Positions 1-64,000 of a DNA stretch of 64,000 nucleotides are shown one piece after another (position 1 is the stretch's first letter; every line of letters starts with the position of its first letter). The notes beneath the pieces are model-generated. The model was not told where the DNA came from. It ran no database searches and saw nothing but the letters and a program-made list of their open reading frames with translations. Source of the DNA: Erysipelotrichaceae bacterium (GTDB lineage: Bacteria; Bacillota_I; Bacilli_A; Erysipelotrichales; Erysipelotrichaceae); the NCBI GenBank assembly GCA_030528645.1, contig JAUMYM010000001.1, positions 60,257 to 124,256 of the forward strand, in the 5' to 3' direction. The position numbers and the translations under genes were made by a program.

Positions 1-110
1 TTTTTGTATTTATTAATGCTTTTTCTGCTAGAATTTAGCAAAAAACAGCAAACCTATTCTGATTTACTGTTTCTTAAATTATTATATTCAATTAAACATA
101 ACGGGAATTA

Positions 111-308
111 TCAGTCTGTTGTTGATGCCATTATGACAACATATCGCTTCATGTACTTGTCATAAACACTCCTGCATGTAGTGCCTCACCATTCGTGACT
201 TACATCAAAATAGTTTGACCAATCTGTTGACCATTCATATACTTCAAGTTCTTCTGTACCCCTTGGAAACAAAACGAAATTGACTTTGATAAAATCTTTT
301 ACAAAATC
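111..308 (-). pseudogene. Fragment of a hypothetical protein (WSTDWSNYFD motif)
   Basis: Read on the minus strand, this stretch encodes a recognisable protein tail with the motif WSTDWSNYFD followed by VYDK and RYVVIMASTTD. It is interrupted by an in-frame stop near position 187 and has no usable start, because its left part runs into the stop of the neighbouring membrane protein. I know this tail only as a conserved segment of small uncharacterised Firmicutes proteins, so no function can be given. It is most likely a decayed remnant. Confidence 0.4.
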
Positions 309-702
309 ATTTTTCTTCCGGAATATTTTTCAGTATATATTTACTCACCAGATAGCCGATAGAAGCAAGTACAATTCCAACTCCTGCAAAAGAAGCTAAT
401 GCAATAAAGTAACCTGAAATCTTACTTGTATCAAACCATCCGCTGTATAACAAAGCCGGATAAACGGTGAAAAGCATAGCTATAGTATGAAGAGTAATTT
501 TTTTCTTAACGCTCCAAACATCATAGTCATATAATGCCGAAAATCCTGATACCGAAGCCGATATAACCGTAATTGCAACCATCATCCGAAATTGCTTTAG
601 ATCTCCGCTTTTATAAGTAAAATATGTGCCGATACCCATAATAATCAATAAGATTCCACCTCTCAGCAGACCATTTCTAATCACTTTTCTTTTTAGTTCC
701 AT
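307..702 (-). CDS. DUF3021-like four-helix membrane protein
   Basis: This is a 131-residue protein with a basic start (MELKRK) and about four hydrophobic segments, roughly residues 14-28, 41-58, 70-88 and 96-122. The segment order and the central aromatic motif (DYDVWSVKKK) resemble the DUF3021 family, whose members often sit beside LytTR response regulators; no such regulator is visible here, so any partner may have been lost. A Shine-Dalgarno-like GGGAG lies a few bases upstream of the ATG. It is predicted to act in the cytoplasmic membrane; its role is unknown. The family call is from memory of the pattern and is moderate. Confidence 0.55.
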   Translation of the reverse strand: MELKRKVIRNGLLRGGILLIIMGIGTYFTYKSGDLKQFRMMVAITVISASVSGFSALYDYDVWSVKKKITLHTIAMLFTVYPALLYSGWFDTSKISGYFIALASFAGVGIVLASIGYLVSKYILKNIPEEK

Positions 703-801
703 ATATTTCTCCCTTCTAAATAGATAGTTCTTTTCACGTTATTAAAATATCCGTAACATTTCATAAAACCATTCATTAATCTCTAAATTCAGGTTTCCTA
801 C

Positions 802-1344
802 TTAGTTATTTTTATTATTTTTACACATTATCTTAAATGGCTCCGTTCCATTTTTGAAATAAAAATCGTCTTTTTCAATACTCTCATATCCTAATTTGTT
901 GTATAAATGAATGGCTTTTTCATTGGTTTTTTTAACACTTAATAAAATATAATCAAATCTAATATTGGATAAATAACTCAATAAGTCATGTCCAACTTTT
1001 CTGCCTTGAAAATTGCGATCAACAAACAATTCATTTAGTTCAAATGAATTATTAAACCAATTTATTTCTTTCGGTAAAGTATCAATAATTTGTTGTGCCC
1101 ACCAGTTTTCTTTTTTAAAATCAAATCCAAATAAAACACCAATTATCTGTCCATCATGTTCTTCTGTTAATATAATGGTATTCCTTTTTAATTTTAAACT
1201 ATTATTAATTCTGTTCTTTAGGTGACCTTTCTCTGTAATACTATCTTTATAAACTTTATCATATAACTCAGATACATAGTCAATTATCTTTTGAATTTCT
1301 TCTTCTTTATATATTTTAATCATCATGTTATTTGTCATTCTCAC
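802..1344 (-). CDS. GNAT family N-acetyltransferase
   Basis: This is a cytoplasmic acetyltransferase of the GNAT fold, transferring an acetyl group from acetyl-CoA to an unknown amine. The core motif A is visible as ELFVDRNFQGRKVGHDLL, with the QGRKVG acetyl-CoA pyrophosphate loop, and motif B appears as NEKAIHLYNKLGYESI near the C terminus, the usual end of the fold. The length (about 180 residues) is normal. The start is uncertain: GTG at 1344 or the ATGs at 1338, 1326 and 1323 are all possible and no strong ribosome binding site separates them. It lies alone in the accessory region. The substrate cannot be read from sequence. Confidence 0.8.
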   Translation of the reverse strand: MRMTNNMMIKIYKEEEIQKIIDYVSELYDKVYKDSITEKGHLKNRINNSLKLKRNTIILTEEHDGQIIGVLFGFDFKKENWWAQQIIDTLPKEINWFNNSFELNELFVDRNFQGRKVGHDLLSYLSNIRFDYILLSVKKTNEKAIHLYNKLGYESIEKDDFYFKNGTEPFKIMCKNNKNN

Positions 1345-1476
1345 TACACTCTCGTCTTCGTTATTTATCGCTTTTATGCTTTTCTAATATACCTGCATAC
1401 TTTCTCTTTTTATTTTCAACAAATTCACTATATTCTACATCACCTTATTTATAAAATACTAAACTATTTTTCGTAT

Positions 1477-1568
1477 TCAATCTTTGTTATAAGTTATAAC
1501 AACGCTCTTCTTGCCAGCATCTTTTATGGACGCACCAATGAAATAGCTTTCTTTATCATCAATAATCA
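1477..1568 (-). pseudogene. C-terminal fragment of an ORF6N/KilA-N-like phage protein
   Basis: The minus strand encodes LIIDDKESYFIGASIKDAGKK followed by a short tail and a stop. This motif (IIDDKExYhiGASxKDxGKK) resembles the C-terminal signature I associate with ORF6N/KilA-N type phage and island proteins. No start or N-terminal part remains upstream, where a different gene fragment begins. It is a remnant and not a functional gene; the family assignment is from memory. Confidence 0.35.
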
Positions 1569-1593
1569 AAAACTATTTATAGTGATTAACTTC

Positions 1594-1641
1594 TTATGCA
1601 TTGCCACCCTTGCCATGAACATATATAATAACAGCCTTCAT
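1594..1641 (-). pseudogene. N-terminal fragment of an alpha/beta hydrolase
   Basis: An ATG at 1641 opens the peptide MKAVIIYVHGKGGNA, followed at once by a stop codon and then by residues EVNHYK in the same frame. The HGKGGN segment is the oxyanion-loop motif of small alpha/beta hydrolases of the form MKAVIIYIHGKGGNAEEA. Everything after the stop is missing or scrambled, and the next recognisable coding fragment (ORF6N-like tail) is unrelated, so this is a junction of two broken genes. Confidence 0.45.
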
Positions 1642-2299
1642 TTAGATTACCTATCCAAAATCTGATCTTTCAAATTTTTGATTGCTTCATTGTATCACTT
1701 TTCACGTATTTTGTCATTTAATTAAGATGATTGTTCCTCTTGAACTACTATAATTTTATTTTTTTCTTGCGGAAAGAATTCGATATATAAACAAGAATCT
1801 TCTTGTCGTAGTCCTCAATTCTTATGCTTTGTGATGACGAATTTATCAGATGAGAAAGGGAAAGCGCCTTAAAAAGCTAAAAACCGAGAATACCGTGCAG
1901 TAATTTTGATTGAATATTCTATCATAGTGTTATTCTACTTTTTTATATCTATATTTCACTCCTATTCAATTAATATTATGGAATCTATTTGAACATTATC
2001 TTTTTTACTAAATTTTAAACTTTGTATTTCATGAAATCGAAATAAATTTTGTTTAAATTCAGATCCTACAATATTTTTAAAATTTACTGTAAGTTGTTAA
2101 AATTACTACTCTTCAACTATAAATTTGTATTTCCCTAATTTCTTTTCCATATATACAACAACGTTTATTATTCTAACACTTCTATTTCAATACCTTTTTG
2201 ATGATTATTTAAACTTTTTTGACTCTTACTTTTATTTTGACAACAAAAAAGAAAATAGGCTCCTACCTACTTTCTTTTCATTAACCTTATTGATATTTA
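1642..2299. other. AT-rich stretch with no supportable gene
   Basis: No reading frame in this stretch has both a plausible start and a recognisable product. Short open frames exist on both strands but are low-complexity and rich in Phe, Ile and Tyr. Together with the fragments on either side it looks like decaying accessory DNA. Confidence 0.5.
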
Positions 2300-3040
2300 C
2301 TATAATACAAGAGAAATGTTTCCATGCATTAAAATTCTTAATATGCCAATTACAACTAAATGTGCCGGATAATAGTAATAAAAGAACCATTTACTCCCAA
2401 TTTCTTTTCCTCTAGTGCCATCATAATTCCACAATAGAAAAAGGGAAAACAAGGTTGTCAATTGCAAAATGCCGTAAAAAATATCTATAAATAGAATATA
2501 AATGCAAGCATACACACTAATCCATATAATATAATCCATAACTTGTTTCTTTTTATGCTCTCTATGTTGGTATAAAAAAAATGGCATCATCAAAGCAATG
2601 GATGACCAATCTGCAACAAATGTTATAAGGCACAAAATGACGATAGATAAAATTTTTATATTATTTTTAATTTTTTCATTTCTAAAAATCCAAATCAATA
2701 GTATTGACATAGATAGTGGAAATAATACGCTTGTTTTATTAAACAGATTTCCCTCCATGGGATTATATGAAATCCCCAGACCGAAGCAAAACGCGAAATG
2801 ACTCATGGCTGCAAAAATAAATACTCTTATAAAATATCGTTTTATATTTTTTGTAAAATAGCACCCTTCTGCAATGAAATACCACATAATTGGTGCTGTA
2901 AGTCTTCCAATCATGTGCATACTTACCGGAATAAGCTCTTTTGTAAGTCCCGGATACAACAACCAAGCCAGATGATCAATAGTCATAGCAATAATAGCTA
3001 TTAGTTTTAAATGCGTAGCATTGAATTTTATATTTTTCAA
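2300..3040 (-). CDS. TraX family membrane protein
   Basis: This is a 246-residue polytopic membrane protein of the TraX family, named after the F-plasmid pilin acetylation protein but widespread in Firmicutes chromosomes with unknown function. The family hallmarks are visible: the opening LKLIAIIAMTIDHLAW, then MHMIGRLTAPIMWYFIAEG with the GRLxxPIF-like segment, and a C-terminal YYYYPAHL motif close to the last helix. Around seven or eight hydrophobic segments are seen. Length is normal for the family, so the gene appears intact. It is isolated, with an AT-rich upstream region containing an inverted repeat that could be a control site. Substrate of any acyltransfer is unknown. Confidence 0.85.
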   Translation of the reverse strand: MKNIKFNATHLKLIAIIAMTIDHLAWLLYPGLTKELIPVSMHMIGRLTAPIMWYFIAEGCYFTKNIKRYFIRVFIFAAMSHFAFCFGLGISYNPMEGNLFNKTSVLFPLSMSILLIWIFRNEKIKNNIKILSIVILCLITFVADWSSIALMMPFFLYQHREHKKKQVMDYIIWISVYACIYILFIDIFYGILQLTTLFSLFLLWNYDGTRGKEIGSKWFFYYYYPAHLVVIGILRILMHGNISLVL

Positions 3041-3077
3041 ACATTTTTTCCTTTCGTTAATAATTTATTTTCATATT

Positions 3078-3098
3078 ATATCAAAAATAGTTTGATAT
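3078..3098. promoter_or_regulatory. Inverted repeat upstream of the TraX gene
   Basis: The sequence ATATCAAA-aatag-TTTGATAT is a perfect 8-bp inverted repeat with a 5-bp centre, 38 bases upstream of the TraX start codon. Its position would suit a repressor or activator site. No cognate regulator is adjacent, and in AT-rich DNA such repeats can arise by chance. Confidence 0.3.
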
Positions 3099-3296
3099 AT
3101 ATCAACAAAATAAATTTTGCAATTTGATAGCTTGTATCTACATTATTCACTTGCACTATGCTTCCACTTTTTTCTATCATATTTTCTTTTTAGATTACCA
3201 AAACATACCATTTTATATTTTGTAATATAAAATTCATTTAAAAAGGGAGTATTAGTTTTCTATACTTCGTTTTCAATAATCTTTTTTTACAGATTT

Positions 3297-3812
3297 TTAA
3301 TATATATCAAAATCTATTTCGTAACAGTCATCAATAAAAACGATATTTGCATCATATTTTTTTGCACTTGCAAGAAATTTTGCATTCTCATTTAAAACAT
3401 GTTCCATTGTACACCATTCATCATCAATACGATTTTCAATCACACGTGCATATTTTTTTATATTATCAAAATGACTCTTAATATAACTTTCACTCATAAC
3501 GAGACAATAATATCTGATATTATCAAGATATTCTTTTACAAAATCTTTTTTCCAATCAAATGGAATATAACACCCTTCCACAATTAGATTTTGTTTATTC
3601 TCTATTGCAGTCTTAATCATTTCACAAACAATTGGCCAAAGATATTCTGTAAGCCTATCGTCATCATCTAGTGTAAGTGTTGTAATTCCACTACGAATTA
3701 ATCCCATTTTCAAATGATCTATTGATAAATAAGGATATTTATATTTCTCAAGTAATTTTTGAGCAAGAACGGTCTTTCCTGTATGCGATGCTCCCGTTAT
3801 TAAAATAATCAT
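3297..3812 (-). CDS. P-loop small-molecule kinase-like ATPase
   Basis: This is an about 171-residue P-loop protein with the Walker A motif GASHTGKT at its N terminus, followed by a DHLKMG segment and a later R-rich lid-like region (YARVIENR). The layout is that of small kinases such as adenylylsulfate-kinase, zeta-toxin or 2-phosphoglycerate-kinase relatives often annotated simply as ATP-binding protein. The start at 3812 is chosen because a GGGAG ribosome binding site lies six bases upstream; the ATG at 3815 is also possible. It probably phosphorylates a small molecule in the cytoplasm, but the substrate is unknown. It stands alone between TraX and the mobile-element remnants. Confidence 0.65.
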   Translation of the reverse strand: MIILITGASHTGKTVLAQKLLEKYKYPYLSIDHLKMGLIRSGITTLTLDDDDRLTEYLWPIVCEMIKTAIENKQNLIVEGCYIPFDWKKDFVKEYLDNIRYYCLVMSESYIKSHFDNIKKYARVIENRIDDEWCTMEHVLNENAKFLASAKKYDANIVFIDDCYEIDFDIY

Positions 3813-3922
3813 CATTTTCTCCCTTATAAACAAAAACTATCTGTTTTCTATATCTATTTTTTAAAGATATATCCTAGCATGTTACTCCTGTAACAAAATG
3901 TCAAGGACTTTGTAATCAAAAA

Positions 3923-4093
3923 CTAGATATTTTTTTCATTTTCTTTTACAACAATCTTTTTTATTTTATCAATCATTGTTTCTTTACTTGTTTTGCTAAA
4001 ATGTATTCCTACATTACATTTTACCCCATTTACAACTTTTTGTACTCTAATTTGATTATCTTTACTTATATTTTTTGTTATTTGATTTTCCAT
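3923..4093 (-). CDS. TnpW-like small transposon-encoded protein
   Basis: This is a 56-residue hydrophilic protein beginning MENQITKN and ending in a basic stretch (IKKIVVKENEKN). The pattern of a short β-rich segment (VNGVKCNVGIHFS) followed by a K/E-rich helix (KETMIDKIKKIV) matches the small TnpW-type proteins carried by Tn4451-like and related integrative elements, whose function is unknown. The start is set by an AAAGGGCGG ribosome binding site just upstream of the ATG at 4093. It lies next to the Fic gene and the other mobile-element remnants, which supports the assignment. Confidence 0.55.
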   Translation of the reverse strand: MENQITKNISKDNQIRVQKVVNGVKCNVGIHFSKTSKETMIDKIKKIVVKENEKNI

Positions 4094-4126
4094 AATTCCG
4101 CCCTTTCTTCTTACAAATAAAGAAGA

Positions 4127-4160
4127 CAACTAGATTTTTTTATTCTAATTGCCTTTATTA
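4127..4160. repeat. Direct repeat copy 1 flanking the fic gene
   Basis: This segment begins CAACTAGATTTT and continues ATTCTAATTG. A nearly identical copy lies at 5456-5488 in the same orientation, on the other side of the fic gene. Each copy is also an imperfect inverted repeat (CAACTAGA / TCTAATTG) able to form a hairpin. The pair brackets the fic gene. Confidence 0.55.
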
Positions 4161-4179
4161 CTTCTATTTCATTTTATTT

Positions 4180-5326
4180 TTACAATAATGTACCTTCAGA
4201 TAAAATATCTACATATTTTCTATAAACATATTGTCTATATCTTTTTTTATCTTCTACAAGCTCTAATATATTCATCTCCATTAAATTTTCTAGTAGCTTA
4301 TTTACAGTAGGTTTACTAACTCCTATTAACTTTCTTACATCCTCCGTTTCAAAAAAAGGATGTTTTAGGATGTAATCATATACTAAAAGTAAATTTGAAA
4401 TATTACCGCTAGAAAATTGTCGAATTTTTTCTGTATCATTCTTTTTAAGTTCAATAATTTTTTGAATTGAAGTTACTGCATCTTTTGCTATTTCACAAAT
4501 TCCACTTATGAAAAATTTAATCCATTCTTCAAATTCTCCTTTCATTCTAACGTTAGTTAGTAGCTCATAATATCTATTTCTATTCTTTTTAAAAAAATAG
4601 CTTAAATAAAGTACTGGATATTCAATCAATCCTTGCTCTTTTAAATACAATATAATAAGAAGTCTTCCGATTCTTCCATTTCCATCTAAAAATGGATGTA
4701 TTGTTTCAAACTGATAGTGTATCAAAGCTATCTTGATTAAATTTGAAACATCGCTATTTTCGTGTAAATACTTTTCTAAATCACTTAAACAACTTTCCAT
4801 TTCATCTGGTGCTGGTGGAATAAAACTTGCATTATTTAAAGTAGATCCTGCGTGTCCAATCCAATTCTGCGATTTTCTGAATTCCCCCGGCATTTTCTCT
4901 TGCCCTCTTGTATTAGATAAAAGTACAGAATGTGTTTCTTTAACTAATCTCATACATAAAGGTAATTCGTTTAGTCTTTTAAATGCATAGTTTGTAGCTT
5001 TGATATAATTTACAATTTCTTCAGTATCTTTTATTTTCTCATTAGCTCTATCTTTTTGTAAAACATCAATAAGAGAAGCTTGAGTTCCTTCTATTTGCGA
5101 ACTGATAACTGCCTCTTTTTGAACATACATAGATACAAAAAGATCCATATCGGGTAATGTTATTGCCATTCCATCTAATCTTCCAAGTAATATATGCTTT
5201 ATTGATTAAATGATTTATGTCTGTATCAATATTTAATTTTATCTCTTTTAAATTATGTGGTATAAAGCATTCGTAATCACTTTGCATTCTTTTTAATTGT
5301 CCTGCTCTATTATTTTCTAGTCTCAA
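4180..5326 (-). pseudogene. Fic/DOC family AMP transferase, class II, frameshifted
   Basis: Fic proteins transfer AMP from ATP to hydroxyl side chains of target proteins. The catalytic motif HPFLDGNGRIGR is intact, preceded by the flap region, and a C-terminal winged-helix-like segment (DVRKLIGVSKPTVNKLLENL) follows, as in many standalone Fic proteins. An N-terminal SQIEGT fits the (S/T)xxxE(G/N) autoinhibitory helix of class II Fic proteins. The reading frame opens at 5326 (MRLENNRAGQLKRM, with AGGAGGG upstream) but shifts near 5195, where one base appears missing: the first frame gives NKAYITWKIRW, the second gives LLGRLDGMAITLPDMD. A product starting at the internal ATG (5169) would still contain both the inhibitory helix and the active site. 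This may be a real inactivation or a sequencing error. Confidence 0.8.
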
Positions 5327-5337
5327 AATATCCCTCC

Positions 5338-5445
5338 TAAGTTAAATTTATTTTATTTAAAGTTATTATATCGTTTTTAAGTAAAATTTTCAAAGATATA
5401 TTTTACTTAAAATGTATTTTGTCCCCGTAAGTTAAATTTTCTTTA
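5338..5445. repeat. Cluster of short TAAGTTAAA-like repeats upstream of fic
   Basis: Four related words lie in this stretch, in both orientations: taagttaaattta, taagtaaaatttt, ttttacttaaaat and taagttaaatttt. The cluster sits upstream of the Fic start codon and could be operator half-sites, but the DNA is very AT-rich. Confidence 0.3.
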
Positions 5446-5455
5446 CTAAAAAAAA

Positions 5456-5488
5456 CAACTAGATTTTATATTCTAATTGTCTTTAATC
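5456..5488. repeat. Direct repeat copy 2 flanking the fic gene
   Basis: This is the second copy of the roughly 33-base repeat at 4127-4160, in the same orientation, with a few substitutions in the central T-run and the 3' end. It overlaps the tail of the DnaC/IstB remnant. The duplicated hairpin-forming segment on each side suggests that the fic gene entered or was duplicated as a unit. Confidence 0.5.
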
Positions 5489-5886
5489 GTTTATTAAATG
5501 TTGTGTTCTGTTTATCTTTTGTGTTCGTTGTCTTTTTCTTCTACCTTCTCCTACCACTCTAAGTGGTAAACACATTTCTATTATCCTTGAACATATCCTA
5601 CCTAGCATTATATCTTCTTGTTCTGCTTCTATATCTTTATAATTAAGATTGGTTGTGATAATTGTTGGTTTTGCTTTTAAATATCTTGCATTGATTACAT
5701 TGTAGATTTGTTCCAGTGCATATTCTGTGTTTCTCTCTATTCCAAAATCATCAAGTATAGGAAGTTTTCAATGATTTCAAGCAAATCAAGTTTTTCTCCT
5801 TCGCTAACTGAGTATGTAACAACCTTTTCCTCTTTCTTCGCTATTTTCGTTTCATCTTTATTTTTGATTTTATTGTTATCCTTCAT
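5483..5886 (-). pseudogene. DnaC/IstB-type ATPase remnant (internal deletion)
   Basis: The C-terminal half of a helicase-loader ATPase is visible: Walker B LDDFGIERNTEYALEQIYNV, the sensor segment TIITTNL and the typical tail GRICSRIIEMCLPLRVVGEG, ending at 5483. The N-terminal half with Walker A is absent. Instead a short unrelated start (MKDNNKIKNKDETKIAKKEE, ATG at 5886 with GAGGT upstream) runs into it in a different frame near 5765. This is consistent with a deletion that joined a small upstream gene to the remainder. Such DnaC-like proteins belong to the replication/accessory modules of Gram-positive integrative conjugative elements, so this is part of the decayed element. Confidence 0.7.
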
Positions 5887-5946
5887 AATTTTTACCTCTT
5901 CATATTTATAGGTTGATCGTTTAAGTTTAGTGATATTGATGGTTGT

Positions 5947-6204
5947 TTAGGGAAACATCATAGGCATTTCACCTCCGGCACTTTTCTCTCGGAGGGCTGG
6001 CAACAACGGAATAGAAGTATCATTATCCTCGTTAGTATCATGGCTCGTAAAGTTCCTATCTTTACTTTGAGTGTTCCTATTTCTCGCTCGCTTATTTCTA
6101 TCCTCAAATTGCTTGGTATTCATTAAAACCGAATCGGAATGCCGTAAAACAAACCAGCAAACTTTTTCAGCAAGAAGGTCTGGGCGTAGTATTCTCTCGC
6201 TCAC
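5947..6204 (-). CDS. Unrecognised short reading frame in element remnant
   Basis: This is an 85-residue frame rich in Asn, Arg, Asp and Ser in the middle (EDRNKRARNRNTQSKDRN) that ends with AGGEMPMMFP. I do not recognise it. The hydrophilic centre resembles a linker rather than a folded domain, and it lies between the DnaC remnant and the cargo operon, so it may be the surviving piece of a replication or mobilisation gene. No convincing ribosome binding site was found. Confidence 0.25.
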   Translation of the reverse strand: MSERILRPDLLAEKVCWFVLRHSDSVLMNTKQFEDRNKRARNRNTQSKDRNFTSHDTNEDNDTSIPLLPALREKSAGGEMPMMFP

Positions 6205-6439
6205 TAACGATTAAAGTACCATCTTGGTCTATGAAATTTTCAAGGTACAATCCTGACCATAAATTTTTCAGGGTTTATTTTTATTTATTCTTTTGAACCC
6301 AAGGAGGCTATATGAACCCCCTCTATCTATAAACCTGAAATATGACTATGGTTGGTAACCGTAATTTCAAAAAAATTATAAATAAAAAAGAAGCAGAAAT
6401 CTTCTCATTTCCACTTATTTATAGTTTATTCCTTTATGT

Positions 6440-7189
6440 TTATTCTTCTATTATATGCTTTACTCTTCTTGATCCATGCTTTATAATCCATTGACACTCT
6501 TGGCTTATGTTATCTTTTTTCCAAGAGTCAAGTATATAATAAAATTTATTTTTATCTTCCTTATACAAATCATTTAAGTTATTTGCTACACTTTTTTGTA
6601 TATACTTATCCTTATCATCCTTCAGATTGCTCAGTATTTCAAAATACTCATCGAAATATTCTAAGGCAATAAAAAGCTTTTTTGCCCATGGTAACCTTAT
6701 TCTCAGGCACTCACTCGAAAGTCTTCTGACTCTTTCATGTTCATCCTCGCTCCATTCTTTTAATATTCTTAGAGATTTATCGGGGTAATTTTTAATCAAT
6801 GGTCTCATACAATATTCAGAAGTAAACCTCTTAGTAAGCTCTTTACTAAATTCTATGCTCTCTTCGAAATACTCAGCTCCATAAAGTTCAACATACTTTC
6901 CAACCGGCCACAACCACCAACCTTCTGTGAATGCTCCGCTATTACCTCGCAATTCTTTTCCTAAAATTTTACTGAATATTTTAAGAACTTTGTCATACTC
7001 TAAATTAAAAGCTTTATATAAGGCTTCGGCTATCAGTTCTTGTCTCTGATTAAACTCCAACTGTTCTATCTTATTTTTCGTTGATTCAAAAAATATCTTC
7101 TTATCAAAATCGTTAGTTACCTTCATAATTTTTTCTGCCAACTCGTCCAAATAATTAACATCATAATAATCTTTTATTTTCTTGCCCAT
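6440..7189 (-). CDS. AlkC/AlkD-like HEAT-repeat DNA alkylation repair protein
   Basis: This is a 249-residue all-helical protein with HEAT-like repeats. The segment SEDEHERVRRLSSECLRIRLPW and the C-terminal WIIKHGSRR are characteristic of the AlkC/AlkD superfamily, DNA glycosylases that excise alkylated bases without flipping them. Length fits the family. Its start overlaps the 3' end of the TetR gene by 29 bases, so the two are translated in a coupled way, and the VOC gene precedes both. The operon appears controlled by the TetR protein. A response to an electrophile or alkylating compound would unite a VOC enzyme and a repair protein, but that is inference. Confidence 0.7.
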   Translation of the reverse strand: MGKKIKDYYDVNYLDELAEKIMKVTNDFDKKIFFESTKNKIEQLEFNQRQELIAEALYKAFNLEYDKVLKIFSKILGKELRGNSGAFTEGWWLWPVGKYVELYGAEYFEESIEFSKELTKRFTSEYCMRPLIKNYPDKSLRILKEWSEDEHERVRRLSSECLRIRLPWAKKLFIALEYFDEYFEILSNLKDDKDKYIQKSVANNLNDLYKEDKNKFYYILDSWKKDNISQECQWIIKHGSRRVKHIIEE

Positions 7190-7766
7190 TGTTTCTTAAT
7201 CCTTCTAACATTAATCTTACTGTAAACTCAACCTTACTCAAGTTAAAATCATTTTTGTGAGAAATACTTACAGCCATTTCATTTAGTCCACCTGATATAA
7301 AACTGGTTAAGTAATCAATTTTAATTTTTTTTATCAAACCTTTCAACTGTAAATTTTTCAGTTGTTCTTTCAAATGACTTTCAGAATTTTGGATATCAAT
7401 TTTTTTCCACTCATCCCACGGAATAATTGCCGGAGCATCAATCAGAAGAATTTTCATTATGTCTTTATCCATTGCTTTTTCAACAAAGGCAACACACCCT
7501 GTAACGAGCTGTTCCCAAGGATCACTTTTTTCTATGGCTTTCTTCTCAATGTATTTGGCAATTTCAATTTGAATTTCCTTTATCAGATCAAATAATATAT
7601 CTTCTTTTCTCTTATAGTGATGATAAAAAGCTCCCCTTGTAAGCCCTATTTCTCCCACTATTTCTTGCAATGATGTATCAGAAAATCCTTTATTCTGAAA
7701 TTTTTTTCTGGCTACTTCTAATATTTTTCTCCTTGTGTTAAAGGAGGCTATATCATTCTTGTTCAT
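7161..7766 (-). CDS. TetR/AcrR family transcriptional regulator
   Basis: This is a 201-residue regulator with an N-terminal TetR helix-turn-helix: RRKILEVARKKFQNKGFSDTS, then LQEIVGEIGLTRGAFYHHYKRKEDIL, where the GAFYHHYKRKEDL signature is exact. The C-terminal two thirds is the variable ligand-binding and dimer domain. Its ATG overlaps the end of the upstream VOC gene by 14 bases and its end overlaps the repair gene, so the three genes form one coupled operon. The palindrome at 8196-8216 upstream of the first gene is the probable operator, implying autorepression relieved by an unknown ligand. Confidence 0.9.
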   Translation of the reverse strand: MNKNDIASFNTRRKILEVARKKFQNKGFSDTSLQEIVGEIGLTRGAFYHHYKRKEDILFDLIKEIQIEIAKYIEKKAIEKSDPWEQLVTGCVAFVEKAMDKDIMKILLIDAPAIIPWDEWKKIDIQNSESHLKEQLKNLQLKGLIKKIKIDYLTSFISGGLNEMAVSISHKNDFNLSKVEFTVRLMLEGLRNNGQENKRLL

Positions 7767-8163
7767 AATTCTCCTTATATTCTTCTGAAGGTTCTATTAT
7801 TTGGATCACATCAACTAATAACTTGCCGGGCGCTTCTATAATAAAATGTCTCTGACCAAAACTCTCACTTTTTATATCCAACCTTATTTTATCTCTCAAA
7901 TCTTTAATGAATAAATCATATATTTCATCAACATTATCCAACTCTATATTCAACAATAAACCACTTTGTAAAGCTCTAAAACCTGTTGGAACAGTTTCAT
8001 GGTTATGCTTTAAGAATGCAAGTTCATTATTATTTTCATCAATCATACTAATATACCAATCAGCTTCAAAAGTGATTCTAAAACCAAAATACTTGATAAA
8101 AAAGTTCGCACAAGCTTTAAGTTCATCTGTCATAACTACCGGGTAAAAACTATTTATTTTCAT
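7753..8163 (-). CDS. VOC (glyoxalase/bleomycin-resistance fold) protein
   Basis: This is a 136-residue protein of the vicinal oxygen chelate fold with paired βαβββ modules: FYPVVMTDELKACANFFIKYFGF opens the first and LLNIELDNVDEIYDLFIKDL the second, ending with EAPGKLLVDVIQ. Family members bind or modify small hydrophobic or electrophilic compounds, including drug sequestration and lactoylglutathione chemistry. Metal ligands cannot be assigned safely by eye. The start at 8163 is favoured by a GGAGG six bases upstream rather than the TTG at 8175. It is the first gene of the VOC-TetR-AlkC operon, so it is probably controlled by the TetR protein. Confidence 0.8.
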   Translation of the reverse strand: MKINSFYPVVMTDELKACANFFIKYFGFRITFEADWYISMIDENNNELAFLKHNHETVPTGFRALQSGLLLNIELDNVDEIYDLFIKDLRDKIRLDIKSESFGQRHFIIEAPGKLLVDVIQIIEPSEEYKENYEQE

Positions 8164-8189
8164 ATTAACCTCCAATTCTTATTGGAATT

Positions 8190-8216
8190 ATTATAACATA
8201 CATACCGTTTGTATGT
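8190..8216 (-). promoter_or_regulatory. TetR-type operator beside the -10 box of the VOC operon
   Basis: A perfect inverted repeat ACATACA-taccgtt-TGTATGT (8196-8216) abuts a perfect TATAAT (8190-8195, minus strand) about 30 bases upstream of the VOC start codon. The site therefore fills the spacer between -10 and -35. This is the classical arrangement for repression by a TetR-family protein, and one is encoded in the same operon. A -35 box is poor, as in many such promoters. Confidence 0.65.
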
Positions 8217-8245
8217 GAATAGAAAACTTATAGTTTAATTATTGA

Positions 8246-8269
8246 GAGGGTAGATGTTATACTACCCTC
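8246..8269. terminator. GC-rich hairpin, possible terminator
   Basis: The sequence GAGGGTAG-atgttata-CTACCCTC forms an 8-bp stem. It lies just after the stop of the sigma-like remnant on the minus strand. The following T-run is weak, so termination is only possible. Confidence 0.35.
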
Positions 8270-8280
8270 TTGTAATCAAA

Positions 8281-8575
8281 CTACTCTCCAATAATCTCTT
8301 TGAACTTCTTCAAAATCTTATCTCTTTTTTCATCAAAGCCGGATGCGAAACATTTCTTGACTTTGCGCCTTTTCGTAAAGGCTCATCATCAAAATAAAGC
8401 CTTTAATGATTTCTCTTTCATCATCGCTTAGAGTTTCCATCGTTTTTTTTAGCCTATTAATCAACATTTTTGTTTCTACAATCTTCTCCACATTGATGCT
8501 CTCATCTTCAATGTCTTCAATACTGTAATTCTAGGTGAAGTTAAAATCCAAGAACTCTACATCAAGTCTTCTTAA
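8281..8575 (-). pseudogene. Sigma-70-like element regulator remnant
   Basis: Two frames together give a short sigma-like DNA-binding protein: YSIEDIEDESINVEKIV and INRLKKTMETLSDDEREII in one, then PALMKKRDKILKKFKEIIGE in another, ending at 8281. The arrangement of a helix, the L(S/T)xDEREII core and a terminal basic helix with KRxxxILKKFK matches the small sigma-factor-like proteins of Gram-positive integrative elements. A frameshift near 8400 and an in-frame stop at 8531-8533 show that the gene is dead. It adjoins the recombinase remnant. Confidence 0.5.
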
Positions 8576-8972
8576 ATATTCATAATATTTCTAAAAGGTG
8601 TAAAATCATCTTCTTTGTAAAAACTATCTACATTATCATTTATGGCAATTAACCTAACACCCTTTTGTCTTAATAGTTCCATAAATTGACCAACCTTTAG
8701 ATAATCACGACCTATACGGTTCATATCTTTTACAATATCAGTTCCTATATTTCCTATGTTGACTTGTTCCATCATTACAGTAAAACCGGGTCTATCAAAC
8801 ATTGTTCCACTTATACCATCATCTATAAAGCGAATGATATTATCTAAATCATTTTTACTGGCATATTCTTCAAGTATTTTCTTTTGATTTGAAATACTAT
8901 TACTTTTCCTTGTAGTTCATCATCACGACTTAAGCGTTCATAGAGTACCGATATCTTTTCAAATGTTCTCAA
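8572..8972 (-). pseudogene. Large serine recombinase (TnpX/TndX-like) N-terminal remnant
   Basis: The resolvase catalytic domain can be read across a one-base frameshift near 8905. The first frame gives VLYERLSRDDELQGK, with YxRxSRDDE carrying the nucleophilic serine; the second gives NSISNQKKILEEYA, IRFIDDGISGTMFDRPGF and VKDMNRIGRDYLKVGQ, ending FTPFRNIMN. These are the exact signatures of the large serine recombinases that move Tn4451/CTn-type elements. Only about 135 of the expected 500 or more residues remain; the DNA-binding and coiled-coil parts are gone. The element can therefore no longer excise by itself. Confidence 0.8.
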
Positions 8973-9004
8973 TGTTTAACCTACTTTCGCTTAATTTCTC
9001 CAAT

Positions 9005-9064
9005 AAAAAAGAATTAAGAAGTGCATATTTCACTAAAATAGTGTTTCAGTATTCTTCTTAATTC
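9005..9064 (-). terminator. Intrinsic terminator after the 9.1-kb membrane protein gene
   Basis: An 11-bp perfect stem (GAATTAAGAAG at 9011-9021 and CTTCTTAATTC at 9054-9064) encloses a secondary small stem. On the minus strand it is followed by a T-run. It would end transcription of the gene at 9111-9926 and also marks the boundary between core genome and the decayed element. Confidence 0.6.
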
Positions 9065-9110
9065 TATTACTCCAAAAACAACACAGTCCATACTAATTCT
9101 ATTGATTTAG

Positions 9111-9926
9111 TTAGTATAACTCAATTTCTTTTTTTATATCTTCATACTCTATAGCATAGTAATATCCCTGATCAAACATATTAAGCAATGAATGCATAGT
9201 TAAATACGCAAACGCATGGAATAAGATAGAAAACATCATAGATACAGGATTATTTGCAGCAAAATATAACATATTCAATATAAATATAGGAACTAAAATA
9301 CATATAAATATACCTTTCATAACGTAACTATCAATTGTTAAGTTTGCTTTACGTGTAAAAACATTTACTAATGTTTCCATTCTGTTACAAACCGTAGGTT
9401 CATAAATATAATCGTGAAAAAACATATTACGAAAGGAAAAACGATTCACTCCGATATAAAATACAAGAGCTAGTATGATTAAAAAGTAACCAATAGAATT
9501 TGCTACATCACTATTTTGAACAACATCACTTTCTAATACTTTTATTACAAATATAAAATAAAGTACTTTTGCTAAAAATAAAATAACTTCATATAAGAAA
9601 ACTTTTCCAAAATTCTTCAATAAAGAAGCAAATACCTCTTTTAAACTATATTCTTCACGCACTAATAATAAGTTTGATACATGAGCGATGTACTTTATAG
9701 AACCCCAAAATACAGCTACAAAAGGAGAAATAATTATTAGAGAAACAAATCTAACAAGCCATGTCTCTTGTTGAAAATTTATGTAACCAATTAAAATAAA
9801 CGCATAAAAAAATATAGTAGCTATCAGACCAAGTAATTTCCAACCAACAAATATAAACATGAAGCGAGGCTCTTTGGTATATTGTTTTCTTTTTTCTTTT
9901 GATTTATAATTCACTAATTCTTCCAT
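9111..9926 (-). CDS. Conserved multipass membrane protein, unknown function
   Basis: This is a 271-residue protein with about six hydrophobic segments (for example KLLGLIATIFFYAFILIGYI, YFLIILALVFYIGV and GIFICILVPIFILNMLYF), a basic N terminus and an acidic C-terminal tail. I do not recognise the family. The start at 9926 (MEELVNYKSK) is chosen because AAGGGG lies six bases upstream; the upstream ATG at 9962 lacks such a site. It lies on the same strand as tuf but is separated from it by a terminator, so it is transcribed alone. A role in membrane transport or envelope maintenance cannot be distinguished. Confidence 0.65.
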   Translation of the reverse strand: MEELVNYKSKEKRKQYTKEPRFMFIFVGWKLLGLIATIFFYAFILIGYINFQQETWLVRFVSLIIISPFVAVFWGSIKYIAHVSNLLLVREEYSLKEVFASLLKNFGKVFLYEVILFLAKVLYFIFVIKVLESDVVQNSDVANSIGYFLIILALVFYIGVNRFSFRNMFFHDYIYEPTVCNRMETLVNVFTRKANLTIDSYVMKGIFICILVPIFILNMLYFAANNPVSMMFSILFHAFAYLTMHSLLNMFDQGYYYAIEYEDIKKEIELY

Positions 9927-9989
9927 ATAGTATCCCCTTAAACATACATTATAAATATACAATATTATTCCTTATTATTCAAATAAAAA

Positions 9990-10011
9990 AAGCCCATATT
10001 TCATGGGCTTC
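9990..10011 (-). terminator. Terminator of the tuf transcript
   Basis: AAGCCCAT-attTc-ATGGGCTT forms an 8-bp stem on the minus strand and is followed directly by seven or more T residues. It lies 15 bases after the tuf stop codon and is a strong rho-independent terminator. Confidence 0.85.
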
Positions 10012-10025
10012 TACTTAAGCTTTAA

Positions 10026-11210
10026 TTAAGCAATGATTTCTGTAACGTTACCAGAACCTACTGTTCTACCACCTTCACGGATAGAGAACTTAGTTCCTTT
10101 TTCTACAGCGATTGGAGCAATTAATTCAACTTCCATTTCAACGTTATCCCCTGGCATAACCATATCTACACCAGCAGGTAATTTAATTACACCAGTAACG
10201 TCTGTTGTACGGAAGTAGAATTGAGGACGGTAGTTAGATACAAATGGTGTATGACGTCCACCTTCTTCTTTACTTAAAACGTAAACTTGTGCTTTAAATT
10301 GTTTATGAGGAGTAACTGAACCAGGTTTAGCTAAAACTTGTCCACGTTGAATTTCATCACGGTTAACACCACGTAATAATGCACCGATGTTATCTCCAGC
10401 TTCAGCGAAATCTAATAATTTACGGAACATTTCGATACCAGTAACAACTGTTTTCTTAGTATCATGGATACCAACGATTTCAACTTCTTCACCTAATTTT
10501 AATACACCACGTTCAACACGTCCTGTAGCAACTGTACCACGACCAGTGATTGTGAATACGTCTTCTACTGACATTAAGAATGGTTTATCAGATTCACGAG
10601 CAGGTGAAGGAATGAATGTATCTACAGCATTCATTAATTCATCAATTCTTTCAGACCATTTAGCATCGCCTTCAAGAGCTTTTAATGCAGAACCACGGAT
10701 AACTGGAGCATTGTCTCCGTCGAATCCATATTCTGATAATAATTCACGAACTTCCATTTCAACTAAGTCAATTAATTCTTCATCATCAACCATGTCGCAT
10801 TTATTTAAGAATACAACGATATATGGTACACCTACTTGACGAGATAATAAGATGTGTTCACGAGTTTGAGGCATTGGTCCATCAGTAGCAGCAACTACTA
10901 AGATAGCACCATCCATTTGAGCAGCCCCTGTAATCATGTTTTTAACATAGTCAGCGTGCCCTGGGCAGTCAACGTGAGCATAGTGACGGCTGTCTGTTTG
11001 ATATTCTACGTGAGCAGTGTTAATAGTGATTCCACGTGCTTTTTCTTCCGGAGCTCCATCGATTTGGTCGTAAGCTTTAGCTTCTGCCATCCCTTTTTTA
11101 GATAAGTGATTTGTAATAGCAGCAGTTAATGTTGTTTTACCATGGTCAACGTGCCCAATAGTACCAATATTTACGTGCTGTTTCGATCTGTCAAACTTTT
11201 CTTTTGCCAT
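10026..11210 (-). CDS. tuf: Elongation factor Tu
   Basis: EF-Tu carries aminoacyl-tRNA to the ribosomal A site as a GTP complex. All G-domain motifs are present: GHVDHGKT (P loop), RGITI (switch I), DCPGH (switch II), NKCD and SAL; domains 2 and 3 follow, ending with [15 protein letters not shown]. The length of 394 residues is normal. The start [10 protein letters not shown] at 11210 is set by a GGAGGAAA ribosome binding site; the frame extends 11 codons further upstream without one. It is the last gene of the str cluster, 76 bases after fusA, and has its own probable promoter, so it can be expressed above the rest of the operon. A strong terminator follows. Confidence 0.98.
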
Positions 11211-11247
11211 TTGCAAATTTCCTCCTAATTTTATTTTATTCAATACT

Positions 11248-11276
11248 ATTTTAAACTAAACAATACAATATATCAA
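11248..11276 (-). promoter_or_regulatory. Probable tuf promoter in the fusA-tuf spacer
   Basis: On the minus strand TTGATA (11271-11276) and TAAAAT (11248-11253) are separated by 17 bases, about 37 bases upstream of the tuf start codon. This would give tuf extra transcription beyond read-through from the str operon, in keeping with the very high demand for EF-Tu. Confidence 0.5.
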
Positions 11277-11286
11277 TTAGAATTGA

Positions 11287-13362
11287 TTAGTCTCTAGCAT
11301 TTTTCTTTGCGATTGTTTCTGCAATACTCTTTGGAACTTCAGAATAATGATCCATTTGCATTACATAGTTACCACGTCCTTGTGTAAATGAACGTAAGTC
11401 TGTAGAGTATCCGAACATTTCAGAAAGAGGTACAAATGCTCTTACAACAATTGCATTATGTCTTTCTTCTTGTTCACGAATTTGTCCACGACGTTTTGTA
11501 ACATCACCCATTACAGCCCCTAAGTAATCGGTTGGAGCAGTCACTTCAACTGACATAATAGGTTCTAATAATACAGGTTTACATTTTTTGGCAGCTTCTT
11601 TTAATGCCATAGAAGCAGCAATCTTATAAGCCATTTCTGATGAGTCAACATCATGGTAAGAACCATCAAATAATGTTGCTTTAATATCAACAACCGGATA
11701 ACCGGCAGTTAAACCATTATTTAATGCAGCCTCAAGTCCTTCAGCCGTTGGTTTGATATATTCACGAGGAACTGTCCCACCAACAATGGCATCAATGAAC
11801 TCAAATCCTTTACCTTCTTCATTTGGTTCAAATTTAATCCAAACGTGACCATATTGACCACGACCACCAGATTGACGTACAAATTTACCTTCACAATCAG
11901 CAGCTTGACGAATTGTTTCACGGTAAGCAACTTGTGGAGCACCAACATTACATTCGACTTTAAATTCACGTCTCATACGATCAACGATGATATCTAAGTG
12001 TAATTCACCCATACCAGCGATGATTGTTTGACCTGTTTCTTCATCTGTATATGTTTTAAATGTTGGATCTTCTTCCGCTAATTTATTTAAAGCAAGACCC
12101 ATCTTATCTTGGTCAGCTTTTGTTTTTGGTTCTACTGACATTTGGATAACCGGTTCAGGGAATGTCATTGATTCAAGAATAATCGGATTATTCGGATCAC
12201 ATAATGTATCCCCAGTAGTAGTTGCCTTTAATCCAATTGCAGCTGCAATATCACCTGCATATACTTCTGTAATTTCATTACGAGTATTCGCATGCATTTG
12301 TACTAAACGACCAAAACGTTCTCTTGTATCCTTAGTCGCATTTAACACATAAGAACCTGATGTAGCACTTCCTGAATATACACGGAAATATGTTAAACGC
12401 CCTACAAATGGGTCAGTCATAACTTTAAACGCTAATGCTGAAAATGGTTCAGAATCATCCGCATGTCTTTCAGCTTCACTGCCATCTTCTAATTGACCCT
12501 TAATTGAAGGAATATCAAGTGGTGAAGGTAAGTAATCAACTACTGCATCAAGCATTAATTGAACCCCTTTATTCTTATACGCTGAACCACATAATACCGG
12601 GAAGAATTCAGAAGAAATTACACCAGCACGAATTGCTTTTTTAATTTCTTCAATTGTAGGCTCTTCACCTTCTAATACCTTCATCATTAACTCATCATCA
12701 TAATCTGCAACCATATCAATCAGTTGCGCTCTTAAACGTTCTACTTCTTCAACATATTCAGGAGAAATTGCTGTTGTGTCAATCTTTTTACCAGTATCAT
12801 CTTGATACATATGTTGTTCACGTTTAATGATATCAATAATTCCTCTAAATGAGCTTTCAGCACCAATTGGAAGTTGAATAGGACTAGCTTTTGCTCCTAA
12901 ACGATCTCCGATTGTTTTAACTGCCATCATAAAGTCAGCCCCAGTTGCATCCATTTTATTACAGAATACGATACGAGGAACTTTATAGTTTGTAGCTTGT
13001 CTCCAAACTGTTTCTGTTTGTGGTTCAACCCCTGCTTTTGAGTCTAATACAGTAACTGCACCATCTAAAACACGAAGTGAACGCTCAACTTCAACTGTGA
13101 AGTCTACGTGACCTGGAGTATCGATAATGTTAATACGATTTCCATTCCATGAAGCTGTTGTTGCAGCCGAAGTAATTGTAATACCACGCTCAGCTTCTTG
13201 TTCCATCCAGTCCATTTGAGAAGCTCCATCATGAGTTTCTCCAATTTTATGTGTTTTACCTGTATAGAAAAGAATACGCTCTGTCGTTGTTGTTTTACCA
13301 GCATCAATATGGGCCATGATACCAATATTTCTTGTATTCGCTAGTGAAAATTCACGTGCCAT
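11287..13362 (-). CDS. fusA: Elongation factor G
   Basis: EF-G is the GTPase that drives translocation of tRNA and mRNA on the ribosome. The G domain is complete ([35 protein letters not shown]), followed by the β-barrel domain II, and domains III-V (for example [12 protein letters not shown] and [17 protein letters not shown]). The 691-residue length is standard. It lies 15 bases downstream of rpsG in the str operon. Nothing unusual was noticed; the tail [15 protein letters not shown] is the normal EF-G end. An alternative ribosome-protection protein is excluded by the operon context and close agreement with canonical EF-G. Confidence 0.98.
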
Positions 13363-13377
13363 TGTATTCCCCCCTTA

Positions 13378-13851
<474 letters not shown>

Positions 13852-13876
13852 TTATTTCCTCCTTTTCATGAATCGA

Positions 13877-14299
13877 CTATTTCTTAGCCGCTTTTGGTTT
13901 CTTAGTTCCGTATAATGAACGTCCTTGTTGTCTGTTTGCAACACCTGCACAGTCAAGTGTTCCACGAATAATATGGTAACGAACCCCTGGTAAGTCCTTT
14001 ACACGACCCCCACGAATTAACACAACACTGTGCTCTTGTAAGTTGTGTCCGATACCTGGAATGTATGCTGTTACTTCCATACCATTTGATAAACGAACAC
14101 GCGCATATTTACGAAGCGCAGAGTTTGGTTTCTTCGGAGTCATTGTTCCCACACGCGTACATACTCCTCTTTTTTGAGGTGAAGAGATTGATGTAGCAGT
14201 ACGCTCAAGTGAGTTGTACCCTCTGTTTAATGCTGGTGATTTAGACTTATATACTTTTGAAGTACGGCCTTTACGCACCAATTGATTAATTGTTGGCAT
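13877..14299 (-). CDS. rpsL: 30S ribosomal protein S12
   Basis: S12 sits at the decoding centre and governs translational accuracy. The protein begins [12 protein letters not shown] and contains the two functional loops [11 protein letters not shown] and [11 protein letters not shown] with the lysines and proline where streptomycin-resistance changes are known. The start at 14299 follows an AGGAG site; the longer frame (20 further codons) is not supported. At 140 residues it has the normal short basic C-terminal tail. It is the first gene of the operon. The lysines of the KKPNS loop match the streptomycin-sensitive type; no resistance substitution is evident. Confidence 0.98.
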
Positions 14300-14367
14300 T
14301 GTTTTCTCCTTTTCTTTTATTTCTTTGCACACATTTCCAAGCGTGCCATACTTTAGCATAAATATAA

Positions 14368-14383
14368 GTTTCCATACGGAAAC
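14368..14383 (-). promoter_or_regulatory. Hairpin in the str operon leader
   Basis: GTTTCC-atac-GGAAAC is a perfect 6-bp inverted repeat between the promoter and rpsL. It may stabilise the leader RNA or take part in feedback control by a ribosomal protein. No known leader motif is recognised. Confidence 0.3.
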
Positions 14384-14408
14384 ATACGTAAACTCGCTAA
14401 GCTTTATT

Positions 14409-14438
14409 ATTTTAGCTTATTCTACGCTTATTTGTCAA
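14409..14438 (-). promoter_or_regulatory. Main str operon promoter
   Basis: A perfect TTGACA (14433-14438, minus strand) is followed after 18 bases by TAAAAT (14409-14414). The transcript would carry a leader of about 100 bases before rpsL. This is the strongest promoter match between the lipoprotein gene and rpsL. Confidence 0.65.
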
Positions 14439-14456
14439 TGTTTTTTATGCAAAAAC

Positions 14457-15113
14457 TTAATCATTTGCATCACAATAATCAATCATCTCATAATCAAAAT
14501 ACAATTCTAACTCTTCTTGTGTATAGATACCCCATTCAATTTCATTACACTCTTCTTCACTATACAATTTTTCCTTTGGAATAGATATCGAGGGTCTTGG
14601 CTCATTGATTGACTTTGTTTCTTGGCTACCCTTATACACGATTGGTTTTTGAATATAAAATGTGTCATAGCCCTCTAAATAAATACTTGAAATATTCGAT
14701 GTTCCATCTTCACTATGTAAGCCGCTATGCAAAGCATACTCACCACCTAGATAAATAGCGTAATATACAATATCACCATCTTTTTCATACAGAAGCATAT
14801 CCCCTTCTCTTGCTTCTTCTTTCTTCCATGGTTTCACTTTTCCATATTTTATATTACGTCCTTTCGCTACCGTCATTTCTTCCAATCGTCTTGCAAGTTC
14901 AACATGATCATATTCTTTCCCTAATAATCCAGCTGCATTTTGCACATAAGCATTTTTCAAATTCACCTCTTGATACCATTTACTTTGTACCTCCGTTTGT
15001 AGTATATCCACTGTCTTAGTTGTCTGTGTAGATGTTGTTGAAACCATTGACTTTACCTTCGTATCACATCCCACTAACAAGCTAACAAGGAAAACTATGG
15101 CTAGCTTTTTCAT
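14457..15113 (-). CDS. Lipoprotein with degenerate NlpC/P60-like domain
   Basis: This 218-residue protein has a lipoprotein signal (MKKLAIVFLVSLLVGC; cleavage before the Cys). Residues about 55-150 follow the NlpC/P60 layout: AAGLLGKEYDHVELARRL, then EEAREGDMLLYEKDG and IYLGGEYALHSG. In active enzymes the first segment would read YDCVxLxR and the third would contain GHVGIYLG. Here the catalytic Cys is His and the catalytic His position reads YYAIYLG, so peptidase activity is unlikely. It may bind peptidoglycan or act as a scaffold. The Pro-rich C-terminal part ends in a very acidic tail. It lies upstream of the str promoter with no clear operon partner. The fold call is inference. Confidence 0.55.
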   Translation of the reverse strand: MKKLAIVFLVSLLVGCDTKVKSMVSTTSTQTTKTVDILQTEVQSKWYQEVNLKNAYVQNAAGLLGKEYDHVELARRLEEMTVAKGRNIKYGKVKPWKKEEAREGDMLLYEKDGDIVYYAIYLGGEYALHSGLHSEDGTSNISSIYLEGYDTFYIQKPIVYKGSQETKSINEPRPSISIPKEKLYSEEECNEIEWGIYTQEELELYFDYEMIDYCDAND

Positions 15114-15192
15114 ACACCCTATCCCTCTATTTCTTATTGCTATGTGGTAAAATTATACTACAAATAGAAATCATTCACAAAAGGAGAAACTT

Positions 15193-15453
15193 ATGGACTA
15201 TAAAATCAAAAGATGGATCACTTATATTCTGTTATTGTTTATTTATATTCTACTATCTGCCTTTTTAGTTGAAAAAGTAAATTATTATATGCTTAATTAT
15301 CTTCTAGCAATGCTTATTTTTACTATTGAATTTTATTTTTATTGGAACTATGGTAAAAGAAACAAATTACACACTGCTTTGTTTATAATCGTATTATCAC
15401 TTTTTTATGGTGTGTTTCTATATTTAATAGTAAGAAATAATTTATTTCTATAA
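15193..15453 (+). CDS. Small membrane protein, about three helices
   Basis: This 86-residue protein has hydrophobic segments at roughly residues 10-28, 33-50 and 62-83, with a basic loop (YGKRNKLH) between the last two and a basic start (MDYKIKRW). An AAAGGAG ribosome binding site lies seven bases before the ATG at 15193. It is transcribed divergently from the lipoprotein gene and convergent with the giant adhesin gene, ending at a shared bidirectional terminator. I do not recognise the family. The complete signals suggest it is a real gene. Confidence 0.55.
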   Translation: MDYKIKRWITYILLLFIYILLSAFLVEKVNYYMLNYLLAMLIFTIEFYFYWNYGKRNKLHTALFIIVLSLFYGVFLYLIVRNNLFL

Positions 15454-15465
15454 TTTAAACTTCAC

Positions 15466-15498
15466 AAAAAAGAAGTGAATTTACATCACTTCTTTTTT
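15466..15498. terminator. Bidirectional terminator between the small membrane gene and the giant adhesin gene
   Basis: AAAAAAGAAGTGA and TCACTTCTTTTTT form a 13-bp perfect stem with A/T runs on both sides, so it can end transcripts from either direction. The stem overlaps the last codons of the adhesin gene. Confidence 0.8.
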
Positions 15499-18400
15499 AG
15501 TATATCGACGTTGTTTTAATGCTATACCAATAAGCGCAATAAGCGATATGTTAAACATTAAGATATACACCAATGTACTTGTTGTATCACTTGTCTTTGG
15601 TATATGGAATTCTTCTTCCTCTGGATCAACAATGATGATTTTCGTATTTTTAAACTGACCTAAATCATGCATTTGCCCATCTTTTGTAATCGTTACTTTC
15701 TTAACTTCATTATTTACATAATAACCTTGAGGTGCTTCTTTTTCGATAATCTCATATTCACCATAATATAGATTATGGAAAATTACCTCACCTTTTTTAT
15801 TACTCTTAACTTCTTGAAGTTCCACACCATCTTTACGCAACACAAACGTTGCACCTTCTAAGGCTCGATTATTTGCCCCATCAACCTTAACAAGGAAGGC
15901 ACTTCCCTTAATTGGCATATTGTAATACTCATCCAACACTACCGTTACATCATCTTCTTCTACAACCACACCTACTTCTTCATCGTTATAGACATAACCT
16001 ACCGGAGGTTCTAACTCTTTTAATGTGTAGAAACCATAACGAACTTGCGAAAATTCTACCCAACCCTCTGGATCTGAAACAGCTTCATATACAAAACGTG
16101 GATCAACATGTTGAAGTTGGAATTTCGCATTTACAAGTGGTGCATTTGTTTCTCCATCAAGTTTACGGAATTTCACATTCGCTTTGATTGGCTCATTATA
16201 AAATACATTTAACGCAACAGTATCATTATGATTTACAATTGACACGAAACGCTCTTCATTGCTTAATACATATCCTGTTGGTGCTTGTAATTCAACTAAC
16301 TTATATTCTCCATACGGTACATCGGTAAAGACAACTACACCCTTTTCATTTGAGGTTGCTTGTTGTGTATAACCTGAAATCGTATTTTGAATCTTAAAGA
16401 CAGCATGTTCTAATGTATCTTGTGTATCTACATCTTTCTTTTCAAAACGAATCGTTCCACGTACTTGTCGATTGATGTATACATCCCCGGCATCTACCAG
16501 ATTACCATTACGATCATAGACATCCCCTGCTTGAATTAATTGTCCTTGTTTATTTACAAAGACGTTACGCTCTTCTTTACTGATTGTATATTCTTTTGGA
16601 CTATGCTGTAAAACACCATTGATTTCATATTCAGCTACTTCTTTAATGATGTAGTTACCATAACGAACATCTTTAAAGCTTGCTACACCATCCTTATCTG
16701 TTTTTGCAGCATAAGTAAGTCCTGTTTTTACACTTGTTCCATCCGGATTTATCACTACTTGTTCTAAAAGGAAGATGACCCCTTCCATTGGTGCTGTATC
16801 TTTCAATTCCTTTTCCAAGTTACGTTCAATACGATATTTATTTAAAGGGACCCCTTCAAAAATCGCAAGTCCTTCCGGATTGGTTGTTGCAGTAAGAGTA
16901 GTAGCTTTATCTAAACTAATAAGATTAAATACCGCATTGGCAACTGGTTGATTGGTCTTCGGATTTAGTTTCTTAATGATGACTCTACCTTCAACCTCTT
17001 TTGTTAGGTAAGTTTCAATGTTATCTTCATTACGAATAAAGATGGATAATCCATCATTGCCGGTTTCATACAATGTGATTGGATTTACTTCAAGCACTTT
17101 GTAAGAACCTAAAGGAACCCCTGTAAACATCGCAACTCCTTGTTCATTGGTTACTGCTTCATAACGAGTTTGATCTGTTTTATGCTCTAAATACAAGGAT
17201 TTATTTGAAACAACATCACTACCATCTGCCGTATATTTCACTAGTGTTACTGTTTTACTAATATCATTTGCCAGATATGCAGCTAAATCTGTTTCTTCTT
17301 TATAGAGGATAGAAACTCCATCTTCTACTAAAGTACTAGGATTTAAAATCATTTTTTCTACATAGGTATATTGCTTATTCACAATACCTGTAAACGTTGC
17401 CAGCCCTTGTTCATCCGTTGTTGCCTTATACGTTGTTGCTCCATCAACACTGACTAACTGTACTTCCATATTTACAATTGGTAAGCCATTGGCTGGATTT
17501 ACTTTTTTAATAGTGAAATCACCTGTAATTGGATTTTCCAAAAAGGCTTCCAATGTTACATCTTCATGGTTTACAATCGTTACACCATCTGCAATACTAC
17601 GCGATGCCAAAGCAACATTAACTTCTTGTAATTTATAGTAATTAGATACTACATCTTCAAACACTGCAATACCTTCTTCATTTGTAGTAGCACTATAGGT
17701 ATTGGCACCATAGACACTGACTAGTTTTAATTCAAAGTTTTTCACCGGAAGATTTGTCTCAGGATGTACTTTCTTAACGATTACATGACCATGAATCTTT
17801 TGTTTTAGATACTTATGAACATTGGTATCTTCCACATCTATAATCGCTTTTACCAGCTTAACACTTTCACATGTATTTACTTCTACTTCTTCCGTTAAGT
17901 TGTATAATGCATATTCAACGTTATGAAATTCAACGATACCTTCTGCATTACTAATTGCTTTATATTGTTTTGTACGATCTTTACTTACTAAATGATACAC
18001 AACATTTGCCATTGGAGCATTTGTAATAGGATCTACTTTTTTAAATCGAATCGTTCCTTCTAACTCTTTTTCAAGATACGTTCCTACATCTGCTTTTTCT
18101 ACTTCATAGATTGCAGAAACACCCTTATTAGTATCATTGTTATAAAGAATGGTTGTTTCTTCTAGTTTATAATACTGTTTCGCTACATTATGAAACGTCG
18201 CAATTCCTTGATCGTTGGTTGTTGCTGTATATGTTGTTGCTCCATCAAGACTGGTAATGGTAAACGTGAAATCTTTAATTGGATCTTTTGTAAGGGCATT
18301 GATCTTTTTAAAGACTAAAGTCCCCTCCAATTCCTTATTTAAGTATGTCTCTACTTCAACATCTTGGTTGCCTTCTACCGCAAAGACACCACGTTGTTTT

Positions 18401-21400
18401 AAAGGTTCAATGACACGTGCCTGTTTCATCACAACTACATTTCCCTTAATCACATCGTTAAAGTAATCTCCAACTTCAACCACTTTACCATCTTCTGTGA
18501 CACGCACTTGCTTTACCTCTTGAGATAAGTTATACCCAAGGGCAGGTTTTACTTCTTGCAGTGTATAATCTCCATATAAAACACCGTCAAAGCGCACAAT
18601 TCCCTGCTGATCACTTGTGGCTTCATAATGATGTTTATCATTGGTCAAGGTAAAGATTGCTCCTTCAATAACCGCATTTGTTTCACGATCTTTCTTAACA
18701 ACCGTCACACTTCCACGTTTGATTTTATTTTCAACAGTAATAATTGGGAATGGTTTATCTTCATTTGGCGTAACAAGATGTTCTTGTGTATCTAAAACAT
18801 ATTGTGGTAATGTTTCTTTTTCTACCACTTTATATTCTTGATTTAAGTCTAAACGCTCAAAGATAACGGTTCCATGCTCATCCGTAATCTTACTTTCCAG
18901 TAATTGTTGATCTTTATACAGGTCAAATGTAACACCCTGTAACAATTTACCTTGTTCATCTTTCTTTACTACAACAATTTCACCCTTAGAGATACCAATC
19001 GCTGCATTACGCGTTCCAATACGTGTTACCGGATTTAAGGCAAATGCCGGTGTATTGGCAGTTAGATTATCTGCATTCGCCATTGCATCACTACCAATTA
19101 CTCCATTATTATTCGAAATGGTCGTTCCCGGTTTGGCTTGTTTGATTGGTTGTCCATTGGCATCCGTTGTATCAATTTCATAAACTTTATCTAAGAAACG
19201 TTCATCTTCATATTTCTTATGAATTTTAACAAAGTAATTCCCACGCTCAAAGACATTCATTTGGTAATAACCTTGTTCATTGGTATAGGCAACAATTGGT
19301 TGTCCATCTCTATCAATATAAGGGACACCCTTATCATCGACCAATTCCACTTTATAACCATTTAATGGTATCTCATCATTATCTAATTGTGTATTTCTAT
19401 TTTTATCAAAGAAGATAACTCCATTGACTTCATAACGAATATTAGAAGCTGTTACTTCATTGGCTTCCGCATAGTTTACACCCAAGGTACTAATCGCAAA
19501 TGAGTTGTGTGCTAACAAATTATTGTCTAATGTTTTATCGTATGGAATTTTTGCATGTAAGATAAAATTAATTTCACTCTTACTTGTAAATGCTTTGCCC
19601 GGTTTTACTTCCGCTTTAATCGCTTTTACATCATTCCAATTTGTAATTTGATCGGCAGTTAACCAAGTTGCCTGAAGAACACTATCAAAATCAGCTCCTT
19701 GTTCTGTTAGACTATAGTAAAAGTTCCAATCCTTTAGATAAGGCGCATTTTCCGCAACCGTTTCAATCCCTTCTACAAGCGGTGTAACAACTTTTGTTCC
19801 TCTTGGAACATAAATACCTTGATCATTAGGCATAATGTTATGGTCATTGATGGCAGGTAACACATCAATCAACTTAAATTTATCTAAATGACGTATCGAA
19901 TTATTCGATACATTTAATTTATAATACACGTCATTTCCAATATCTTGTGGAGGTGCATTCAACACCCAATTTTGTTTATCTAATGAAACTTGTTTCTTTC
20001 CTGTTACTTCATTAGGTAAGATAAGCGTGATGCGATTTGTTTTACGAATAAACGTTTCATTGGTATTTCCATCTCCATCTAAATCCAATGCATCCACATA
20101 AACACTTTCGGAAGGTTGAATAATATGATCTTTATCCCAATAAAGGAAGTGTTCAACAAGATTATCTCCTTCATTCGCTAATGATGTAACATCCACCTTA
20201 AAATAACTACCTGAATAAGAACCATCAAAATACGATGCATCGTTGATATTTGACATCTTTGTTCCATTAAACTTATAGATAACGGCAGTACGCCCGGTTC
20301 CTCTAAAGTTTTCTTCAATGATTGGAGGATCTTGATTGTCTTTGGCATTGCGTTGACTTGTTAATCGACTATGCTCTACAAAATTTACCCCTGAAGGAAG
20401 TAAGGTAATCATAGTAAAATTGGCATTAAAATTACTTGATGTCCATGATCCACCCATACTACCTTGAATATACAATTCACGATAATTCGCCTTAGGTGCA
20501 CTACTATAGTAAACCGTATGATTATCACCATGATTTAATTTTGCCTTAATCCAAGGAAACTCAATGTCATCCCAATGATTCCATGAAGCATGTTCATTAC
20601 GAATGCCAAATGATGCGGTATTTACAGAATTATCGACTGCTTCATAAATGATTTCAATGCGATCTGTTCGATGATCTGCATAAGGCATTACCACAAAACC
20701 ATCTGTATCGTTATAAGACGTAATGGCAGAAGTAGGGCGTATTTCTAAACCTTGGTTTTGATTTTTATATGGCGTACGACTAAATGCTTCATTCCCTTGT
20801 TGATTACCAATAAATGCTTTCGCTTTAATAGTAGAATCACTTACAATACCATCTGCTGAAATTGAAATCTTCCCACTCGTCGAATGAATTAAAACACTAT
20901 CTTCTGCTTTCGTTTCAAAGGACCAATATCCATTTACTTTTACAACCATCAATTGTTTTTCCCCAAAAATTGGATGCACATACTTCACTTCCATACGATT
21001 AACATTAGTATGATGCATCGGAGGAAGTATTTCCGTAGTCATATCATCTTTAAAATGAATAATTGGCATTGCTACAGTATCCATATTTGGTTGTTGAACT
21101 GTTTTATACGTCGTTACGTTTTTATAAAACGCATTTGCGACAATTGGAGAATTTGCAACAACTAAAGATTGAGGCACTTTAATTTCTCCGGTTAAAGAAT
21201 CAATACTTACTCCAGCCGGTGTATTTGGATCTAACTTCCATTTGCCTGCATTATCCTTACGTGCCACAATTGCAGTTCCTGTTAACTCACGTGCCATTGC
21301 ACTAGCATATAATTCATAACGTTGTTTATTTTTATATTCAAAGTTTTTAAACTTTTCAATTTCACTGTTAATAGGAGAAACAACATTATAAAAACGAATC

Positions 21401-23001
21401 CATGAATTGTTAAATACAATCTTATTTGGAAATTTAATAATGATTTTATTGTATACTCGTGCACTATCATTAATGATAACTTCAGATGCAGCATCCGGTG
21501 CAATAACCGCAGCATCCGTAGCAGCATCAGGAATACGTAAGTTACGTTTTAATAAAACCTCTGTACCATCAGCCTTTACTCCGTAGACTGCATTTTCAGT
21601 ATTGTTAAAGACCGTTTTAATGTCATTTCCATGACCATTAAAGCTATAAATACCTAGTTTATTAAAGTGTAAACGTGGATCTAAACTGTGAAATGTAAAT
21701 TCTGAAAACTCTGTTTTAATCCCACCGGTTGTCTTATTATGACTAGCACCATTCCACATCCCGTTATTTTCATTAATAAAATAGGTTATATACGTTAATC
21801 CTTCTACTTCTTTTCCATCACGACTATTTACTTTTTGTGTATCCGGATTATACACATACGTTGTTTCAGCATACGTATCTAAATACGATCTTCCGGTTCT
21901 AGTATGACCGCTTGGAGTTTCTGATTTTCTTTCTAATAACTTAAATTTAATATTATAATGAACATCTTTACTTGTCTTTTCATTAGGTAAACCTTTATCC
22001 ATGATAATCTTTAGATTATTCTTTTGTACTTTATCTACCGGTTGATTTGCGTATTTAATTTGTATGGATGTACGAATCCCCTTACGATTTTCACCTAGAT
22101 TTTCAAGTCTAGCAATAGCTATTGTTTTAGATGCTGTATGAGTAGCTGCATCATACACCCAACCTTCGTTAATACTTTTTTCATCTAACAAAGCCCCTTG
22201 CGGTAATGTATCTACAAATGTAACTGTTTTGGCATTATAAATACCAAACTCCGTATCTGTTCCATTCTTTGGTGCAAAACGAGCATCTAAATAATACTTA
22301 ACAACAAAACTCGTACCATCACTTGGTGTTACGGTTGGTGCCTTTTGATCAATGTACGTTCTTCTTAATTCTTTGTATCCATCTGCTTCAGGTTTACCAA
22401 TATCAGAGGTATCATAGCCACCTCCAAAAACATAGTCCCATTGATATAACCACTTTCTTGGTTCCCACTCACTAGAGGCAATGGCAGTAAATGTGCGCTG
22501 TACCTTTTTAATCACATTTCCATCTTCATCAACCATTTCCCAAGATGGTGTAATGGTATCCCCATTGGCTGTAATTTCATTTTCAAAACGCAAAGGAAAA
22601 TCATAGGTACCTAATAGTCCTCCTTTGATTTCTTTAAATGTATACGTCATTATATAATGAGTAGCCGTTTGTGATTCTACGGATGTTAATGCTTCGATGG
22701 ATGATACAAAATTAGGCTTTGTAATTGGAAGTCCATTTTGTGTTTGTTTTGGAACACGAATAATCATTTTTCCGTTTGGATAATGAATTTTTGGACCTGA
22801 AACCAAAATATCAGCTTGTGCACGTATCTCTTTCCCCGTCAGATACGCATAGACACTGTTTCCATCCTCATCTTTGTCTCTTGTAATAATATCCATTTGA
22901 ATATCTTGCGAAGTATTGGCATATACCCTTTGCACTGGAAGCGCATTTAACAGTATACCCACTACTAGTACTACCTTAAGTAACTTAAGTAGTTTGTACA
23001 T
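15481..23001 (-). CDS. Giant Cna_B/SpaA-repeat surface adhesin with IPKTS sorting signal
   Basis: This is a 2,506-residue cell-surface protein. It has a signal peptide (basic start, ending near VQRVYA), about 1,170 residues of extended extracellular region that I cannot assign to a known domain, an SdrD-B-like module near residue 1,200 (GVIFFDKNRNTQLDNDE), then from about residue 1,340 to 2,465 a tandem array of roughly 12 Cna_B/SpaA β-sandwich modules of 85-90 residues. The later modules have E-box-like segments (YKLVELQAPTGY, YTLKELEPPVGY, YEIIEKEAPQGY) and N-terminal lysines (RFEKKD, KFRKLDG) as expected for intramolecular Lys-Asn isopeptide bonds. It ends with IPKTSD, a hydrophobic helix and KQRRYTKK, a sortase sorting signal of LPxTG type. 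No sortase or pilin gene is nearby. It is monocistronic between two terminators. It probably acts in host adhesion. Confidence 0.9.
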   Translation of the reverse strand: MYKLLKLLKVVLVVGILLNALPVQRVYANTSQDIQMDIITRDKDEDGNSVYAYLTGKEIRAQADILVSGPKIHYPNGKMIIRVPKQTQNGLPITKPNFVSSIEALTSVESQTATHYIMTYTFKEIKGGLLGTYDFPLRFENEITANGDTITPSWEMVDEDGNVIKKVQRTFTAIASSEWEPRKWLYQWDYVFGGGYDTSDIGKPEADGYKELRRTYIDQKAPTVTPSDGTSFVVKYYLDARFAPKNGTDTEFGIYNAKTVTFVDTLPQGALLDEKSINEGWVYDAATHTASKTIAIARLENLGENRKGIRTSIQIKYANQPVDKVQKNNLKIIMDKGLPNEKTSKDVHYNIKFKLLERKSETPSGHTRTGRSYLDTYAETTYVYNPDTQKVNSRDGKEVEGLTYITYFINENNGMWNGASHNKTTGGIKTEFSEFTFHSLDPRLHFNKLGIYSFNGHGNDIKTVFNNTENAVYGVKADGTEVLLKRNLRIPDAATDAAVIAPDAASEVIINDSARVYNKIIIKFPNKIVFNNSWIRFYNVVSPINSEIEKFKNFEYKNKQRYELYASAMARELTGTAIVARKDNAGKWKLDPNTPAGVSIDSLTGEIKVPQSLVVANSPIVANAFYKNVTTYKTVQQPNMDTVAMPIIHFKDDMTTEILPPMHHTNVNRMEVKYVHPIFGEKQLMVVKVNGYWSFETKAEDSVLIHSTSGKISISADGIVSDSTIKAKAFIGNQQGNEAFSRTPYKNQNQGLEIRPTSAITSYNDTDGFVVMPYADHRTDRIEIIYEAVDNSVNTASFGIRNEHASWNHWDDIEFPWIKAKLNHGDNHTVYYSSAPKANYRELYIQGSMGGSWTSSNFNANFTMITLLPSGVNFVEHSRLTSQRNAKDNQDPPIIEENFRGTGRTAVIYKFNGTKMSNINDASYFDGSYSGSYFKVDVTSLANEGDNLVEHFLYWDKDHIIQPSESVYVDALDLDGDGNTNETFIRKTNRITLILPNEVTGKKQVSLDKQNWVLNAPPQDIGNDVYYKLNVSNNSIRHLDKFKLIDVLPAINDHNIMPNDQGIYVPRGTKVVTPLVEGIETVAENAPYLKDWNFYYSLTEQGADFDSVLQATWLTADQITNWNDVKAIKAEVKPGKAFTSKSEINFILHAKIPYDKTLDNNLLAHNSFAISTLGVNYAEANEVTASNIRYEVNGVIFFDKNRNTQLDNDEIPLNGYKVELVDDKGVPYIDRDGQPIVAYTNEQGYYQMNVFERGNYFVKIHKKYEDERFLDKVYEIDTTDANGQPIKQAKPGTTISNNNGVIGSDAMANADNLTANTPAFALNPVTRIGTRNAAIGISKGEIVVVKKDEQGKLLQGVTFDLYKDQQLLESKITDEHGTVIFERLDLNQEYKVVEKETLPQYVLDTQEHLVTPNEDKPFPIITVENKIKRGSVTVVKKDRETNAVIEGAIFTLTNDKHHYEATSDQQGIVRFDGVLYGDYTLQEVKPALGYNLSQEVKQVRVTEDGKVVEVGDYFNDVIKGNVVVMKQARVIEPLKQRGVFAVEGNQDVEVETYLNKELEGTLVFKKINALTKDPIKDFTFTITSLDGATTYTATTNDQGIATFHNVAKQYYKLEETTILYNNDTNKGVSAIYEVEKADVGTYLEKELEGTIRFKKVDPITNAPMANVVYHLVSKDRTKQYKAISNAEGIVEFHNVEYALYNLTEEVEVNTCESVKLVKAIIDVEDTNVHKYLKQKIHGHVIVKKVHPETNLPVKNFELKLVSVYGANTYSATTNEEGIAVFEDVVSNYYKLQEVNVALASRSIADGVTIVNHEDVTLEAFLENPITGDFTIKKVNPANGLPIVNMEVQLVSVDGATTYKATTDEQGLATFTGIVNKQYTYVEKMILNPSTLVEDGVSILYKEETDLAAYLANDISKTVTLVKYTADGSDVVSNKSLYLEHKTDQTRYEAVTNEQGVAMFTGVPLGSYKVLEVNPITLYETGNDGLSIFIRNEDNIETYLTKEVEGRVIIKKLNPKTNQPVANAVFNLISLDKATTLTATTNPEGLAIFEGVPLNKYRIERNLEKELKDTAPMEGVIFLLEQVVINPDGTSVKTGLTYAAKTDKDGVASFKDVRYGNYIIKEVAEYEINGVLQHSPKEYTISKEERNVFVNKQGQLIQAGDVYDRNGNLVDAGDVYINRQVRGTIRFEKKDVDTQDTLEHAVFKIQNTISGYTQQATSNEKGVVVFTDVPYGEYKLVELQAPTGYVLSNEERFVSIVNHNDTVALNVFYNEPIKANVKFRKLDGETNAPLVNAKFQLQHVDPRFVYEAVSDPEGWVEFSQVRYGFYTLKELEPPVGYVYNDEEVGVVVEEDDVTVVLDEYYNMPIKGSAFLVKVDGANNRALEGATFVLRKDGVELQEVKSNKKGEVIFHNLYYGEYEIIEKEAPQGYYVNNEVKKVTITKDGQMHDLGQFKNTKIIIVDPEEEEFHIPKTSDTTSTLVYILMFNISLIALIGIALKQRRYTKKEVM

Positions 23002-23084
23002 ATATATCCCCCTTTTATGATAAACTCATAAAATAATTATATCACAATATCCTTTCAATGCTATACCGATTTTTAAAAAGAAAA

Positions 23085-23110
23085 AACGTACTTACAACTG
23101 TAACTACGTT
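23085..23110 (-). terminator. Terminator after the DtxR regulator/membrane protein genes
   Basis: On the minus strand AACGTA and TACGTT close a longer stem (TTAC/GTAA inside) followed by a run of T. It overlaps the stop codon of the small membrane protein and ends the secA-prfB-regulator transcript. Confidence 0.7.
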
Positions 23111-23355
23111 TATAAAAGTGGTATCACTTTTGAAAGAAAAATCATGACGGATAAAATAGCACAAGCAATGACTAAGTTCTTCATACGTCTTGATAAATGT
23201 TTATAATCTTTAAATCCAAGAAGTGCAACTCCACCTAGAAAGATGGAAAATACCAAGGAAACAATCCAATCATTTCTTAATACAATACCTAGAAACGCTA
23301 ATAGACATCCTGCGATGATCAAATAGCGCATATACAATTCTGTTTTACGATTCAT
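23110..23355 (-). CDS. Small membrane protein downstream of the DtxR-type regulator
   Basis: This 81-residue protein has three short hydrophobic stretches (LIIAGCLLAFLGIVL, IVSLVFSIFLGGVALLGF and LVIACAILSVMIFLSKVI) and basic loops. Its start overlaps the 3' end of the regulator gene by 11 bases, so the two are translationally coupled, and a terminator follows at once. The coupling hints at a link with metal control, but I recognise no metal-binding motif. Function unknown. Confidence 0.6.
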   Translation of the reverse strand: MNRKTELYMRYLIIAGCLLAFLGIVLRNDWIVSLVFSIFLGGVALLGFKDYKHLSRRMKNLVIACAILSVMIFLSKVIPLL

Positions 23356-23740
23356 GATGTTTTACAAGCTCCAATTGTTCTTTAATAAACACTTCAAAAC
23401 TAGCCATGGTTACATCAGATACACAATGTTCCATGTGACATGCATCTTCTTCGGCAATGATTGGATCAATTTTTAAAACTTTAATTAAAAACTCACGAAA
23501 TAGTTTATGACGACTATATACCTTAGAGGCATACGCATATCCTTTGGGAGTTAATTGTATCGTTCCATAAAACTCTTGTACGATGTAACCACTATCTTGT
23601 AGCTTATTCATGGCACTATTTACACTTGGCTTTGATACATTTAAGTGTTTTGCCACATCTGACATACGTACTTTGTCTTTTGTTTCCGATAAAATTAAAA
23701 TCGTTTCTAAATAGTTTTCAATTGCTTCATTAATTTTCAT
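23345..23740 (-). CDS. DtxR/MntR family metal-dependent regulator
   Basis: This 131-residue repressor has an N-terminal winged helix (INEAIENYLETILILSE, then VRMSDVAKHLNVSKPSVNSAMNKL) and a dimerisation/metal-binding half containing HKLFREFL and EEDACHMEH.CVS, in which the Glu, Cys and His ligands of the DtxR/MntR metal sites can be recognised. It lacks an SH3-like third domain, as in MntR. Such proteins repress manganese or iron uptake genes when metal is bound; no uptake gene is adjacent in the window. It lies nine bases after prfB and overlaps a small membrane protein gene downstream. Mn versus Fe specificity is undecided. Confidence 0.85.
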   Translation of the reverse strand: MKINEAIENYLETILILSETKDKVRMSDVAKHLNVSKPSVNSAMNKLQDSGYIVQEFYGTIQLTPKGYAYASKVYSRHKLFREFLIKVLKIDPIIAEEDACHMEHCVSDVTMASFEVFIKEQLELVKHHES

Positions 23741-23749
23741 AGTATCCTC

Positions 23750-24854
23750 CTATCCGACGATTGTATTTTTTAAATAGTTAAAAATAAAATCATCAATATT
23801 TCCATCCATTACACTTTCTACATTACCAACCTCATAATTACTACGATGATCTTTTACCAACGTGTATGGACAAAATACATAAGATCGAATTTGAGAACCC
23901 CACTGATTTGCCAGCTGTTCTCCTTTTAATTGTTTCAAACGTGCTTCCTGTTCCTCGATGTGTTTTTGATATAACTTACTCTTTAACATTTGTAAACAAC
24001 GTTCACGATTGGCAATTTGGCTACGTTCACTTTGACACGTAACAACAATTTGACTAGGGATATGTACCATACGGACAGCACTATCCGTCTTATTGACATG
24101 CTGTCCCCCGGCACCTGAGGCACGCATTGTTTCCACAAGTAAGTCTTTCTCTTCAATCACGATATTAATTTCATCATTAAACTCCGGCATTACATCCAAA
24201 GATGCAAATGAAGTATGACGTCTACCAGAAGCATCAAAAGGAGAAATACGCACCAAACGATGCACCCCTTTTTCAGCCTTTAGTAAACCATAAGCCATAT
24301 TGCCTTCAATCATAACGGTACAAGACTTTAATCCAGCCTCATCTCCATCTTGATAATCCAAGACTTTAAACTTAAAGCCTTTTTTATTTGCCCATTTGTT
24401 ATACATACGAAATAACATCTGAGCCCAATCTTGCGACTCTGTACCTCCGGCACCCGGATGTAGTTCAATAATCGCATTATTGGTATCATACGGATGAGAC
24501 AGTAAAACATTTACTTCAAAGGCATCAAAGTCTTTACTTAATGTTTCAAACTCTAATTGAATTAATGTATTTAGCTCTTCATCATATTGATCCTTTAATT
24601 CATTCATGGACTGATAAAGAAATTCAATTTGTTGTTTTAAATGATGATATTGTTTTACAACATCTTTTAGATAATTATGCTCTTTAATTAATTTCTGCGC
24701 AACTTTACTATCATCCCAAAAACTAGGATGACTCATTGCTTCTTCATGATCCGCGATTTGTTTTTCCTTAGCACTTAAGTCAAAGAGATTCGCCTAGTAC
24801 TTGCAGTTTTGTTTGAAAAACTTCTAGGCTTTGTTTTATTTCAAATAATTCCAT
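23750..24854 (-). CDS. prfB: Peptide chain release factor 2, programmed +1 frameshift
   Basis: RF2 recognises UGA and UAA stop codons and releases the finished peptide. The gene starts at ATG 24854, whose first base is the last base of the secA stop (TAATG overlap). After 24 codons (MELFEIKQ...LGESL) the frame hits UGA in the context CTT-TGA-C (24780-24785). Shifting +1 there continues DLSAKEKQIADHEEAMSHPSF, giving about 367 residues, the normal length. The tripeptide anticodon region and the catalytic GAGGQHVNKTDSAVR motif are both present. The frameshift is autoregulatory: low RF2 lets the ribosome slip and make more. The 328-residue frame from 24736 is therefore only part of the protein. 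Confidence 0.95.
24779..24799 (-). promoter_or_regulatory. prfB programmed +1 frameshift site
   Basis: The minus-strand codons run GGC GAA TCT CTT TGA C. The slippery CUU codon (24783-24785) is followed by the UGA stop (24780-24782) and C, the canonical RF2 shift site with weak stop context. An AGGCG element six bases before CUU could act as the internal Shine-Dalgarno, though it is weaker than the usual AGGGGG. Confidence 0.9.
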
Positions 24855-27199
24855 TATTTCTTTTTACGCTCCGTTACTTCTATTTTAACATTCATACAGA
24901 ATGTTACAACCTCACTAGAAATGCTTGCCATCATATCTTCAAACATTTGATAGCCCTCTGTCACATATTCTTGTAGCGGATTATTTTGGGCATAGCCACG
25001 CAAATGAATTCCCTCACGTAATTTTGACATCGTATCAATATGATTAATCCATGCACGATCAATCACCTTTAACACCATGGTCTTTTCAATTGGTAAGATT
25101 TGTTCCTTAAATGGCGCAATCTTCTCTTCATACGTATTCCAAGCAGTCGCAACACATTTATCAACGATTACTTCTACTTCCTGATTCATTAAATCTTGTT
25201 TTGTTAAACCAACAAACCCCATTGTATCTAAAGAAGTAAGCAAACTATCCACATCAACTTCTTTTCCTTTACGTGTTTCGATACAGTTATTTAAAACAAC
25301 ATTGGTAATGACACGTTTAAACATATCATAAACAATACTGTGCACATCCTCATTTTCTAAAATAAAGTTACGTTGTCCATAGATAACTTCACGTTGTTGA
25401 CGTAAGACATCATCATAATCCAATAACGTTTTACGCACGTCAAAGTTAACACCCTCTACACGCTTTTGAGCACTGCCAATGGCTTTCGTAATACTCTTTG
25501 ATTCAATTGGAACATCACCAAGACTGGCGAATAAAGCTGCGAAACGCTCTGAACCAAAACGTAACATCAATTCATCTTTTACCGATACATAGAAACGTGA
25601 AAACCCAACATCCCCTTGACGACCACTACGCCCACGCAGCTGATTATCAATACGACGTGATTCATGACGTTCACTACCTAATACGGCTAAACCACCTAAT
25701 TCTTTTACACCTTCTTGAAGCTTAATATCCGTACCACGACCAGCCATATTGGTTGCGATGGTTACCGCATACTTTTTCCCGGCATCGGCAATAATATCCG
25801 CTTCACGCTCATGGTTTTTCGCATTTAATACATTATGCTTAATACCGGCTTGTTTAAAACGCTTGGATAAATATTCCGATGTTTCAACACTGATGGTACC
25901 TACTAATACCGGTTGTCCTTTTTCATTTAATTCCTTTACTTCATTTACAAGGGCATTAAACTTCGCTTCAATACTACCAAACACTGCATCCGGATAATCA
26001 ATACGTGCAATTGGACGATGTGTTGGAATTTCAATAACACGCATATTATAAATACTTAAAAACTCTTCTTCCTCTGTCTTAGCAGTCCCTGTCATCCCTG
26101 CAAGTTTCTTATACAAACGGAAAAAGTTTTGATACGTAATAGTCGCTAACGTTGTTGTTTCTTGCTTAATTGGAACATTTTCCTTTGCTTCAATCGCTTG
26201 ATGCAATCCATCGCTATACGCTCTTCCTGGCATCTTACGTCCTGTAAATTGATCCACAATCACAATTTCATTATTCTCTACAACATACTCAACATCATTA
26301 TGCATTGTATAATTCGCCTTTAAAGCCTGATTTAAATGATGCACTAATTGTGTATTCTTTAAATCATATAAGTTACTAACACCAAATGCTTTTTCAGCCT
26401 TAGCTACACCACGTTCACTTAATTGAACGGTTTTACCCTTAATATCAATCTCATAATCATCTTCTTTTAAACTCTTAACAAACTTATCTGCATTGATATA
26501 TAAATTCGCTGTCTGTTTTTGTCCACCAGAAATAATTAATGGTGTACGAGATTCATCGATTAAAATACTATCCACTTCATCCACTAATGCAAAATTTAAA
26601 GGACGAAGCACACGATCTTCCACACGTGTAACCATGTTGTCTCTTAAATAGTCAAACCCAACTTCTGCATTGGTTGTATATGTAATATCACATGCATATG
26701 CTGCCTTTTTTTGAGCAGGTGTTAATTCACGTTTATTTAAACCAACTGTAAGTCCTAAGAAACGATGGATTTCCCCCATCCACTTAGAGTCACGCTCAGC
26801 AAGGTATTCATTGACAGTAACAACGTGAACCCCTTGTCCACTTAACGCATTTAAGTACACTGCCATAACCGATGTCAATGTTTTCCCTTCACCGGTTTTC
26901 ATTTCGGCAATATCACCACCATGCATAACACAAGCACCCATTAATTGCACAAAGTATGGATACTCCCCAATCACACGTTTTGCTGCTTCTCGACAAACCG
27001 CAAAAGCCTCAGGCATAATATCATCCAAGGTTTCATTATTTTGTAATCTATGTTTAAACTCAGTTGTTTTCGCTTTTAACTCATCATCGGTTAAACTAGC
27101 CATCTTCTCTGCATAGCTTTCCGTAGGCTTTACTTTCTTTTCAATTTCTAACACTCTTTTTTTATCTACATTAAATAACTTATCAAAAAAATTTGCCAC
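24854..27199 (-). CDS. secA: Preprotein translocase ATPase SecA
   Basis: SecA drives unfolded secretory proteins through SecYEG by ATP hydrolysis. Walker A (MKTGEGKT), Walker B (VDEVDSILIDE), the GRAGRGTDIKL motif region (MAGRGTDI), and LRGRSGRQGD helicase motif VI are intact. The probable start is GTG at 27199 (ANFFDKLF), which has AGGATTTTATT spacing after GGAGGA; the ATG at 27214 lies inside the ribosome binding site. That gives 781 residues, a short SecA; the C-terminal zinc-binding tail is missing (the protein ends EVTERKKK), as in several other Firmicutes. The stop codon overlaps the prfB start, so the pair is translationally coupled. Confidence 0.95.
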   Translation of the reverse strand: MANFFDKLFNVDKKRVLEIEKKVKPTESYAEKMASLTDDELKAKTTEFKHRLQNNETLDDIMPEAFAVCREAAKRVIGEYPYFVQLMGACVMHGGDIAEMKTGEGKTLTSVMAVYLNALSGQGVHVVTVNEYLAERDSKWMGEIHRFLGLTVGLNKRELTPAQKKAAYACDITYTTNAEVGFDYLRDNMVTRVEDRVLRPLNFALVDEVDSILIDESRTPLIISGGQKQTANLYINADKFVKSLKEDDYEIDIKGKTVQLSERGVAKAEKAFGVSNLYDLKNTQLVHHLNQALKANYTMHNDVEYVVENNEIVIVDQFTGRKMPGRAYSDGLHQAIEAKENVPIKQETTTLATITYQNFFRLYKKLAGMTGTAKTEEEEFLSIYNMRVIEIPTHRPIARIDYPDAVFGSIEAKFNALVNEVKELNEKGQPVLVGTISVETSEYLSKRFKQAGIKHNVLNAKNHEREADIIADAGKKYAVTIATNMAGRGTDIKLQEGVKELGGLAVLGSERHESRRIDNQLRGRSGRQGDVGFSRFYVSVKDELMLRFGSERFAALFASLGDVPIESKSITKAIGSAQKRVEGVNFDVRKTLLDYDDVLRQQREVIYGQRNFILENEDVHSIVYDMFKRVITNVVLNNCIETRKGKEVDVDSLLTSLDTMGFVGLTKQDLMNQEVEVIVDKCVATAWNTYEEKIAPFKEQILPIEKTMVLKVIDRAWINHIDTMSKLREGIHLRGYAQNNPLQEYVTEGYQMFEDMMASISSEVVTFCMNVKIEVTERKKK

Positions 27200-27255
27200 A
27201 ATAAAATCCTCCAATATATATTCTACATTATTTATTACGCTTAATCAAAGTAAAA

Positions 27256-27275
27256 GGTTAGCAAATTTGCCAACC
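27256..27275 (-). terminator. Terminator of the cold shock gene
   Basis: GGTTGGCAAATTTGCTAACC folds into an about 9-bp stem followed on the minus strand by TTTTA. It stands eight bases after the stop codon region of the cold shock gene and would separate it from secA. Confidence 0.6.
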
Positions 27276-27282
27276 CCCGCAG

Positions 27283-27480
27283 TTACAATGTTTTGATATT
27301 CTGTGCTTGCAAGCCACGATCGCCTTGATATACATCAAATTCAACAGTAGCTCCTTCATCAACAGTCTTGAATCCTTCCATCACAATTTGTGAGTAATGA
27401 AAGAATAAATCTTGACCATCTTCGGCAGTAATGAATCCAAAACCTTTTGCTTTATTAAATCGCTTTACTTTACCTTGCAT
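27283..27480 (-). CDS. CspA-family cold shock protein
   Basis: This 65-residue OB-fold protein binds single-stranded RNA and DNA and prevents RNA secondary structure. Both nucleic-acid motifs are present: KGFGFI (RNP1) and DLFFHYS (RNP2, with His replacing the usual Val-His-Phe order only slightly). It ends LQAQNIKTL. The start at 27480 (MQGKVKRFN) follows GGAGG by ten bases. Length is normal. It lies between comFC and secA and has its own terminator, so it is probably a separate transcript. Which of the paralogous csp genes it is cannot be told. Confidence 0.93.
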   Translation of the reverse strand: MQGKVKRFNKAKGFGFITAEDGQDLFFHYSQIVMEGFKTVDEGATVEFDVYQGDRGLQAQNIKTL

Positions 27481-27516
27481 TTTAAGTATTGCCTCCTGCA
27501 AATTAAATTATAGACC

Positions 27517-28128
27517 CTAATTTTCGTTTTGCCAAGTAAGATTGTACGCAAATGTAAACACAATTATATTTTTACTAAATTTACTTAAAGCCTTTTTACA
27601 CCCTTTAATGGTACTTCCACTAGTAAGTATATCATCAATAAGCAAGATTTTATCAACATCTTTCATATCTTTTGTAACACCAATATTCTCTTGCATACGC
27701 AAGCGATCTTGATAGCGATTGGTATCTAATGTTATATCTTTTTTCTTATACAAAACATCCAACACAGGTAACTGAAACCCCTCTACCATCTTTTTAACAT
27801 GATGAAAGCCCCTTGCTTGTAAACGAGATAAGCTACTTGGAGCTAACACAATCGTATATCCCTTACACCTCTTTTTCATGTACTCTAATTGATAATCAAA
27901 GACTCTATAAAGTGCTTCATCATAGGCTTCTTTATATTGTAAGATTACTTGCTTAAAAAAATCATCATATACATAATGGCTATACACTTTCACATGATCA
28001 ATCGTAACAACGATAGGCTTGACTTGAAATTGACTACGACAAGTATCACACAAACAATCCTCATTGAACAAATAATGACTTAAACTTTCATCATGTATTA
28101 ACTCATTCATACACCATAGACACTTCAT
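27517..28128 (-). CDS. comFC: ComFC-like phosphoribosyltransferase-fold competence protein
   Basis: This 203-residue protein has an N-terminal zinc ribbon (CLWCMNEL and CLCDTCRSQF, four Cys) and a C-terminal PRTase fold with the PRPP-loop motif LLIDDILTSGSTIKG. The family is needed for DNA uptake in transformation and resembles the GntX/ComF group. It overlaps comFA by 26 bases, as in other Firmicutes comF operons. The Zn ribbon and PRPP loop are both intact, so the protein seems functional. Whether the organism is naturally transformable cannot be judged from the window; no other competence gene is present here. Confidence 0.88.
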   Translation of the reverse strand: MKCLWCMNELIHDESLSHYLFNEDCLCDTCRSQFQVKPIVVTIDHVKVYSHYVYDDFFKQVILQYKEAYDEALYRVFDYQLEYMKKRCKGYTIVLAPSSLSRLQARGFHHVKKMVEGFQLPVLDVLYKKKDITLDTNRYQDRLRMQENIGVTKDMKDVDKILLIDDILTSGSTIKGCKKALSKFSKNIIVFTFAYNLTWQNEN

Positions 28129-29254
28129 TACTCCTCCTTAACTGCTTGATACATCGATGTACCTCTTCACTATAGGCATTACAAAATAAAATACCATCTC
28201 CCTTTACAAAAGGTGCTACCCTCCCCATACGTCCTACCATTTGTACTAAACTTGCCTCATCAAAGACTTCATGATTGGCATATAAAACATAGACATCGAC
28301 ATCACTAATGGTAATGCCACGCTCTAAAATCGTGGTTGTGATGAGTAGTTTAATTTGTTGCTGTTGAAATCGCATTAAAATAGATTGTGGATCTTCTGTT
28401 TCACTGGTAATATAATCTACACGAAAAGAAAACTTTAACCACTTATACATCCGTTTTGCCATCGCTATGGTAGGTACAAACAACATAATCTTACGCTTAT
28501 TCCTACTTATACGATAAAGCAGATAGACCCACAAAAAAAGACTAGGAAGCTTAACGACTCTTGGAACCGGAAGCAACACATTGGTAGGTCGTCTATGCAA
28601 GGTTAGATATGCAATACTTTGATCTTCTACTCTTTGTTTTAAGTCTTCATCCAAGGTCGCTGTTGTATAAATAATATGTCCCTTACAACTATTTAATGCA
28701 ATGTTTTTTAACACTGCATTGCCCTTATATGGAAAGGCATCCGCTTCATCAATAATCAATAAATCAAAACACTTTGGATATCGATACAATTGATGCATCG
28801 TCAATACAATCAAATCTCCATCTAACTCTTTAGTATGTCCCATACATACGGTAATTACTTTACAGTCTTTAAACACCGATTGTAGACGTTTTCCAAGTTC
28901 AAGAACTACTTGTCTTCTTGGTATACTAAAGGCTACCTTTTGTTTTAATTCCAAAGCTTGTTGAATACTACGATAGGTAATCTCTGTCTTTCCTGCGCCA
29001 CAAACACAATGTAGAAGAACATCTTGATGCAAGATGGCTTCTTTGCATTGTTTGGATAATTGTTCTTGTTGTGGTGTTAAGGTAAAAGGTAAGGTATATT
29101 CACTGATACCCTCTTTGATTTCTTTGACATCGAATAACTCTAGCTCTTCTTCTAATAAGATTCGTTTAAACTTAGTACACTTACGACAATAATATCCCTT
29201 ACTTCCCTTATAAAAGTAAGCTACGTCTGTATTTTTACATCTAGGACACTGCAT
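28103..29254 (-). CDS. comFA: ComFA-like DNA helicase
   Basis: ComFA is the membrane-associated helicase/translocase that helps pull single-stranded DNA into the cell during transformation. It has an N-terminal four-Cys zinc motif (CPRCKNTD and CRKCTKF), Walker A CVCGAGKTE, DEAD-box variant DEADAFP, TTATL (motif III), and ERGITISDVDV plus MVGRMGRVAP in the second RecA fold. The length of 383 residues is a little shorter than B. subtilis ComFA (about 460), mostly at the N terminus. Start at 29254 follows ATG immediately after the terminator of ispD. It overlaps comFC downstream, forming a two-gene operon. Confidence 0.9.
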   Translation of the reverse strand: MQCPRCKNTDVAYFYKGSKGYYCRKCTKFKRILLEEELELFDVKEIKEGISEYTLPFTLTPQQEQLSKQCKEAILHQDVLLHCVCGAGKTEITYRSIQQALELKQKVAFSIPRRQVVLELGKRLQSVFKDCKVITVCMGHTKELDGDLIVLTMHQLYRYPKCFDLLIIDEADAFPYKGNAVLKNIALNSCKGHIIYTTATLDEDLKQRVEDQSIAYLTLHRRPTNVLLPVPRVVKLPSLFLWVYLLYRISRNKRKIMLFVPTIAMAKRMYKWLKFSFRVDYITSETEDPQSILMRFQQQQIKLLITTTILERGITISDVDVYVLYANHEVFDEASLVQMVGRMGRVAPFVKGDGILFCNAYSEEVHRCIKQLRRSNEVSMVYE

Positions 29255-29256
29255 AA

Positions 29257-29288
29257 AAAAGACCTCTATCCTTTTATAGAAGTCTTTT
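29257..29288 (-). terminator. Terminator between ispD and comFA
   Basis: On the minus strand AAAAGACTTCTAT and ATAGAGGTCTTTT form a 12-13-bp stem with one mismatch and are followed by six T. It stands between the ispD stop and comFA start, overlapping the first codon of comFA, so comFA must have its own promoter or rely on read-through. Confidence 0.7.
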
Positions 29289-29293
29289 GATAA

Positions 29294-29923
29294 TTATCTT
29301 AAATCTTTCGGATTGGTTATTTTAATGTTGGCATAGTCACCTAATACATTCTTTACACTATACCCAAAGGCATACTCAACTACACTGGCATCATCGGTTG
29401 CACTAAAGCCTTCCTTAAACATCTTACGATACGCATCAAGAATAAAGTTAGTCTTAAATACTTGTGGTGTTTGCGCATGAAACAACTCTTCTCTTGGTAA
29501 AGTAATCACGATGCCATCTTTTACTTGTTTTATCGTATCTACACAAGGAACACTGGCAATACAACCATCACAATCTTTCATCGCTTCATTTAAGCGATTT
29601 AAAAGTGGCAAGGTAATATACGGTCTAGCCGCATCATGAATATAGACACAATCATACATAACTGCCATTAATCCATGATACACCGATTCACTGCGTGTTG
29701 CTCCACCGCTAACTAATGTAATCTTTTTATCTGCCTTCATACTTGTAAGCTCTTCAGGAGCTAATACAACGATGATTTGCTTACAATTTTGATCTTGTTT
29801 AAACACGTTTAACGTTTTCTCTAAGACAGTTTCTCCATCATCAAAACGATAGAATACTTTATTGTATCCCAAGTTTAATCTAGTACCTTTACCTGCTGCT
29901 ACAATGACTACACTATATTCCAT
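29294..29923 (-). CDS. ispD: 2-C-methyl-D-erythritol 4-phosphate cytidylyltransferase
   Basis: IspD transfers CMP from CTP to 2-C-methyl-D-erythritol 4-phosphate in the non-mevalonate isoprenoid pathway. The signature VIVAAGKGTRL at the N terminus, KIT/VSGGATRSESV and HDAARPYI and the C-terminal NIKITNPKDL are all typical. At 209 residues it is slightly shorter than the usual 225-230. It stands alone, without ispF. TarI (ribitol-5-phosphate cytidylyltransferase) shares most motifs and is the main alternative, but no teichoic acid gene such as tarJ is adjacent. It is separated from the flanking genes by terminators. Confidence 0.78.
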   Translation of the reverse strand: MEYSVVIVAAGKGTRLNLGYNKVFYRFDDGETVLEKTLNVFKQDQNCKQIIVVLAPEELTSMKADKKITLVSGGATRSESVYHGLMAVMYDCVYIHDAARPYITLPLLNRLNEAMKDCDGCIASVPCVDTIKQVKDGIVITLPREELFHAQTPQVFKTNFILDAYRKMFKEGFSATDDASVVEYAFGYSVKNVLGDYANIKITNPKDLR

Positions 29924-29967
29924 ATTGACCTCAACTATTGTACATAATTATAACGCAAACCACTAAA

Positions 29968-29995
29968 AAATAAACAGCCTTTCAGCTGTTTATTT
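29968..29995 (-). terminator. Terminator of the C69 dipeptidase gene
   Basis: AAATAAACAGC and GCTGTTTATTT form an 11-bp perfect stem with a 6-base loop, followed by A/T-rich sequence on the minus strand. It ends the dipeptidase transcript and shields ispD. Confidence 0.75.
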
Positions 29996-29998
29996 CAT

Positions 29999-31945
29999 TT
30001 ATTTTGTTTTCTTTAATTTTAAGAAGACAAAGATTACTCCACCAAGAATTAAGGCAGCAAGACCACCATATACTAATGTATGATTTGAAGAAGCAGCAGG
30101 TGTATCCATCTTATCTGTTGAAGATGGTGTAGGAGCACTTGCCATATGTAATTCTACACTACTATCTTTTGTCTTAAGAACATAGAATTCATTTTCTTCT
30201 ACCACTTCTAAATCCCCACCAGCTGTTTTTGCAGTAATGCCAGATTCAAATGCAGCCTTTGGTAAATAAATCATAACTTCGTTTTCTAATGTAGCCATTG
30301 GATTACCGTAAGGATCTACAACGGTAACTGTTGTTTTATCTTCTTCCGGTTGAATCGCTAAGTTAACATGTACCTTTGCAGTACCCTTAGGTTGTACTAC
30401 ATAAGCTCCGGCAAAGTTAGCAGTACGACGACGAGCCTTAAACATACCCTTATAATCATTATTTGCTAAGTATGTTTCATATAAGCCTTTTAATTCAGTT
30501 TGTGTTGCTTTTAAAGTATCAAATGCCATTTGAGCATCTTTTAAGTTCTTTTCAGTAGAAACCGCAGCATCTTGACTTGTTAAGACTGTATCTTTAATCA
30601 ACAACGCTTGAGCAGCTTCACGATGTTTATTAACCACTTTCATAAACTCATCACGGTTTACTTCAACCATGTGTAATACATCCATTGCTACCCAATATAC
30701 AGAATCTTCATTGTATTCATTCTTTTCATTAGCAGCTTGTGGTAATACATCTGTTTGATTTGGATAATATGCAACATATGGAGAAACCAACGGAGAACCA
30801 AGCGCTGTATACATAACCCCTGGATACTCTTTTGTAGCATCCTTAGGAACTACAAAGATATGTGCTTCCATTGTATTACGGTTACCAATTGGATATAAAA
30901 TACCTTTCGCAAAATCATCTGCCACAACATCCATATTTTCCATACGGTTTTGTGTAAAGGCAATAACATCTTCCAATGTTATTTTTTTATTTGTTGTTTG
31001 TAAGAATTCAAATACTTCTGTTTCAAATGTAACATCTGCTTCCGGATTTAAATGCTTAATACCGGAACATACTCTTGAAATATTACCATCACTTAATTCA
31101 CTTGGAGCATAAGTAGCCTCTAAATTAATAATGCGCTTTTCTTCATCACCAACTAATTTATTTGCCTCTTTTGCAACTTTAAAAATATCTTTTGAATAAA
31201 TATAATTACCATCACTTGTAATGTTGTAATGTTCTTCTTCACTACCAACATCTAATGTAACTTCATTAATCCAGAAAGTATTAGGGAACACTGAGAATTT
31301 ATCTGTTGGATACTTCATCGCAACAAATTGATGTCCACTATAAATTTCCATATACCATAATTCTTTATGGTCACCAACCACTAAACCATTTCCTTCAGCA
31401 GCTCCATGTTGACTCACTTCACTTGCGATTAATTTTACCGCATCTTGAGCACTTTCACCTGTTGATAATACAACCGTAGCGATAATTGCTTCTGTAATAC
31501 CGACTTTTGTATTTTCTTGTGAACCATCAAGATAAGGATCCACAGCTAAAATTTCATCATTTGCACTTGCAGAAACCGTCATATCTGCAATAAGACCCAT
31601 TTCATTAAATCCTGCTTCATCAAAGATACCATACTCTGGAGTAGTATCACTAATTGATGTAAAACTATAAGAATCTTTTGGGAATGTATACGAATATCCT
31701 AAATCCGGATCATACGATACATCGACAATTGTTTGTCCTTTTGTAAATGTCTTTGCCGGATGAACTTTATAAACTTTATTATGGTTTACTTCTAGATCTT
31801 CCGTTCTACCAAAGATATAACTACCATCTTCCGTTACATCACTACCTACAATTACTCCCGTACATGCGCTTACCGGTGTTGCAATCACTAAAAAGACTGC
31901 GACAACCACGCTAAAAGAAATAAAACTTCTAATTATCTTTTTCAT
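29999..31945 (-). CDS. C69 family dipeptidase, secreted and membrane-anchored
   Basis: This 648-residue Ntn-hydrolase is of peptidase family C69 (PepD-like). The signal peptide ends at VSACTG; the Cys of ACTGVIVGSDV is the expected nucleophile, freed when the prepeptide is removed. Conserved regions EDGSYIFGRTEDLE, YMEIYSGHQFVAMKYP and AIFVVPKDATKEYPG-like segments follow. After the about 400-residue catalytic part there is a coiled-coil-like region (EAAQALLIKDTVLTSQ) and a Thr/Ser linker, then a single hydrophobic helix and LKLKKTK. There is no LPxTG motif, so it is anchored by the C-terminal helix rather than by sortase. It probably hydrolyses dipeptides outside the cell. Monocistronic, with a GGAGG-like site. 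Confidence 0.85.
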   Translation of the reverse strand: MKKIIRSFISFSVVVAVFLVIATPVSACTGVIVGSDVTEDGSYIFGRTEDLEVNHNKVYKVHPAKTFTKGQTIVDVSYDPDLGYSYTFPKDSYSFTSISDTTPEYGIFDEAGFNEMGLIADMTVSASANDEILAVDPYLDGSQENTKVGITEAIIATVVLSTGESAQDAVKLIASEVSQHGAAEGNGLVVGDHKELWYMEIYSGHQFVAMKYPTDKFSVFPNTFWINEVTLDVGSEEEHYNITSDGNYIYSKDIFKVAKEANKLVGDEEKRIINLEATYAPSELSDGNISRVCSGIKHLNPEADVTFETEVFEFLQTTNKKITLEDVIAFTQNRMENMDVVADDFAKGILYPIGNRNTMEAHIFVVPKDATKEYPGVMYTALGSPLVSPYVAYYPNQTDVLPQAANEKNEYNEDSVYWVAMDVLHMVEVNRDEFMKVVNKHREAAQALLIKDTVLTSQDAAVSTEKNLKDAQMAFDTLKATQTELKGLYETYLANNDYKGMFKARRRTANFAGAYVVQPKGTAKVHVNLAIQPEEDKTTVTVVDPYGNPMATLENEVMIYLPKAAFESGITAKTAGGDLEVVEENEFYVLKTKDSSVELHMASAPTPSSTDKMDTPAASSNHTLVYGGLAALILGGVIFVFLKLKKTK

Positions 31946-32086
31946 GAAAAGACCTCCTTAGTATTATTATATTTTACTTAAAGAGTGAGATAAATATTTT
32001 AACCTTAAGATAAGCAGATAATACAATAATACTCTATGTATTTGTCACATTCAAAGGACTCTACATTCATTTTTACTAAAAATAAA

Positions 32087-32122
32087 AAATCCTTCGCATT
32101 AAATACTTAACACAAAGGATTT
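32087..32122 (-). terminator. Terminator after the MsmK ATPase gene
   Basis: AAATCCTT and AAGGATTT form an 8-bp stem on the minus strand with a 20-base loop and an adjacent T-run. It closes the MsmK transcript, upstream of the dipeptidase promoter. Confidence 0.6.
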
Positions 32123-32132
32123 CCATTATGAA

Positions 32133-33242
32133 TTAGTCAACGATTTTTTGTTCTGTTTCCATATCAAATAAGTGAATCTTATTTGTATCTACATACAAAT
32201 CAATCGTATCTCCAACACGTGCTTCCGTCTTAGAATCAACACGCGCTGTCATGGTTTGATTTGATACTTCAAAGTATAGATATACTTCCGCACCAACCAT
32301 TTCATATACCGTAACTTTACATGAAATTTTATCATGGAATTGTTTTAATGAGAATTTAGGGTCATGTAAATCTTCTGGACGAATACCAAACATTACACGT
32401 TTTCCTACATAACCTTGTTGTTTACAAGCCTCTGCATGACGAGCAGGAAGTGTAATTGTATTGCCATCAAATTTCGCAACGATTTCACCGTTTTCTTCTT
32501 CAATACCAGCTACCATTAAATTCATTTGTGGAGAACCGATAAATGAAGCTACGAATAGATTCTTTGGATGATCATATAAGTTTTGTGGTGTATCCACTTG
32601 TTGCATAACACCATCTGACATAACAACAATTCTTGTACCTAATGTCATCGCTTCTGTTTGGTCATGCGTAACATAGATGATTGTTGATTTTAAACGTTGA
32701 TGTAATTTTGAAATTTCTGTACGCATTTGTACACGTAGCTTAGCATCTAAGTTACTTAACGGTTCATCCATTAAGAATACCTTAGGATGACGAACAATGG
32801 CACGCCCCATCGCAACACGTTGACGTTGACCACCTGATAATTGTTTTGGTTTACGATTTAAAAGTGGTCCTAAATCAAGGATTGCAGCAGCTTCTTCCAC
32901 TTGTTTTTTAATTTGTTCTTTTGGTACTTTTCTTAACTTCAAACCAAATGCCATATTATCAAATACAGACATATGTGGATACAACGCATAGTTTTGGAAA
33001 ACCATCGCAATATCACGATCTTTCGGTTCTACATCATTCATTCTTACACCATCGATTTCAAAGTCACCACTTGTGATGTCTTCAAGACCTGCAACCATAC
33101 GCAATGTTGTTGATTTTCCACAACCTGATGGTCCTACAAAAATAATGAATTCATTGTCAGCAATTTCTAAGTTAAAATCTTTTACTGCATGAAATCCATT
33201 TGGATACTTTTTATTAATATTTTTTAAAGATAACGTTGCCAT
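32133..33242 (-). CDS. MsmK/UgpC-type sugar ABC transporter ATPase
   Basis: This 369-residue ATPase energises carbohydrate importers of the CUT1 type. Walker [11 protein letters not shown]-loop, signature [14 protein letters not shown], Walker [13 protein letters not shown] and the H-loop are all intact, followed by the C-terminal TOBE/regulatory domain that carries the contact for several permease pairs ([15 protein letters not shown]). In Firmicutes a single MsmK often serves several sugar importers. The GNB/LNB operon here has two permeases and a binding protein but no ATPase of its own, so this gene 1.1 kb away is the natural partner. It is transcribed alone. Confidence 0.9.
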
Positions 33243-33318
33243 ACTATTTCCCTTCTTTCTTTTCCTTTAAATTATAATACATCAAATACACCAATTACCA
33301 TGCACAGAATAAACAAAA

Positions 33319-33341
33319 AAATGACTAGTTTTTAGTCATTT
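33319..33341 (-). terminator. Terminator of the PucR-type regulator gene
   Basis: AAATGACTA-gtttt-TAGTCATTT is a perfect 9-bp stem followed on the minus strand by at least seven T. It overlaps the stop codon of the regulator. Confidence 0.8.
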
Positions 33342-34224
33342 CGTTTAAGAGTATCAATACCTTTAACTTCAATGCATCATGAAAATTCAACAAATCTAAA
33401 CCCAATTCCTTTTGTATCTTATCAATACGATACAACAAGGTATTACGATGTACATACATTTTTCTTGCAGCTTGTGCAACATTTAAATTACAGTCAATTA
33501 CAGTTTGAATGGTAATAAAATCTTCATAGCTTAATTGTTTAAATGCCGGAAACAAATCCAAATAACCTTGAGCTTTATGCAAAGGTACATGTGCTAAAAC
33601 ATATAACAAATTCTGTTCATCATAGATATGCGTTGTTTGATTGATATGAAACAAAGCATGTACACTCAATGCCTTCATCGCTTGATGATATGCCTCAACA
33701 ACTTCTTCTTTCTCCACAAATGGTTTACTACAGCCAACCCTTACCTTCATCATTAATTCTCTTAAACATACATCTTCTACAATACGAGTAAAACTATAAT
33801 CTTGTTCTGTTTTGATGATGATGAGTTGCTTCTGATATTTAAAGATATAGTCTTGTTTCTCTAAAACATTGGAAAATGCCTCGTAAGCGAGATCTACATC
33901 TACTAATTGACTGATGACATATAAAACTTTACTTTCTGTATTAAATATTAAATCATCACTACCATCTAATATATGTTTGAACTGGACTTTACGATGCATG
34001 AAAACATCTTCCAAATAAAGACATAGCACCTTTAAAAGAAGCTTACCTTGTTTCTCCTTTTGATACACAATGACTTCATAGTCTTGTACATTAGCACTAC
34101 AGCATTCTTTATGCGTTTCACCAAACTGTATAAAGGGTTCTTTTTTATACTCTATAGCAAAATCAATTTGATACAATTCATAGATTTTATGACAATACGC
34201 ATAGATCTGTTTCTTATCTTCCAT
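33325..34224 (-). CDS. PucR/CdaR-type helix-turn-helix regulator
   Basis: This 299-residue protein has no recognised N-terminal sensor motif but ends with the PucR C-terminal helix-turn-helix: DCNLNVAQAARKMYVHRNTLLYRIDKIQKELGLDLLNFHDALKL, which is the exact signature (NTLxYRxxxIxxxxGxxL). Such proteins control sugar-acid, purine or amino-sugar genes. The gene lies directly downstream of the GH112 phosphorylase on the same strand, behind a terminator, and upstream of MsmK. It may regulate the sugar genes in this locus, together with the divergent AraC protein, or MsmK. Confidence 0.75.
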   Translation of the reverse strand: MEDKKQIYAYCHKIYELYQIDFAIEYKKEPFIQFGETHKECCSANVQDYEVIVYQKEKQGKLLLKVLCLYLEDVFMHRKVQFKHILDGSDDLIFNTESKVLYVISQLVDVDLAYEAFSNVLEKQDYIFKYQKQLIIIKTEQDYSFTRIVEDVCLRELMMKVRVGCSKPFVEKEEVVEAYHQAMKALSVHALFHINQTTHIYDEQNLLYVLAHVPLHKAQGYLDLFPAFKQLSYEDFITIQTVIDCNLNVAQAARKMYVHRNTLLYRIDKIQKELGLDLLNFHDALKLKVLILLNEMTKN

Positions 34225-34268
34225 AAAACCTCCAAAGATATTCTTATTTTACCATGATACAACAAAAA

Positions 34269-34292
34269 AGCATAACCCCAAAGGGCTATGCT
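34269..34292 (-). terminator. Terminator of the GNB/LNB operon
   Basis: AGCATAgCCC-tttg-GGGttATGCT folds into an about 9-bp stem with one mismatch, followed by six T on the minus strand. It overlaps the last codons of the phosphorylase gene. Confidence 0.75.
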
Positions 34293-36442
34293 ACATCAAT
34301 CCAACGCATTTCCATCGCTTCTAAATCCAGTGTTTCTTTTAATTCATTGTTAATGTATAAGTCTGTTTGAAGCGGTTTTTGGGTATTATTAATAACCGCA
34401 ACTCGTTTCACTTCTTCAAATGCCGCAATTTCTGTATTGTCATTTGAAACATAGTATTTCTTCATATTTGCCTCTTCTTGAGCACAGAAATATAAAGCCC
34501 TTAACAAGATACGACAGTTTTGTGGTGAATACGGCAGTCCGGCAAAATAGATACTACGACCCTTTCCAAACTCATTTACAACCAGTTGTGCATATTTTTG
34601 ATCCATGGCTAAAACTTGATAATGTTCCCCTGTTGCATAAACACCCGGATTTCCTTCCCCAAAATCAAGGTCTTCATTAATGTCATCTAAGATGAAGTGG
34701 TTTGGATTACATGTATTATATTTATCCGTACTCATTGTAAATCCAACTTCTTTATCAACCCCCATCACATCAGACAATTGGAAGAAACGCCCTTGATGTT
34801 GGTATGCTGTAGCATCTCCAACCCCAATAAAGCCTCCTCCTTCATATACCCACTTGCGAATCGTTGTTACAATCTCTTCATCAATCCAAGCATCATATCC
34901 GCTCCAAGAAGTACCATAAGCCCCTGCATTGATAATGACTTTAATTTCAGGATCAATTCCTTTTTTAATATCCTCAAAGTTAATGAACTCTACATCAATC
35001 GGCATTCCACTTAAACATTCAATCACACCAACATAACTATAGATTTCACGATACCAAATCGCATGATGAACTTGGTTTGACATCCAACGACGAATCGAAC
35101 CCCAACTATTTAAAATCGCAACTTTAAATGGTGCTGTATAAGATTTTGTCTGATTTGTCATATCGTGAATCTCTCTAAATTCACGAATAACATTTGTAAT
35201 TGTGTCAATAAATCCCGGCCACTTTAAAGCCAACTTTAAGTATCCCCCATATCCAATACGATCTAACGGACTTCTAAGCATTGCTCGACGAGCCTGCAGC
35301 CAATTTGTTTTTGCTTCCCCAATTGGATCTCCACCTTCTGTAAAGACATCCGGGAAGAAGTAAGGTAAGAAACGTCCTTCCGTATAGTTAACTCCTTTAA
35401 TATCTGAAATCATACGCATCGTTACACCATTACCGACAGATCCTACCACCGCATCTAACCCAATCGAATCAAAGTATTTGCCATATGGTTCTGTACCAAT
35501 CCAATGATCCCCTAAAAACATCATCGCTTCTTTGTTAAAACTATGAACAATATCTACCAATTCCTTTGCTAATTTACAAACTTCAATTTGTTGAAACTCA
35601 ATGAAATCCTTAAATTCTTTTGAAGGAACTCGAAATGTCGAATTATGATACCCTTGATCAACAATAAATTCAGGTCGAAATTTATACCCAGCCCATTTTT
35701 CAAATTCTCTTAAAATATATGGACTTACACTTGCACTATAACCAAACCATTCTACAAACTTTTCACGTTTTTGATCATCAAAAGTCAATGTAAATTGATG
35801 GAAGAATGTTGTAAAACGTATCACATCCACATGTGGATTATCGATACAGAATTGTCTTAACTTATTCTTTACATAAACTTGTGTTTTAGGTTGTCTTACA
35901 TCAAATGTCATTTGATGTGGAGCATCTTTCCAGTCATTTGTAATAAAGTTATACATATGTACCGGATCCCAAATAAGAAATGCTAAAAAGCTTACTGTAT
36001 ATACATGGAATGGAATGGTTTTTAATGTTACATCTCCCTTTTTTGAATCATAAACCCAATCATCAACCGAAACGACTTCTCCGGTTGTACGGTCAATGAC
36101 TTCCCACCACTCTTTTGGATCATCAATATCATTGACTTTTAATTGTTGTGTATGAAAACCCTTCATTAAATGAATGGTTAACGTATCACCTGTTGCAGTA
36201 TAACGATCGGTAATTAAATACTCCTGTTGTACTTCTTCAGGATTAGCCAGTGCCCAATCATTATCTTTTCTTGTTGTATAATATGTTGCATAAATTTTTT
36301 GCTTTACCTCAGTTAATTCCTTAGGCATAAGCGTACCGTCACAATCACGAATCGCATCCGCATCTAATTGCGACATTAATTCTAACGTTTCATCTACAAT
36401 ATCTAAATCTGTTGGTAAAGTTAAGCGTCCACCTTTAGTCAT
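34286..36442 (-). CDS. gnpA: 1,3-beta-galactosyl-N-acetylhexosamine phosphorylase (GH112)
   Basis: This cytoplasmic enzyme splits galacto-N-biose and/or lacto-N-biose with phosphate to galactose-1-phosphate and GalNAc or GlcNAc. It is a 718-residue protein of family GH112: TKGGRLTLPTDLDIVDETLEL, WGADAIRDCDGT-like start, MMFLGDHWIGTEPYGKYF, FLPYFFPDVF and the C-terminal IYFAGLPYSPQNCRILLRAL region are all typical. Length and order fit the family throughout. An AGGAGAG site lies six bases before the ATG. It is the last gene of the binding protein-permease-permease-small protein operon, so it is expressed with the importer. The preferred substrate (GNB, LNB or galactosyl-rhamnose) cannot be decided by eye. 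Confidence 0.9.
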   Translation of the reverse strand: MTKGGRLTLPTDLDIVDETLELMSQLDADAIRDCDGTLMPKELTEVKQKIYATYYTTRKDNDWALANPEEVQQEYLITDRYTATGDTLTIHLMKGFHTQQLKVNDIDDPKEWWEVIDRTTGEVVSVDDWVYDSKKGDVTLKTIPFHVYTVSFLAFLIWDPVHMYNFITNDWKDAPHQMTFDVRQPKTQVYVKNKLRQFCIDNPHVDVIRFTTFFHQFTLTFDDQKREKFVEWFGYSASVSPYILREFEKWAGYKFRPEFIVDQGYHNSTFRVPSKEFKDFIEFQQIEVCKLAKELVDIVHSFNKEAMMFLGDHWIGTEPYGKYFDSIGLDAVVGSVGNGVTMRMISDIKGVNYTEGRFLPYFFPDVFTEGGDPIGEAKTNWLQARRAMLRSPLDRIGYGGYLKLALKWPGFIDTITNVIREFREIHDMTNQTKSYTAPFKVAILNSWGSIRRWMSNQVHHAIWYREIYSYVGVIECLSGMPIDVEFINFEDIKKGIDPEIKVIINAGAYGTSWSGYDAWIDEEIVTTIRKWVYEGGGFIGVGDATAYQHQGRFFQLSDVMGVDKEVGFTMSTDKYNTCNPNHFILDDINEDLDFGEGNPGVYATGEHYQVLAMDQKYAQLVVNEFGKGRSIYFAGLPYSPQNCRILLRALYFCAQEEANMKKYYVSNDNTEIAAFEEVKRVAVINNTQKPLQTDLYINNELKETLDLEAMEMRWIDVA

Positions 36443-36451
36443 AATTCTCTC

Positions 36452-36637
36452 CTACTTATACTGTCTGTTATAAATATATAAATTAATCAATAAACCGATA
36501 ATCCCCAAAACTTGAAGACCTAATCCAAAATAACCAATCTTTTTTTGTCCATAGAAAACAAGCCATAACGACACAATAAATAAAATCGCTAAGCATACAT
36601 TCTTAATGATTGATCCATATTTCTCTAATCCATTCAT
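36452..36637 (-). CDS. Small two-helix membrane protein in the GNB/LNB operon
   Basis: This 61-residue protein (MNGLEKYGSIIKNVCLA...) has two hydrophobic helices separated by a YGQKKIGYFG turn and ends in a short Tyr-rich basic tail (YIYNRQYK). The start at 36637 is chosen because AGGTG lies six bases upstream; the GTG at 36646 is an alternative. It is squeezed between the inner permease gene (nine bases) and the phosphorylase gene (nine bases), so it is translated as part of the operon. Its job is unknown; an accessory or stabilising subunit of the importer is the simplest inference. Confidence 0.6.
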   Translation of the reverse strand: MNGLEKYGSIIKNVCLAILFIVSLWLVFYGQKKIGYFGLGLQVLGIIGLLINLYIYNRQYK

Positions 36638-36646
36638 ACGATTCAC

Positions 36647-37546
36647 CTAATCCTTAATACCACCAAGAGTCATACCCTCAGTCAGTTTTCTTTGAACTAA
36701 AATATATAAAATTAATGTTGGTAACATAACAATTACTAAACCAGCATACAAGATGCCATACTCTGCCTTACCACGAGAAGCTTGATATAAATTTACAACC
36801 CCTACCGGCAATGTTTTATTTTTACCAGGCATCATTGTTAAGGAAATAATGTATTCATTCCAAAACGCTAAGAAATTAAATAAGATAACGGTAATGATCG
36901 ATGGCTTAGCCAAAGGAACCATAATCTTTGTCATGGTTTGAAAATACGAACAACCATCAATATACGAAGCTTCTTCATACGCTCTTGGTAATGTTTTAAA
37001 ATACCCTTGTAATAAATAAATGGTAAATGGTAACGCCGTTGCAGCATAAATAATCGCTAAAACAAAAATATTATCCAGAAATAACGTAATACCCAAGATA
37101 CTATCAAGTTTATCATCCCAACCACTTAACATTAAGAAAATTGGTACTACAATGTAGTTTACATTGATAAACAAACCACCCATATACAAGATATTAATGA
37201 ATTTCTTAAAACGAAATTCATAACGAGCTAACACATACGATGCAGGTAAAGCTACCACTAATAAAATCAATAACGCTAAGCCTGTTACAAATACTGAATT
37301 TAAGAAATATTGACCCATCTTTGCCTTTTGAAATGCATTGATAAAGTTTTGGATATAAAAGCCAGCCGGAAGATTCCAAGGATTGGCATAAAACTCACTG
37401 TTTTGTTTAATACTTGCCATAAAAACCCAAGCCACAGGTATGATAATTGAAATGGCTAAGGCACATAAAGCTACATAAATGAAGATTTTAAATATATTAT
37501 TATGAAAAGCCTTTTTTAAATTACTAGTCTTTTTAAGATTACTCAT
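36647..37546 (-). CDS. CUT1 sugar ABC permease (MalG-like)
   Basis: This is the inner-membrane permease subunit. The EAA-loop motif EEASYIDGCSYFQTMTKIMVPLAKP is present, with about six transmembrane helices (IYVALCALAISIIIPVAWVFM at the N terminus). Together with the 297-residue partner it would form the heterodimeric channel for the GNB/LNB-type disaccharide. Length of 299 residues is normal. It lies between the other permease gene (12 bases) and the small membrane protein gene in one operon, with the MsmK ATPase elsewhere. Confidence 0.92.
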   Translation of the reverse strand: MSNLKKTSNLKKAFHNNIFKIFIYVALCALAISIIIPVAWVFMASIKQNSEFYANPWNLPAGFYIQNFINAFQKAKMGQYFLNSVFVTGLALLILLVVALPASYVLARYEFRFKKFINILYMGGLFINVNYIVVPIFLMLSGWDDKLDSILGITLFLDNIFVLAIIYAATALPFTIYLLQGYFKTLPRAYEEASYIDGCSYFQTMTKIMVPLAKPSIITVILFNFLAFWNEYIISLTMMPGKNKTLPVGVVNLYQASRGKAEYGILYAGLVIVMLPTLILYILVQRKLTEGMTLGGIKD

Positions 37547-37558
37547 AGGAAGCTCCTT

Positions 37559-38452
37559 CTAATACTCTATTACATCGCGATGAGTAACTCTATTCACTAC
37601 CGCACTTAAGAAAAATGAAATAATGAAAATTGTAGCTCCAATCGCCATACCATAACCATAACTTGCATTATCGTAAGCTTGTTTATATAAATAACTCAAT
37701 ACCGTTTCACTTGCTCCATCCGGACCACCACTTGTCATGACCTTAACAAACAAGAAACTTAGATTAATCGTACTGATAATAAAGAACGTTAATGTCGTAC
37801 GAATGTTTGTCCAAATTAAAGGCAAGGTAATACTAAAGAATTGCTTGATCTTGCTAGCACCTTCTAAATCTGCAGCCTCATATAAATGAATTGAAATAGA
37901 ACTCATACTAGCCATATACATAACCATATAATACCCAATGGCTTGCCAAATCATAGCCCCTGCAATGGAATATACAACAATACTTTGATCACCTAAAAAC
38001 TTAATCGTTTTCCATGTCGATGGTTGAAACAAACTAAGAATACTATTTAATAAACCCCCATCCGGATCATATACAGCACTAAAGATTGCCGAAATTACAA
38101 CCACAGATAAGATATTTGGTATATAGAAAATAACACGGAATAGATTTTGTCCTTTAATCTTTTCACGCACTAAAATAGCCGCAAAAATAATAGCCAATGC
38201 CAAAGTTACAATCGTTACCACTACAATTAAAAATAACGTATTCTGTAATGCTCGAATAAACTTCATATCCTGTAATAAAATTTTAAAGTTATTGAATCCA
38301 ACAAACCTTTTATTTGCCGATAGACCACCCCATTTTAAAAGTGACATCCAAAAAATATTCAAGGTTGGAAGCAACATAAACGTTACAAATAAAATGAGCG
38401 ATGGTGCTATACACAAGGCAATAAAACGACTTCTTTGCTTAGATTTACGCAT
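37559..38452 (-). CDS. CUT1 sugar ABC permease (MalF-like)
   Basis: This 297-residue permease partner has the N-terminal signal-like helix PSLILFVTFMLLPTLNIFWMS and the EAA-loop EAADLEGASKIKQFFSITLPLIW, in about six helices, the usual order for MalF-type proteins. It lies 12 bases upstream of the MalG-like gene and 66 bases after the binding protein gene; the spacer contains a perfect inverted repeat that probably lowers permease expression relative to the binding protein. Confidence 0.92.
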   Translation of the reverse strand: MRKSKQRSRFIALCIAPSLILFVTFMLLPTLNIFWMSLLKWGGLSANKRFVGFNNFKILLQDMKFIRALQNTLFLIVVVTIVTLALAIIFAAILVREKIKGQNLFRVIFYIPNILSVVVISAIFSAVYDPDGGLLNSILSLFQPSTWKTIKFLGDQSIVVYSIAGAMIWQAIGYYMVMYMASMSSISIHLYEAADLEGASKIKQFFSITLPLIWTNIRTTLTFFIISTINLSFLFVKVMTSGGPDGASETVLSYLYKQAYDNASYGYGMAIGATIFIISFFLSAVVNRVTHRDVIEY

Positions 38453-38470
38453 AATAACTCCCTTCTTAAA

Positions 38471-38500
38471 ATTAATAGCGGTGAAATCACCGCTATTAAT
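38471..38500 (-). promoter_or_regulatory. Intercistronic hairpin between binding protein and permease genes
   Basis: ATTAATAGCGGTGA and TCACCGCTATTAAT form a perfect 14-bp inverted repeat with a 2-base centre. No good T-run follows on the minus strand, so it is more likely an attenuator or an mRNA 3'-end stabiliser that leaves more binding-protein message than permease message. Confidence 0.65.
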
Positions 38501-38518
38501 ACTACATTTTCTTAATTT

Positions 38519-39859
38519 TTATTTTTCGTATTTTTTAACAGCTTCGATAACTTCTTTGTACCAGTCATCAACAGTTTTTGTACCTGCAACAACTGAGTTT
38601 ACTGTACCATATAAGATACCTTCAGCACTTGTTAAATCTACACCTTCAACTGCTTCACGTGCAGCAAATCCAACAGCGTTTGCTTTTGCTCCACCATCAT
38701 ATACAGAGTAGTATAATTTATTTTCATCACCATCAGTAATTAATGAAGAAGCATTTACTGTAGGGATTACAGCTTTTGTATCATAGAATAATTTAACAGC
38801 TTTATCTGAATAGATAAATGCGATGAATTGTTTTGCTAAATCTTGATTTTCAGCAGCAGCCGGAATATACACTTGTTCAACGAATGTTGTAGAGTATTTA
38901 TCTCCACCTTCTTTTACTGCAGGAAGTGCAGTGAAGCCCCATTTGAATCCTTCAGCTCTTGGAGCATCAGCCATTTCACCCGGTAACCAAGTACCATTTG
39001 GAACAAATAATGCTTTGTTGTCTAAAATTAATTGTTGGTTCTTAGTGAAACCATCTTTATTTGCATTAGAAACTGTATTTTCTTCTGTGTAAGCAGCTAA
39101 CTTACCAACGATGTCAAATGCAGCTTTAACTTCTGGAAGTTCCCATGCAGCAGCGTCAAAATTCATTAAACGAGCATATACTTCCGGACCAGCAGTTTCA
39201 TTTAATAATGCTGAGAAGAATGCATCAAAGTAACCAGTTGTAGGATATGTGAATAATGCAATACCTTCTGCTTTTGCCTTTTCACCTAAAGCCCACATTT
39301 CATCCCAAGTATTTGGAACTGTCCAACCTTTTTCTTCAAATAATCCAGCGTTATAGAATAAACCACATGGAGAATAGTTAATTGGAGCTAAATATAATTT
39401 ACCATCTTGATAAGGAGATGATGTTAAAGCATCTGTAAAACCAGGAATAATTTTTGAACCAACTGTTGCTTCTTCACCTGGAATTGTCATTGATAATACA
39501 TCTGTAATATCAACAATTTGTTTTTCAGCAATCATAGTGTCTGTTAATTTACCTTCAGCACCTACTGATAAATAAATTACATCCGGAACATTTTTACCTG
39601 AAGTTAACACTGGTCTTAAAGTTTCAGCGATATTTTTTTCTAATGTTAATTCAACCTTAACACCTGTTTCTTCTTCAAATGCAGCAGCTACAGCTTCCCA
39701 ACCAGCTTTACCATAACCACCATCTAAACCTGCAACCTTTAAAACTTTTGTCTCTTCATTTCCAGTATTAGCAGTTGTATCTGTAGTATCATTTTTCTTC
39801 GCAGTACATGCAGATAAAGCTAATAGACCAGTTAGAAGTAGAACGACTAATTTTTTCAT
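38519..39859 (-). CDS. Sugar ABC transporter binding lipoprotein
   Basis: This 446-residue extracellular solute-binding protein of the bacterial family 1 type has a lipobox (LALSACTA) and the pattern KVLKVAGLDGGYGKAGWEAVAAAFEEETGVKVELTL at the N terminus, as in CUT1 disaccharide receptors. The mature protein would be tethered outside the membrane and deliver its ligand to the permeases. Its ligand is inferred from operon content (GNB/LNB). It is the first gene of the operon, with a GGAGG site and a promoter with a poor -35 that probably needs the AraC activator. Confidence 0.9.
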   Translation of the reverse strand: MKKLVVLLLTGLLALSACTAKKNDTTDTTANTGNEETKVLKVAGLDGGYGKAGWEAVAAAFEEETGVKVELTLEKNIAETLRPVLTSGKNVPDVIYLSVGAEGKLTDTMIAEKQIVDITDVLSMTIPGEEATVGSKIIPGFTDALTSSPYQDGKLYLAPINYSPCGLFYNAGLFEEKGWTVPNTWDEMWALGEKAKAEGIALFTYPTTGYFDAFFSALLNETAGPEVYARLMNFDAAAWELPEVKAAFDIVGKLAAYTEENTVSNANKDGFTKNQQLILDNKALFVPNGTWLPGEMADAPRAEGFKWGFTALPAVKEGGDKYSTTFVEQVYIPAAAENQDLAKQFIAFIYSDKAVKLFYDTKAVIPTVNASSLITDGDENKLYYSVYDGGAKANAVGFAAREAVEGVDLTSAEGILYGTVNSVVAGTKTVDDWYKEVIEAVKKYEK

Positions 39860-39893
39860 TTCTTTTCCTCCTAGGCTTTGCCTTTGTATTCTA

Positions 39894-39956
39894 AGTATAA
39901 AAAATTATTATTTTATTAACTATCGTTAAATTGCTAATTATTTTATAGATATTGCT
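39894..39956. promoter_or_regulatory. Divergent AraC-controlled promoter region
   Basis: A TATACT -10 box for the binding protein gene (39894-39899, minus strand) is paired with a poor -35 (TAGTTA) that lies inside a TTAAC-tatc-GTTAA palindrome (39916-39929). Upstream there are two ATTGCT words (39930-39935 and 39951-39956) exactly 21 bases apart in direct repeat, the usual spacing of AraC-type half-sites on one DNA face. Together they suggest activator-dependent control. Confidence 0.4.
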
Positions 39957-39999
39957 TTTTTATAAAAAATTCAATATTATAATAATCGAGGTATATAAC

Positions 40000-40830
40000 A
40001 TGGGAAATAAACAATACGATATTGCATCAAGCAATTTTACAAATATTAACGCAAAATTAATCTATGTAACAAGCGCTAAATATGAAACAGACTGGCATAG
40101 TATCATGCACAGCCATCCCTTTACAGAACTATTTTATGTGCTAAGTGGCAAAGGAAAATTCTACATTGAAGATGATACGTTTGATGTAAAAGAGGATGAC
40201 TTAGTCATCGTAAATGCCAATGTACGTCATACGGAATCAAGTAAAGACGATGAACCCTTAGAATACATTGTAATTGGTATTGAAGGCATTTCACTATTAA
40301 CCCAAGAGATCGATCAACCTGAATACTGTAGTATTCATAATTATCGTGACTATAAACATGAAGTTTTATTTTATTTAAAGACTCTTTTACTGGAAGTTGC
40401 TGCAAAATCAGAATACTATGACTTAATTGCCCAAAATCTTCTAGAAGTCTTACTCGCTAATATCATACGCCGTACAAACACGAAATTAACCATTGGCGAT
40501 GTATGTGAAGCCAATGAAAGCTGTACTTATATTAAAAACTACATTGAATCAAACTATAACGAAAATTTAACCCTTGATGATCTATGTAAAATCTCGTATA
40601 TGAATAAGTATTATTTGGTACATTCATTTAAAAAACAATTCCACATTACACCCATTGCCTACTTAAATGAAGTACGATTAAAAGAAGCTTCAAAATTACT
40701 AAAGAATACAAATCTGTCGGTATCACAAATCGCCAATATCATAGGCATGTCTTCACAATCTTACTTTGCACAATCCTTTAAAAAAGTATATCGAGTCTCA
40801 CCAAATGAATATCGTAAGTTAAATCATTAA
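40000..40830 (+). CDS. AraC family regulator with cupin sensor
   Basis: This 276-residue protein has an N-terminal cupin-type effector domain (HSHPFTELFYVLSGKGKFYIE, then DDLVIVNANVRHTE) and two C-terminal helix-turn-helix motifs (LTLDDLCKISYMNKYYLVHSFKKQF and LSVSQIANIIGMSSQSYFAQSFKKVYR). It is divergent from the binding protein gene. The start at 40000 is supported by GAGGT, six bases upstream; the frame opening 16 codons earlier is not. It is the expected activator of the GNB/LNB operon, responding to a sugar or sugar phosphate. Its binding sites are proposed in the intergenic region. Confidence 0.9.
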   Translation: MGNKQYDIASSNFTNINAKLIYVTSAKYETDWHSIMHSHPFTELFYVLSGKGKFYIEDDTFDVKEDDLVIVNANVRHTESSKDDEPLEYIVIGIEGISLLTQEIDQPEYCSIHNYRDYKHEVLFYLKTLLLEVAAKSEYYDLIAQNLLEVLLANIIRRTNTKLTIGDVCEANESCTYIKNYIESNYNENLTLDDLCKISYMNKYYLVHSFKKQFHITPIAYLNEVRLKEASKLLKNTNLSVSQIANIIGMSSQSYFAQSFKKVYRVSPNEYRKLNH

Positions 40831-40865
40831 AAAGATAGCTGTTGTATTTCTCAACATCTATCTTT
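40831..40865. terminator. Bidirectional terminator between araC-type and nucleotidase genes
   Basis: AAAGATAG and CTATCTTT close an inner TGTTG/CAACA stem with one mismatch, with A and T runs on both sides. It ends both converging transcripts. Confidence 0.65.
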
Positions 40866-42363
40866 ATTTTATAACTTGGATATTACAAACAGGCTCAAAA
40901 TCAACAACCTTAACCCTGCGTATATACTCTGCCAATAAACTCACCATGCCGACTTCAAATTCTTGCACCATTTTCGCATCTTTCAACATGGTAAAATCTC
41001 CACCACCACTTGCTCGATAATTGTTAATGACCAGCGTAAAGGTATCTTCTTCTTGTACAGGCTTTCCTTTATACGTTAAGCTGGTGATACGACTACCAAT
41101 TGGATTTGATACCTTAATCGTATATTCAATACCATCTACCATGTCATAATTAAAGTATTGTAGCTTTGGCTCTTGATACGAGGCACTAATAACAATCTCA
41201 TCTTCTTGAAGGTCAAAAAATTCAGCATTCTTTTCTAAATATGCTTTTAAAATACGTCCATCAATTTCTTTCACAATTAATGTATTTGGATACACATACG
41301 TTGAAACAATATCACGCATGGTAATTTCTTCTTTAAAGCCAACCGCATGATTAAACAGTGCATTTCCTGCTAAGTCAGCCTTTGTAAATTCCATACTGAT
41401 TTTATTTAAGAAGGTAATCACTTGATGTTTATGAATACGAGCATCAACTTCATCTTTAACCAATAAATCCACTTTTGTTGTTCCAACTGCTTCATCCAAC
41501 CACAATTGACAAGCTTCTTCCTGCTTTTGAATAAGATGACACATATCCTTATCATATTGGCCATCCGGTTTTAGAATGCTTGCTTCTACTTTATCCTGAT
41601 AAACATCAATACAAGCAAGCTCCATACCATTGCATGCCGTTTGAGTCACTGTAACACCATTGACTTTTGTTGCAATGCTGCGATGTTGATGTCCGGTAAT
41701 TAAAATATCTAGACCTTCAATCTCATGACACATTTTATAGCCTTGATTTTCTCCGGTTAGTACTTCGGTTGGACTACCATCCACTAAATCACGCTCAAAG
41801 CCACCATGATATAACCCCACAACATAATCTACCTGATTACGTACTTGTTTTACGGCTTTCTTCAAGGTCTCATAGGCATCTAAAAATGTTAAACCTTTAA
41901 TGTTATCCGGCTGTTCCCAATTGGTTAAATATTGAGTAACCACTCCAATAAAGGCTATTTTACATCCATTGATTTCTTTGATTTGATAAGTATAAGGCAA
42001 TGGATCAATGTTACAAGTAAGACAAGTTGCACCAACATGGTTTAAATGCTTATGCAAAGCAGATAACCCATAGTTAAAATCATGATTACCTAAATTTATG
42101 TAATCATATTGAAGATACTTCATACACGTTGTAATCGGATGAACATCTTCTTTATTTTTTATAAAATGATGCATCGCTAAAGGCGATCCTTCTAAACAAT
42201 CACCATTATCAATTAATATAGTGTGCTCATCCTTATACTGCTTAATCAAACAAGCCAAAGAAGATAAACCCATATTCGCTAATTGATTATTACTATAATG
42301 ATAAGGCGCAATATAACCATGCACATCTGTTGTTGCTAAAATACGAAAACGTTTATTGTCCAC
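40864..42363 (-). CDS. 5'-nucleotidase/2',3'-cyclic phosphodiesterase-type phosphoesterase, cytoplasmic
   Basis: This 499-residue two-domain enzyme has a calcineurin-like metallophosphoesterase domain (TTDVHGYIAPY, DNGDCLEGS, NLGNHDFNYG, TGHQHRS) and a 5'_nucleotid_C-type domain (STYVYPNTLIVKEIDGRILKAYLE, NNYRASGGGDFTML). All metal ligands of the first domain can be seen. Homologues in this family are usually exported; this one starts MDNKRFRILATTDV with no signal peptide, so it would act inside the cell. Its start overlaps the 3' end of the adjacent PhnE-type permease gene by 11 bases, so it is produced with a phosphonate-type importer. The substrate may be a phosphate ester brought in by that importer. 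Confidence 0.85.
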   Translation of the reverse strand: MDNKRFRILATTDVHGYIAPYHYSNNQLANMGLSSLACLIKQYKDEHTILIDNGDCLEGSPLAMHHFIKNKEDVHPITTCMKYLQYDYINLGNHDFNYGLSALHKHLNHVGATCLTCNIDPLPYTYQIKEINGCKIAFIGVVTQYLTNWEQPDNIKGLTFLDAYETLKKAVKQVRNQVDYVVGLYHGGFERDLVDGSPTEVLTGENQGYKMCHEIEGLDILITGHQHRSIATKVNGVTVTQTACNGMELACIDVYQDKVEASILKPDGQYDKDMCHLIQKQEEACQLWLDEAVGTTKVDLLVKDEVDARIHKHQVITFLNKISMEFTKADLAGNALFNHAVGFKEEITMRDIVSTYVYPNTLIVKEIDGRILKAYLEKNAEFFDLQEDEIVISASYQEPKLQYFNYDMVDGIEYTIKVSNPIGSRITSLTYKGKPVQEEDTFTLVINNYRASGGGDFTMLKDAKMVQEFEVGMVSLLAEYIRRVKVVDFEPVCNIQVIK

Positions 42364-43162
42364 GTGCTAACTTCTTTCTAATTCTCGTTGAGAAATATTC
42401 AATAACTAAAACCGCTACAATTAAAGACAACAAGAATGCTCCTACAATCGTCCAACGACGAGATGAAATGGATTGTTGCAATACAGCCCCAATACCACCA
42501 GCTCCAACAATACCTAATACTGTCGCATCTTTTAAGTTAATATCAAAACGATAAATTGTTGTTGAAATAAAACTTGAACTTAATTGAGGTAAAATACCAT
42601 AGCGAATTTTTTGGAATGTTGTACATCCACACGCATCCAAAGACTCTAAAATACCAGTATCAATATCATCAATTGCCGTTACAAACATTTTAGAAATCAT
42701 CCCGATGGAACAAATTGACTGCGTTACAACCCCACAAAATGGACCCGGACCTGTTACACGAATCCATACCAAAGCCCATACGACAGATGGAATTGTACGA
42801 ATTAATAACACAATTGCTTGAAATACAAAGGCAACATACTTACCTACTATCTTTTTACTACATAAAAAACTAAATGGAATCGCTAAAATTGCCCCAAAGA
42901 TTGTCCCTAATACTGCAATCGCAGCCGTTTGCGCAAGTAAATAAGGAACCCCTTCTTTTGTAAAGTTAAAAATAATGGATACATCCGGATGTGTTAAACC
43001 ATACATGATCCCAAATGCCACATCACTACCCTTTGCCGCAATACCTTTGTATGTGACACCACTTGCACTATAGATAACTAAACTAATAATAATGGCTGTT
43101 ACTAATAGTTTAATCCACTTAGTATTGGGACGTTTATTATACATGTTTAAAATATGTTCCAT
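42353..43162 (-). CDS. PhnE-type ABC permease (second subunit)
   Basis: This 269-residue permease of the phosphonate transport family has EAA-loop sequence ESLDACGCTTFQKIRYGILPQL and about six helices. PhnE family permeases usually occur as one gene or a pair; here it is the second of a pair. It lies nine bases after the first permease gene and its end overlaps the nucleotidase gene. Together with PhnC and PhnD homologues upstream it forms a complete importer for a phosphorus compound (phosphonate, phosphite or a phosphate ester). Confidence 0.85.
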   Translation of the reverse strand: MEHILNMYNKRPNTKWIKLLVTAIIISLVIYSASGVTYKGIAAKGSDVAFGIMYGLTHPDVSIIFNFTKEGVPYLLAQTAAIAVLGTIFGAILAIPFSFLCSKKIVGKYVAFVFQAIVLLIRTIPSVVWALVWIRVTGPGPFCGVVTQSICSIGMISKMFVTAIDDIDTGILESLDACGCTTFQKIRYGILPQLSSSFISTTIYRFDINLKDATVLGIVGAGGIGAVLQQSISSRRWTIVGAFLLSLIVAVLVIEYFSTRIRKKLARGQ

Positions 43163-43171
43163 ATAAGCCTC

Positions 43172-44002
43172 CTAACTAAGTTTACTTCTTAAATAACCAC
43201 TTAACTGGTCAATACATAACACAAGCATAAATAACGATAATAAAACAGTTCCCAGACCATTATAATCTCGCCATCCAATACGCTCACTAATCAAGATACC
43301 AATACCACCGGCACCAACGTAACCTAAGATGGCAGCAGCACGAATATTAATCTCAAAACAATATAAACACTGTGCTAAATACGTTGGTAAAATCTGTGGC
43401 AAACAGGCAGCCCAGAAGGCTCTAAATTGATTGCACCCATAAGAAATCATCGCTTCAAATGGACCCATGTCAATGACTTCAATGCTTTCAAACAACATCT
43501 TCGATACAATACCCAATGTAAAAATCGCAATTGATACCATGCCGGCAAATGTCCCCAGTCCAAAAATTAATGCGAAAATTGATGCAATAATCAAAGTTGG
43601 AACAGAACGAATAATACTTAAGATAAAACGAATAACGACTAAAACAATACGATTACGATTAATATTACTAGAAGCTAAAATCGCAACCGGAAATGCCGTT
43701 AAACAACCTAAAATGGTACCTAACAGCGACATTTTTACAGTATCCAATAACGGATTCACTACTTTTTTATAATAAGAAAAATCAGGATTAAATATTTTTC
43801 TTAAAATAACAAAGAATTGTCCTCCACGCTTAATAATCAAATCCAAATCAAATCCAGTCACAACAAAAGAAACCCACATTACCACTAATAAAACCAATAG
43901 AATAAGTGGTTTACGACTACGCTTCTTTAATACTTGATGACCATTTTCCAATGTAATTACCTTCGGCTTAAAAATATGGTCAAATAACGTTAACTTATCC
44001 AT
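43172..44002 (-). CDS. PhnE-type ABC permease (first subunit)
   Basis: This 276-residue paralogue of the next gene has the EAA-loop EAMISYGCNQFRAFWAACLPQI and a hydrophilic cytoplasmic N-terminal stretch (FKPKVITLENGHQVLKKRSRKPL) before the first helix. It is typical of PhnE pairs in Firmicutes. It lies three bases after phnC, so the operon is translated continuously, and nine before the second permease gene. Confidence 0.85.
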   Translation of the reverse strand: MDKLTLFDHIFKPKVITLENGHQVLKKRSRKPLILLVLLVVMWVSFVVTGFDLDLIIKRGGQFFVILRKIFNPDFSYYKKVVNPLLDTVKMSLLGTILGCLTAFPVAILASSNINRNRIVLVVIRFILSIIRSVPTLIIASIFALIFGLGTFAGMVSIAIFTLGIVSKMLFESIEVIDMGPFEAMISYGCNQFRAFWAACLPQILPTYLAQCLYCFEINIRAAAILGYVGAGGIGILISERIGWRDYNGLGTVLLSLFMLVLCIDQLSGYLRSKLS

Positions 44003-44005
44003 ATT

Positions 44006-44767
44006 CTACCCCTTCGCTAACTCTGGAATTTCTTTTCCACTATAAACTTCATTTAAAATCTCTTTTGTTACTTCACTACTTGGTCCATCGTATACGATTT
44101 CTCCGGCACGAATACCAATTACTCTTGTTGCATACTTTAACGCTAAGTCTACGTGGTGAATATTTAATATAATTGTAATTTTTAACTCTTCATTAATACG
44201 CTTAAAATCACTCATAACAACATCTGCCATGATTGGATCCAGCGAAGCAACCGGTTCATCCGCTAAAATAATCGACGGCTTTTGATTTAATGTACGAGCC
44301 AATGCCACACGCTGTTGTTGTCCACCTGATAATTGATCACAACGTGTATAAGCCTTCTCTAAAATACCTACTTTATCTAAAGCAGCCAACGCATCCATTT
44401 CTTGTTCTTTTTTGTATAAACCTAAAAGTACACGATACCAAGGTAAATCCGGTACATTACTCGCTAATACATTACGAATAACAGTTGATCTTGAAATCAA
44501 GTTAAACGATTGGAAAATCATACCAATTTTACGACGAAACTTACGAAGCGATTTCCCCTTTAATGTCATAACATCTACACCATCTACAATCACTTGACCA
44601 CCTGTAACATCATGCATACGATTCACAGTACGAATTAACGTTGATTTACCAGCCCCTGATAAACCAATCACCGCAACAAATTCCCCCTGATCAATTGTTA
44701 AATTCACATTTTTTAAGCCCTTTACCCCATTTGGGTAAGTCTTACTTGCATTAATAAATTCAATCAT
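44006..44767 (-). CDS. PhnC-type phosphonate ABC transporter ATPase
   Basis: This 253-residue ATPase has Walker A GLSGAGKST, signature LSGGQQQRVALARTL and Walker B IILADEPVASLDP, followed by H-loop HHVDLALKYATRVIGI; this combination is diagnostic of PhnC. The protein would power import together with two PhnE proteins. The gene lies downstream of PhnD, separated by a terminator-like hairpin, so PhnD can be made in excess. Its ATG follows GGGAG. Confidence 0.9.
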   Translation of the reverse strand: MIEFINASKTYPNGVKGLKNVNLTIDQGEFVAVIGLSGAGKSTLIRTVNRMHDVTGGQVIVDGVDVMTLKGKSLRKFRRKIGMIFQSFNLISRSTVIRNVLASNVPDLPWYRVLLGLYKKEQEMDALAALDKVGILEKAYTRCDQLSGGQQQRVALARTLNQKPSIILADEPVASLDPIMADVVMSDFKRINEELKITIILNIHHVDLALKYATRVIGIRAGEIVYDGPSSEVTKEILNEVYSGKEIPELAKG

Positions 44768-44783
44768 TGTAATCTCCCTATTG

Positions 44784-44817
44784 AAAAAAGACGACTGCTA
44801 AAACATTAACAGTCGTC
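44784..44817 (-). terminator. Attenuating terminator between the PhnD and PhnC genes
   Basis: GACGACTG and CAGTCGTC form a perfect 8-bp stem with a 12-base loop, directly followed on the minus strand by six T. Its position inside an operon implies partial read-through, giving more binding protein than transporter. Confidence 0.75.
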
Positions 44818-44827
44818 GAATACTTAA

Positions 44828-45955
44828 TTATTCTTGAACCGCTTTTAACGCAGCTCTTGCGCCATCATAATCTGAATCAACAGCCTTTGAATATCCATTA
44901 TGAGAATATACCGAGAAAATTGCTTTTCCTTCTTCTGAATTAATAATATTAATTAATGCAGTTTGTAATGCATTAATAAACTCTTCATTATAGATATTAG
45001 GATCTGCCATTGTGATTGCTACTGTATCATTATAAATTGGAGCAGTAACACCGATAACATTTAACTCTGTCCAAATACTTTCGCTACGACCAAGACCAGC
45101 TTTCTTTGTTTCATCTTGTTGATCAACCGGAAGCATCCAACTTGCTTCATAGTCGTTACGACCATCTGCATAACAAACGATAATATCTACAGATTCACTA
45201 GCAGCTTGAGAGAATGCAGTACCATAACCATCTAACGTAATTACATTTGCTAAGTCTGTAATCTTTTTACCTTCATAGTTATCCATTAACCACATTGTAG
45301 GATAAATATATCCAGCAGAACTACTTGTTTTTAATACAGCCCAATTTGCTTTATTTAATTCTTCCCAAGTTAATTTTTCACCAGCATTTACCTTAGCAGC
45401 TAATTCTTTCCCATAAGCTGAAGGTGTAGCGTAAATTAATGAACGATAGTAAGAAACTTGTGGACCATTCTTTTGTGTTGCATTTGCATCCCCATTCCAA
45501 GTCTTTGGATCTTCAGAGTCATTTGATAACCCATTACGAGTTGCTGTTAAAATAACATCTGCTTCATTTGAGAATAATGCATACGTACCACCCGGTAACC
45601 ATCCAACATGAACAGAACCAGATGCTAAGCCTTCTCCTGTTGTATCATAAGAAGTACCTACTGTAATGTTTACTTTACCAACATTGAAACCACTCTTTGC
45701 TAATTCATCAATTAATAATTTGTCTAAACCAGCAGTCCCTGTAATGATAACGTCTGCATCTTTACTAGGTACGAATTGGATTTCTAGTGTATCCAAATCA
45801 TGACTACCTGTTTTTTCAGGTTGTTTGCGATCACTTACAGTTGTTTGTGTTTCACTACTACCATCTGTAGCAGGTTGTGTTTCAGTGCCACTAGGTTTAT
45901 TAGTACATCCAACTAATAACATAGAAGCTAATAAAACAGTTAAAAGTTTTTTCAT
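44828..45955 (-). CDS. PhnD-type substrate-binding lipoprotein
   Basis: This 375-residue lipoprotein (lipobox LLVGCTN) matches the phosphate/phosphite/phosphonate-binding PhnD family: TLEIQFVPSKDADVIITGTAGLDKLLIDEL opens the domain and GYGTAFSQAASESVDIIVCYADGRNDYEASWM is near the hinge. A Thr/Ser-rich linker follows the lipid anchor. Ligand specificity cannot be read from sequence; the co-encoded nucleotidase suggests a nucleotide- or sugar-phosphate-like ligand. First gene of the operon, with a GGGAGG site. Confidence 0.88.
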   Translation of the reverse strand: MKKLLTVLLASMLLVGCTNKPSGTETQPATDGSSETQTTVSDRKQPEKTGSHDLDTLEIQFVPSKDADVIITGTAGLDKLLIDELAKSGFNVGKVNITVGTSYDTTGEGLASGSVHVGWLPGGTYALFSNEADVILTATRNGLSNDSEDPKTWNGDANATQKNGPQVSYYRSLIYATPSAYGKELAAKVNAGEKLTWEELNKANWAVLKTSSSAGYIYPTMWLMDNYEGKKITDLANVITLDGYGTAFSQAASESVDIIVCYADGRNDYEASWMLPVDQQDETKKAGLGRSESIWTELNVIGVTAPIYNDTVAITMADPNIYNEEFINALQTALINIINSEEGKAIFSVYSHNGYSKAVDSDYDGARAALKAVQE

Positions 45956-45992
45956 TTCTTTTCCTTTTCCTCCCGTGATAAATCACAAATAA

Positions 45993-46020
45993 ATTATACT
46001 AGATTAATTGTAATATTCAA
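45993..46020 (-). promoter_or_regulatory. Promoter of the PhnD operon
   Basis: A perfect TATAAT (45993-45998) and TTGAAT (46015-46020) are 16 bases apart on the minus strand. In the leader, the palindrome GTGATAAATCAC (45975-45986) lies before the GGGAGG ribosome binding site and might be a regulator site. Confidence 0.5.
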
Positions 46021-46078
46021 ATAATAATTAATAACTTCACACAGAAAAAATAAAATAAAATAATTTTTTCAAAAACTA

Positions 46079-46107
46079 TTGACATCATATATTCCATTTG
46101 ATATTAT
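46079..46107 (+). promoter_or_regulatory. Promoter of the tRNA-Ile/tRNA-Ala pair
   Basis: A perfect TTGACA (46079-46084) and TATTAT (46102-46107) are exactly 17 bases apart, about 22 bases upstream of tRNA-Ile. This strong stand-alone promoter shows the pair is not merely a fragment of an rRNA operon. Confidence 0.75.
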
Positions 46108-46128
46108 TATTAAGCATTCGATGTTCAT

Positions 46129-46205
<77 letters not shown>

Positions 46206-46222
46206 TCGAATTGAATATACAT

Positions 46223-46298
46223 GGGGTTTTAGCTCAGCTGGGAGAGCGCCTGCCTTGCACGCAGGAGGTCAGGAGTTCGATCCTCCTAAGCTCCACCA
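46223..46298 (+). tRNA. tRNA-Ala (anticodon TGC)
   Basis: The 76-base gene has the D-loop AGCTCAGCTGGGAGAGC, anticodon loop with TGC (CCTTGCACG), TΨC arm GAGTTCGATCCTC and an encoded CCA end. It shares one transcript with tRNA-Ile and is followed by a terminator. The tRNA-Ile/Ala pair is usually found in 16S-23S spacers. Confidence 0.97.
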
Positions 46299-46309
46299 AT
46301 ATTCAAATT

Positions 46310-46334
46310 AAGCCTTTATTTAAAGGCTTTTTTT
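46310..46334 (+). terminator. Terminator of the tRNA pair
   Basis: AAGCCTTTA-tt-TAAAGGCTT is a 9-bp perfect stem followed by TTTTTT on the plus strand, 11 bases after tRNA-Ala. Confidence 0.85.
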
Positions 46335-46907
46335 ATTGTTTATACTATTTTAGGTTCTATTTAGGTTCTACTTTTTAAAATATAAGTATATAGAAGCGAT
46401 ACATTCGCTTTTCTTTTTTATAAAAAACAACCAAACCCCTGTTTGATTGTTTATTCTTTATAAATGATAAGTTGCTGGAGTTGCACCCGCTTCTGTATAT
46501 TGTATGAATCGTATTAATAGAAACAGACGGCTTGCATATCCCGAAATACTAATAAGTACCGATATGTGCTTGTACTAACTATACAAATAATACAACTTCT
46601 AACTAAATAGGTCATACAACAGAGACTGTTTTCCTAGTATAAACTACCTTTTACTTATCAATGTTATTGTTCCATACTTCATTTATACTTACAACTACTT
46701 TTTATACTATGAATATAAAAAGCAATTATCATAAAAAACAATCACTTAGATGTACCGATTAAAACAGAGTATCTTCGTAGTGGATGTAACATTACATCAT
46801 CTTCTTTAAACTTTTTTCTAACATACAATGTTCTACAAGCCTTCCTTTACAATAACTTCTTAATCTAATCACTATTTTCATTTATAATTATCTTAGGAGG
46901 CCTCTAT
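46335..46907. other. Gene-free stretch between the tRNAs and the DUF308 protein gene
   Basis: No reading frame here has a start, a ribosome binding site and a recognisable product. It holds short repeated words (aggttctatttaggttctac), and just before 46908 a GGAGG ribosome binding site for the next gene. It might be the scar of an element inserted after tRNA-Ala, but no matching repeat of the tRNA end was found. Confidence 0.4.
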
Positions 46908-48164
46908 ATGCCAAACGTAACCAATAAAACCCTATATTATATTATCAATGGTACCTTAACCTGTATCTTAGGTGGTATTCTCGCTTTTAACCGTGCAATC
47001 GGTATCCAATGGCTAATTGACATTTTCTTTCTTTATGTCATTTTAACAAATATCCTTGATATTTTTATTACCCTTTTTACCAAAGAAAAGAAACTGACTA
47101 TTTTTAGTAATATCTTAAGAATAATAATTATTTTAGTTTTAAAAACAATTAATCTTACAACGTCGCTCTCTACTTCTTTGCTCATTAGCTTTGTAGGTAT
47201 CTACCAATTATTTGAAGCTACCATTAACTACATTACCTTTTACCTTTACTACACCAATAAGATTTCCGGTAAATATCGTTACCTCATTGATGCCTTATTA
47301 TATACAGCTTTTGGTCTAAGTTGTTTCTTTGTTCATCGTAATGAATATAAATTACAATTCTATTTAATTGGAGCTTATTTATTTTTATTAGGACTTAGTT
47401 TGATACGTGATGGGATCTTTTATCAAAGTGATTTAGGTAAGACTCAATTAAAACGTGCTTTCCGTATGAATCTACCAATTTTTATCACTGCCTTTATCCC
47501 TATGAAATCCTTAGAACACATCAATAAGTCTACAACAACCAAACTGAATGAAACGCAATGGAAACAACAAGGACAACCTGCCGATTTAGAAGTATTCATT
47601 CATGTATCTGATGATGGCTTTGGTAAGATGGGACATGTTGATTTATGTTACAACAATGAAGTCATATCTTATGGATGTTATGACGCATTGTCTACACATC
47701 TAGGTGGAAGTATTGGTGATGGGGTATTATTTAAAGTCGATCGTAATCAATACATTGAATTTTGTAAGGTAGAAAGCAATAAAACATTATTCTGTTATGG
47801 ATTAAGTTTAAGCCCAAAACAGAAAGAAGCTGTGGACAAAAAGATTGATGAACTTCATCAGTTATTAATTCCTTTTGATCCCTCTGGTAAAATTGTAAAT
47901 GAAAAAGCCAATTTACCAATGTATAGCTATCGCTTAAAACAGGCAACCAATGCCAAACTCTATAAATTTAAAGCAAGTAAATTTAAGAAATACTTTGTCA
48001 TGAGTACCAACTGTGTTTTACTTGCCGATACCATCATTGGTCAAGCCGGCATTGATATCTTAAGTTTAAGAGGCTTTATTAATCCAGGCACGTACCTAAA
48101 CTACTTAGAAAAACAATTTCACAGACCAAATAGTATCGTTATCTCTAAAACAATTTATCAATAA
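46908..48164 (+). CDS. DUF308-type membrane protein with C-terminal permuted papain-like domain
   Basis: This 418-residue protein has about six N-terminal helices like HdeD/DUF308 (ILGGILAFNRAIGIQWLIDIFFLYVILTN), then a cytoplasmic or external C-terminal domain of about 200 residues. In that domain GHVDLCYNNEVISYGCYD (His near 47634) resembles the HVxIYxxN strand, and STNCVLLADTIIGQAG (Cys near 48012) the Cys-bearing helix of circularly permuted NlpC/P60 (LRAT/YiiX-like) hydrolases, in which His precedes Cys. The order and spacing fit. It would be a membrane-bound cysteine hydrolase, possibly acting on lipids or cell-wall peptides. The call is inference; no substrate is known. It is monocistronic with GGAGG before the ATG. 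Confidence 0.55.
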   Translation: MPNVTNKTLYYIINGTLTCILGGILAFNRAIGIQWLIDIFFLYVILTNILDIFITLFTKEKKLTIFSNILRIIIILVLKTINLTTSLSTSLLISFVGIYQLFEATINYITFYLYYTNKISGKYRYLIDALLYTAFGLSCFFVHRNEYKLQFYLIGAYLFLLGLSLIRDGIFYQSDLGKTQLKRAFRMNLPIFITAFIPMKSLEHINKSTTTKLNETQWKQQGQPADLEVFIHVSDDGFGKMGHVDLCYNNEVISYGCYDALSTHLGGSIGDGVLFKVDRNQYIEFCKVESNKTLFCYGLSLSPKQKEAVDKKIDELHQLLIPFDPSGKIVNEKANLPMYSYRLKQATNAKLYKFKASKFKKYFVMSTNCVLLADTIIGQAGIDILSLRGFINPGTYLNYLEKQFHRPNSIVISKTIYQ

Positions 48165-48166
48165 AA

Positions 48167-48211
48167 AAATCCTTATGATTTGTAATGAAACATTCAATTC
48201 ATAAGGGTTTT
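48167..48211. terminator. Bidirectional terminator between converging genes at 48.2 kb
   Basis: AAATCCTTATGA and TCATAAGGGTTTT form a 12-bp stem (one wobble) with A/T runs on both sides, between the DUF308-type gene and the ABC permease gene. Confidence 0.65.
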
Positions 48212-48215
48212 ATTT

Positions 48216-49790
48216 TTATAAGTGTTCAAATGTCTTCTTACCGATGGTTGCGATCCACAGATGTAATAAACCGGTTGTTACTAGTAAAATCACTGTCATC
48301 GTGAATAAATAAGACATCGTATTGAAATTACTTATATATTTAAGTGACAAAAACAAGTTAAAGCCACCAATAAACATACCGGTAAATGTTGCGACAAAAG
48401 CAGCTAAACTTTGTTTAATAACGATTACTTCTCGATCAAACTCAAACTTTGGAAACCATAAATTAACGATGATACCAATTTGACCTGCCAATAAGCCCAC
48501 TAAGATGATGATAAAACAACCTAACAGTAACTCAATGACACTAAATTCAAAGAAGAAGTAAAACAAGAGTAACGATATCATGCCCGGTACTGCAATTACT
48601 ACAACATTCACTAAAATCTTAGCGTATAAAATCTCTAATACCTTTGCCGGAATCACTTTTAAAATCCAGAAATTCTTACCTTCTAAAGAAATACTTACAC
48701 ACGCTGTATTGGAAACAACACTACTGGAAATTAATGCGGTCATGTATACAATGAAATATGAGTTTTGTATCATGGGGATAAAAGGTCGTATCATATTCAT
48801 GATTTCTGCTTTATTCCAAACTAAGTAAATAGTTCCCCCTAGTATAACCAATTGAAATGTAGCTAAATTAAGAATATACAAGAAATTTGTAATGAATTTA
48901 TTGAATTCTTTTTTAAATAAGGTAAATAAAACACTATCCTTAGAAACACGTTTTAAAGAAATCTTCTTTTTCACTGTTGTATGATGCACATCCATATTTA
49001 AATAAATATAAAGACGATTAAACAAATAGATAAATCCCACAAAAGCAACAACATTAACGAAAATACTAATCCATATATAACTGGTACTCATCGTATAAAG
49101 GCCTTTTGCATAATAATATACCGTTGGAAGATATTTTAATTTTTCTATAAAGTCATCACTTAAATGGAGCTTTACTCCTGTATAACTCATATTTTGATGC
49201 TTTGCTAATAGATACCAAAAATAAAACGATGCAAGATAAACCAAAACCACCACGATATTATTTGCCAGTTTCTTATAAGGAATTTTATTGGTAATAAAAC
49301 GAATCATAATCGCTAAGGTGCTTGTTACTAGGACTGCTAATATCGGTAAAAATATCAAACCTAAAATCAAATAGATATAAAACAAGAACCCTAAGTGAAA
49401 CTTTATTCCCATATAAATGGCACTAGGCACAATAATCGCTGTAGAAAACAACAAACTGCTAATATACATCGAGAGCATCTTACTTAGCATAATTTGAATT
49501 GGTTGAATTGGTAAAACAATTAAACTTTCAAAGTCATTGCTATCAAACAAATGCCCCTGACTTTGTACGATTTGAAACATCACACAAGCCACAAAAGAAC
49601 TTAGTGTTGTTATATAAATGGCTTGTAATCCTGTATTATCTATAATTTCAATTCCCCATATAATGGAATAATATAAAATGGCAATGATAGGCAGAATTAC
49701 AATAAAATAATTAATTTTACGTTTACGGCTATTACGAGGACTAATTTTAACCAATAGATTTAATAATTGAATCTTTACAAGTTGTAACAT
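48216..49790 (-). CDS. ABC-2 type exporter permease
   Basis: This 524-residue integral membrane protein has about 11-12 helices and the typical ABC-2 segment around FEDFESLIVLPIQPIQIMLSKMLS, which resembles the coupling region of lantibiotic/antibiotic exporters of the YtrC/EcsB kind. Its gene starts two bases after the ATPase gene ends, so they form one transporter unit. The transported substrate is unknown: peptide, lipid or antibiotic are all possible. No precursor peptide gene is seen nearby. Confidence 0.75.
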   Translation of the reverse strand: MLQLVKIQLLNLLVKISPRNSRKRKINYFIVILPIIAILYYSIIWGIEIIDNTGLQAIYITTLSSFVACVMFQIVQSQGHLFDSNDFESLIVLPIQPIQIMLSKMLSMYISSLLFSTAIIVPSAIYMGIKFHLGFLFYIYLILGLIFLPILAVLVTSTLAIMIRFITNKIPYKKLANNIVVVLVYLASFYFWYLLAKHQNMSYTGVKLHLSDDFIEKLKYLPTVYYYAKGLYTMSTSYIWISIFVNVVAFVGFIYLFNRLYIYLNMDVHHTTVKKKISLKRVSKDSVLFTLFKKEFNKFITNFLYILNLATFQLVILGGTIYLVWNKAEIMNMIRPFIPMIQNSYFIVYMTALISSSVVSNTACVSISLEGKNFWILKVIPAKVLEILYAKILVNVVVIAVPGMISLLLFYFFFEFSVIELLLGCFIIILVGLLAGQIGIIVNLWFPKFEFDREVIVIKQSLAAFVATFTGMFIGGFNLFLSLKYISNFNTMSYLFTMTVILLVTTGLLHLWIATIGKKTFEHL

Positions 49791-49791
49791 A

Positions 49792-50490
49792 CTATAACCC
49801 CAAGAAGATTTCTTCTAATGATTGATCCTCAATTAATTCACTCGTATTTCCACTTACTACAATGCGACCATCTTTAATAATCGCAATCTTATCACATAGC
49901 TTTTCTGCAACTTCCAATACATGTGTAGAAAAGAAAATCGAACTTCCTGTTGCACACAATTGTTTCATAAGCTCTTTTAATTTAAAGGAAGCTTTTGGAT
50001 CCAAACCTACAAACGGTTCATCTAAAATCAATAACTTTGGCTCATGAATCAAAGCACTGATAATCGCCAGCTTTTGTTTCATCCCATGCGAATAAGAACC
50101 AATGGTATCTGCTAAATTCCCATAGATTTCAAACTCATTTGCTAAATGTTCAATACGACTTACCAACGCATGTTTATCAACCTTATAAACATTTCCAATG
50201 AAATTTAAATACTGTAAACCGGTTAAATTTGGATAGAGGTCCGGATTATCCGGAATATATGCCATGATTTTCTTACACTCTAATGGCTTTTCTTTGTTGT
50301 CGATCCCATCAATGGTAATCTTACCTTTTTCATACGTGATAATACCCACAACGGCCTTGATGGTTGTTGTTTTACCAGCCCCATTGTGACCAATAAATCC
50401 AAAAATTTCACCATCCTGTACTTCTAAATCAATGCCATGTAATACTTCTTTACTTCCATAAGACTTTTTTAGATTTTCAATTTTTAGCAT
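49792..50490 (-). CDS. ABC transporter ATPase (ABC-2 exporter partner)
   Basis: This about 232-residue ATPase has Walker A GHNGAGKTTT, signature YSHGMKQKL, Walker B LLILDEPFVGLDP and H-loop (FSTHVLEVAEKL). It is the partner of the downstream permease. The start at 50490 (MLKIENLKK) has AAAGGTGG six bases upstream; the GTG at 50499 lies within that site. It heads the two-gene operon, implying export driven by ATP. Confidence 0.9.
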   Translation of the reverse strand: MLKIENLKKSYGSKEVLHGIDLEVQDGEIFGFIGHNGAGKTTTIKAVVGIITYEKGKITIDGIDNKEKPLECKKIMAYIPDNPDLYPNLTGLQYLNFIGNVYKVDKHALVSRIEHLANEFEIYGNLADTIGSYSHGMKQKLAIISALIHEPKLLILDEPFVGLDPKASFKLKELMKQLCATGSSIFFSTHVLEVAEKLCDKIAIIKDGRIVVSGNTSELIEDQSLEEIFLGL

Positions 50491-50574
50491 AGTAACCACC
50501 TTTCATACTCATTATAGCACTTTCTTATTTTTCTTCAAGATAATATTTTTATTATTTATACGACATAAAAAGAA

Positions 50575-50591
50575 AAAGGCCTAGGGCCCTT
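50575..50591 (-). terminator. Terminator of the secreted protein gene
   Basis: AAGGGCC-cta-GGCCTTT folds to a GC-rich stem with one wobble and is followed on the minus strand by T. It overlaps the end of the gene at 50591. Confidence 0.55.
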
Positions 50592-51181
50592 CAAAAATCT
50601 TCGGCAGTATATACCTCATAAAAAATACTGTTATCAATCTTTTGATCACTTACTAACTCAATCTTTTTAATTGCACCTTTAAATCCTTCGTAGTTATTAA
50701 AATTCCCACTTAGGATTAACCCATTTTTTCCAAGACCAAAATATTCAATCGCAATTTCACGATCAATAACCAACTCAATTACAGAGTTATCCGACAAGTG
50801 ATAACATCCACCTTCCGTATCGTTATCACTCTTTTCTTCTACCTTAACAACCGGTAAAATCTTACCCGTATCTAAAGTAAAATAATATCTTGTTCCAATG
50901 CTACCAAAGGCTGAACCTAAGGCAACGCCAATGAAACCATCCTCATCGTATAATAATCCTGTTTCTTCATCTACTGTCATATATTCTTGGATATACTTAT
51001 ATTGTCTACTACCTCTTGAAGTAATACTTTTATAACTCATATATGACTTTGTACTACTTGTTGAACACATGTCAACTTGACTACTTTCAAACTCTTTTAC
51101 ATATTCTTCTTCTGTTTTTAAAGTGAAACCTGAGCATACAATAAAGATTGCCAAGATAAAAAATAATACTAACTTTTTCAT
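50591..51181 (-). CDS. Secreted or surface protein of unknown function
   Basis: This 196-residue protein starts with a signal peptide (MKKLVLFFILAIFIVCSGFTL) whose Cys does not fit a strict lipobox (-1 residue is Val), so secretion or N-terminal anchoring are both possible. The body has several GD/EDG turns and no recognised motif. An AAGGAG-like site lies just before the ATG. It stands alone between an ABC operon and a flavodoxin gene. Function unknown. Confidence 0.6.
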   Translation of the reverse strand: MKKLVLFFILAIFIVCSGFTLKTEEEYVKEFESSQVDMCSTSSTKSYMSYKSITSRGSRQYKYIQEYMTVDEETGLLYDEDGFIGVALGSAFGSIGTRYYFTLDTGKILPVVKVEEKSDNDTEGGCYHLSDNSVIELVIDREIAIEYFGLGKNGLILSGNFNNYEGFKGAIKKIELVSDQKIDNSIFYEVYTAEDF

Positions 51182-51254
51182 ACTTCTCCTTTATTTGTAT
51201 GCAATTATTCTATAATATTCTTATAAATATGTCAAAAAATGTGATGAAACAAAA

Positions 51255-51279
51255 AAACTAGCTCCCTTGGAACTAGTTT
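51255..51279 (-). terminator. Terminator of the flavodoxin gene
   Basis: AAACTAGTTCC-aag-GGAGCTAGTTT forms an 11-bp stem with one mismatch, followed on the minus strand by seven T. Confidence 0.75.
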
Positions 51280-51285
51280 CTTTTT

Positions 51286-51711
51286 TTAGATTTGTGCTAA
51301 TTGTTTACCTAATTCTTCACCTTGTGCTAATACTTCATCACTTGGTGTTTCACAACAAATAAAGCCTTCATTATTTAAGATGTTTGCGCCACAGTTAGCT
51401 AAACGCTCAACCCAATCACGCATCCATTGACCATCACCCCAGCTATAAGAACCGAATAATAAAATTGTCTTACCAGCTGCATATTGTTCTAATTCTGTAA
51501 CGAATGGTTCTACTTCACCTTCTTCAAGGTTTTCAGCTCCCATTGCCGGACAACCTAATGCGAATACTTCTTCATCTTTTACATCATCCACAGAAATATC
51601 ACTTAAATTTAATAATTCAGCTTCTTTACCTGCTTCTTGAATTCCCTTTACAATACTTTCTGCCATTTGTTCTGTATTACCAGTTGATGACCAATATACT
51701 ACTTTAATCAT
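51286..51711 (-). CDS. Flavodoxin
   Basis: This 141-residue protein carries electrons in the cytoplasm using FMN. The phosphate-binding loop is WSSTGNTEQMAE and the middle motif FGSYSWGDGQWM contains the aromatic residues that sandwich the flavin. The start at 51711 (MIKVVYWSS) follows an AGGAGG site; the frame extends eight codons further without support. Typical of anaerobic Firmicutes, in which flavodoxin can replace ferredoxin under low iron. It stands alone. Confidence 0.93.
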   Translation of the reverse strand: MIKVVYWSSTGNTEQMAESIVKGIQEAGKEAELLNLSDISVDDVKDEEVFALGCPAMGAENLEEGEVEPFVTELEQYAAGKTILLFGSYSWGDGQWMRDWVERLANCGANILNNEGFICCETPSDEVLAQGEELGKQLAQI

Positions 51712-51938
51712 GCTACGACTCCTCCTATATATCAATTTGTTATACTGTCTAACATGTATATATTACTAAAAGACTAAAATGCTAGTCAAGTAACATGATT
51801 TTATTTTAAACATAATCTAAACGCTACATCCTCTTCTTTTTTAAACGATGATTTCGCTTACATCAAAAGATTCAAATATTTTTATTGCTTATCTATGCAA
51901 TGTGCGGTTTAATAGATATTGTATTTTAAGAGGTAGTT

Positions 51939-52739
51939 ATGAAAAAACATATATTTATTGACCTTGATGGAACCCTATTAGACTTTAAAAACAGTGACTA
52001 TGTCTATCCATCAAGTATCCAAGCCATTCAATTAGCTCGTAAAAACGGGCATCATATATACATCAATACAGGACGTAGTAAAGCCGGTATATTTAAACAT
52101 GTCTTAGACATAGGCTTTGATGGTCTAATCTGTGGCAATGGTGCTTATGTTGAGGTAAATCAAGAAGTATTAAAAGAAGAATACCTATCAGAAAGCAACG
52201 TAAAGGATTTACTACAATTTTTAAAAGAACACCAAGCACTCTTCTTTGTAGAAACTCATCAAGGTATTTATAGTGATGAAGCAATGCACCAATATTTAAA
52301 AGAATACGTGAATCAACAAGATAATTGTTTTGTCGATTCCATCCAATCCTTAGAAAAAGCCAATCTTCAACAAGTATGTAAAGTATGTGTGATTAAAAGT
52401 TGTATCCCTGTCGCTTATATGCAAGAGCGTTTTGGAAGTAACTTCATCCTTCATGACAACAGCAATGGCAACTATAGTACCAACGGATGTGAACTTGGTT
52501 TACTACATTCCAGTAAAAAAGATGGAATTTCTATTATTACACAACACTTAAACATTGACCATCAAGCAACCGTTAGTATTGGAGATGGTGACAATGACTT
52601 AGAAATGATTCAATATGCAAACTGTGGCATTGCCATGGGCAATAGTAAGCCAATCTTATTAAAACATGCCGATTACATTACCACCGATTATCATCACGAT
52701 GGCATTTATCAAGCCTTCTTATATCTTGGAGTGATTTAA
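51939..52739 (+). CDS. HAD superfamily Cof-type phosphatase
   Basis: This 266-residue enzyme has the HAD nucleophile motif FIDLDGTLL, a class IIb C2 cap (residues about 80-190) and the Mg-binding motif SIGDGDNDLEMI, followed by GIAMGNSKPILL. Cof-type phosphatases act on a range of sugar phosphates and flavin or pyridoxal phosphates. The start is set by a GAGGT site. It is followed with a single base of spacing by the YitT gene, so they are co-transcribed. Confidence 0.9.
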   Translation: MKKHIFIDLDGTLLDFKNSDYVYPSSIQAIQLARKNGHHIYINTGRSKAGIFKHVLDIGFDGLICGNGAYVEVNQEVLKEEYLSESNVKDLLQFLKEHQALFFVETHQGIYSDEAMHQYLKEYVNQQDNCFVDSIQSLEKANLQQVCKVCVIKSCIPVAYMQERFGSNFILHDNSNGNYSTNGCELGLLHSSKKDGISIITQHLNIDHQATVSIGDGDNDLEMIQYANCGIAMGNSKPILLKHADYITTDYHHDGIYQAFLYLGVI

Positions 52740-52740
52740 C

Positions 52741-53610
52741 ATGAAACAATATTTAAAATCAAAAACAGGGAAAACTCTTTTATCTCTAATTACTTGTATC
52801 TGTTCTTCTTTGCTACAAGCCATAGCGATTCAAGCCTTCATTGAACCAAGTCATTTAATTTCAGGAGGCATTACCGGATTAGCCTTATTGCTTAATAGTG
52901 TGTCAAAATCCATTCAACTTCCCATCACCACATCCATTTGGATTATTTTATTAAATGCTCCACTTGCGATGATTTGTTATAAATACGTATCAAAACGCTT
53001 TGCCTTTTATTCAACATTAAACTTTGTTTTAACCTCTATCTTATTAGGTATTGTACGCATTCAACCATTGTTTAATGATATTATCTTAAACATTTCCTTT
53101 GGTGGTTTTATCTCAGCAATGAGTGTTGTAATTGCCTTAAAGGGCCATGCCTCAACAGGTGGTACAGACTTTATCGCCCTATACTTTTCTAACAAGTATA
53201 ATAAAGCAATTTGGGAATATATCTTTATTGGTAATGTCATTATGATTATTATCTTTGGTTTTACAACAAACTGGATCAATGCCGGTTATACCATTTTATT
53301 TCAATTTATCGCAACCCGCACAGTCGCAACGTTTCACACACGTTATCAACGCATTACTCTACAAATTACTACAACCCTTCCAAATGAAGTTATTACAAGT
53401 TATGTATCGAACTTTAAACATGGTATTACTGTATTAAATGGATATGGAGGCTATAGTAAAAAACCGGTTTCCATGCTTACAACGGTTGTCTCTTCGTATG
53501 AAGTCAGTGATGTAATTGATTGTATTAAAACCATTGATCCAAATGTAATTATCAATGTCTTTACAACCAAAGACTTTGTCGGTAGCTTCCATCATCAACC
53601 ATTAGACTAA
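52741..53610 (+). CDS. YitT family membrane protein
   Basis: This 289-residue protein has about six helices and the YitT/DUF161 pattern AIAIQAFIEPSHLISGGITGLALLLN and GGTDFIALYFSNKY, followed by the C-terminal DUF2179 domain (GYGGYSKKPVSMLTTVVSSYEV). It is predicted to lie in the cytoplasmic membrane with the last domain inside. YitT family members are numerous in Firmicutes and their transport function is not settled. It starts one base after the HAD gene's stop codon. Confidence 0.9.
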   Translation: MKQYLKSKTGKTLLSLITCICSSLLQAIAIQAFIEPSHLISGGITGLALLLNSVSKSIQLPITTSIWIILLNAPLAMICYKYVSKRFAFYSTLNFVLTSILLGIVRIQPLFNDIILNISFGGFISAMSVVIALKGHASTGGTDFIALYFSNKYNKAIWEYIFIGNVIMIIIFGFTTNWINAGYTILFQFIATRTVATFHTRYQRITLQITTTLPNEVITSYVSNFKHGITVLNGYGGYSKKPVSMLTTVVSSYEVSDVIDCIKTIDPNVIINVFTTKDFVGSFHHQPLD

Positions 53611-53638
53611 AAAGAGTGGATTATCCTTCCACTCTTTT
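53609..53638. terminator. Bidirectional terminator between yitT and the EIICB gene
   Basis: AAAAGAGTGGA and TCCACTCTTTT form a perfect 11-bp stem flanked by A and T runs, so it works for both converging genes. Confidence 0.85.
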
Positions 53639-55165
53639 ACTTTCTGCAATTTTTTTAATCATAAAACGACGAATCATAATACTACTTGCACCAAAGATCA
53701 TCGCAAAACCGGCACGTGTCTCTACAACACGCAAGGCTCCTAATTTTAAAATTTCATCAAAATCAATCAAGGTAATATCATTTACCTGAACCGTAAGACG
53801 AAGCGGAGAAGCGTGAATCACTTTAATGTTATCCACACCACCGACCGCTTGTGACAAACCATCCACAATACGTTGTGTTTTTCCTGTATTTAATAAATCA
53901 AATGCCAAATATTTAAAGAAAACTTGAATTAAAACATAATACACCACAAAAATCACAATACCTATCATAAAGATTAATGATATCGTTCTTGCATAGTTTG
54001 GATCACGTAGATACACCAATAAATCCGGCAAACTACCCGGTAGCGCAGTTACAACATCTCCTGTATACTTAAACCCTAAGAAGACTTTCAAGATTTGTAA
54101 TACCGCAAACAAAGATCCTGTAATCATTAAATGAATAAAGAACAACAATGGACTTAATACCAATAATGCAATTTCTACCGGTAGTAAGATACCTGTAAAC
54201 ATAGATACAATCATCGCTAAAATTAAAAACAAACGAATCTTACGACGCTCAATTTTATCGGTATATAAGAAATACGAAGACATTAATAAACTTGGAACAG
54301 CAAATAAATTTAAAATATAATACGGTGTAATAAAACGTCCAAAACCGGTAGAAACAACATTTTGATTTGCCATGGCAATCCATACATTTAAATCACCCGC
54401 ATACGACTCTCCAGCTAACGATAACCATGTTCCACCTAAACTGTCATACCAAAACGGATCACGAATTAAATGATTGATTCCAATGACCGATGTAACACGA
54501 TCGGCAACACCATAGACAAACAAACTCATCGGATTGGTAATATCCTGCGCTACAAAGTTGACTGCCATATGAATAAACTTATCAAAGGTAGGCCAAAACA
54601 ATGTCGTAATAAAGGCTGCTACACTACAATAAAAAATATTACTTAAAATTGCCCATGTATCATTATCAATAAACAACATTAAGCTATAACGACTTCTTTT
54701 ACGACTTCTTGAATAACTCACTCTTGTACAAAACCCTACTACAAGTGTCGCAATTAAACCAATTTGTAACGGATGACGCACAATATGAGCCGGTAAATAT
54801 GAAGCTGTATATTGAATCCCTAAAATCGGTTGAAAGCTAAGGGGTGGTAAATCACTTGATGAAAAAAACATCGTTACAATTAAAAAAACAACATAACCGA
54901 TAATTCCAGATACAACATTGGTCGAAGAATTATTCTTTCTTGATACAATTTTAATTAAAACAATGAATGGAAAGTTAACAATGATAAAACTTCCTACTAA
55001 ATGTAAAATTTCAGATACTAATATAATATTACGATTTTTTATCGTATAAAATAAATTAACACTTTCGTTATGAACTAAATATCCTATCCCAACAAAAATA
55101 AACGCAACAAAAAGAATCTTAAGGGGTAACCTTAATGTATCCATTAAAGATTGATATCTTTTCAT
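53621..55165 (-). CDS. PTS EIICB-like protein lacking the phosphorylation cysteine
   Basis: This about 514-residue protein follows the glucose-family EIIC layout (about ten helices, STPFHLPFIF-like loops) and ends in an EIIB-like domain (VDGLSQAVGGVDNIKVIHASPLRLTVQVN and RAGFAMIFG). In active EIIB the motif is VDACITRLRV, whose Cys is phosphorylated; here it reads IHASPLRLTV, so the Cys is Ser. The EIIC motif GITEPxEF is GILLPVEI (near 54170), losing one of the two conserved acidic residues. It therefore cannot take part in standard PTS phosphotransfer and may be a non-PTS transporter, a channel or a regulator. The start at 55165 is set by AGGAGG. It is divergent from rodA. Confidence 0.8.
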   Translation of the reverse strand: MKRYQSLMDTLRLPLKILFVAFIFVGIGYLVHNESVNLFYTIKNRNIILVSEILHLVGSFIIVNFPFIVLIKIVSRKNNSSTNVVSGIIGYVVFLIVTMFFSSSDLPPLSFQPILGIQYTASYLPAHIVRHPLQIGLIATLVVGFCTRVSYSRSRKRSRYSLMLFIDNDTWAILSNIFYCSVAAFITTLFWPTFDKFIHMAVNFVAQDITNPMSLFVYGVADRVTSVIGINHLIRDPFWYDSLGGTWLSLAGESYAGDLNVWIAMANQNVVSTGFGRFITPYYILNLFAVPSLLMSSYFLYTDKIERRKIRLFLILAMIVSMFTGILLPVEIALLVLSPLLFFIHLMITGSLFAVLQILKVFLGFKYTGDVVTALPGSLPDLLVYLRDPNYARTISLIFMIGIVIFVVYYVLIQVFFKYLAFDLLNTGKTQRIVDGLSQAVGGVDNIKVIHASPLRLTVQVNDITLIDFDEILKLGALRVVETRAGFAMIFGASSIMIRRFMIKKIAESKRVEG

Positions 55166-55227
55166 GCCATCACCTCCTAAATATGATACCATTATAATGA
55201 CCACCTAGCAATAAACAAGGAGATATT

Positions 55228-56421
55228 ATGCGTCAAATTCCTCAAGCAAAAAAGAAATTTATTTATGATTATTCCTTAATCATTTTTATATTGATTATCG
55301 CTACCATAAGTATTGTAAGTATCTACTTAGCGGATCCCATTATGGCAAGTAATCTACGTGGAAGTAACCTTTGGCAAAAACAACTCATGTGGTACATCAT
55401 TTCCTTTGTAGTATGTTACTTCTTAATAAAACTGGGTGTCGATCGTCTTTTTACTGCCGTTAGTATTTTCTATTGGATTTTAATCGGTCTTTTAGTACTA
55501 CTATTAATTGATAAGTTTCTCTTTAACTTACCGGATCTATTTATTCGCCCAATCAATGGAACAACCGCATGGATTATCCTACCAAAAATAGGATCCATCC
55601 AACCAAGTGAATTTATGAAAGTGGTCTTAATTCTACAATGTTCCAATGTCATTTATAATCACAATTTAGAAAAAAATGCCATGAGCTTTAGCTCAGATTT
55701 TGAATTATTCTATAAGATTTTAAAAGTAGTAGCACTTCCCCTTGTACTAATTGTCTTACAACCGGATACAGGGATTCCTATTGTCATTGTTGTAAGTATT
55801 GCGACTATGCTGATGATTGCAGGCATACGCAAAGAATGGATATGGATAGGCTTAGCCTTTGTCATTTTCTTATTTGCAGCCGTACTTTATCTTTTCTACT
55901 TCCATCCATCTTTGCTTGGAAAACTGATGGGAAGCAGTTATAAACTACAACGCTTCTATGGCTGGTTACAAACAGATAAATACTACCTAACGTATGGCAA
56001 CCAACTCTATACATCCATTGCAGCACTTGGATCAGGAGGACTAAATGGTCACGCCTTAAATCAATTAGTCATTTCCTTTGCCGAACCACAGACCGACTTT
56101 ATCTTTGCAGTAATAGGACAAAATTTCGGCTTTATCGGTACCAGCCTTGTGGTAGTTATCATTACTATTTTTGATATTAAGCTCATTGATATTGCGATGA
56201 ATCATAAATCAGAAAAAGAAAAAATTATGATGGCAGGACTATTAGGCATGTTAATCTTCCAACAAATTCAAAATATCTCTATGATTATTGGTTTACTACC
56301 CATTACAGGTATTACACTTCCATTAATCTCTTATGGAGGAAGCAGCATCATGTCTTACTTTATACCATTTGCCATTGTATTCTATATGGCTAGCGAAAAT
56401 AAACTTGCCCTAAAACATTAA
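55228..56421 (+). CDS. RodA/FtsW-type SEDS peptidoglycan glycosyltransferase
   Basis: This 397-residue SEDS protein has ten helices and family motifs NGTTAWIILPKIGSIQPSEF and PITGITLPLISYGGSSIMSYF, as in RodA. SEDS enzymes polymerise lipid II into glycan strands in the cytoplasmic membrane with a partner class B PBP. No PBP gene is adjacent. It is divergently transcribed from the EIICB gene, with an AAGGAG site, and ends at a strong terminator. RodA, FtsW and SpoVE cannot be separated with certainty, though the isolated position and length favour RodA. Confidence 0.88.
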   Translation: MRQIPQAKKKFIYDYSLIIFILIIATISIVSIYLADPIMASNLRGSNLWQKQLMWYIISFVVCYFLIKLGVDRLFTAVSIFYWILIGLLVLLLIDKFLFNLPDLFIRPINGTTAWIILPKIGSIQPSEFMKVVLILQCSNVIYNHNLEKNAMSFSSDFELFYKILKVVALPLVLIVLQPDTGIPIVIVVSIATMLMIAGIRKEWIWIGLAFVIFLFAAVLYLFYFHPSLLGKLMGSSYKLQRFYGWLQTDKYYLTYGNQLYTSIAALGSGGLNGHALNQLVISFAEPQTDFIFAVIGQNFGFIGTSLVVVIITIFDIKLIDIAMNHKSEKEKIMMAGLLGMLIFQQIQNISMIIGLLPITGITLPLISYGGSSIMSYFIPFAIVFYMASENKLALKH

Positions 56422-56442
56422 AGGATGCACGCATCCTTTTTT
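56420..56442 (+). terminator. Terminator of the rodA-like gene
   Basis: AAAGGATGC-ac-GCATCCTTT is a perfect 9-bp stem followed by TTT on the plus strand. It lies directly after the stop codon and may work for nadK too. Confidence 0.8.
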
Positions 56443-56444
56443 CG

Positions 56445-57215
56445 TTATAACAATGTCTTTAATCGTTGAATGTAAGAGACTTGCTTAAAACGCAACATCT
56501 TAAAACACAAATCCGATTTTCTAATAACAATCGACTTCTCTTTATCCAACTTATATTCAAATTGATCTGCCAATAAACTAACACCCTTAAAATGACGATT
56601 TTCAAAACGAAATACGGTAGTATCTTTAAAAAGAATACTTGAACGATAACTACGATAACGTCCATGATTTAATCCGGCAATCTCTGTAAGTTGTAAGACA
56701 TCAATCCCACTTGAAACAATACTACCATTCAATGTTCGATTATAAGCCGTAGACCCTAATTGCCCACACACTAACATACCATTACCACGAAAAGACTCAA
56801 GGTATTCATCGTTGATATATACATCTAAAGTTTGAGCACGTACTAAATCTTCCAAACGCACTTCATTTACTCCATAATAGGTTTTATTAGTATCGCTAAT
56901 CGCTTCGATTAAAGGATGCTTACTAATAAAGCCATCCTTGGTTTTTAAATCCGTTAATAAATCATCCACTTCATCTAAACAATAATCACTAAAGAACCCC
57001 AAGGTTCCACTATGTAAACCAATAAACTCAACTCGATCTAAACAATCAATAAAGCGATGGATCGCATGTAGTAAAGTCCCATCCCCACCAATGGCAATAC
57101 ATAGCTGCGGACACTCTTCATCATACTTAAAATACCCTTCTAACTCTTTACAAACATACTCTTTTACTTTTGCACTTGTTTCATCTAAACGATGTACTAC
57201 ACAATACGTCTTCAT
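56445..57215 (-). CDS. nadK: NAD kinase
   Basis: NAD kinase phosphorylates NAD to NADP in the cytoplasm. The 256-residue protein has the GGDGT motif (IAIGGDGTLLHAIHRF), the ASP-like segment GLHSGTLGFFSD and the conserved GSTAYNRTLNG region and SS(G) stretch in the C-terminal domain. Length is normal for Firmicutes. It is convergent with rodA and has its own promoter region; downstream of it lies a CYTH gene on the opposite strand. Confidence 0.93.
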   Translation of the reverse strand: MKTYCVVHRLDETSAKVKEYVCKELEGYFKYDEECPQLCIAIGGDGTLLHAIHRFIDCLDRVEFIGLHSGTLGFFSDYCLDEVDDLLTDLKTKDGFISKHPLIEAISDTNKTYYGVNEVRLEDLVRAQTLDVYINDEYLESFRGNGMLVCGQLGSTAYNRTLNGSIVSSGIDVLQLTEIAGLNHGRYRSYRSSILFKDTTVFRFENRHFKGVSLLADQFEYKLDKEKSIVIRKSDLCFKMLRFKQVSYIQRLKTLL

Positions 57216-57406
57216 TCTCTTTCTCCTTTGACCAAGTCATATACAATCCACTAAACAACATCATACAATAATAAAACAAATAACATGAAAGCTTGGTTAA
57301 ACTCTATAATTTTATTATACTTCATTCCATTTATAATTTAGTTAGTAAATTGCTTTTGAGGAGGAAGAACGATATAATAAAGCTACATAAACATAAAGGA
57401 AAACCT

Positions 57407-57946
57407 ATGAAACCATTTGTAGAAATTGAATATAAATTAATGATTAATGAGGATCTCTATCATAGACTCTTAGAGGATTATCCCCTTAAAACAACCAAAC
57501 AAGTCAATCATTATTTTGATACCATTCCATCATTAAAAGAAAAAGGCTTAGCAATGCGTATTCGTGTTATTCATGATGATTATATCTTTACATTAAAAGA
57601 GAAGCTTGATGTTGGACATAATGAATATGAATTTAAACTCCATGAATTTAATTTTAATGATGTTCGCATTCAAGAACTCTTTCAACACTTTCAAATAAAC
57701 GACCCTAAGTATCTAGGCTTCTTAGTCACTTATCGTAGTGAACTGGAAATGAAAGAGGGTATTTTATGTGTTGATTTTAATCAATACAATGGAATGGAAG
57801 ATTATGAATTAGAATATGAATTAAAGGATAGTCATAATGAATCGATGGAAGAATTTCTTGAAATTCTTGATAAATATCAATTAAATTTTCATGAAAATGC
57901 TCCATCTAAAATCAAACGTTTTATGCATAGTTTAAAACAAAAATAA
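57407..57946 (+). CDS. CYTH domain (triphosphate tunnel) protein
   Basis: This 179-residue protein has the signature EIEYKLMI (ExExK) and several charged strand motifs (AMRIRVI, YIFTLKEKL), typical of the triphosphate tunnel/CYTH fold, including inorganic triphosphatase or class IV adenylate-cyclase relatives. The start at 57407 (MKPFVEIEYK) has AAAGGA six bases upstream; a longer frame from 57293 lacks such a site. Catalytic specificity is unknown, but the family usually hydrolyses tripolyphosphate or thiamine triphosphate. It is monocistronic. Confidence 0.82.
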   Translation: MKPFVEIEYKLMINEDLYHRLLEDYPLKTTKQVNHYFDTIPSLKEKGLAMRIRVIHDDYIFTLKEKLDVGHNEYEFKLHEFNFNDVRIQELFQHFQINDPKYLGFLVTYRSELEMKEGILCVDFNQYNGMEDYELEYELKDSHNESMEEFLEILDKYQLNFHENAPSKIKRFMHSLKQK

Positions 57947-57991
57947 ATGGAATGACCCTTTGTTTGTTATAATGTAGATAAGGAGAAGTGT

Positions 57992-58312
57992 ATGAAAAAT
58001 ATAGATAAATGTACTGTATTAAACTTAGCATCTTTGATTGCTTATCAAGATGGACAAATTGTTAGTAAAACTCTTTCTCAAAACAACAATGTTACTTTAA
58101 CATTATTTTCCTTTGACATTGACGAAGAAATCGGTACACACTCTTCATCAGGAGATGCCTTAGTACAAATCTTGGAAGGAAGCGCTAAGGTTACCATTGA
58201 TGATGTTACCTACACACTACAAGAAGGACAAGCTATTATTCTTCCTGCAGCAGTGCCACATAGTGTTTATGCTTTAACAAAATTCAAAATGTTACTAACC
58301 GTTATCTTCTAA
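57992..58312 (+). CDS. Small cupin domain protein
   Basis: This 106-residue protein has the two cupin motifs (EIGTHSSSGDALVQILEGSAKVTIDD and GQAIILPAAVPHSVYAL). The first motif has a single His and the second a His in the usual place, so metal binding is possible with a reduced set of ligands. Small cupins of this size are often sugar-phosphate isomerases or sensors; function unknown. An AAGGAG site precedes the ATG, and the terminator at 58311 ends the transcript. Confidence 0.8.
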   Translation: MKNIDKCTVLNLASLIAYQDGQIVSKTLSQNNNVTLTLFSFDIDEEIGTHSSSGDALVQILEGSAKVTIDDVTYTLQEGQAIILPAAVPHSVYALTKFKMLLTVIF

Positions 58313-58329
58313 ACCACCTCAGGTGGTTT
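58311..58329 (+). terminator. Terminator of the cupin gene
   Basis: AAACCACCT-c-AGGTGGTTT forms a perfect 9-bp stem followed by TTT on the plus strand. It lies between converging genes. Confidence 0.7.
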
Positions 58330-59106
58330 TTATGTTTCTAAAAAGGCTTGAACATGATTATAAAATTCATCCGGATGTGCAAACATTAATTCTCCATGAT
58401 CATATCCATCGATTTGTTTGCATTGGCATTGTGGTAAATAGTGTTTAATAAATGCAATATCTTTTTTACGTTGTTTTCTTTCCAATTCACCATACCAATA
58501 TATAATCTTACTTTCTGTATAAGGTGCTTTTTTAGGTAAGTAGTAATTATTAGCCGAATAAAAAGCATTTTTTAATGTTGTTTGAGAATATGTCTTAAAA
58601 AACTGCATCAAACGATCATATTCCGCTTTGGCATCATGTCCTTTAACGGTATATCTTGAAGGAGGAAATAAACGCTCCACGAGCCAACGATTGTTTTTGA
58701 TGATGCTTGCCAAAAAGACATCCTTCCATAAGATAATCTTACATATCCACTTTGGATAAGCATAAGGTGTAATACCTGCATCCATGATGATGTAATCAAT
58801 CGCAATGGAAGAAGTGGTGACAAGATGAAGCAACATGGATCCACCCATGCTTAAGCCATAGGCAGCATCAAAATGTTGAATGTTGCGTTTGTTTAGTTCT
58901 TTTACAAGCTCTGTAATGTTCTTTTCAATGGATGTAAAGTCTTCTTTTGCATCATGATCATGCCCATCTGGCACCATCACATAAACATGATAACGCTGTG
59001 CAAGTATGGCAATACTTTCTTGATAAGCCCAATAAGGCTCTAAAATACAACTTGCAAAAAACAAGAAGGTTGTTGGATTGGTCATTCCATATTCATACAA
59101 CTTCAT
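58330..59106 (-). CDS. Alpha/beta hydrolase
   Basis: This 258-residue protein has the nucleophile elbow YGLSMGGSML (GxSxG) and a C-terminal acid-His pair region (GYDHGELMFAHPDEF), with a putative lid in the middle. The N-terminal FFASCILEPYW carries an oxyanion-type segment. The substrate is unknown; esterase, lipase or peptide hydrolase are possible. It is convergent with the cupin gene and divergent from nothing visible, 75 bases after the GH20 gene's stop. Confidence 0.8.
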   Translation of the reverse strand: MKLYEYGMTNPTTFLFFASCILEPYWAYQESIAILAQRYHVYVMVPDGHDHDAKEDFTSIEKNITELVKELNKRNIQHFDAAYGLSMGGSMLLHLVTTSSIAIDYIIMDAGITPYAYPKWICKIILWKDVFLASIIKNNRWLVERLFPPSRYTVKGHDAKAEYDRLMQFFKTYSQTTLKNAFYSANNYYLPKKAPYTESKIIYWYGELERKQRKKDIAFIKHYLPQCQCKQIDGYDHGELMFAHPDEFYNHVQAFLET

Positions 59107-59152
59107 AAGTACCTCCTCTTTCTTTCATCTTACCACTAAAATAGACAAAGTA

Positions 59153-59177
59153 AAAAGAAGGAAAACTTCCTTCTTTT
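59153..59177 (-). terminator. Terminator of the GH20 gene
   Basis: AAAAGAAGGAA-aac-TTCCTTCTTTT is a perfect 11-bp stem with a run of A/T on both sides; it ends transcription of the GH20 gene four bases after its stop codon. Confidence 0.8.
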
Positions 59178-59180
59178 ACA

Positions 59181-62100
59181 TTAAGATGGTTTCTTTAGCA
59201 ACCATAATACAAACAATAAGATAGCACCGGCTATAGCTCCTACTACACCTAAATAAACCAATAAGTTGTTATTCGTAGATGGCTTATCTTCTTGTATAGA
59301 GTCTACCACCGTTGTTGGTGTTTCTTCTTTTGTACTTTCACTTGTTGTAACTGTTTCAGTAGATGTTGTTGATTCTTCTTGTAGAGTGGTTGAAGTTGTA
59401 GTATCAACTTTTACATTTACCTTACTAGAAGAAATCACATCTTTAACACTTGGTGTTGTTGTAATCACAACATCCTCTTGTTCTTCTACAGTTACACTTG
59501 GTTTTAAAGGTTTTACCTTTAAATTCTTTAAAGCTTGTTTTAGTGTATTCAACGCTTCTGTTAATTCATCCTCTGTAATATGATCATACTTCAATAATTC
59601 TTGTGCTTGATCATACGCTTGTTTTACACCTGCAAAAGATTCCGGCGTATAGTTTGCTTGAGGTAAAGCTTGAATATGTTTTATCATACCTTTTAGCTCT
59701 TCCTTAGAAACCGGTTGATACGCCTTTAATTGTAAACGAGCAAAGCGGAATACTACTTGACGTTTTGCTTGTTCAACATCGGAACTGTCCGGTTGATCTT
59801 GTTTTAATAATGTTTCTGCTTCTTGAACCGCTTCTTTAAAGGCTTCTACACTTTCTGTTGTATATGCATCTAAATATGCATGTTCTACACTGCGAAGAAC
59901 ATCTTGTAATCCTACTTTATCCGCAGCCACATCATCACGTACTAATTTAATTTCCGCTGCAGAAGCATTGTTATTGACTGCCTCTAACGCATATAAACGG
60001 AAGAAACGTGCAGTTGTTGGTGCAAAGTGAATCAATTTTTCATCACGATCACGCTTCAATGTTCCAGAAACAACTTCTTCAAAATGAATGCCATCATCAC
60101 TCTTTTCTAAACGATACTTTAAGATTGTTCCATTAAATGAACCTGTTGTTCTAGGAAGATACGTAATACCACTAATAACGGCATCTTCCGTAAGTTCCAT
60201 TTGAATCCAATGTGGCATTGTTTTAATCGACCATTTTGTATGCCAAATTGTATTTGGATTATCATCAAAGGCCTTTTGTGGTACATCTTCATGATTTTGA
60301 TTCGAAGAAGCACTTACCTTTAAATTAGAAGCATCATAATAATTACTATTCTTAAATGGCTTTAAAGTTAAGTTTTGTAGTGCTTTATGTAATGCACGTT
60401 CATAATAGTCCACTGTTCTTTGCATATTACGTGGTAAATCCACTTTAATATTCGCTAACACTTGATTTAAATGTGCAACACTATCTTCTGTATACATCGA
60501 TAAATCACTTGGAACCAATGCCTTATACTCTTCTACACGACGATAATCGGCTTTCTTATATTCACTTTGTTTTAACAATGTTTGTAACTCATCTACTACT
60601 TCATTTACATCTTGTGCACTGACTTGATATTGTTTTAAAAGACTATGTGCATTTGCAAATAACGCTTTGTTTTCTCTTGATAAGTAATGTAACTTCGCTA
60701 ATAGGTGATCAATTTCAATGGTTGAAACGAAAGTAGTCTTCTTCCCTAATTTTACACTAGATACATAGCCATCAAAGGCATGTGTTTTACTACCAATATA
60801 TTGTACCGGTAACATCATTGTTGCTAAAAGAGGTCGAGAACCAACTTTTTCATTATCACCAATCACATCCACTAACTTACCATCAACATATAATTTTGTA
60901 GTATTTAAACTATTTTCAAACGTTAATTCTACCCATTGATTTACAGGTAATGTGTAATTAAATGAATAATGATAACCCTCACGAGTAAATCCTACTTGTC
61001 CACTTCCTACCTGAACTGCCTTAATACTTCCATACGGACTTTCAAATAAGACTTGTTCTTCCACACGATCTGAACTACGTTTTACTTTTACAGACAAGGT
61101 ATTATGTAAACCTACTGTTGTAAGCGGTGTTTCAACATAACTTTCATTTCCATGTAGATGTAGTGCTTCTTTACCATCCACTACTTCAATTTCCGCATTT
61201 TTACTTGATACAATATTACGTTTATTCAAAGAAGCATCGTTTAAATCGTAGAATGGATAATGCATCAAGACTTCATCGTGCATGCTTTCTACATAATCAA
61301 AATTAGTGTTTGGAACATCCTGCAATCTCTTTGATGTTGCGATGGCTTCATTTAAGTTATAGCTACCTTTTCCCCATAACTTCGCCGCAAACAATGGCAT
61401 TGCCGGTTTTATTCTTACATAAACATCATATTCACTAACCCCATTATCTAAGATGTCAATCATATCATTCCATACAGCAAATGATCCACCCAACATTTGT
61501 TTATCACCAGCTGGAATAAAGTGACCACCGATGTGATTGATTTCATCCTCATATAGAATCGATGGAGATAAATAATCATAGTAATAGCCTGCATTTGGTA
61601 CGATGTAGTATTGTCCATCGTTGGAGTTAATTAAATCAAAGCCTAGGTCATACATCTCTTTCATATTTGACCATGTCGCATTCCATAAATTCATTTGATA
61701 GTTCGTACCTAAAACTTCTACACTACCCTTAATATAAGACAAACTACCCCAAATACGAGGCTTACGACCTGAATCTTCAATAAATTTCAATAAATCCTTA
61801 CTGAAACGACGATATGCATTTCCATCTGCCGTATATTCATCCGCTCCAATATGAATCGTTGTATCCATATCAAAGACTGGATTGCTACCTTGTAAGTACT
61901 CATTAAAGATCGTCTTAACAAAACCTAAACTATCCTCATAACGACTAATTAAATTCAAGTGATCATTATCTCGACCATAAGTACCATGTCGTAAATCCGG
62001 TCTTACTTTTGTTAACGCTAATGAATGTGCCGGTGTATCAATTTCAGGAACAATATCTACTCCATAAACACGTGAATCTTGAATCAATTGTCTAAATTCA

Positions 62101-64000
62101 TCTTTGGTATACCAAACATCTTTACTTGTTAAATCCGCTTTATACAAGCCTCCTTGTCCACCCTCTTTAATATCAGACTCTAAACGGAATCCTGAATATG
62201 CACTCATTGGATCTTTATTTGCCTTAGAGTAATTCTCAAGTGGAATCAAGTTATCATTTAAATGAATATGGAAATCATTTAATTTATACCAAGCCATTAA
62301 CTTCACGACTTGTTTTAAATACTCCATTGTAAATGTCTTACGTCCAACATCCAAGATAAAACCACGCACTTCATATAACGGATAATCACGCACAATACCC
62401 TTTGGTAAATGTTGATCGTGCATCAAACTTTGTAAGATGGTTCTTGTTGCCCAAAAAGCACCCGTTTCTTCATAAGCACGTACAAGCACTTTATCATTGA
62501 TTTCTAAAATATATCCCTCTTTTTGTAAACCCAGTGATACATCATCTGTAAGAGTAAAGACAATATCACCGGCACTTGCTTGTGATGCAAACGCCAATGT
62601 CTTACCTGTCATATCTTGATAATCACTTACAAAAGCCTGTGCCACTTTTTCTAAACGTGGATCTAATACAACGACTTTTGTCGTATCACTTACTTGATAG
62701 ATTCCTTCATGCCCTACCCACTCACTTACTTCAGGCAATACCTTTGGAGCTTTATTACTTCCAATTTGATCACGATACTTACCTAAAACTGTAACCGGGA
62801 TTTCTTTAAACATGTATTCTTTCGTTACTTTATCGGTAATCTTAAAAGAAACACGAACGGTTACATCTACAAAAGGTTGATAGATTTCTAATTGATCTCC
62901 AATAATTTGTTCAATATCCGTACCATTATAAACCACATCATAGGCATCGGATTCCGGTAGATGAACCACTAATTTCTTACTATCTAATGTTAAAGCTTCC
63001 ACTTGAATGGCATTTGCTACATCATCCATCGTTTCTTGCCCAACACCACCATAAATTTCCACTTCATAAAGGGAAACATTTTGCCAACTAATCCCTGAAT
63101 CTGGATCCAATGGTGTAAATTCATTCACTAAGATACGTACATAACGTGCACGTTCTACTTGATCTAAAATTACTTTTTGGAATTTTGAAGAAGTAACTTG
63201 ATTGTATGTTTTTACGCTTCTCCAGTCATTTGCCGCTGGATCATTTGAAACTTGAATGGCATAAGAAGTTGCCTTACGACCTTCCCAATACAAATGAAGA
63301 CTCTTAACATTCTTAACAGAACCTAAATCGATATATGCCCAATGTGGTGCACCACTTGTACCACTTGCCCAGCGACTTGATCGAGACGTACGATCACCAT
63401 CAACTAACTTACTACCTTGTAAATTAGGATCTTCATTACTAGATGTTACCACCACTTTTCCTAAAGCTACGTTTTCCGCATCATCTTGTATGGCTTCACC
63501 CTTTACTACACCAAGTACTTCAAATTCTCTTAATGAAACACTTGGATAAGCATTCTTCTTTAATTTTTCAATCGTTACCTTAATATAACGATACTCTTTT
63601 GATACATCAACCGCTACTGATAAATCTTGTGGATAGCCTTCTTCAAACTTATCTTCCGATTGATAAATTACATCATAATCTACTTGGTTATTAGAACCTT
63701 CTATTTTAAATAATGCAATACGTTGTGAAGTATCATTTTCAGAAACCAAACGGAATCCTTTCACTTCACTGTTGCCTTGTAAATCGACTTCCAACCATTG
63801 TGCAGGTGCAGCCTCAGCAGACCAGCGATCTCTACGTTGCGCATTTACAATGCCATCGACTGCCTTATCTGCTCCCATACCATATTGAGCAGCTTGTTGG
63901 CTCGCTCTTACCGGTTTGCCTTGCGCAATATTTGTTGGAAGTGGAGTTGTTTGCCCTGTTTCACTACCTAAAATACCACGTACTTCAAACTCTCTTAAAG
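59181..64000 (-). CDS. Membrane-anchored GH20 glycosidase with carbohydrate-binding domains (5' end beyond window)
   Basis: At least 1,606 residues are visible; the frame stays open to the right edge, so the N terminus with any signal peptide is missing. From N to C terminus: two F5/8C (discoidin) domains (about 63,045-64,000), GH20b domain, GH20 catalytic barrel (about 61,340-62,400) with the catalytic Asp-Glu in HIGADEYT near 61,838, a LamG-like domain (about 60,730-61,200), a FIVAR helical repeat, a third F5/8C domain, two further FIVAR repeats, a Ser/Thr-rich linker, a hydrophobic helix and LLKKPS. GH20 covers β-N-acetylhexosaminidases and lacto-N-biosidases. It would act outside on mucin or milk glycans. 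No LPxTG motif is present, so the protein is held by its C-terminal helix. Confidence 0.88.
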   Translation of the reverse strand, partial: LREFEVRGILGSETGQTTPLPTNIAQGKPVRASQQAAQYGMGADKAVDGIVNAQRRDRWSAEAAPAQWLEVDLQGNSEVKGFRLVSENDTSQRIALFKIEGSNNQVDYDVIYQSEDKFEEGYPQDLSVAVDVSKEYRYIKVTIEKLKKNAYPSVSLREFEVLGVVKGEAIQDDAENVALGKVVVTSSNEDPNLQGSKLVDGDRTSRSSRWASGTSGAPHWAYIDLGSVKNVKSLHLYWEGRKATSYAIQVSNDPAANDWRSVKTYNQVTSSKFQKVILDQVERARYVRILVNEFTPLDPDSGISWQNVSLYEVEIYGGVGQETMDDVANAIQVEALTLDSKKLVVHLPESDAYDVVYNGTDIEQIIGDQLEIYQPFVDVTVRVSFKITDKVTKEYMFKEIPVTVLGKYRDQIGSNKAPKVLPEVSEWVGHEGIYQVSDTTKVVVLDPRLEKVAQAFVSDYQDMTGKTLAFASQASAGDIVFTLTDDVSLGLQKEGYILEINDKVLVRAYEETGAFWATRTILQSLMHDQHLPKGIVRDYPLYEVRGFILDVGRKTFTMEYLKQVVKLMAWYKLNDFHIHLNDNLIPLENYSKANKDPMSAYSGFRLESDIKEGGQGGLYKADLTSKDVWYTKDEFRQLIQDSRVYGVDIVPEIDTPAHSLALTKVRPDLRHGTYGRDNDHLNLISRYEDSLGFVKTIFNEYLQGSNPVFDMDTTIHIGADEYTADGNAYRRFSKDLLKFIEDSGRKPRIWGSLSYIKGSVEVLGTNYQMNLWNATWSNMKEMYDLGFDLINSNDGQYYIVPNAGYYYDYLSPSILYEDEINHIGGHFIPAGDKQMLGGSFAVWNDMIDILDNGVSEYDVYVRIKPAMPLFAAKLWGKGSYNLNEAIATSKRLQDVPNTNFDYVESMHDEVLMHYPFYDLNDASLNKRNIVSSKNAEIEVVDGKEALHLHGNESYVETPLTTVGLHNTLSVKVKRSSDRVEEQVLFESPYGSIKAVQVGSGQVGFTREGYHYSFNYTLPVNQWVELTFENSLNTTKLYVDGKLVDVIGDNEKVGSRPLLATMMLPVQYIGSKTHAFDGYVSSVKLGKKTTFVSTIEIDHLLAKLHYLSRENKALFANAHSLLKQYQVSAQDVNEVVDELQTLLKQSEYKKADYRRVEEYKALVPSDLSMYTEDSVAHLNQVLANIKVDLPRNMQRTVDYYERALHKALQNLTLKPFKNSNYYDASNLKVSASSNQNHEDVPQKAFDDNPNTIWHTKWSIKTMPHWIQMELTEDAVISGITYLPRTTGSFNGTILKYRLEKSDDGIHFEEVVSGTLKRDRDEKLIHFAPTTARFFRLYALEAVNNNASAAEIKLVRDDVAADKVGLQDVLRSVEHAYLDAYTTESVEAFKEAVQEAETLLKQDQPDSSDVEQAKRQVVFRFARLQLKAYQPVSKEELKGMIKHIQALPQANYTPESFAGVKQAYDQAQELLKYDHITEDELTEALNTLKQALKNLKVKPLKPSVTVEEQEDVVITTTPSVKDVISSSKVNVKVDTTTSTTLQEESTTSTETVTTSESTKEETPTTVVDSIQEDKPSTNNNLLVYLGVVGAIAGAILLFVLWLLKKPS

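Follow-up and report, generated by a model that had tools for sequence, protein, structure and literature searches.

Glucose-superfamily EIICB homologs lacking phosphotransfer residues in Erysipelotrichaceae and their possible re-use as non-phosphorylating carriers

The window analyzed here, a 64,000-nucleotide stretch of a contig from an Erysipelotrichaceae bacterium (GenBank JAUMYM010000001.1), encodes a homolog of the EIICB permeases of the phosphotransferase system (PTS). A divergent RodA-type gene and a nearby nadK were both located as a first-pass annotation of the sequence had claimed (Table 1). The reading frame of the EIICB-like gene is complete, with an ATG at position 55165, a stop codon ending at position 53621, and no internal stops, and an AGGAGG Shine-Dalgarno sequence lies approximately 6 nt 5' of the ATG. 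Its product aligns end to end with solved PtsG chains (phmmer and profile HMMER against the PDB). It scores above the Pfam cut-off for EIIC (58.2 versus 30.7 bits), below that for EIIB (12.8 versus 27 bits), and below the cut-offs of all NCBIfam EIICB models, including the glucose EIICB equivalog TIGR02002 (150.1 versus 591.8 bits). Elsewhere in the window, a HAD phosphatase and a YitT-family membrane protein (YitT_membrane, DUF2179) are encoded at positions 51939-53610, and positions 59181-63878 encode a very large, apparently secreted or surface protein with predicted glycoside hydrolase-like sequence, F5/8-type carbohydrate-binding repeats, and a C-terminal membrane anchor.

Table 1. Positions in the window of the EIICB-like gene, its distinguishing features, and its neighbors.
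Feature	Coordinates	Strand	Basis or detail
EIICB-like protein without phosphorylation residues	53621..55165	-	514 aa
EIIC-like membrane domain, residues 1-420	53906..55165	-	Pfam PF02378, E=9e-16
EIIB-like domain, residues 430-514, catalytic Cys absent	53624..53878	-	Foldseek and dN/dS
Ser453 codon, opposite PtsG phosphocysteine Cys421	53807..53809	-	Alignments
GILLPVEI, residues 325-332, equivalent of GITEPIEF; Leu328 in place of the OH-6-coordinating Glu298	54170..54193	-	
Arg235 codon, at PtsG Asn215; basic in 96/100 members	54461..54463	-	
GDLNVWIA, residues 257-264, family motif GDVxIWxA	54374..54397	-	
G276 to F288 block, family motif GxxxTPYYxxNxF	54302..54340	-	Asn286 in place of PtsG Lys257, 97/100
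HP2-loop insertion, family-specific, residues 369-376; conserved Ala374 and Pro376	54038..54061	-	Alignment
RodA/FtsW family protein, divergent neighbor	55228..56421	+	Pfam PF01098, E=8e-65
NAD kinase (nadK), conserved upstream neighbor	56445..57215	-	Sequence

Two independent alignments, one made with phmmer and profile HMMER to PtsG in the PDB and the other with MAFFT and 18-23 canonical EIICBs, agree on the two substitutions that had first drawn attention to this protein. In both, Ser453 takes the place of the catalytic Cys of EIIB (HASPLRL opposite DACITRLR) and Leu328 that of the Glu of the GITE motif (GILLPVEI opposite GITEPIEF). The EIIB fold is otherwise preserved, as had also been claimed, with the GG pair (442-443), Asn446, and G492 retained. 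Among 100 family members aligned with 23 canonical EIICBs, none carries the EIIB Cys and none the GITE Glu, whereas all 23 canonical proteins carry each of these residues; given this distribution, loss of the motifs cannot be attributed to chance. An alignment artefact at the Cys position was ruled out, since the two methods and the 23 canonical controls agree. The residue found in place of Cys is Ser in 57 members, Thr in 23, Gly in 12, Ala in 4, Asn in 3, and Asp in 1, and that in place of Glu is mainly Leu (80), with Ile (6), Phe (5), and Val (4) less common. The first-pass annotation had mentioned neither the HH pair, the linker, the GDVxIW and TPYYxxN blocks, nor the HP2 insertion. The first His of the HP1b HH pair is kept in about 2% and the second in about 3% of 91 members, as compared to both in 23/23 canonical proteins, and the T, P, and G of the TPGR-type linker (KTPGRED in PtsG), conserved in canonical EIICBs, are rare or absent. 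It is almost certain that members of this family do not transfer phosphate by the known chemistry.

When the proteins of 146 genomes from the same bacterial family were searched, full-length relatives (30-92% identity) were recovered in most of the genomes, with scores well apart from those of canonical EIICBs. A profile built from 70 members was run on 245 genomes of the order and matched 163 of them (E<=1e-60); all of the matches listed fall in the same, Erysipelotrichaceae-type family. The nearest named record belongs to Erysipelotrichaceae bacterium OH741_COT-311, and a peptide-pattern scan of genome contigs recovered only a relative from the same genus (L032), which is 92% identical to the window protein and has all of its changes in common. 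Family members form a single clade with a support of 100/100. When samples of the class and phylum were searched at E<=1e-45, the matches outside the family comprised five canonical EIICBs (L163-L165, L167, and L168), in which both Cys and a GITE-type Glu were present, a Cys-less protein (L166), and a 669-aa protein of EIICB type (G321), the residues having been read in all but the last. The Cys-less protein (L166:5527-7059, genome G291) and a second one (L179:1501-3015, genome G302) are an EIICB-like pair, 40% identical, from another family of the same class. They have Ser in place of the EIIB Cys (AASVYRLHV) and Leu in place of the GITE Glu (GFTLPLEI). In the tree, L166 lies on a long branch outside the window protein's family; it has no HP2 insertion, and its neighbors include ptsI, nadK, and an RpiR-type regulator gene. 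The pair possibly represents a second, independent loss. One genome of the family (G256) has two copies (L172:4583-6124 and L173:5032-6567), both without Cys and Glu, the second of which may be foreign because contamination of this genome is 5%. No published description of the family was found in the PMC literature, most subscription papers being outside that search. The balance of probability tips slightly toward a branch of the glucose-superfamily PTS EIICBs that is confined to Erysipelotrichaceae, is inherited vertically, and stands outside the phosphotransferase system.

Selection on the family gene is purifying, with dN/dS values of 0.015-0.13 in 21 of 22 pairs of relatives; the single outlier (0.31) is the most diverged of the pairs. 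Across these pairs, dN/dS in the EIIB tail is mostly equal to or below that in the EIIC part. The gene is intact and full length in about 95 genomes and the family alignment has 12 invariant columns. In one genome (G143, L092:5598-7212) the gene is present as two overlapping ORFs; this is a single-contig genome whose close relatives have the gene whole, and the split is due to either a frameshift or a sequencing error. The suggestion in the first-pass annotation that the protein had been re-used rather than simply decaying is thus supported by a monophyletic clade without Cys and GITE Glu in which both domains are under purifying selection. Cys and an intact GITE motif in close relatives, or widespread frameshifts, would have refuted this suggestion; L032 shares the changes and only two of ~97 family genomes have a disrupted gene.

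An AlphaFold model built with the family alignment (mean pLDDT 90.8, pTM 0.87) has an elevator-type EIIC fold with a conserved pocket. In Foldseek comparisons, the model groups with PtsG and the MalT EIIC (TMt 0.73 to 5iws), and the tail superimposes on EIIB structures 3bp3, 1o2f, and 3bp8 with an rmsd of 1.2 Å over ~75 residues (TMt 0.87-0.91). The model is closer to 5iws than to the inward-facing 8qsr and 9lgt chains (TMt 0.48) and, from known work on MalT, probably depicts an outward-facing state. Glucose in PtsG is contacted by E202, R203, H211, H212, N215, K257, T297, E298, F337, and S338, with E298 holding OH-6 (PMC11393339). In the family, the E202 site is Asp or Glu in 98/100 members, the R203 site is Arg in 87/100, the N215 site is Arg in 80/100 and basic in 96/100, the K257 site is Asn in 97/100, and the E298 site is Leu in 80/100 and otherwise mostly hydrophobic. 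The residue varies at the equivalents of H211, H212, T297, and F337, which leaves room for relaxation, rather than retuning, of part of the pocket. Among positions conserved at the 80% level in a canonical set of modest size, and with contact residues defined in another protein (the PtsG structure), re-fixation to a new conserved residue was observed at 3 of 9 glucose-contact sites as compared to 1 of 110 other sites (Fisher p=0.001). The contact sites re-fixed in this way are E298 (to Leu), K257 (to Asn), and N215 (to Arg). Additionally, Asp258 is invariant (100/100), Trp262 is present in 99/100 members, and Tyr283 and Asn286 are near-invariant, none of these four being retained in canonical relatives. 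An eight-residue HP2 insertion with a conserved Ala-x-Pro, absent from canonical EIICs, lies beside the HP2 contact residues. The re-fixed contact sites, the new near-invariant residues, and the insertion together point to a pocket that has been altered rather than merely lost and to selection for a new ligand. Of the transporter, channel, and sensor roles initially proposed, the changed pocket favors a ligand-binding carrier or sensor, although the data separate none of the three.

The best explanation, to which a probability of about 0.5 is assigned, is that the protein is an elevator carrier that does not phosphorylate and whose substrate has changed. The EIIC part would still act as an elevator-type carrier. 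Its rebuilt pocket, with Asp222, Arg223, Arg235, Asn286, and the HP2 insertion with its Pro at the center, would bind some small, polar solute, which would be moved by facilitated diffusion, exchange, or ion coupling, without transfer of phosphate. More tentatively, the EIIB-like tail might now have a docking role, whether structural or regulatory. Two changes, the newly conserved Arg of HP1b and the hydrophobic residue at the position of the catalytic Glu, suggest that the substrate is not free glucose and is possibly anionic. There is precedent for such a carrier in PtsG mutants that show facilitated diffusion or uncoupled uptake (PMC3901232) and in the IIC homologs of PTS-less Bacteroides, which have been proposed to be secondary carriers (PMC6281302). 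A carrier function, however, leaves the selection on the EIIB tail without explanation. In its broadest form, the proposal is that PTS permeases, once in Erysipelotrichaceae and perhaps again in another family of the class (L166 and L179), gave rise to carriers or transceptors that do not phosphorylate, have a new substrate, keep a catalytically dead but regulatory EIIB, and belong to the core genome; the chances of this are considered even.

Selection on the tail is one reason to consider a transceptor or sensor, in which EIIC binds a ligand but need not transport it and the Cys-less tail, as a permanently dephosphorylated EIIB, docks a regulator or another PTS protein and relays the signal. 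Docking of dephospho-EIIB to a regulator is a known behavior. The EIIB fold is kept with a dN/dS at or below that of EIIC in most pairs, which is more than an idle domain needs, and the Mlc/EIIB complex 3bp8 is among the structural matches of the tail. Partners would also be available, as the window genome has both EI and HPr. Against a sensor, no regulator gene is conserved beside the family gene in 83 loci, the surface residues around the Cys position are highly variable, and the most conserved family-specific residues sit in the EIIC part. This main alternative is considered rather unlikely, if still to be taken seriously. As to the carrier reading, EI was found in 137 of the 146 genomes of the family, the window genome included, and complete genomes that carry the family gene also have EI, which counts against this reading in that the family gene may not be independent of the PTS. 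In one genus (g19; G018, G068, G095, and G118), the Cys-less EIICB-like gene is kept in 4/4 sampled genomes and is under purifying selection, while the PTS seems to be fading: three of the genomes, which are only 82-88% complete, have HPr but no match to EI or to any other glucose-type EIIC, and the fourth, which is complete, has a diverged EI. This genus alone is suggestive of the family gene being carried without a PTS.

Genes around the family gene were compared across 83 loci. The most common neighbors encode a CYTH protein (62 loci), nadK (55), mutS (50), and RodA/FtsW (40), followed by mutL (36), miaA (32), and recR (30). The family gene is positioned between nadK and mutS-mutL-miaA, with nadK directly upstream in 20 loci, usually at a distance of 4-51 nt, and mutS directly downstream and co-directional in 36 loci, overlapping in 7. 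At the window locus, the YitT and HAD genes lie on the side where most relatives have mutS, mutL, and miaA. The pattern marks an old core gene that has been inherited vertically and is probably often co-transcribed with its neighbors. Because nadK, CYTH, mutS, mutL, miaA, and recR are housekeeping genes, no function was drawn from this context. Likewise, no sugar gene that might give a clue to the substrate was found next to the family gene in the 83 loci, nadK, mutS, rodA, and CYTH being core genes. The first-pass annotation had raised a link with envelope growth. Such a function, together with RodA/FtsW, could for instance be the transport or sensing of a sugar or a precursor of the cell wall. 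The RodA/FtsW gene is immediately divergent in 30 of the 40 loci that have it nearby, but half of the loci are without it, nadK, CYTH, and mutS are more constant neighbors, and the family gene runs in the same direction as mutS, which it often overlaps. Moreover, adjacency to RodA is expected anyway under vertical inheritance within a block of core genes. Beyond adjacency to rodA the envelope link finds no support, and a function in the envelope is regarded as improbable.

Less probable again is that phosphotransfer continues through another residue, either the Ser or Thr found at the Cys position in 80/100 members or a nearby His, such as the one located two residues before this position in the window protein. 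Of the 100 members, 20 have Gly, Ala, Asn, or Asp at the Cys position, and a search of the EIIB tail for a substitute catalytic Cys or His revealed no conserved column (at best 8/91 for Cys and 21/91 for His). Arg426 is gone from the family, as are Glu298, His211, and His212 on the acceptor side. Finally, slow decay of an EIICB pseudogene, which could account for the lost PTS motifs, the split gene of G143, and the internal stops in G102, has a negligible likelihood and is ruled out for the family by the ~95 intact copies, dN/dS values far below 1, the 12 invariant columns, and the new invariant residues.

In textbooks, PTS permeases exemplify transport that is coupled to chemical modification. 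If a non-phosphorylating carrier or sensor is the correct reading, a widespread and constrained natural branch that lacks the chemistry yet retains both domains would show how group translocators can become ordinary carriers or sensors, and the family would provide a ready set of sequences for testing which residues make the coupling. There is also a consequence for annotation. Family members match glucose and N-acetylglucosamine (GlcNAc) PTS models, and those of gut and oral Erysipelotrichaceae could be miscounted as transporters that phosphorylate sugars, by which metabolic models would be misled.

Among known systems, the family is most readily compared to PtsG (TIGR02002, TC 4.A.1), with which it aligns from end to end (E=2e-41 for the profile against PtsG chains) and shares the EIIC-EIIB order, the folds, and, in most members, Arg203 and the PxE of GITEPxEF. 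Unlike PtsG, it is without the phosphocysteine, the GITE Glu, the HH pair, and the T-P-G linker, it has new GDVxIW and TPYYxxN blocks and the HP2 insertion, and the window protein, at 150 versus 591.8 bits, is far under the PtsG family cut-off. By fold, the closest crystal structure is the MalT EIIC of Bacillus cereus (5iws, 6bvg; TMt 0.73 to 5iws), but MalT is a phosphorylating PTS EIIC and its catalytic residues are absent from the window protein. The galactitol-type IIC homologs of PTS-less Bacteroides are similar in being PTS IIC-type proteins that are thought to be free of phosphorylation (PMC6281302). They differ in belonging to another EIIC family (TC 4.A.5) and in being reported as IIC homologs only, whereas the family described here has a fused and conserved Cys-less EIIB tail, in a host with EI and HPr. 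Uncoupled or relaxed PtsG mutants of Escherichia coli likewise have an EIIC fold that carries sugars without phosphorylating them (PMC3901232), but these are single laboratory substitutions, whereas the Erysipelotrichaceae family is natural.
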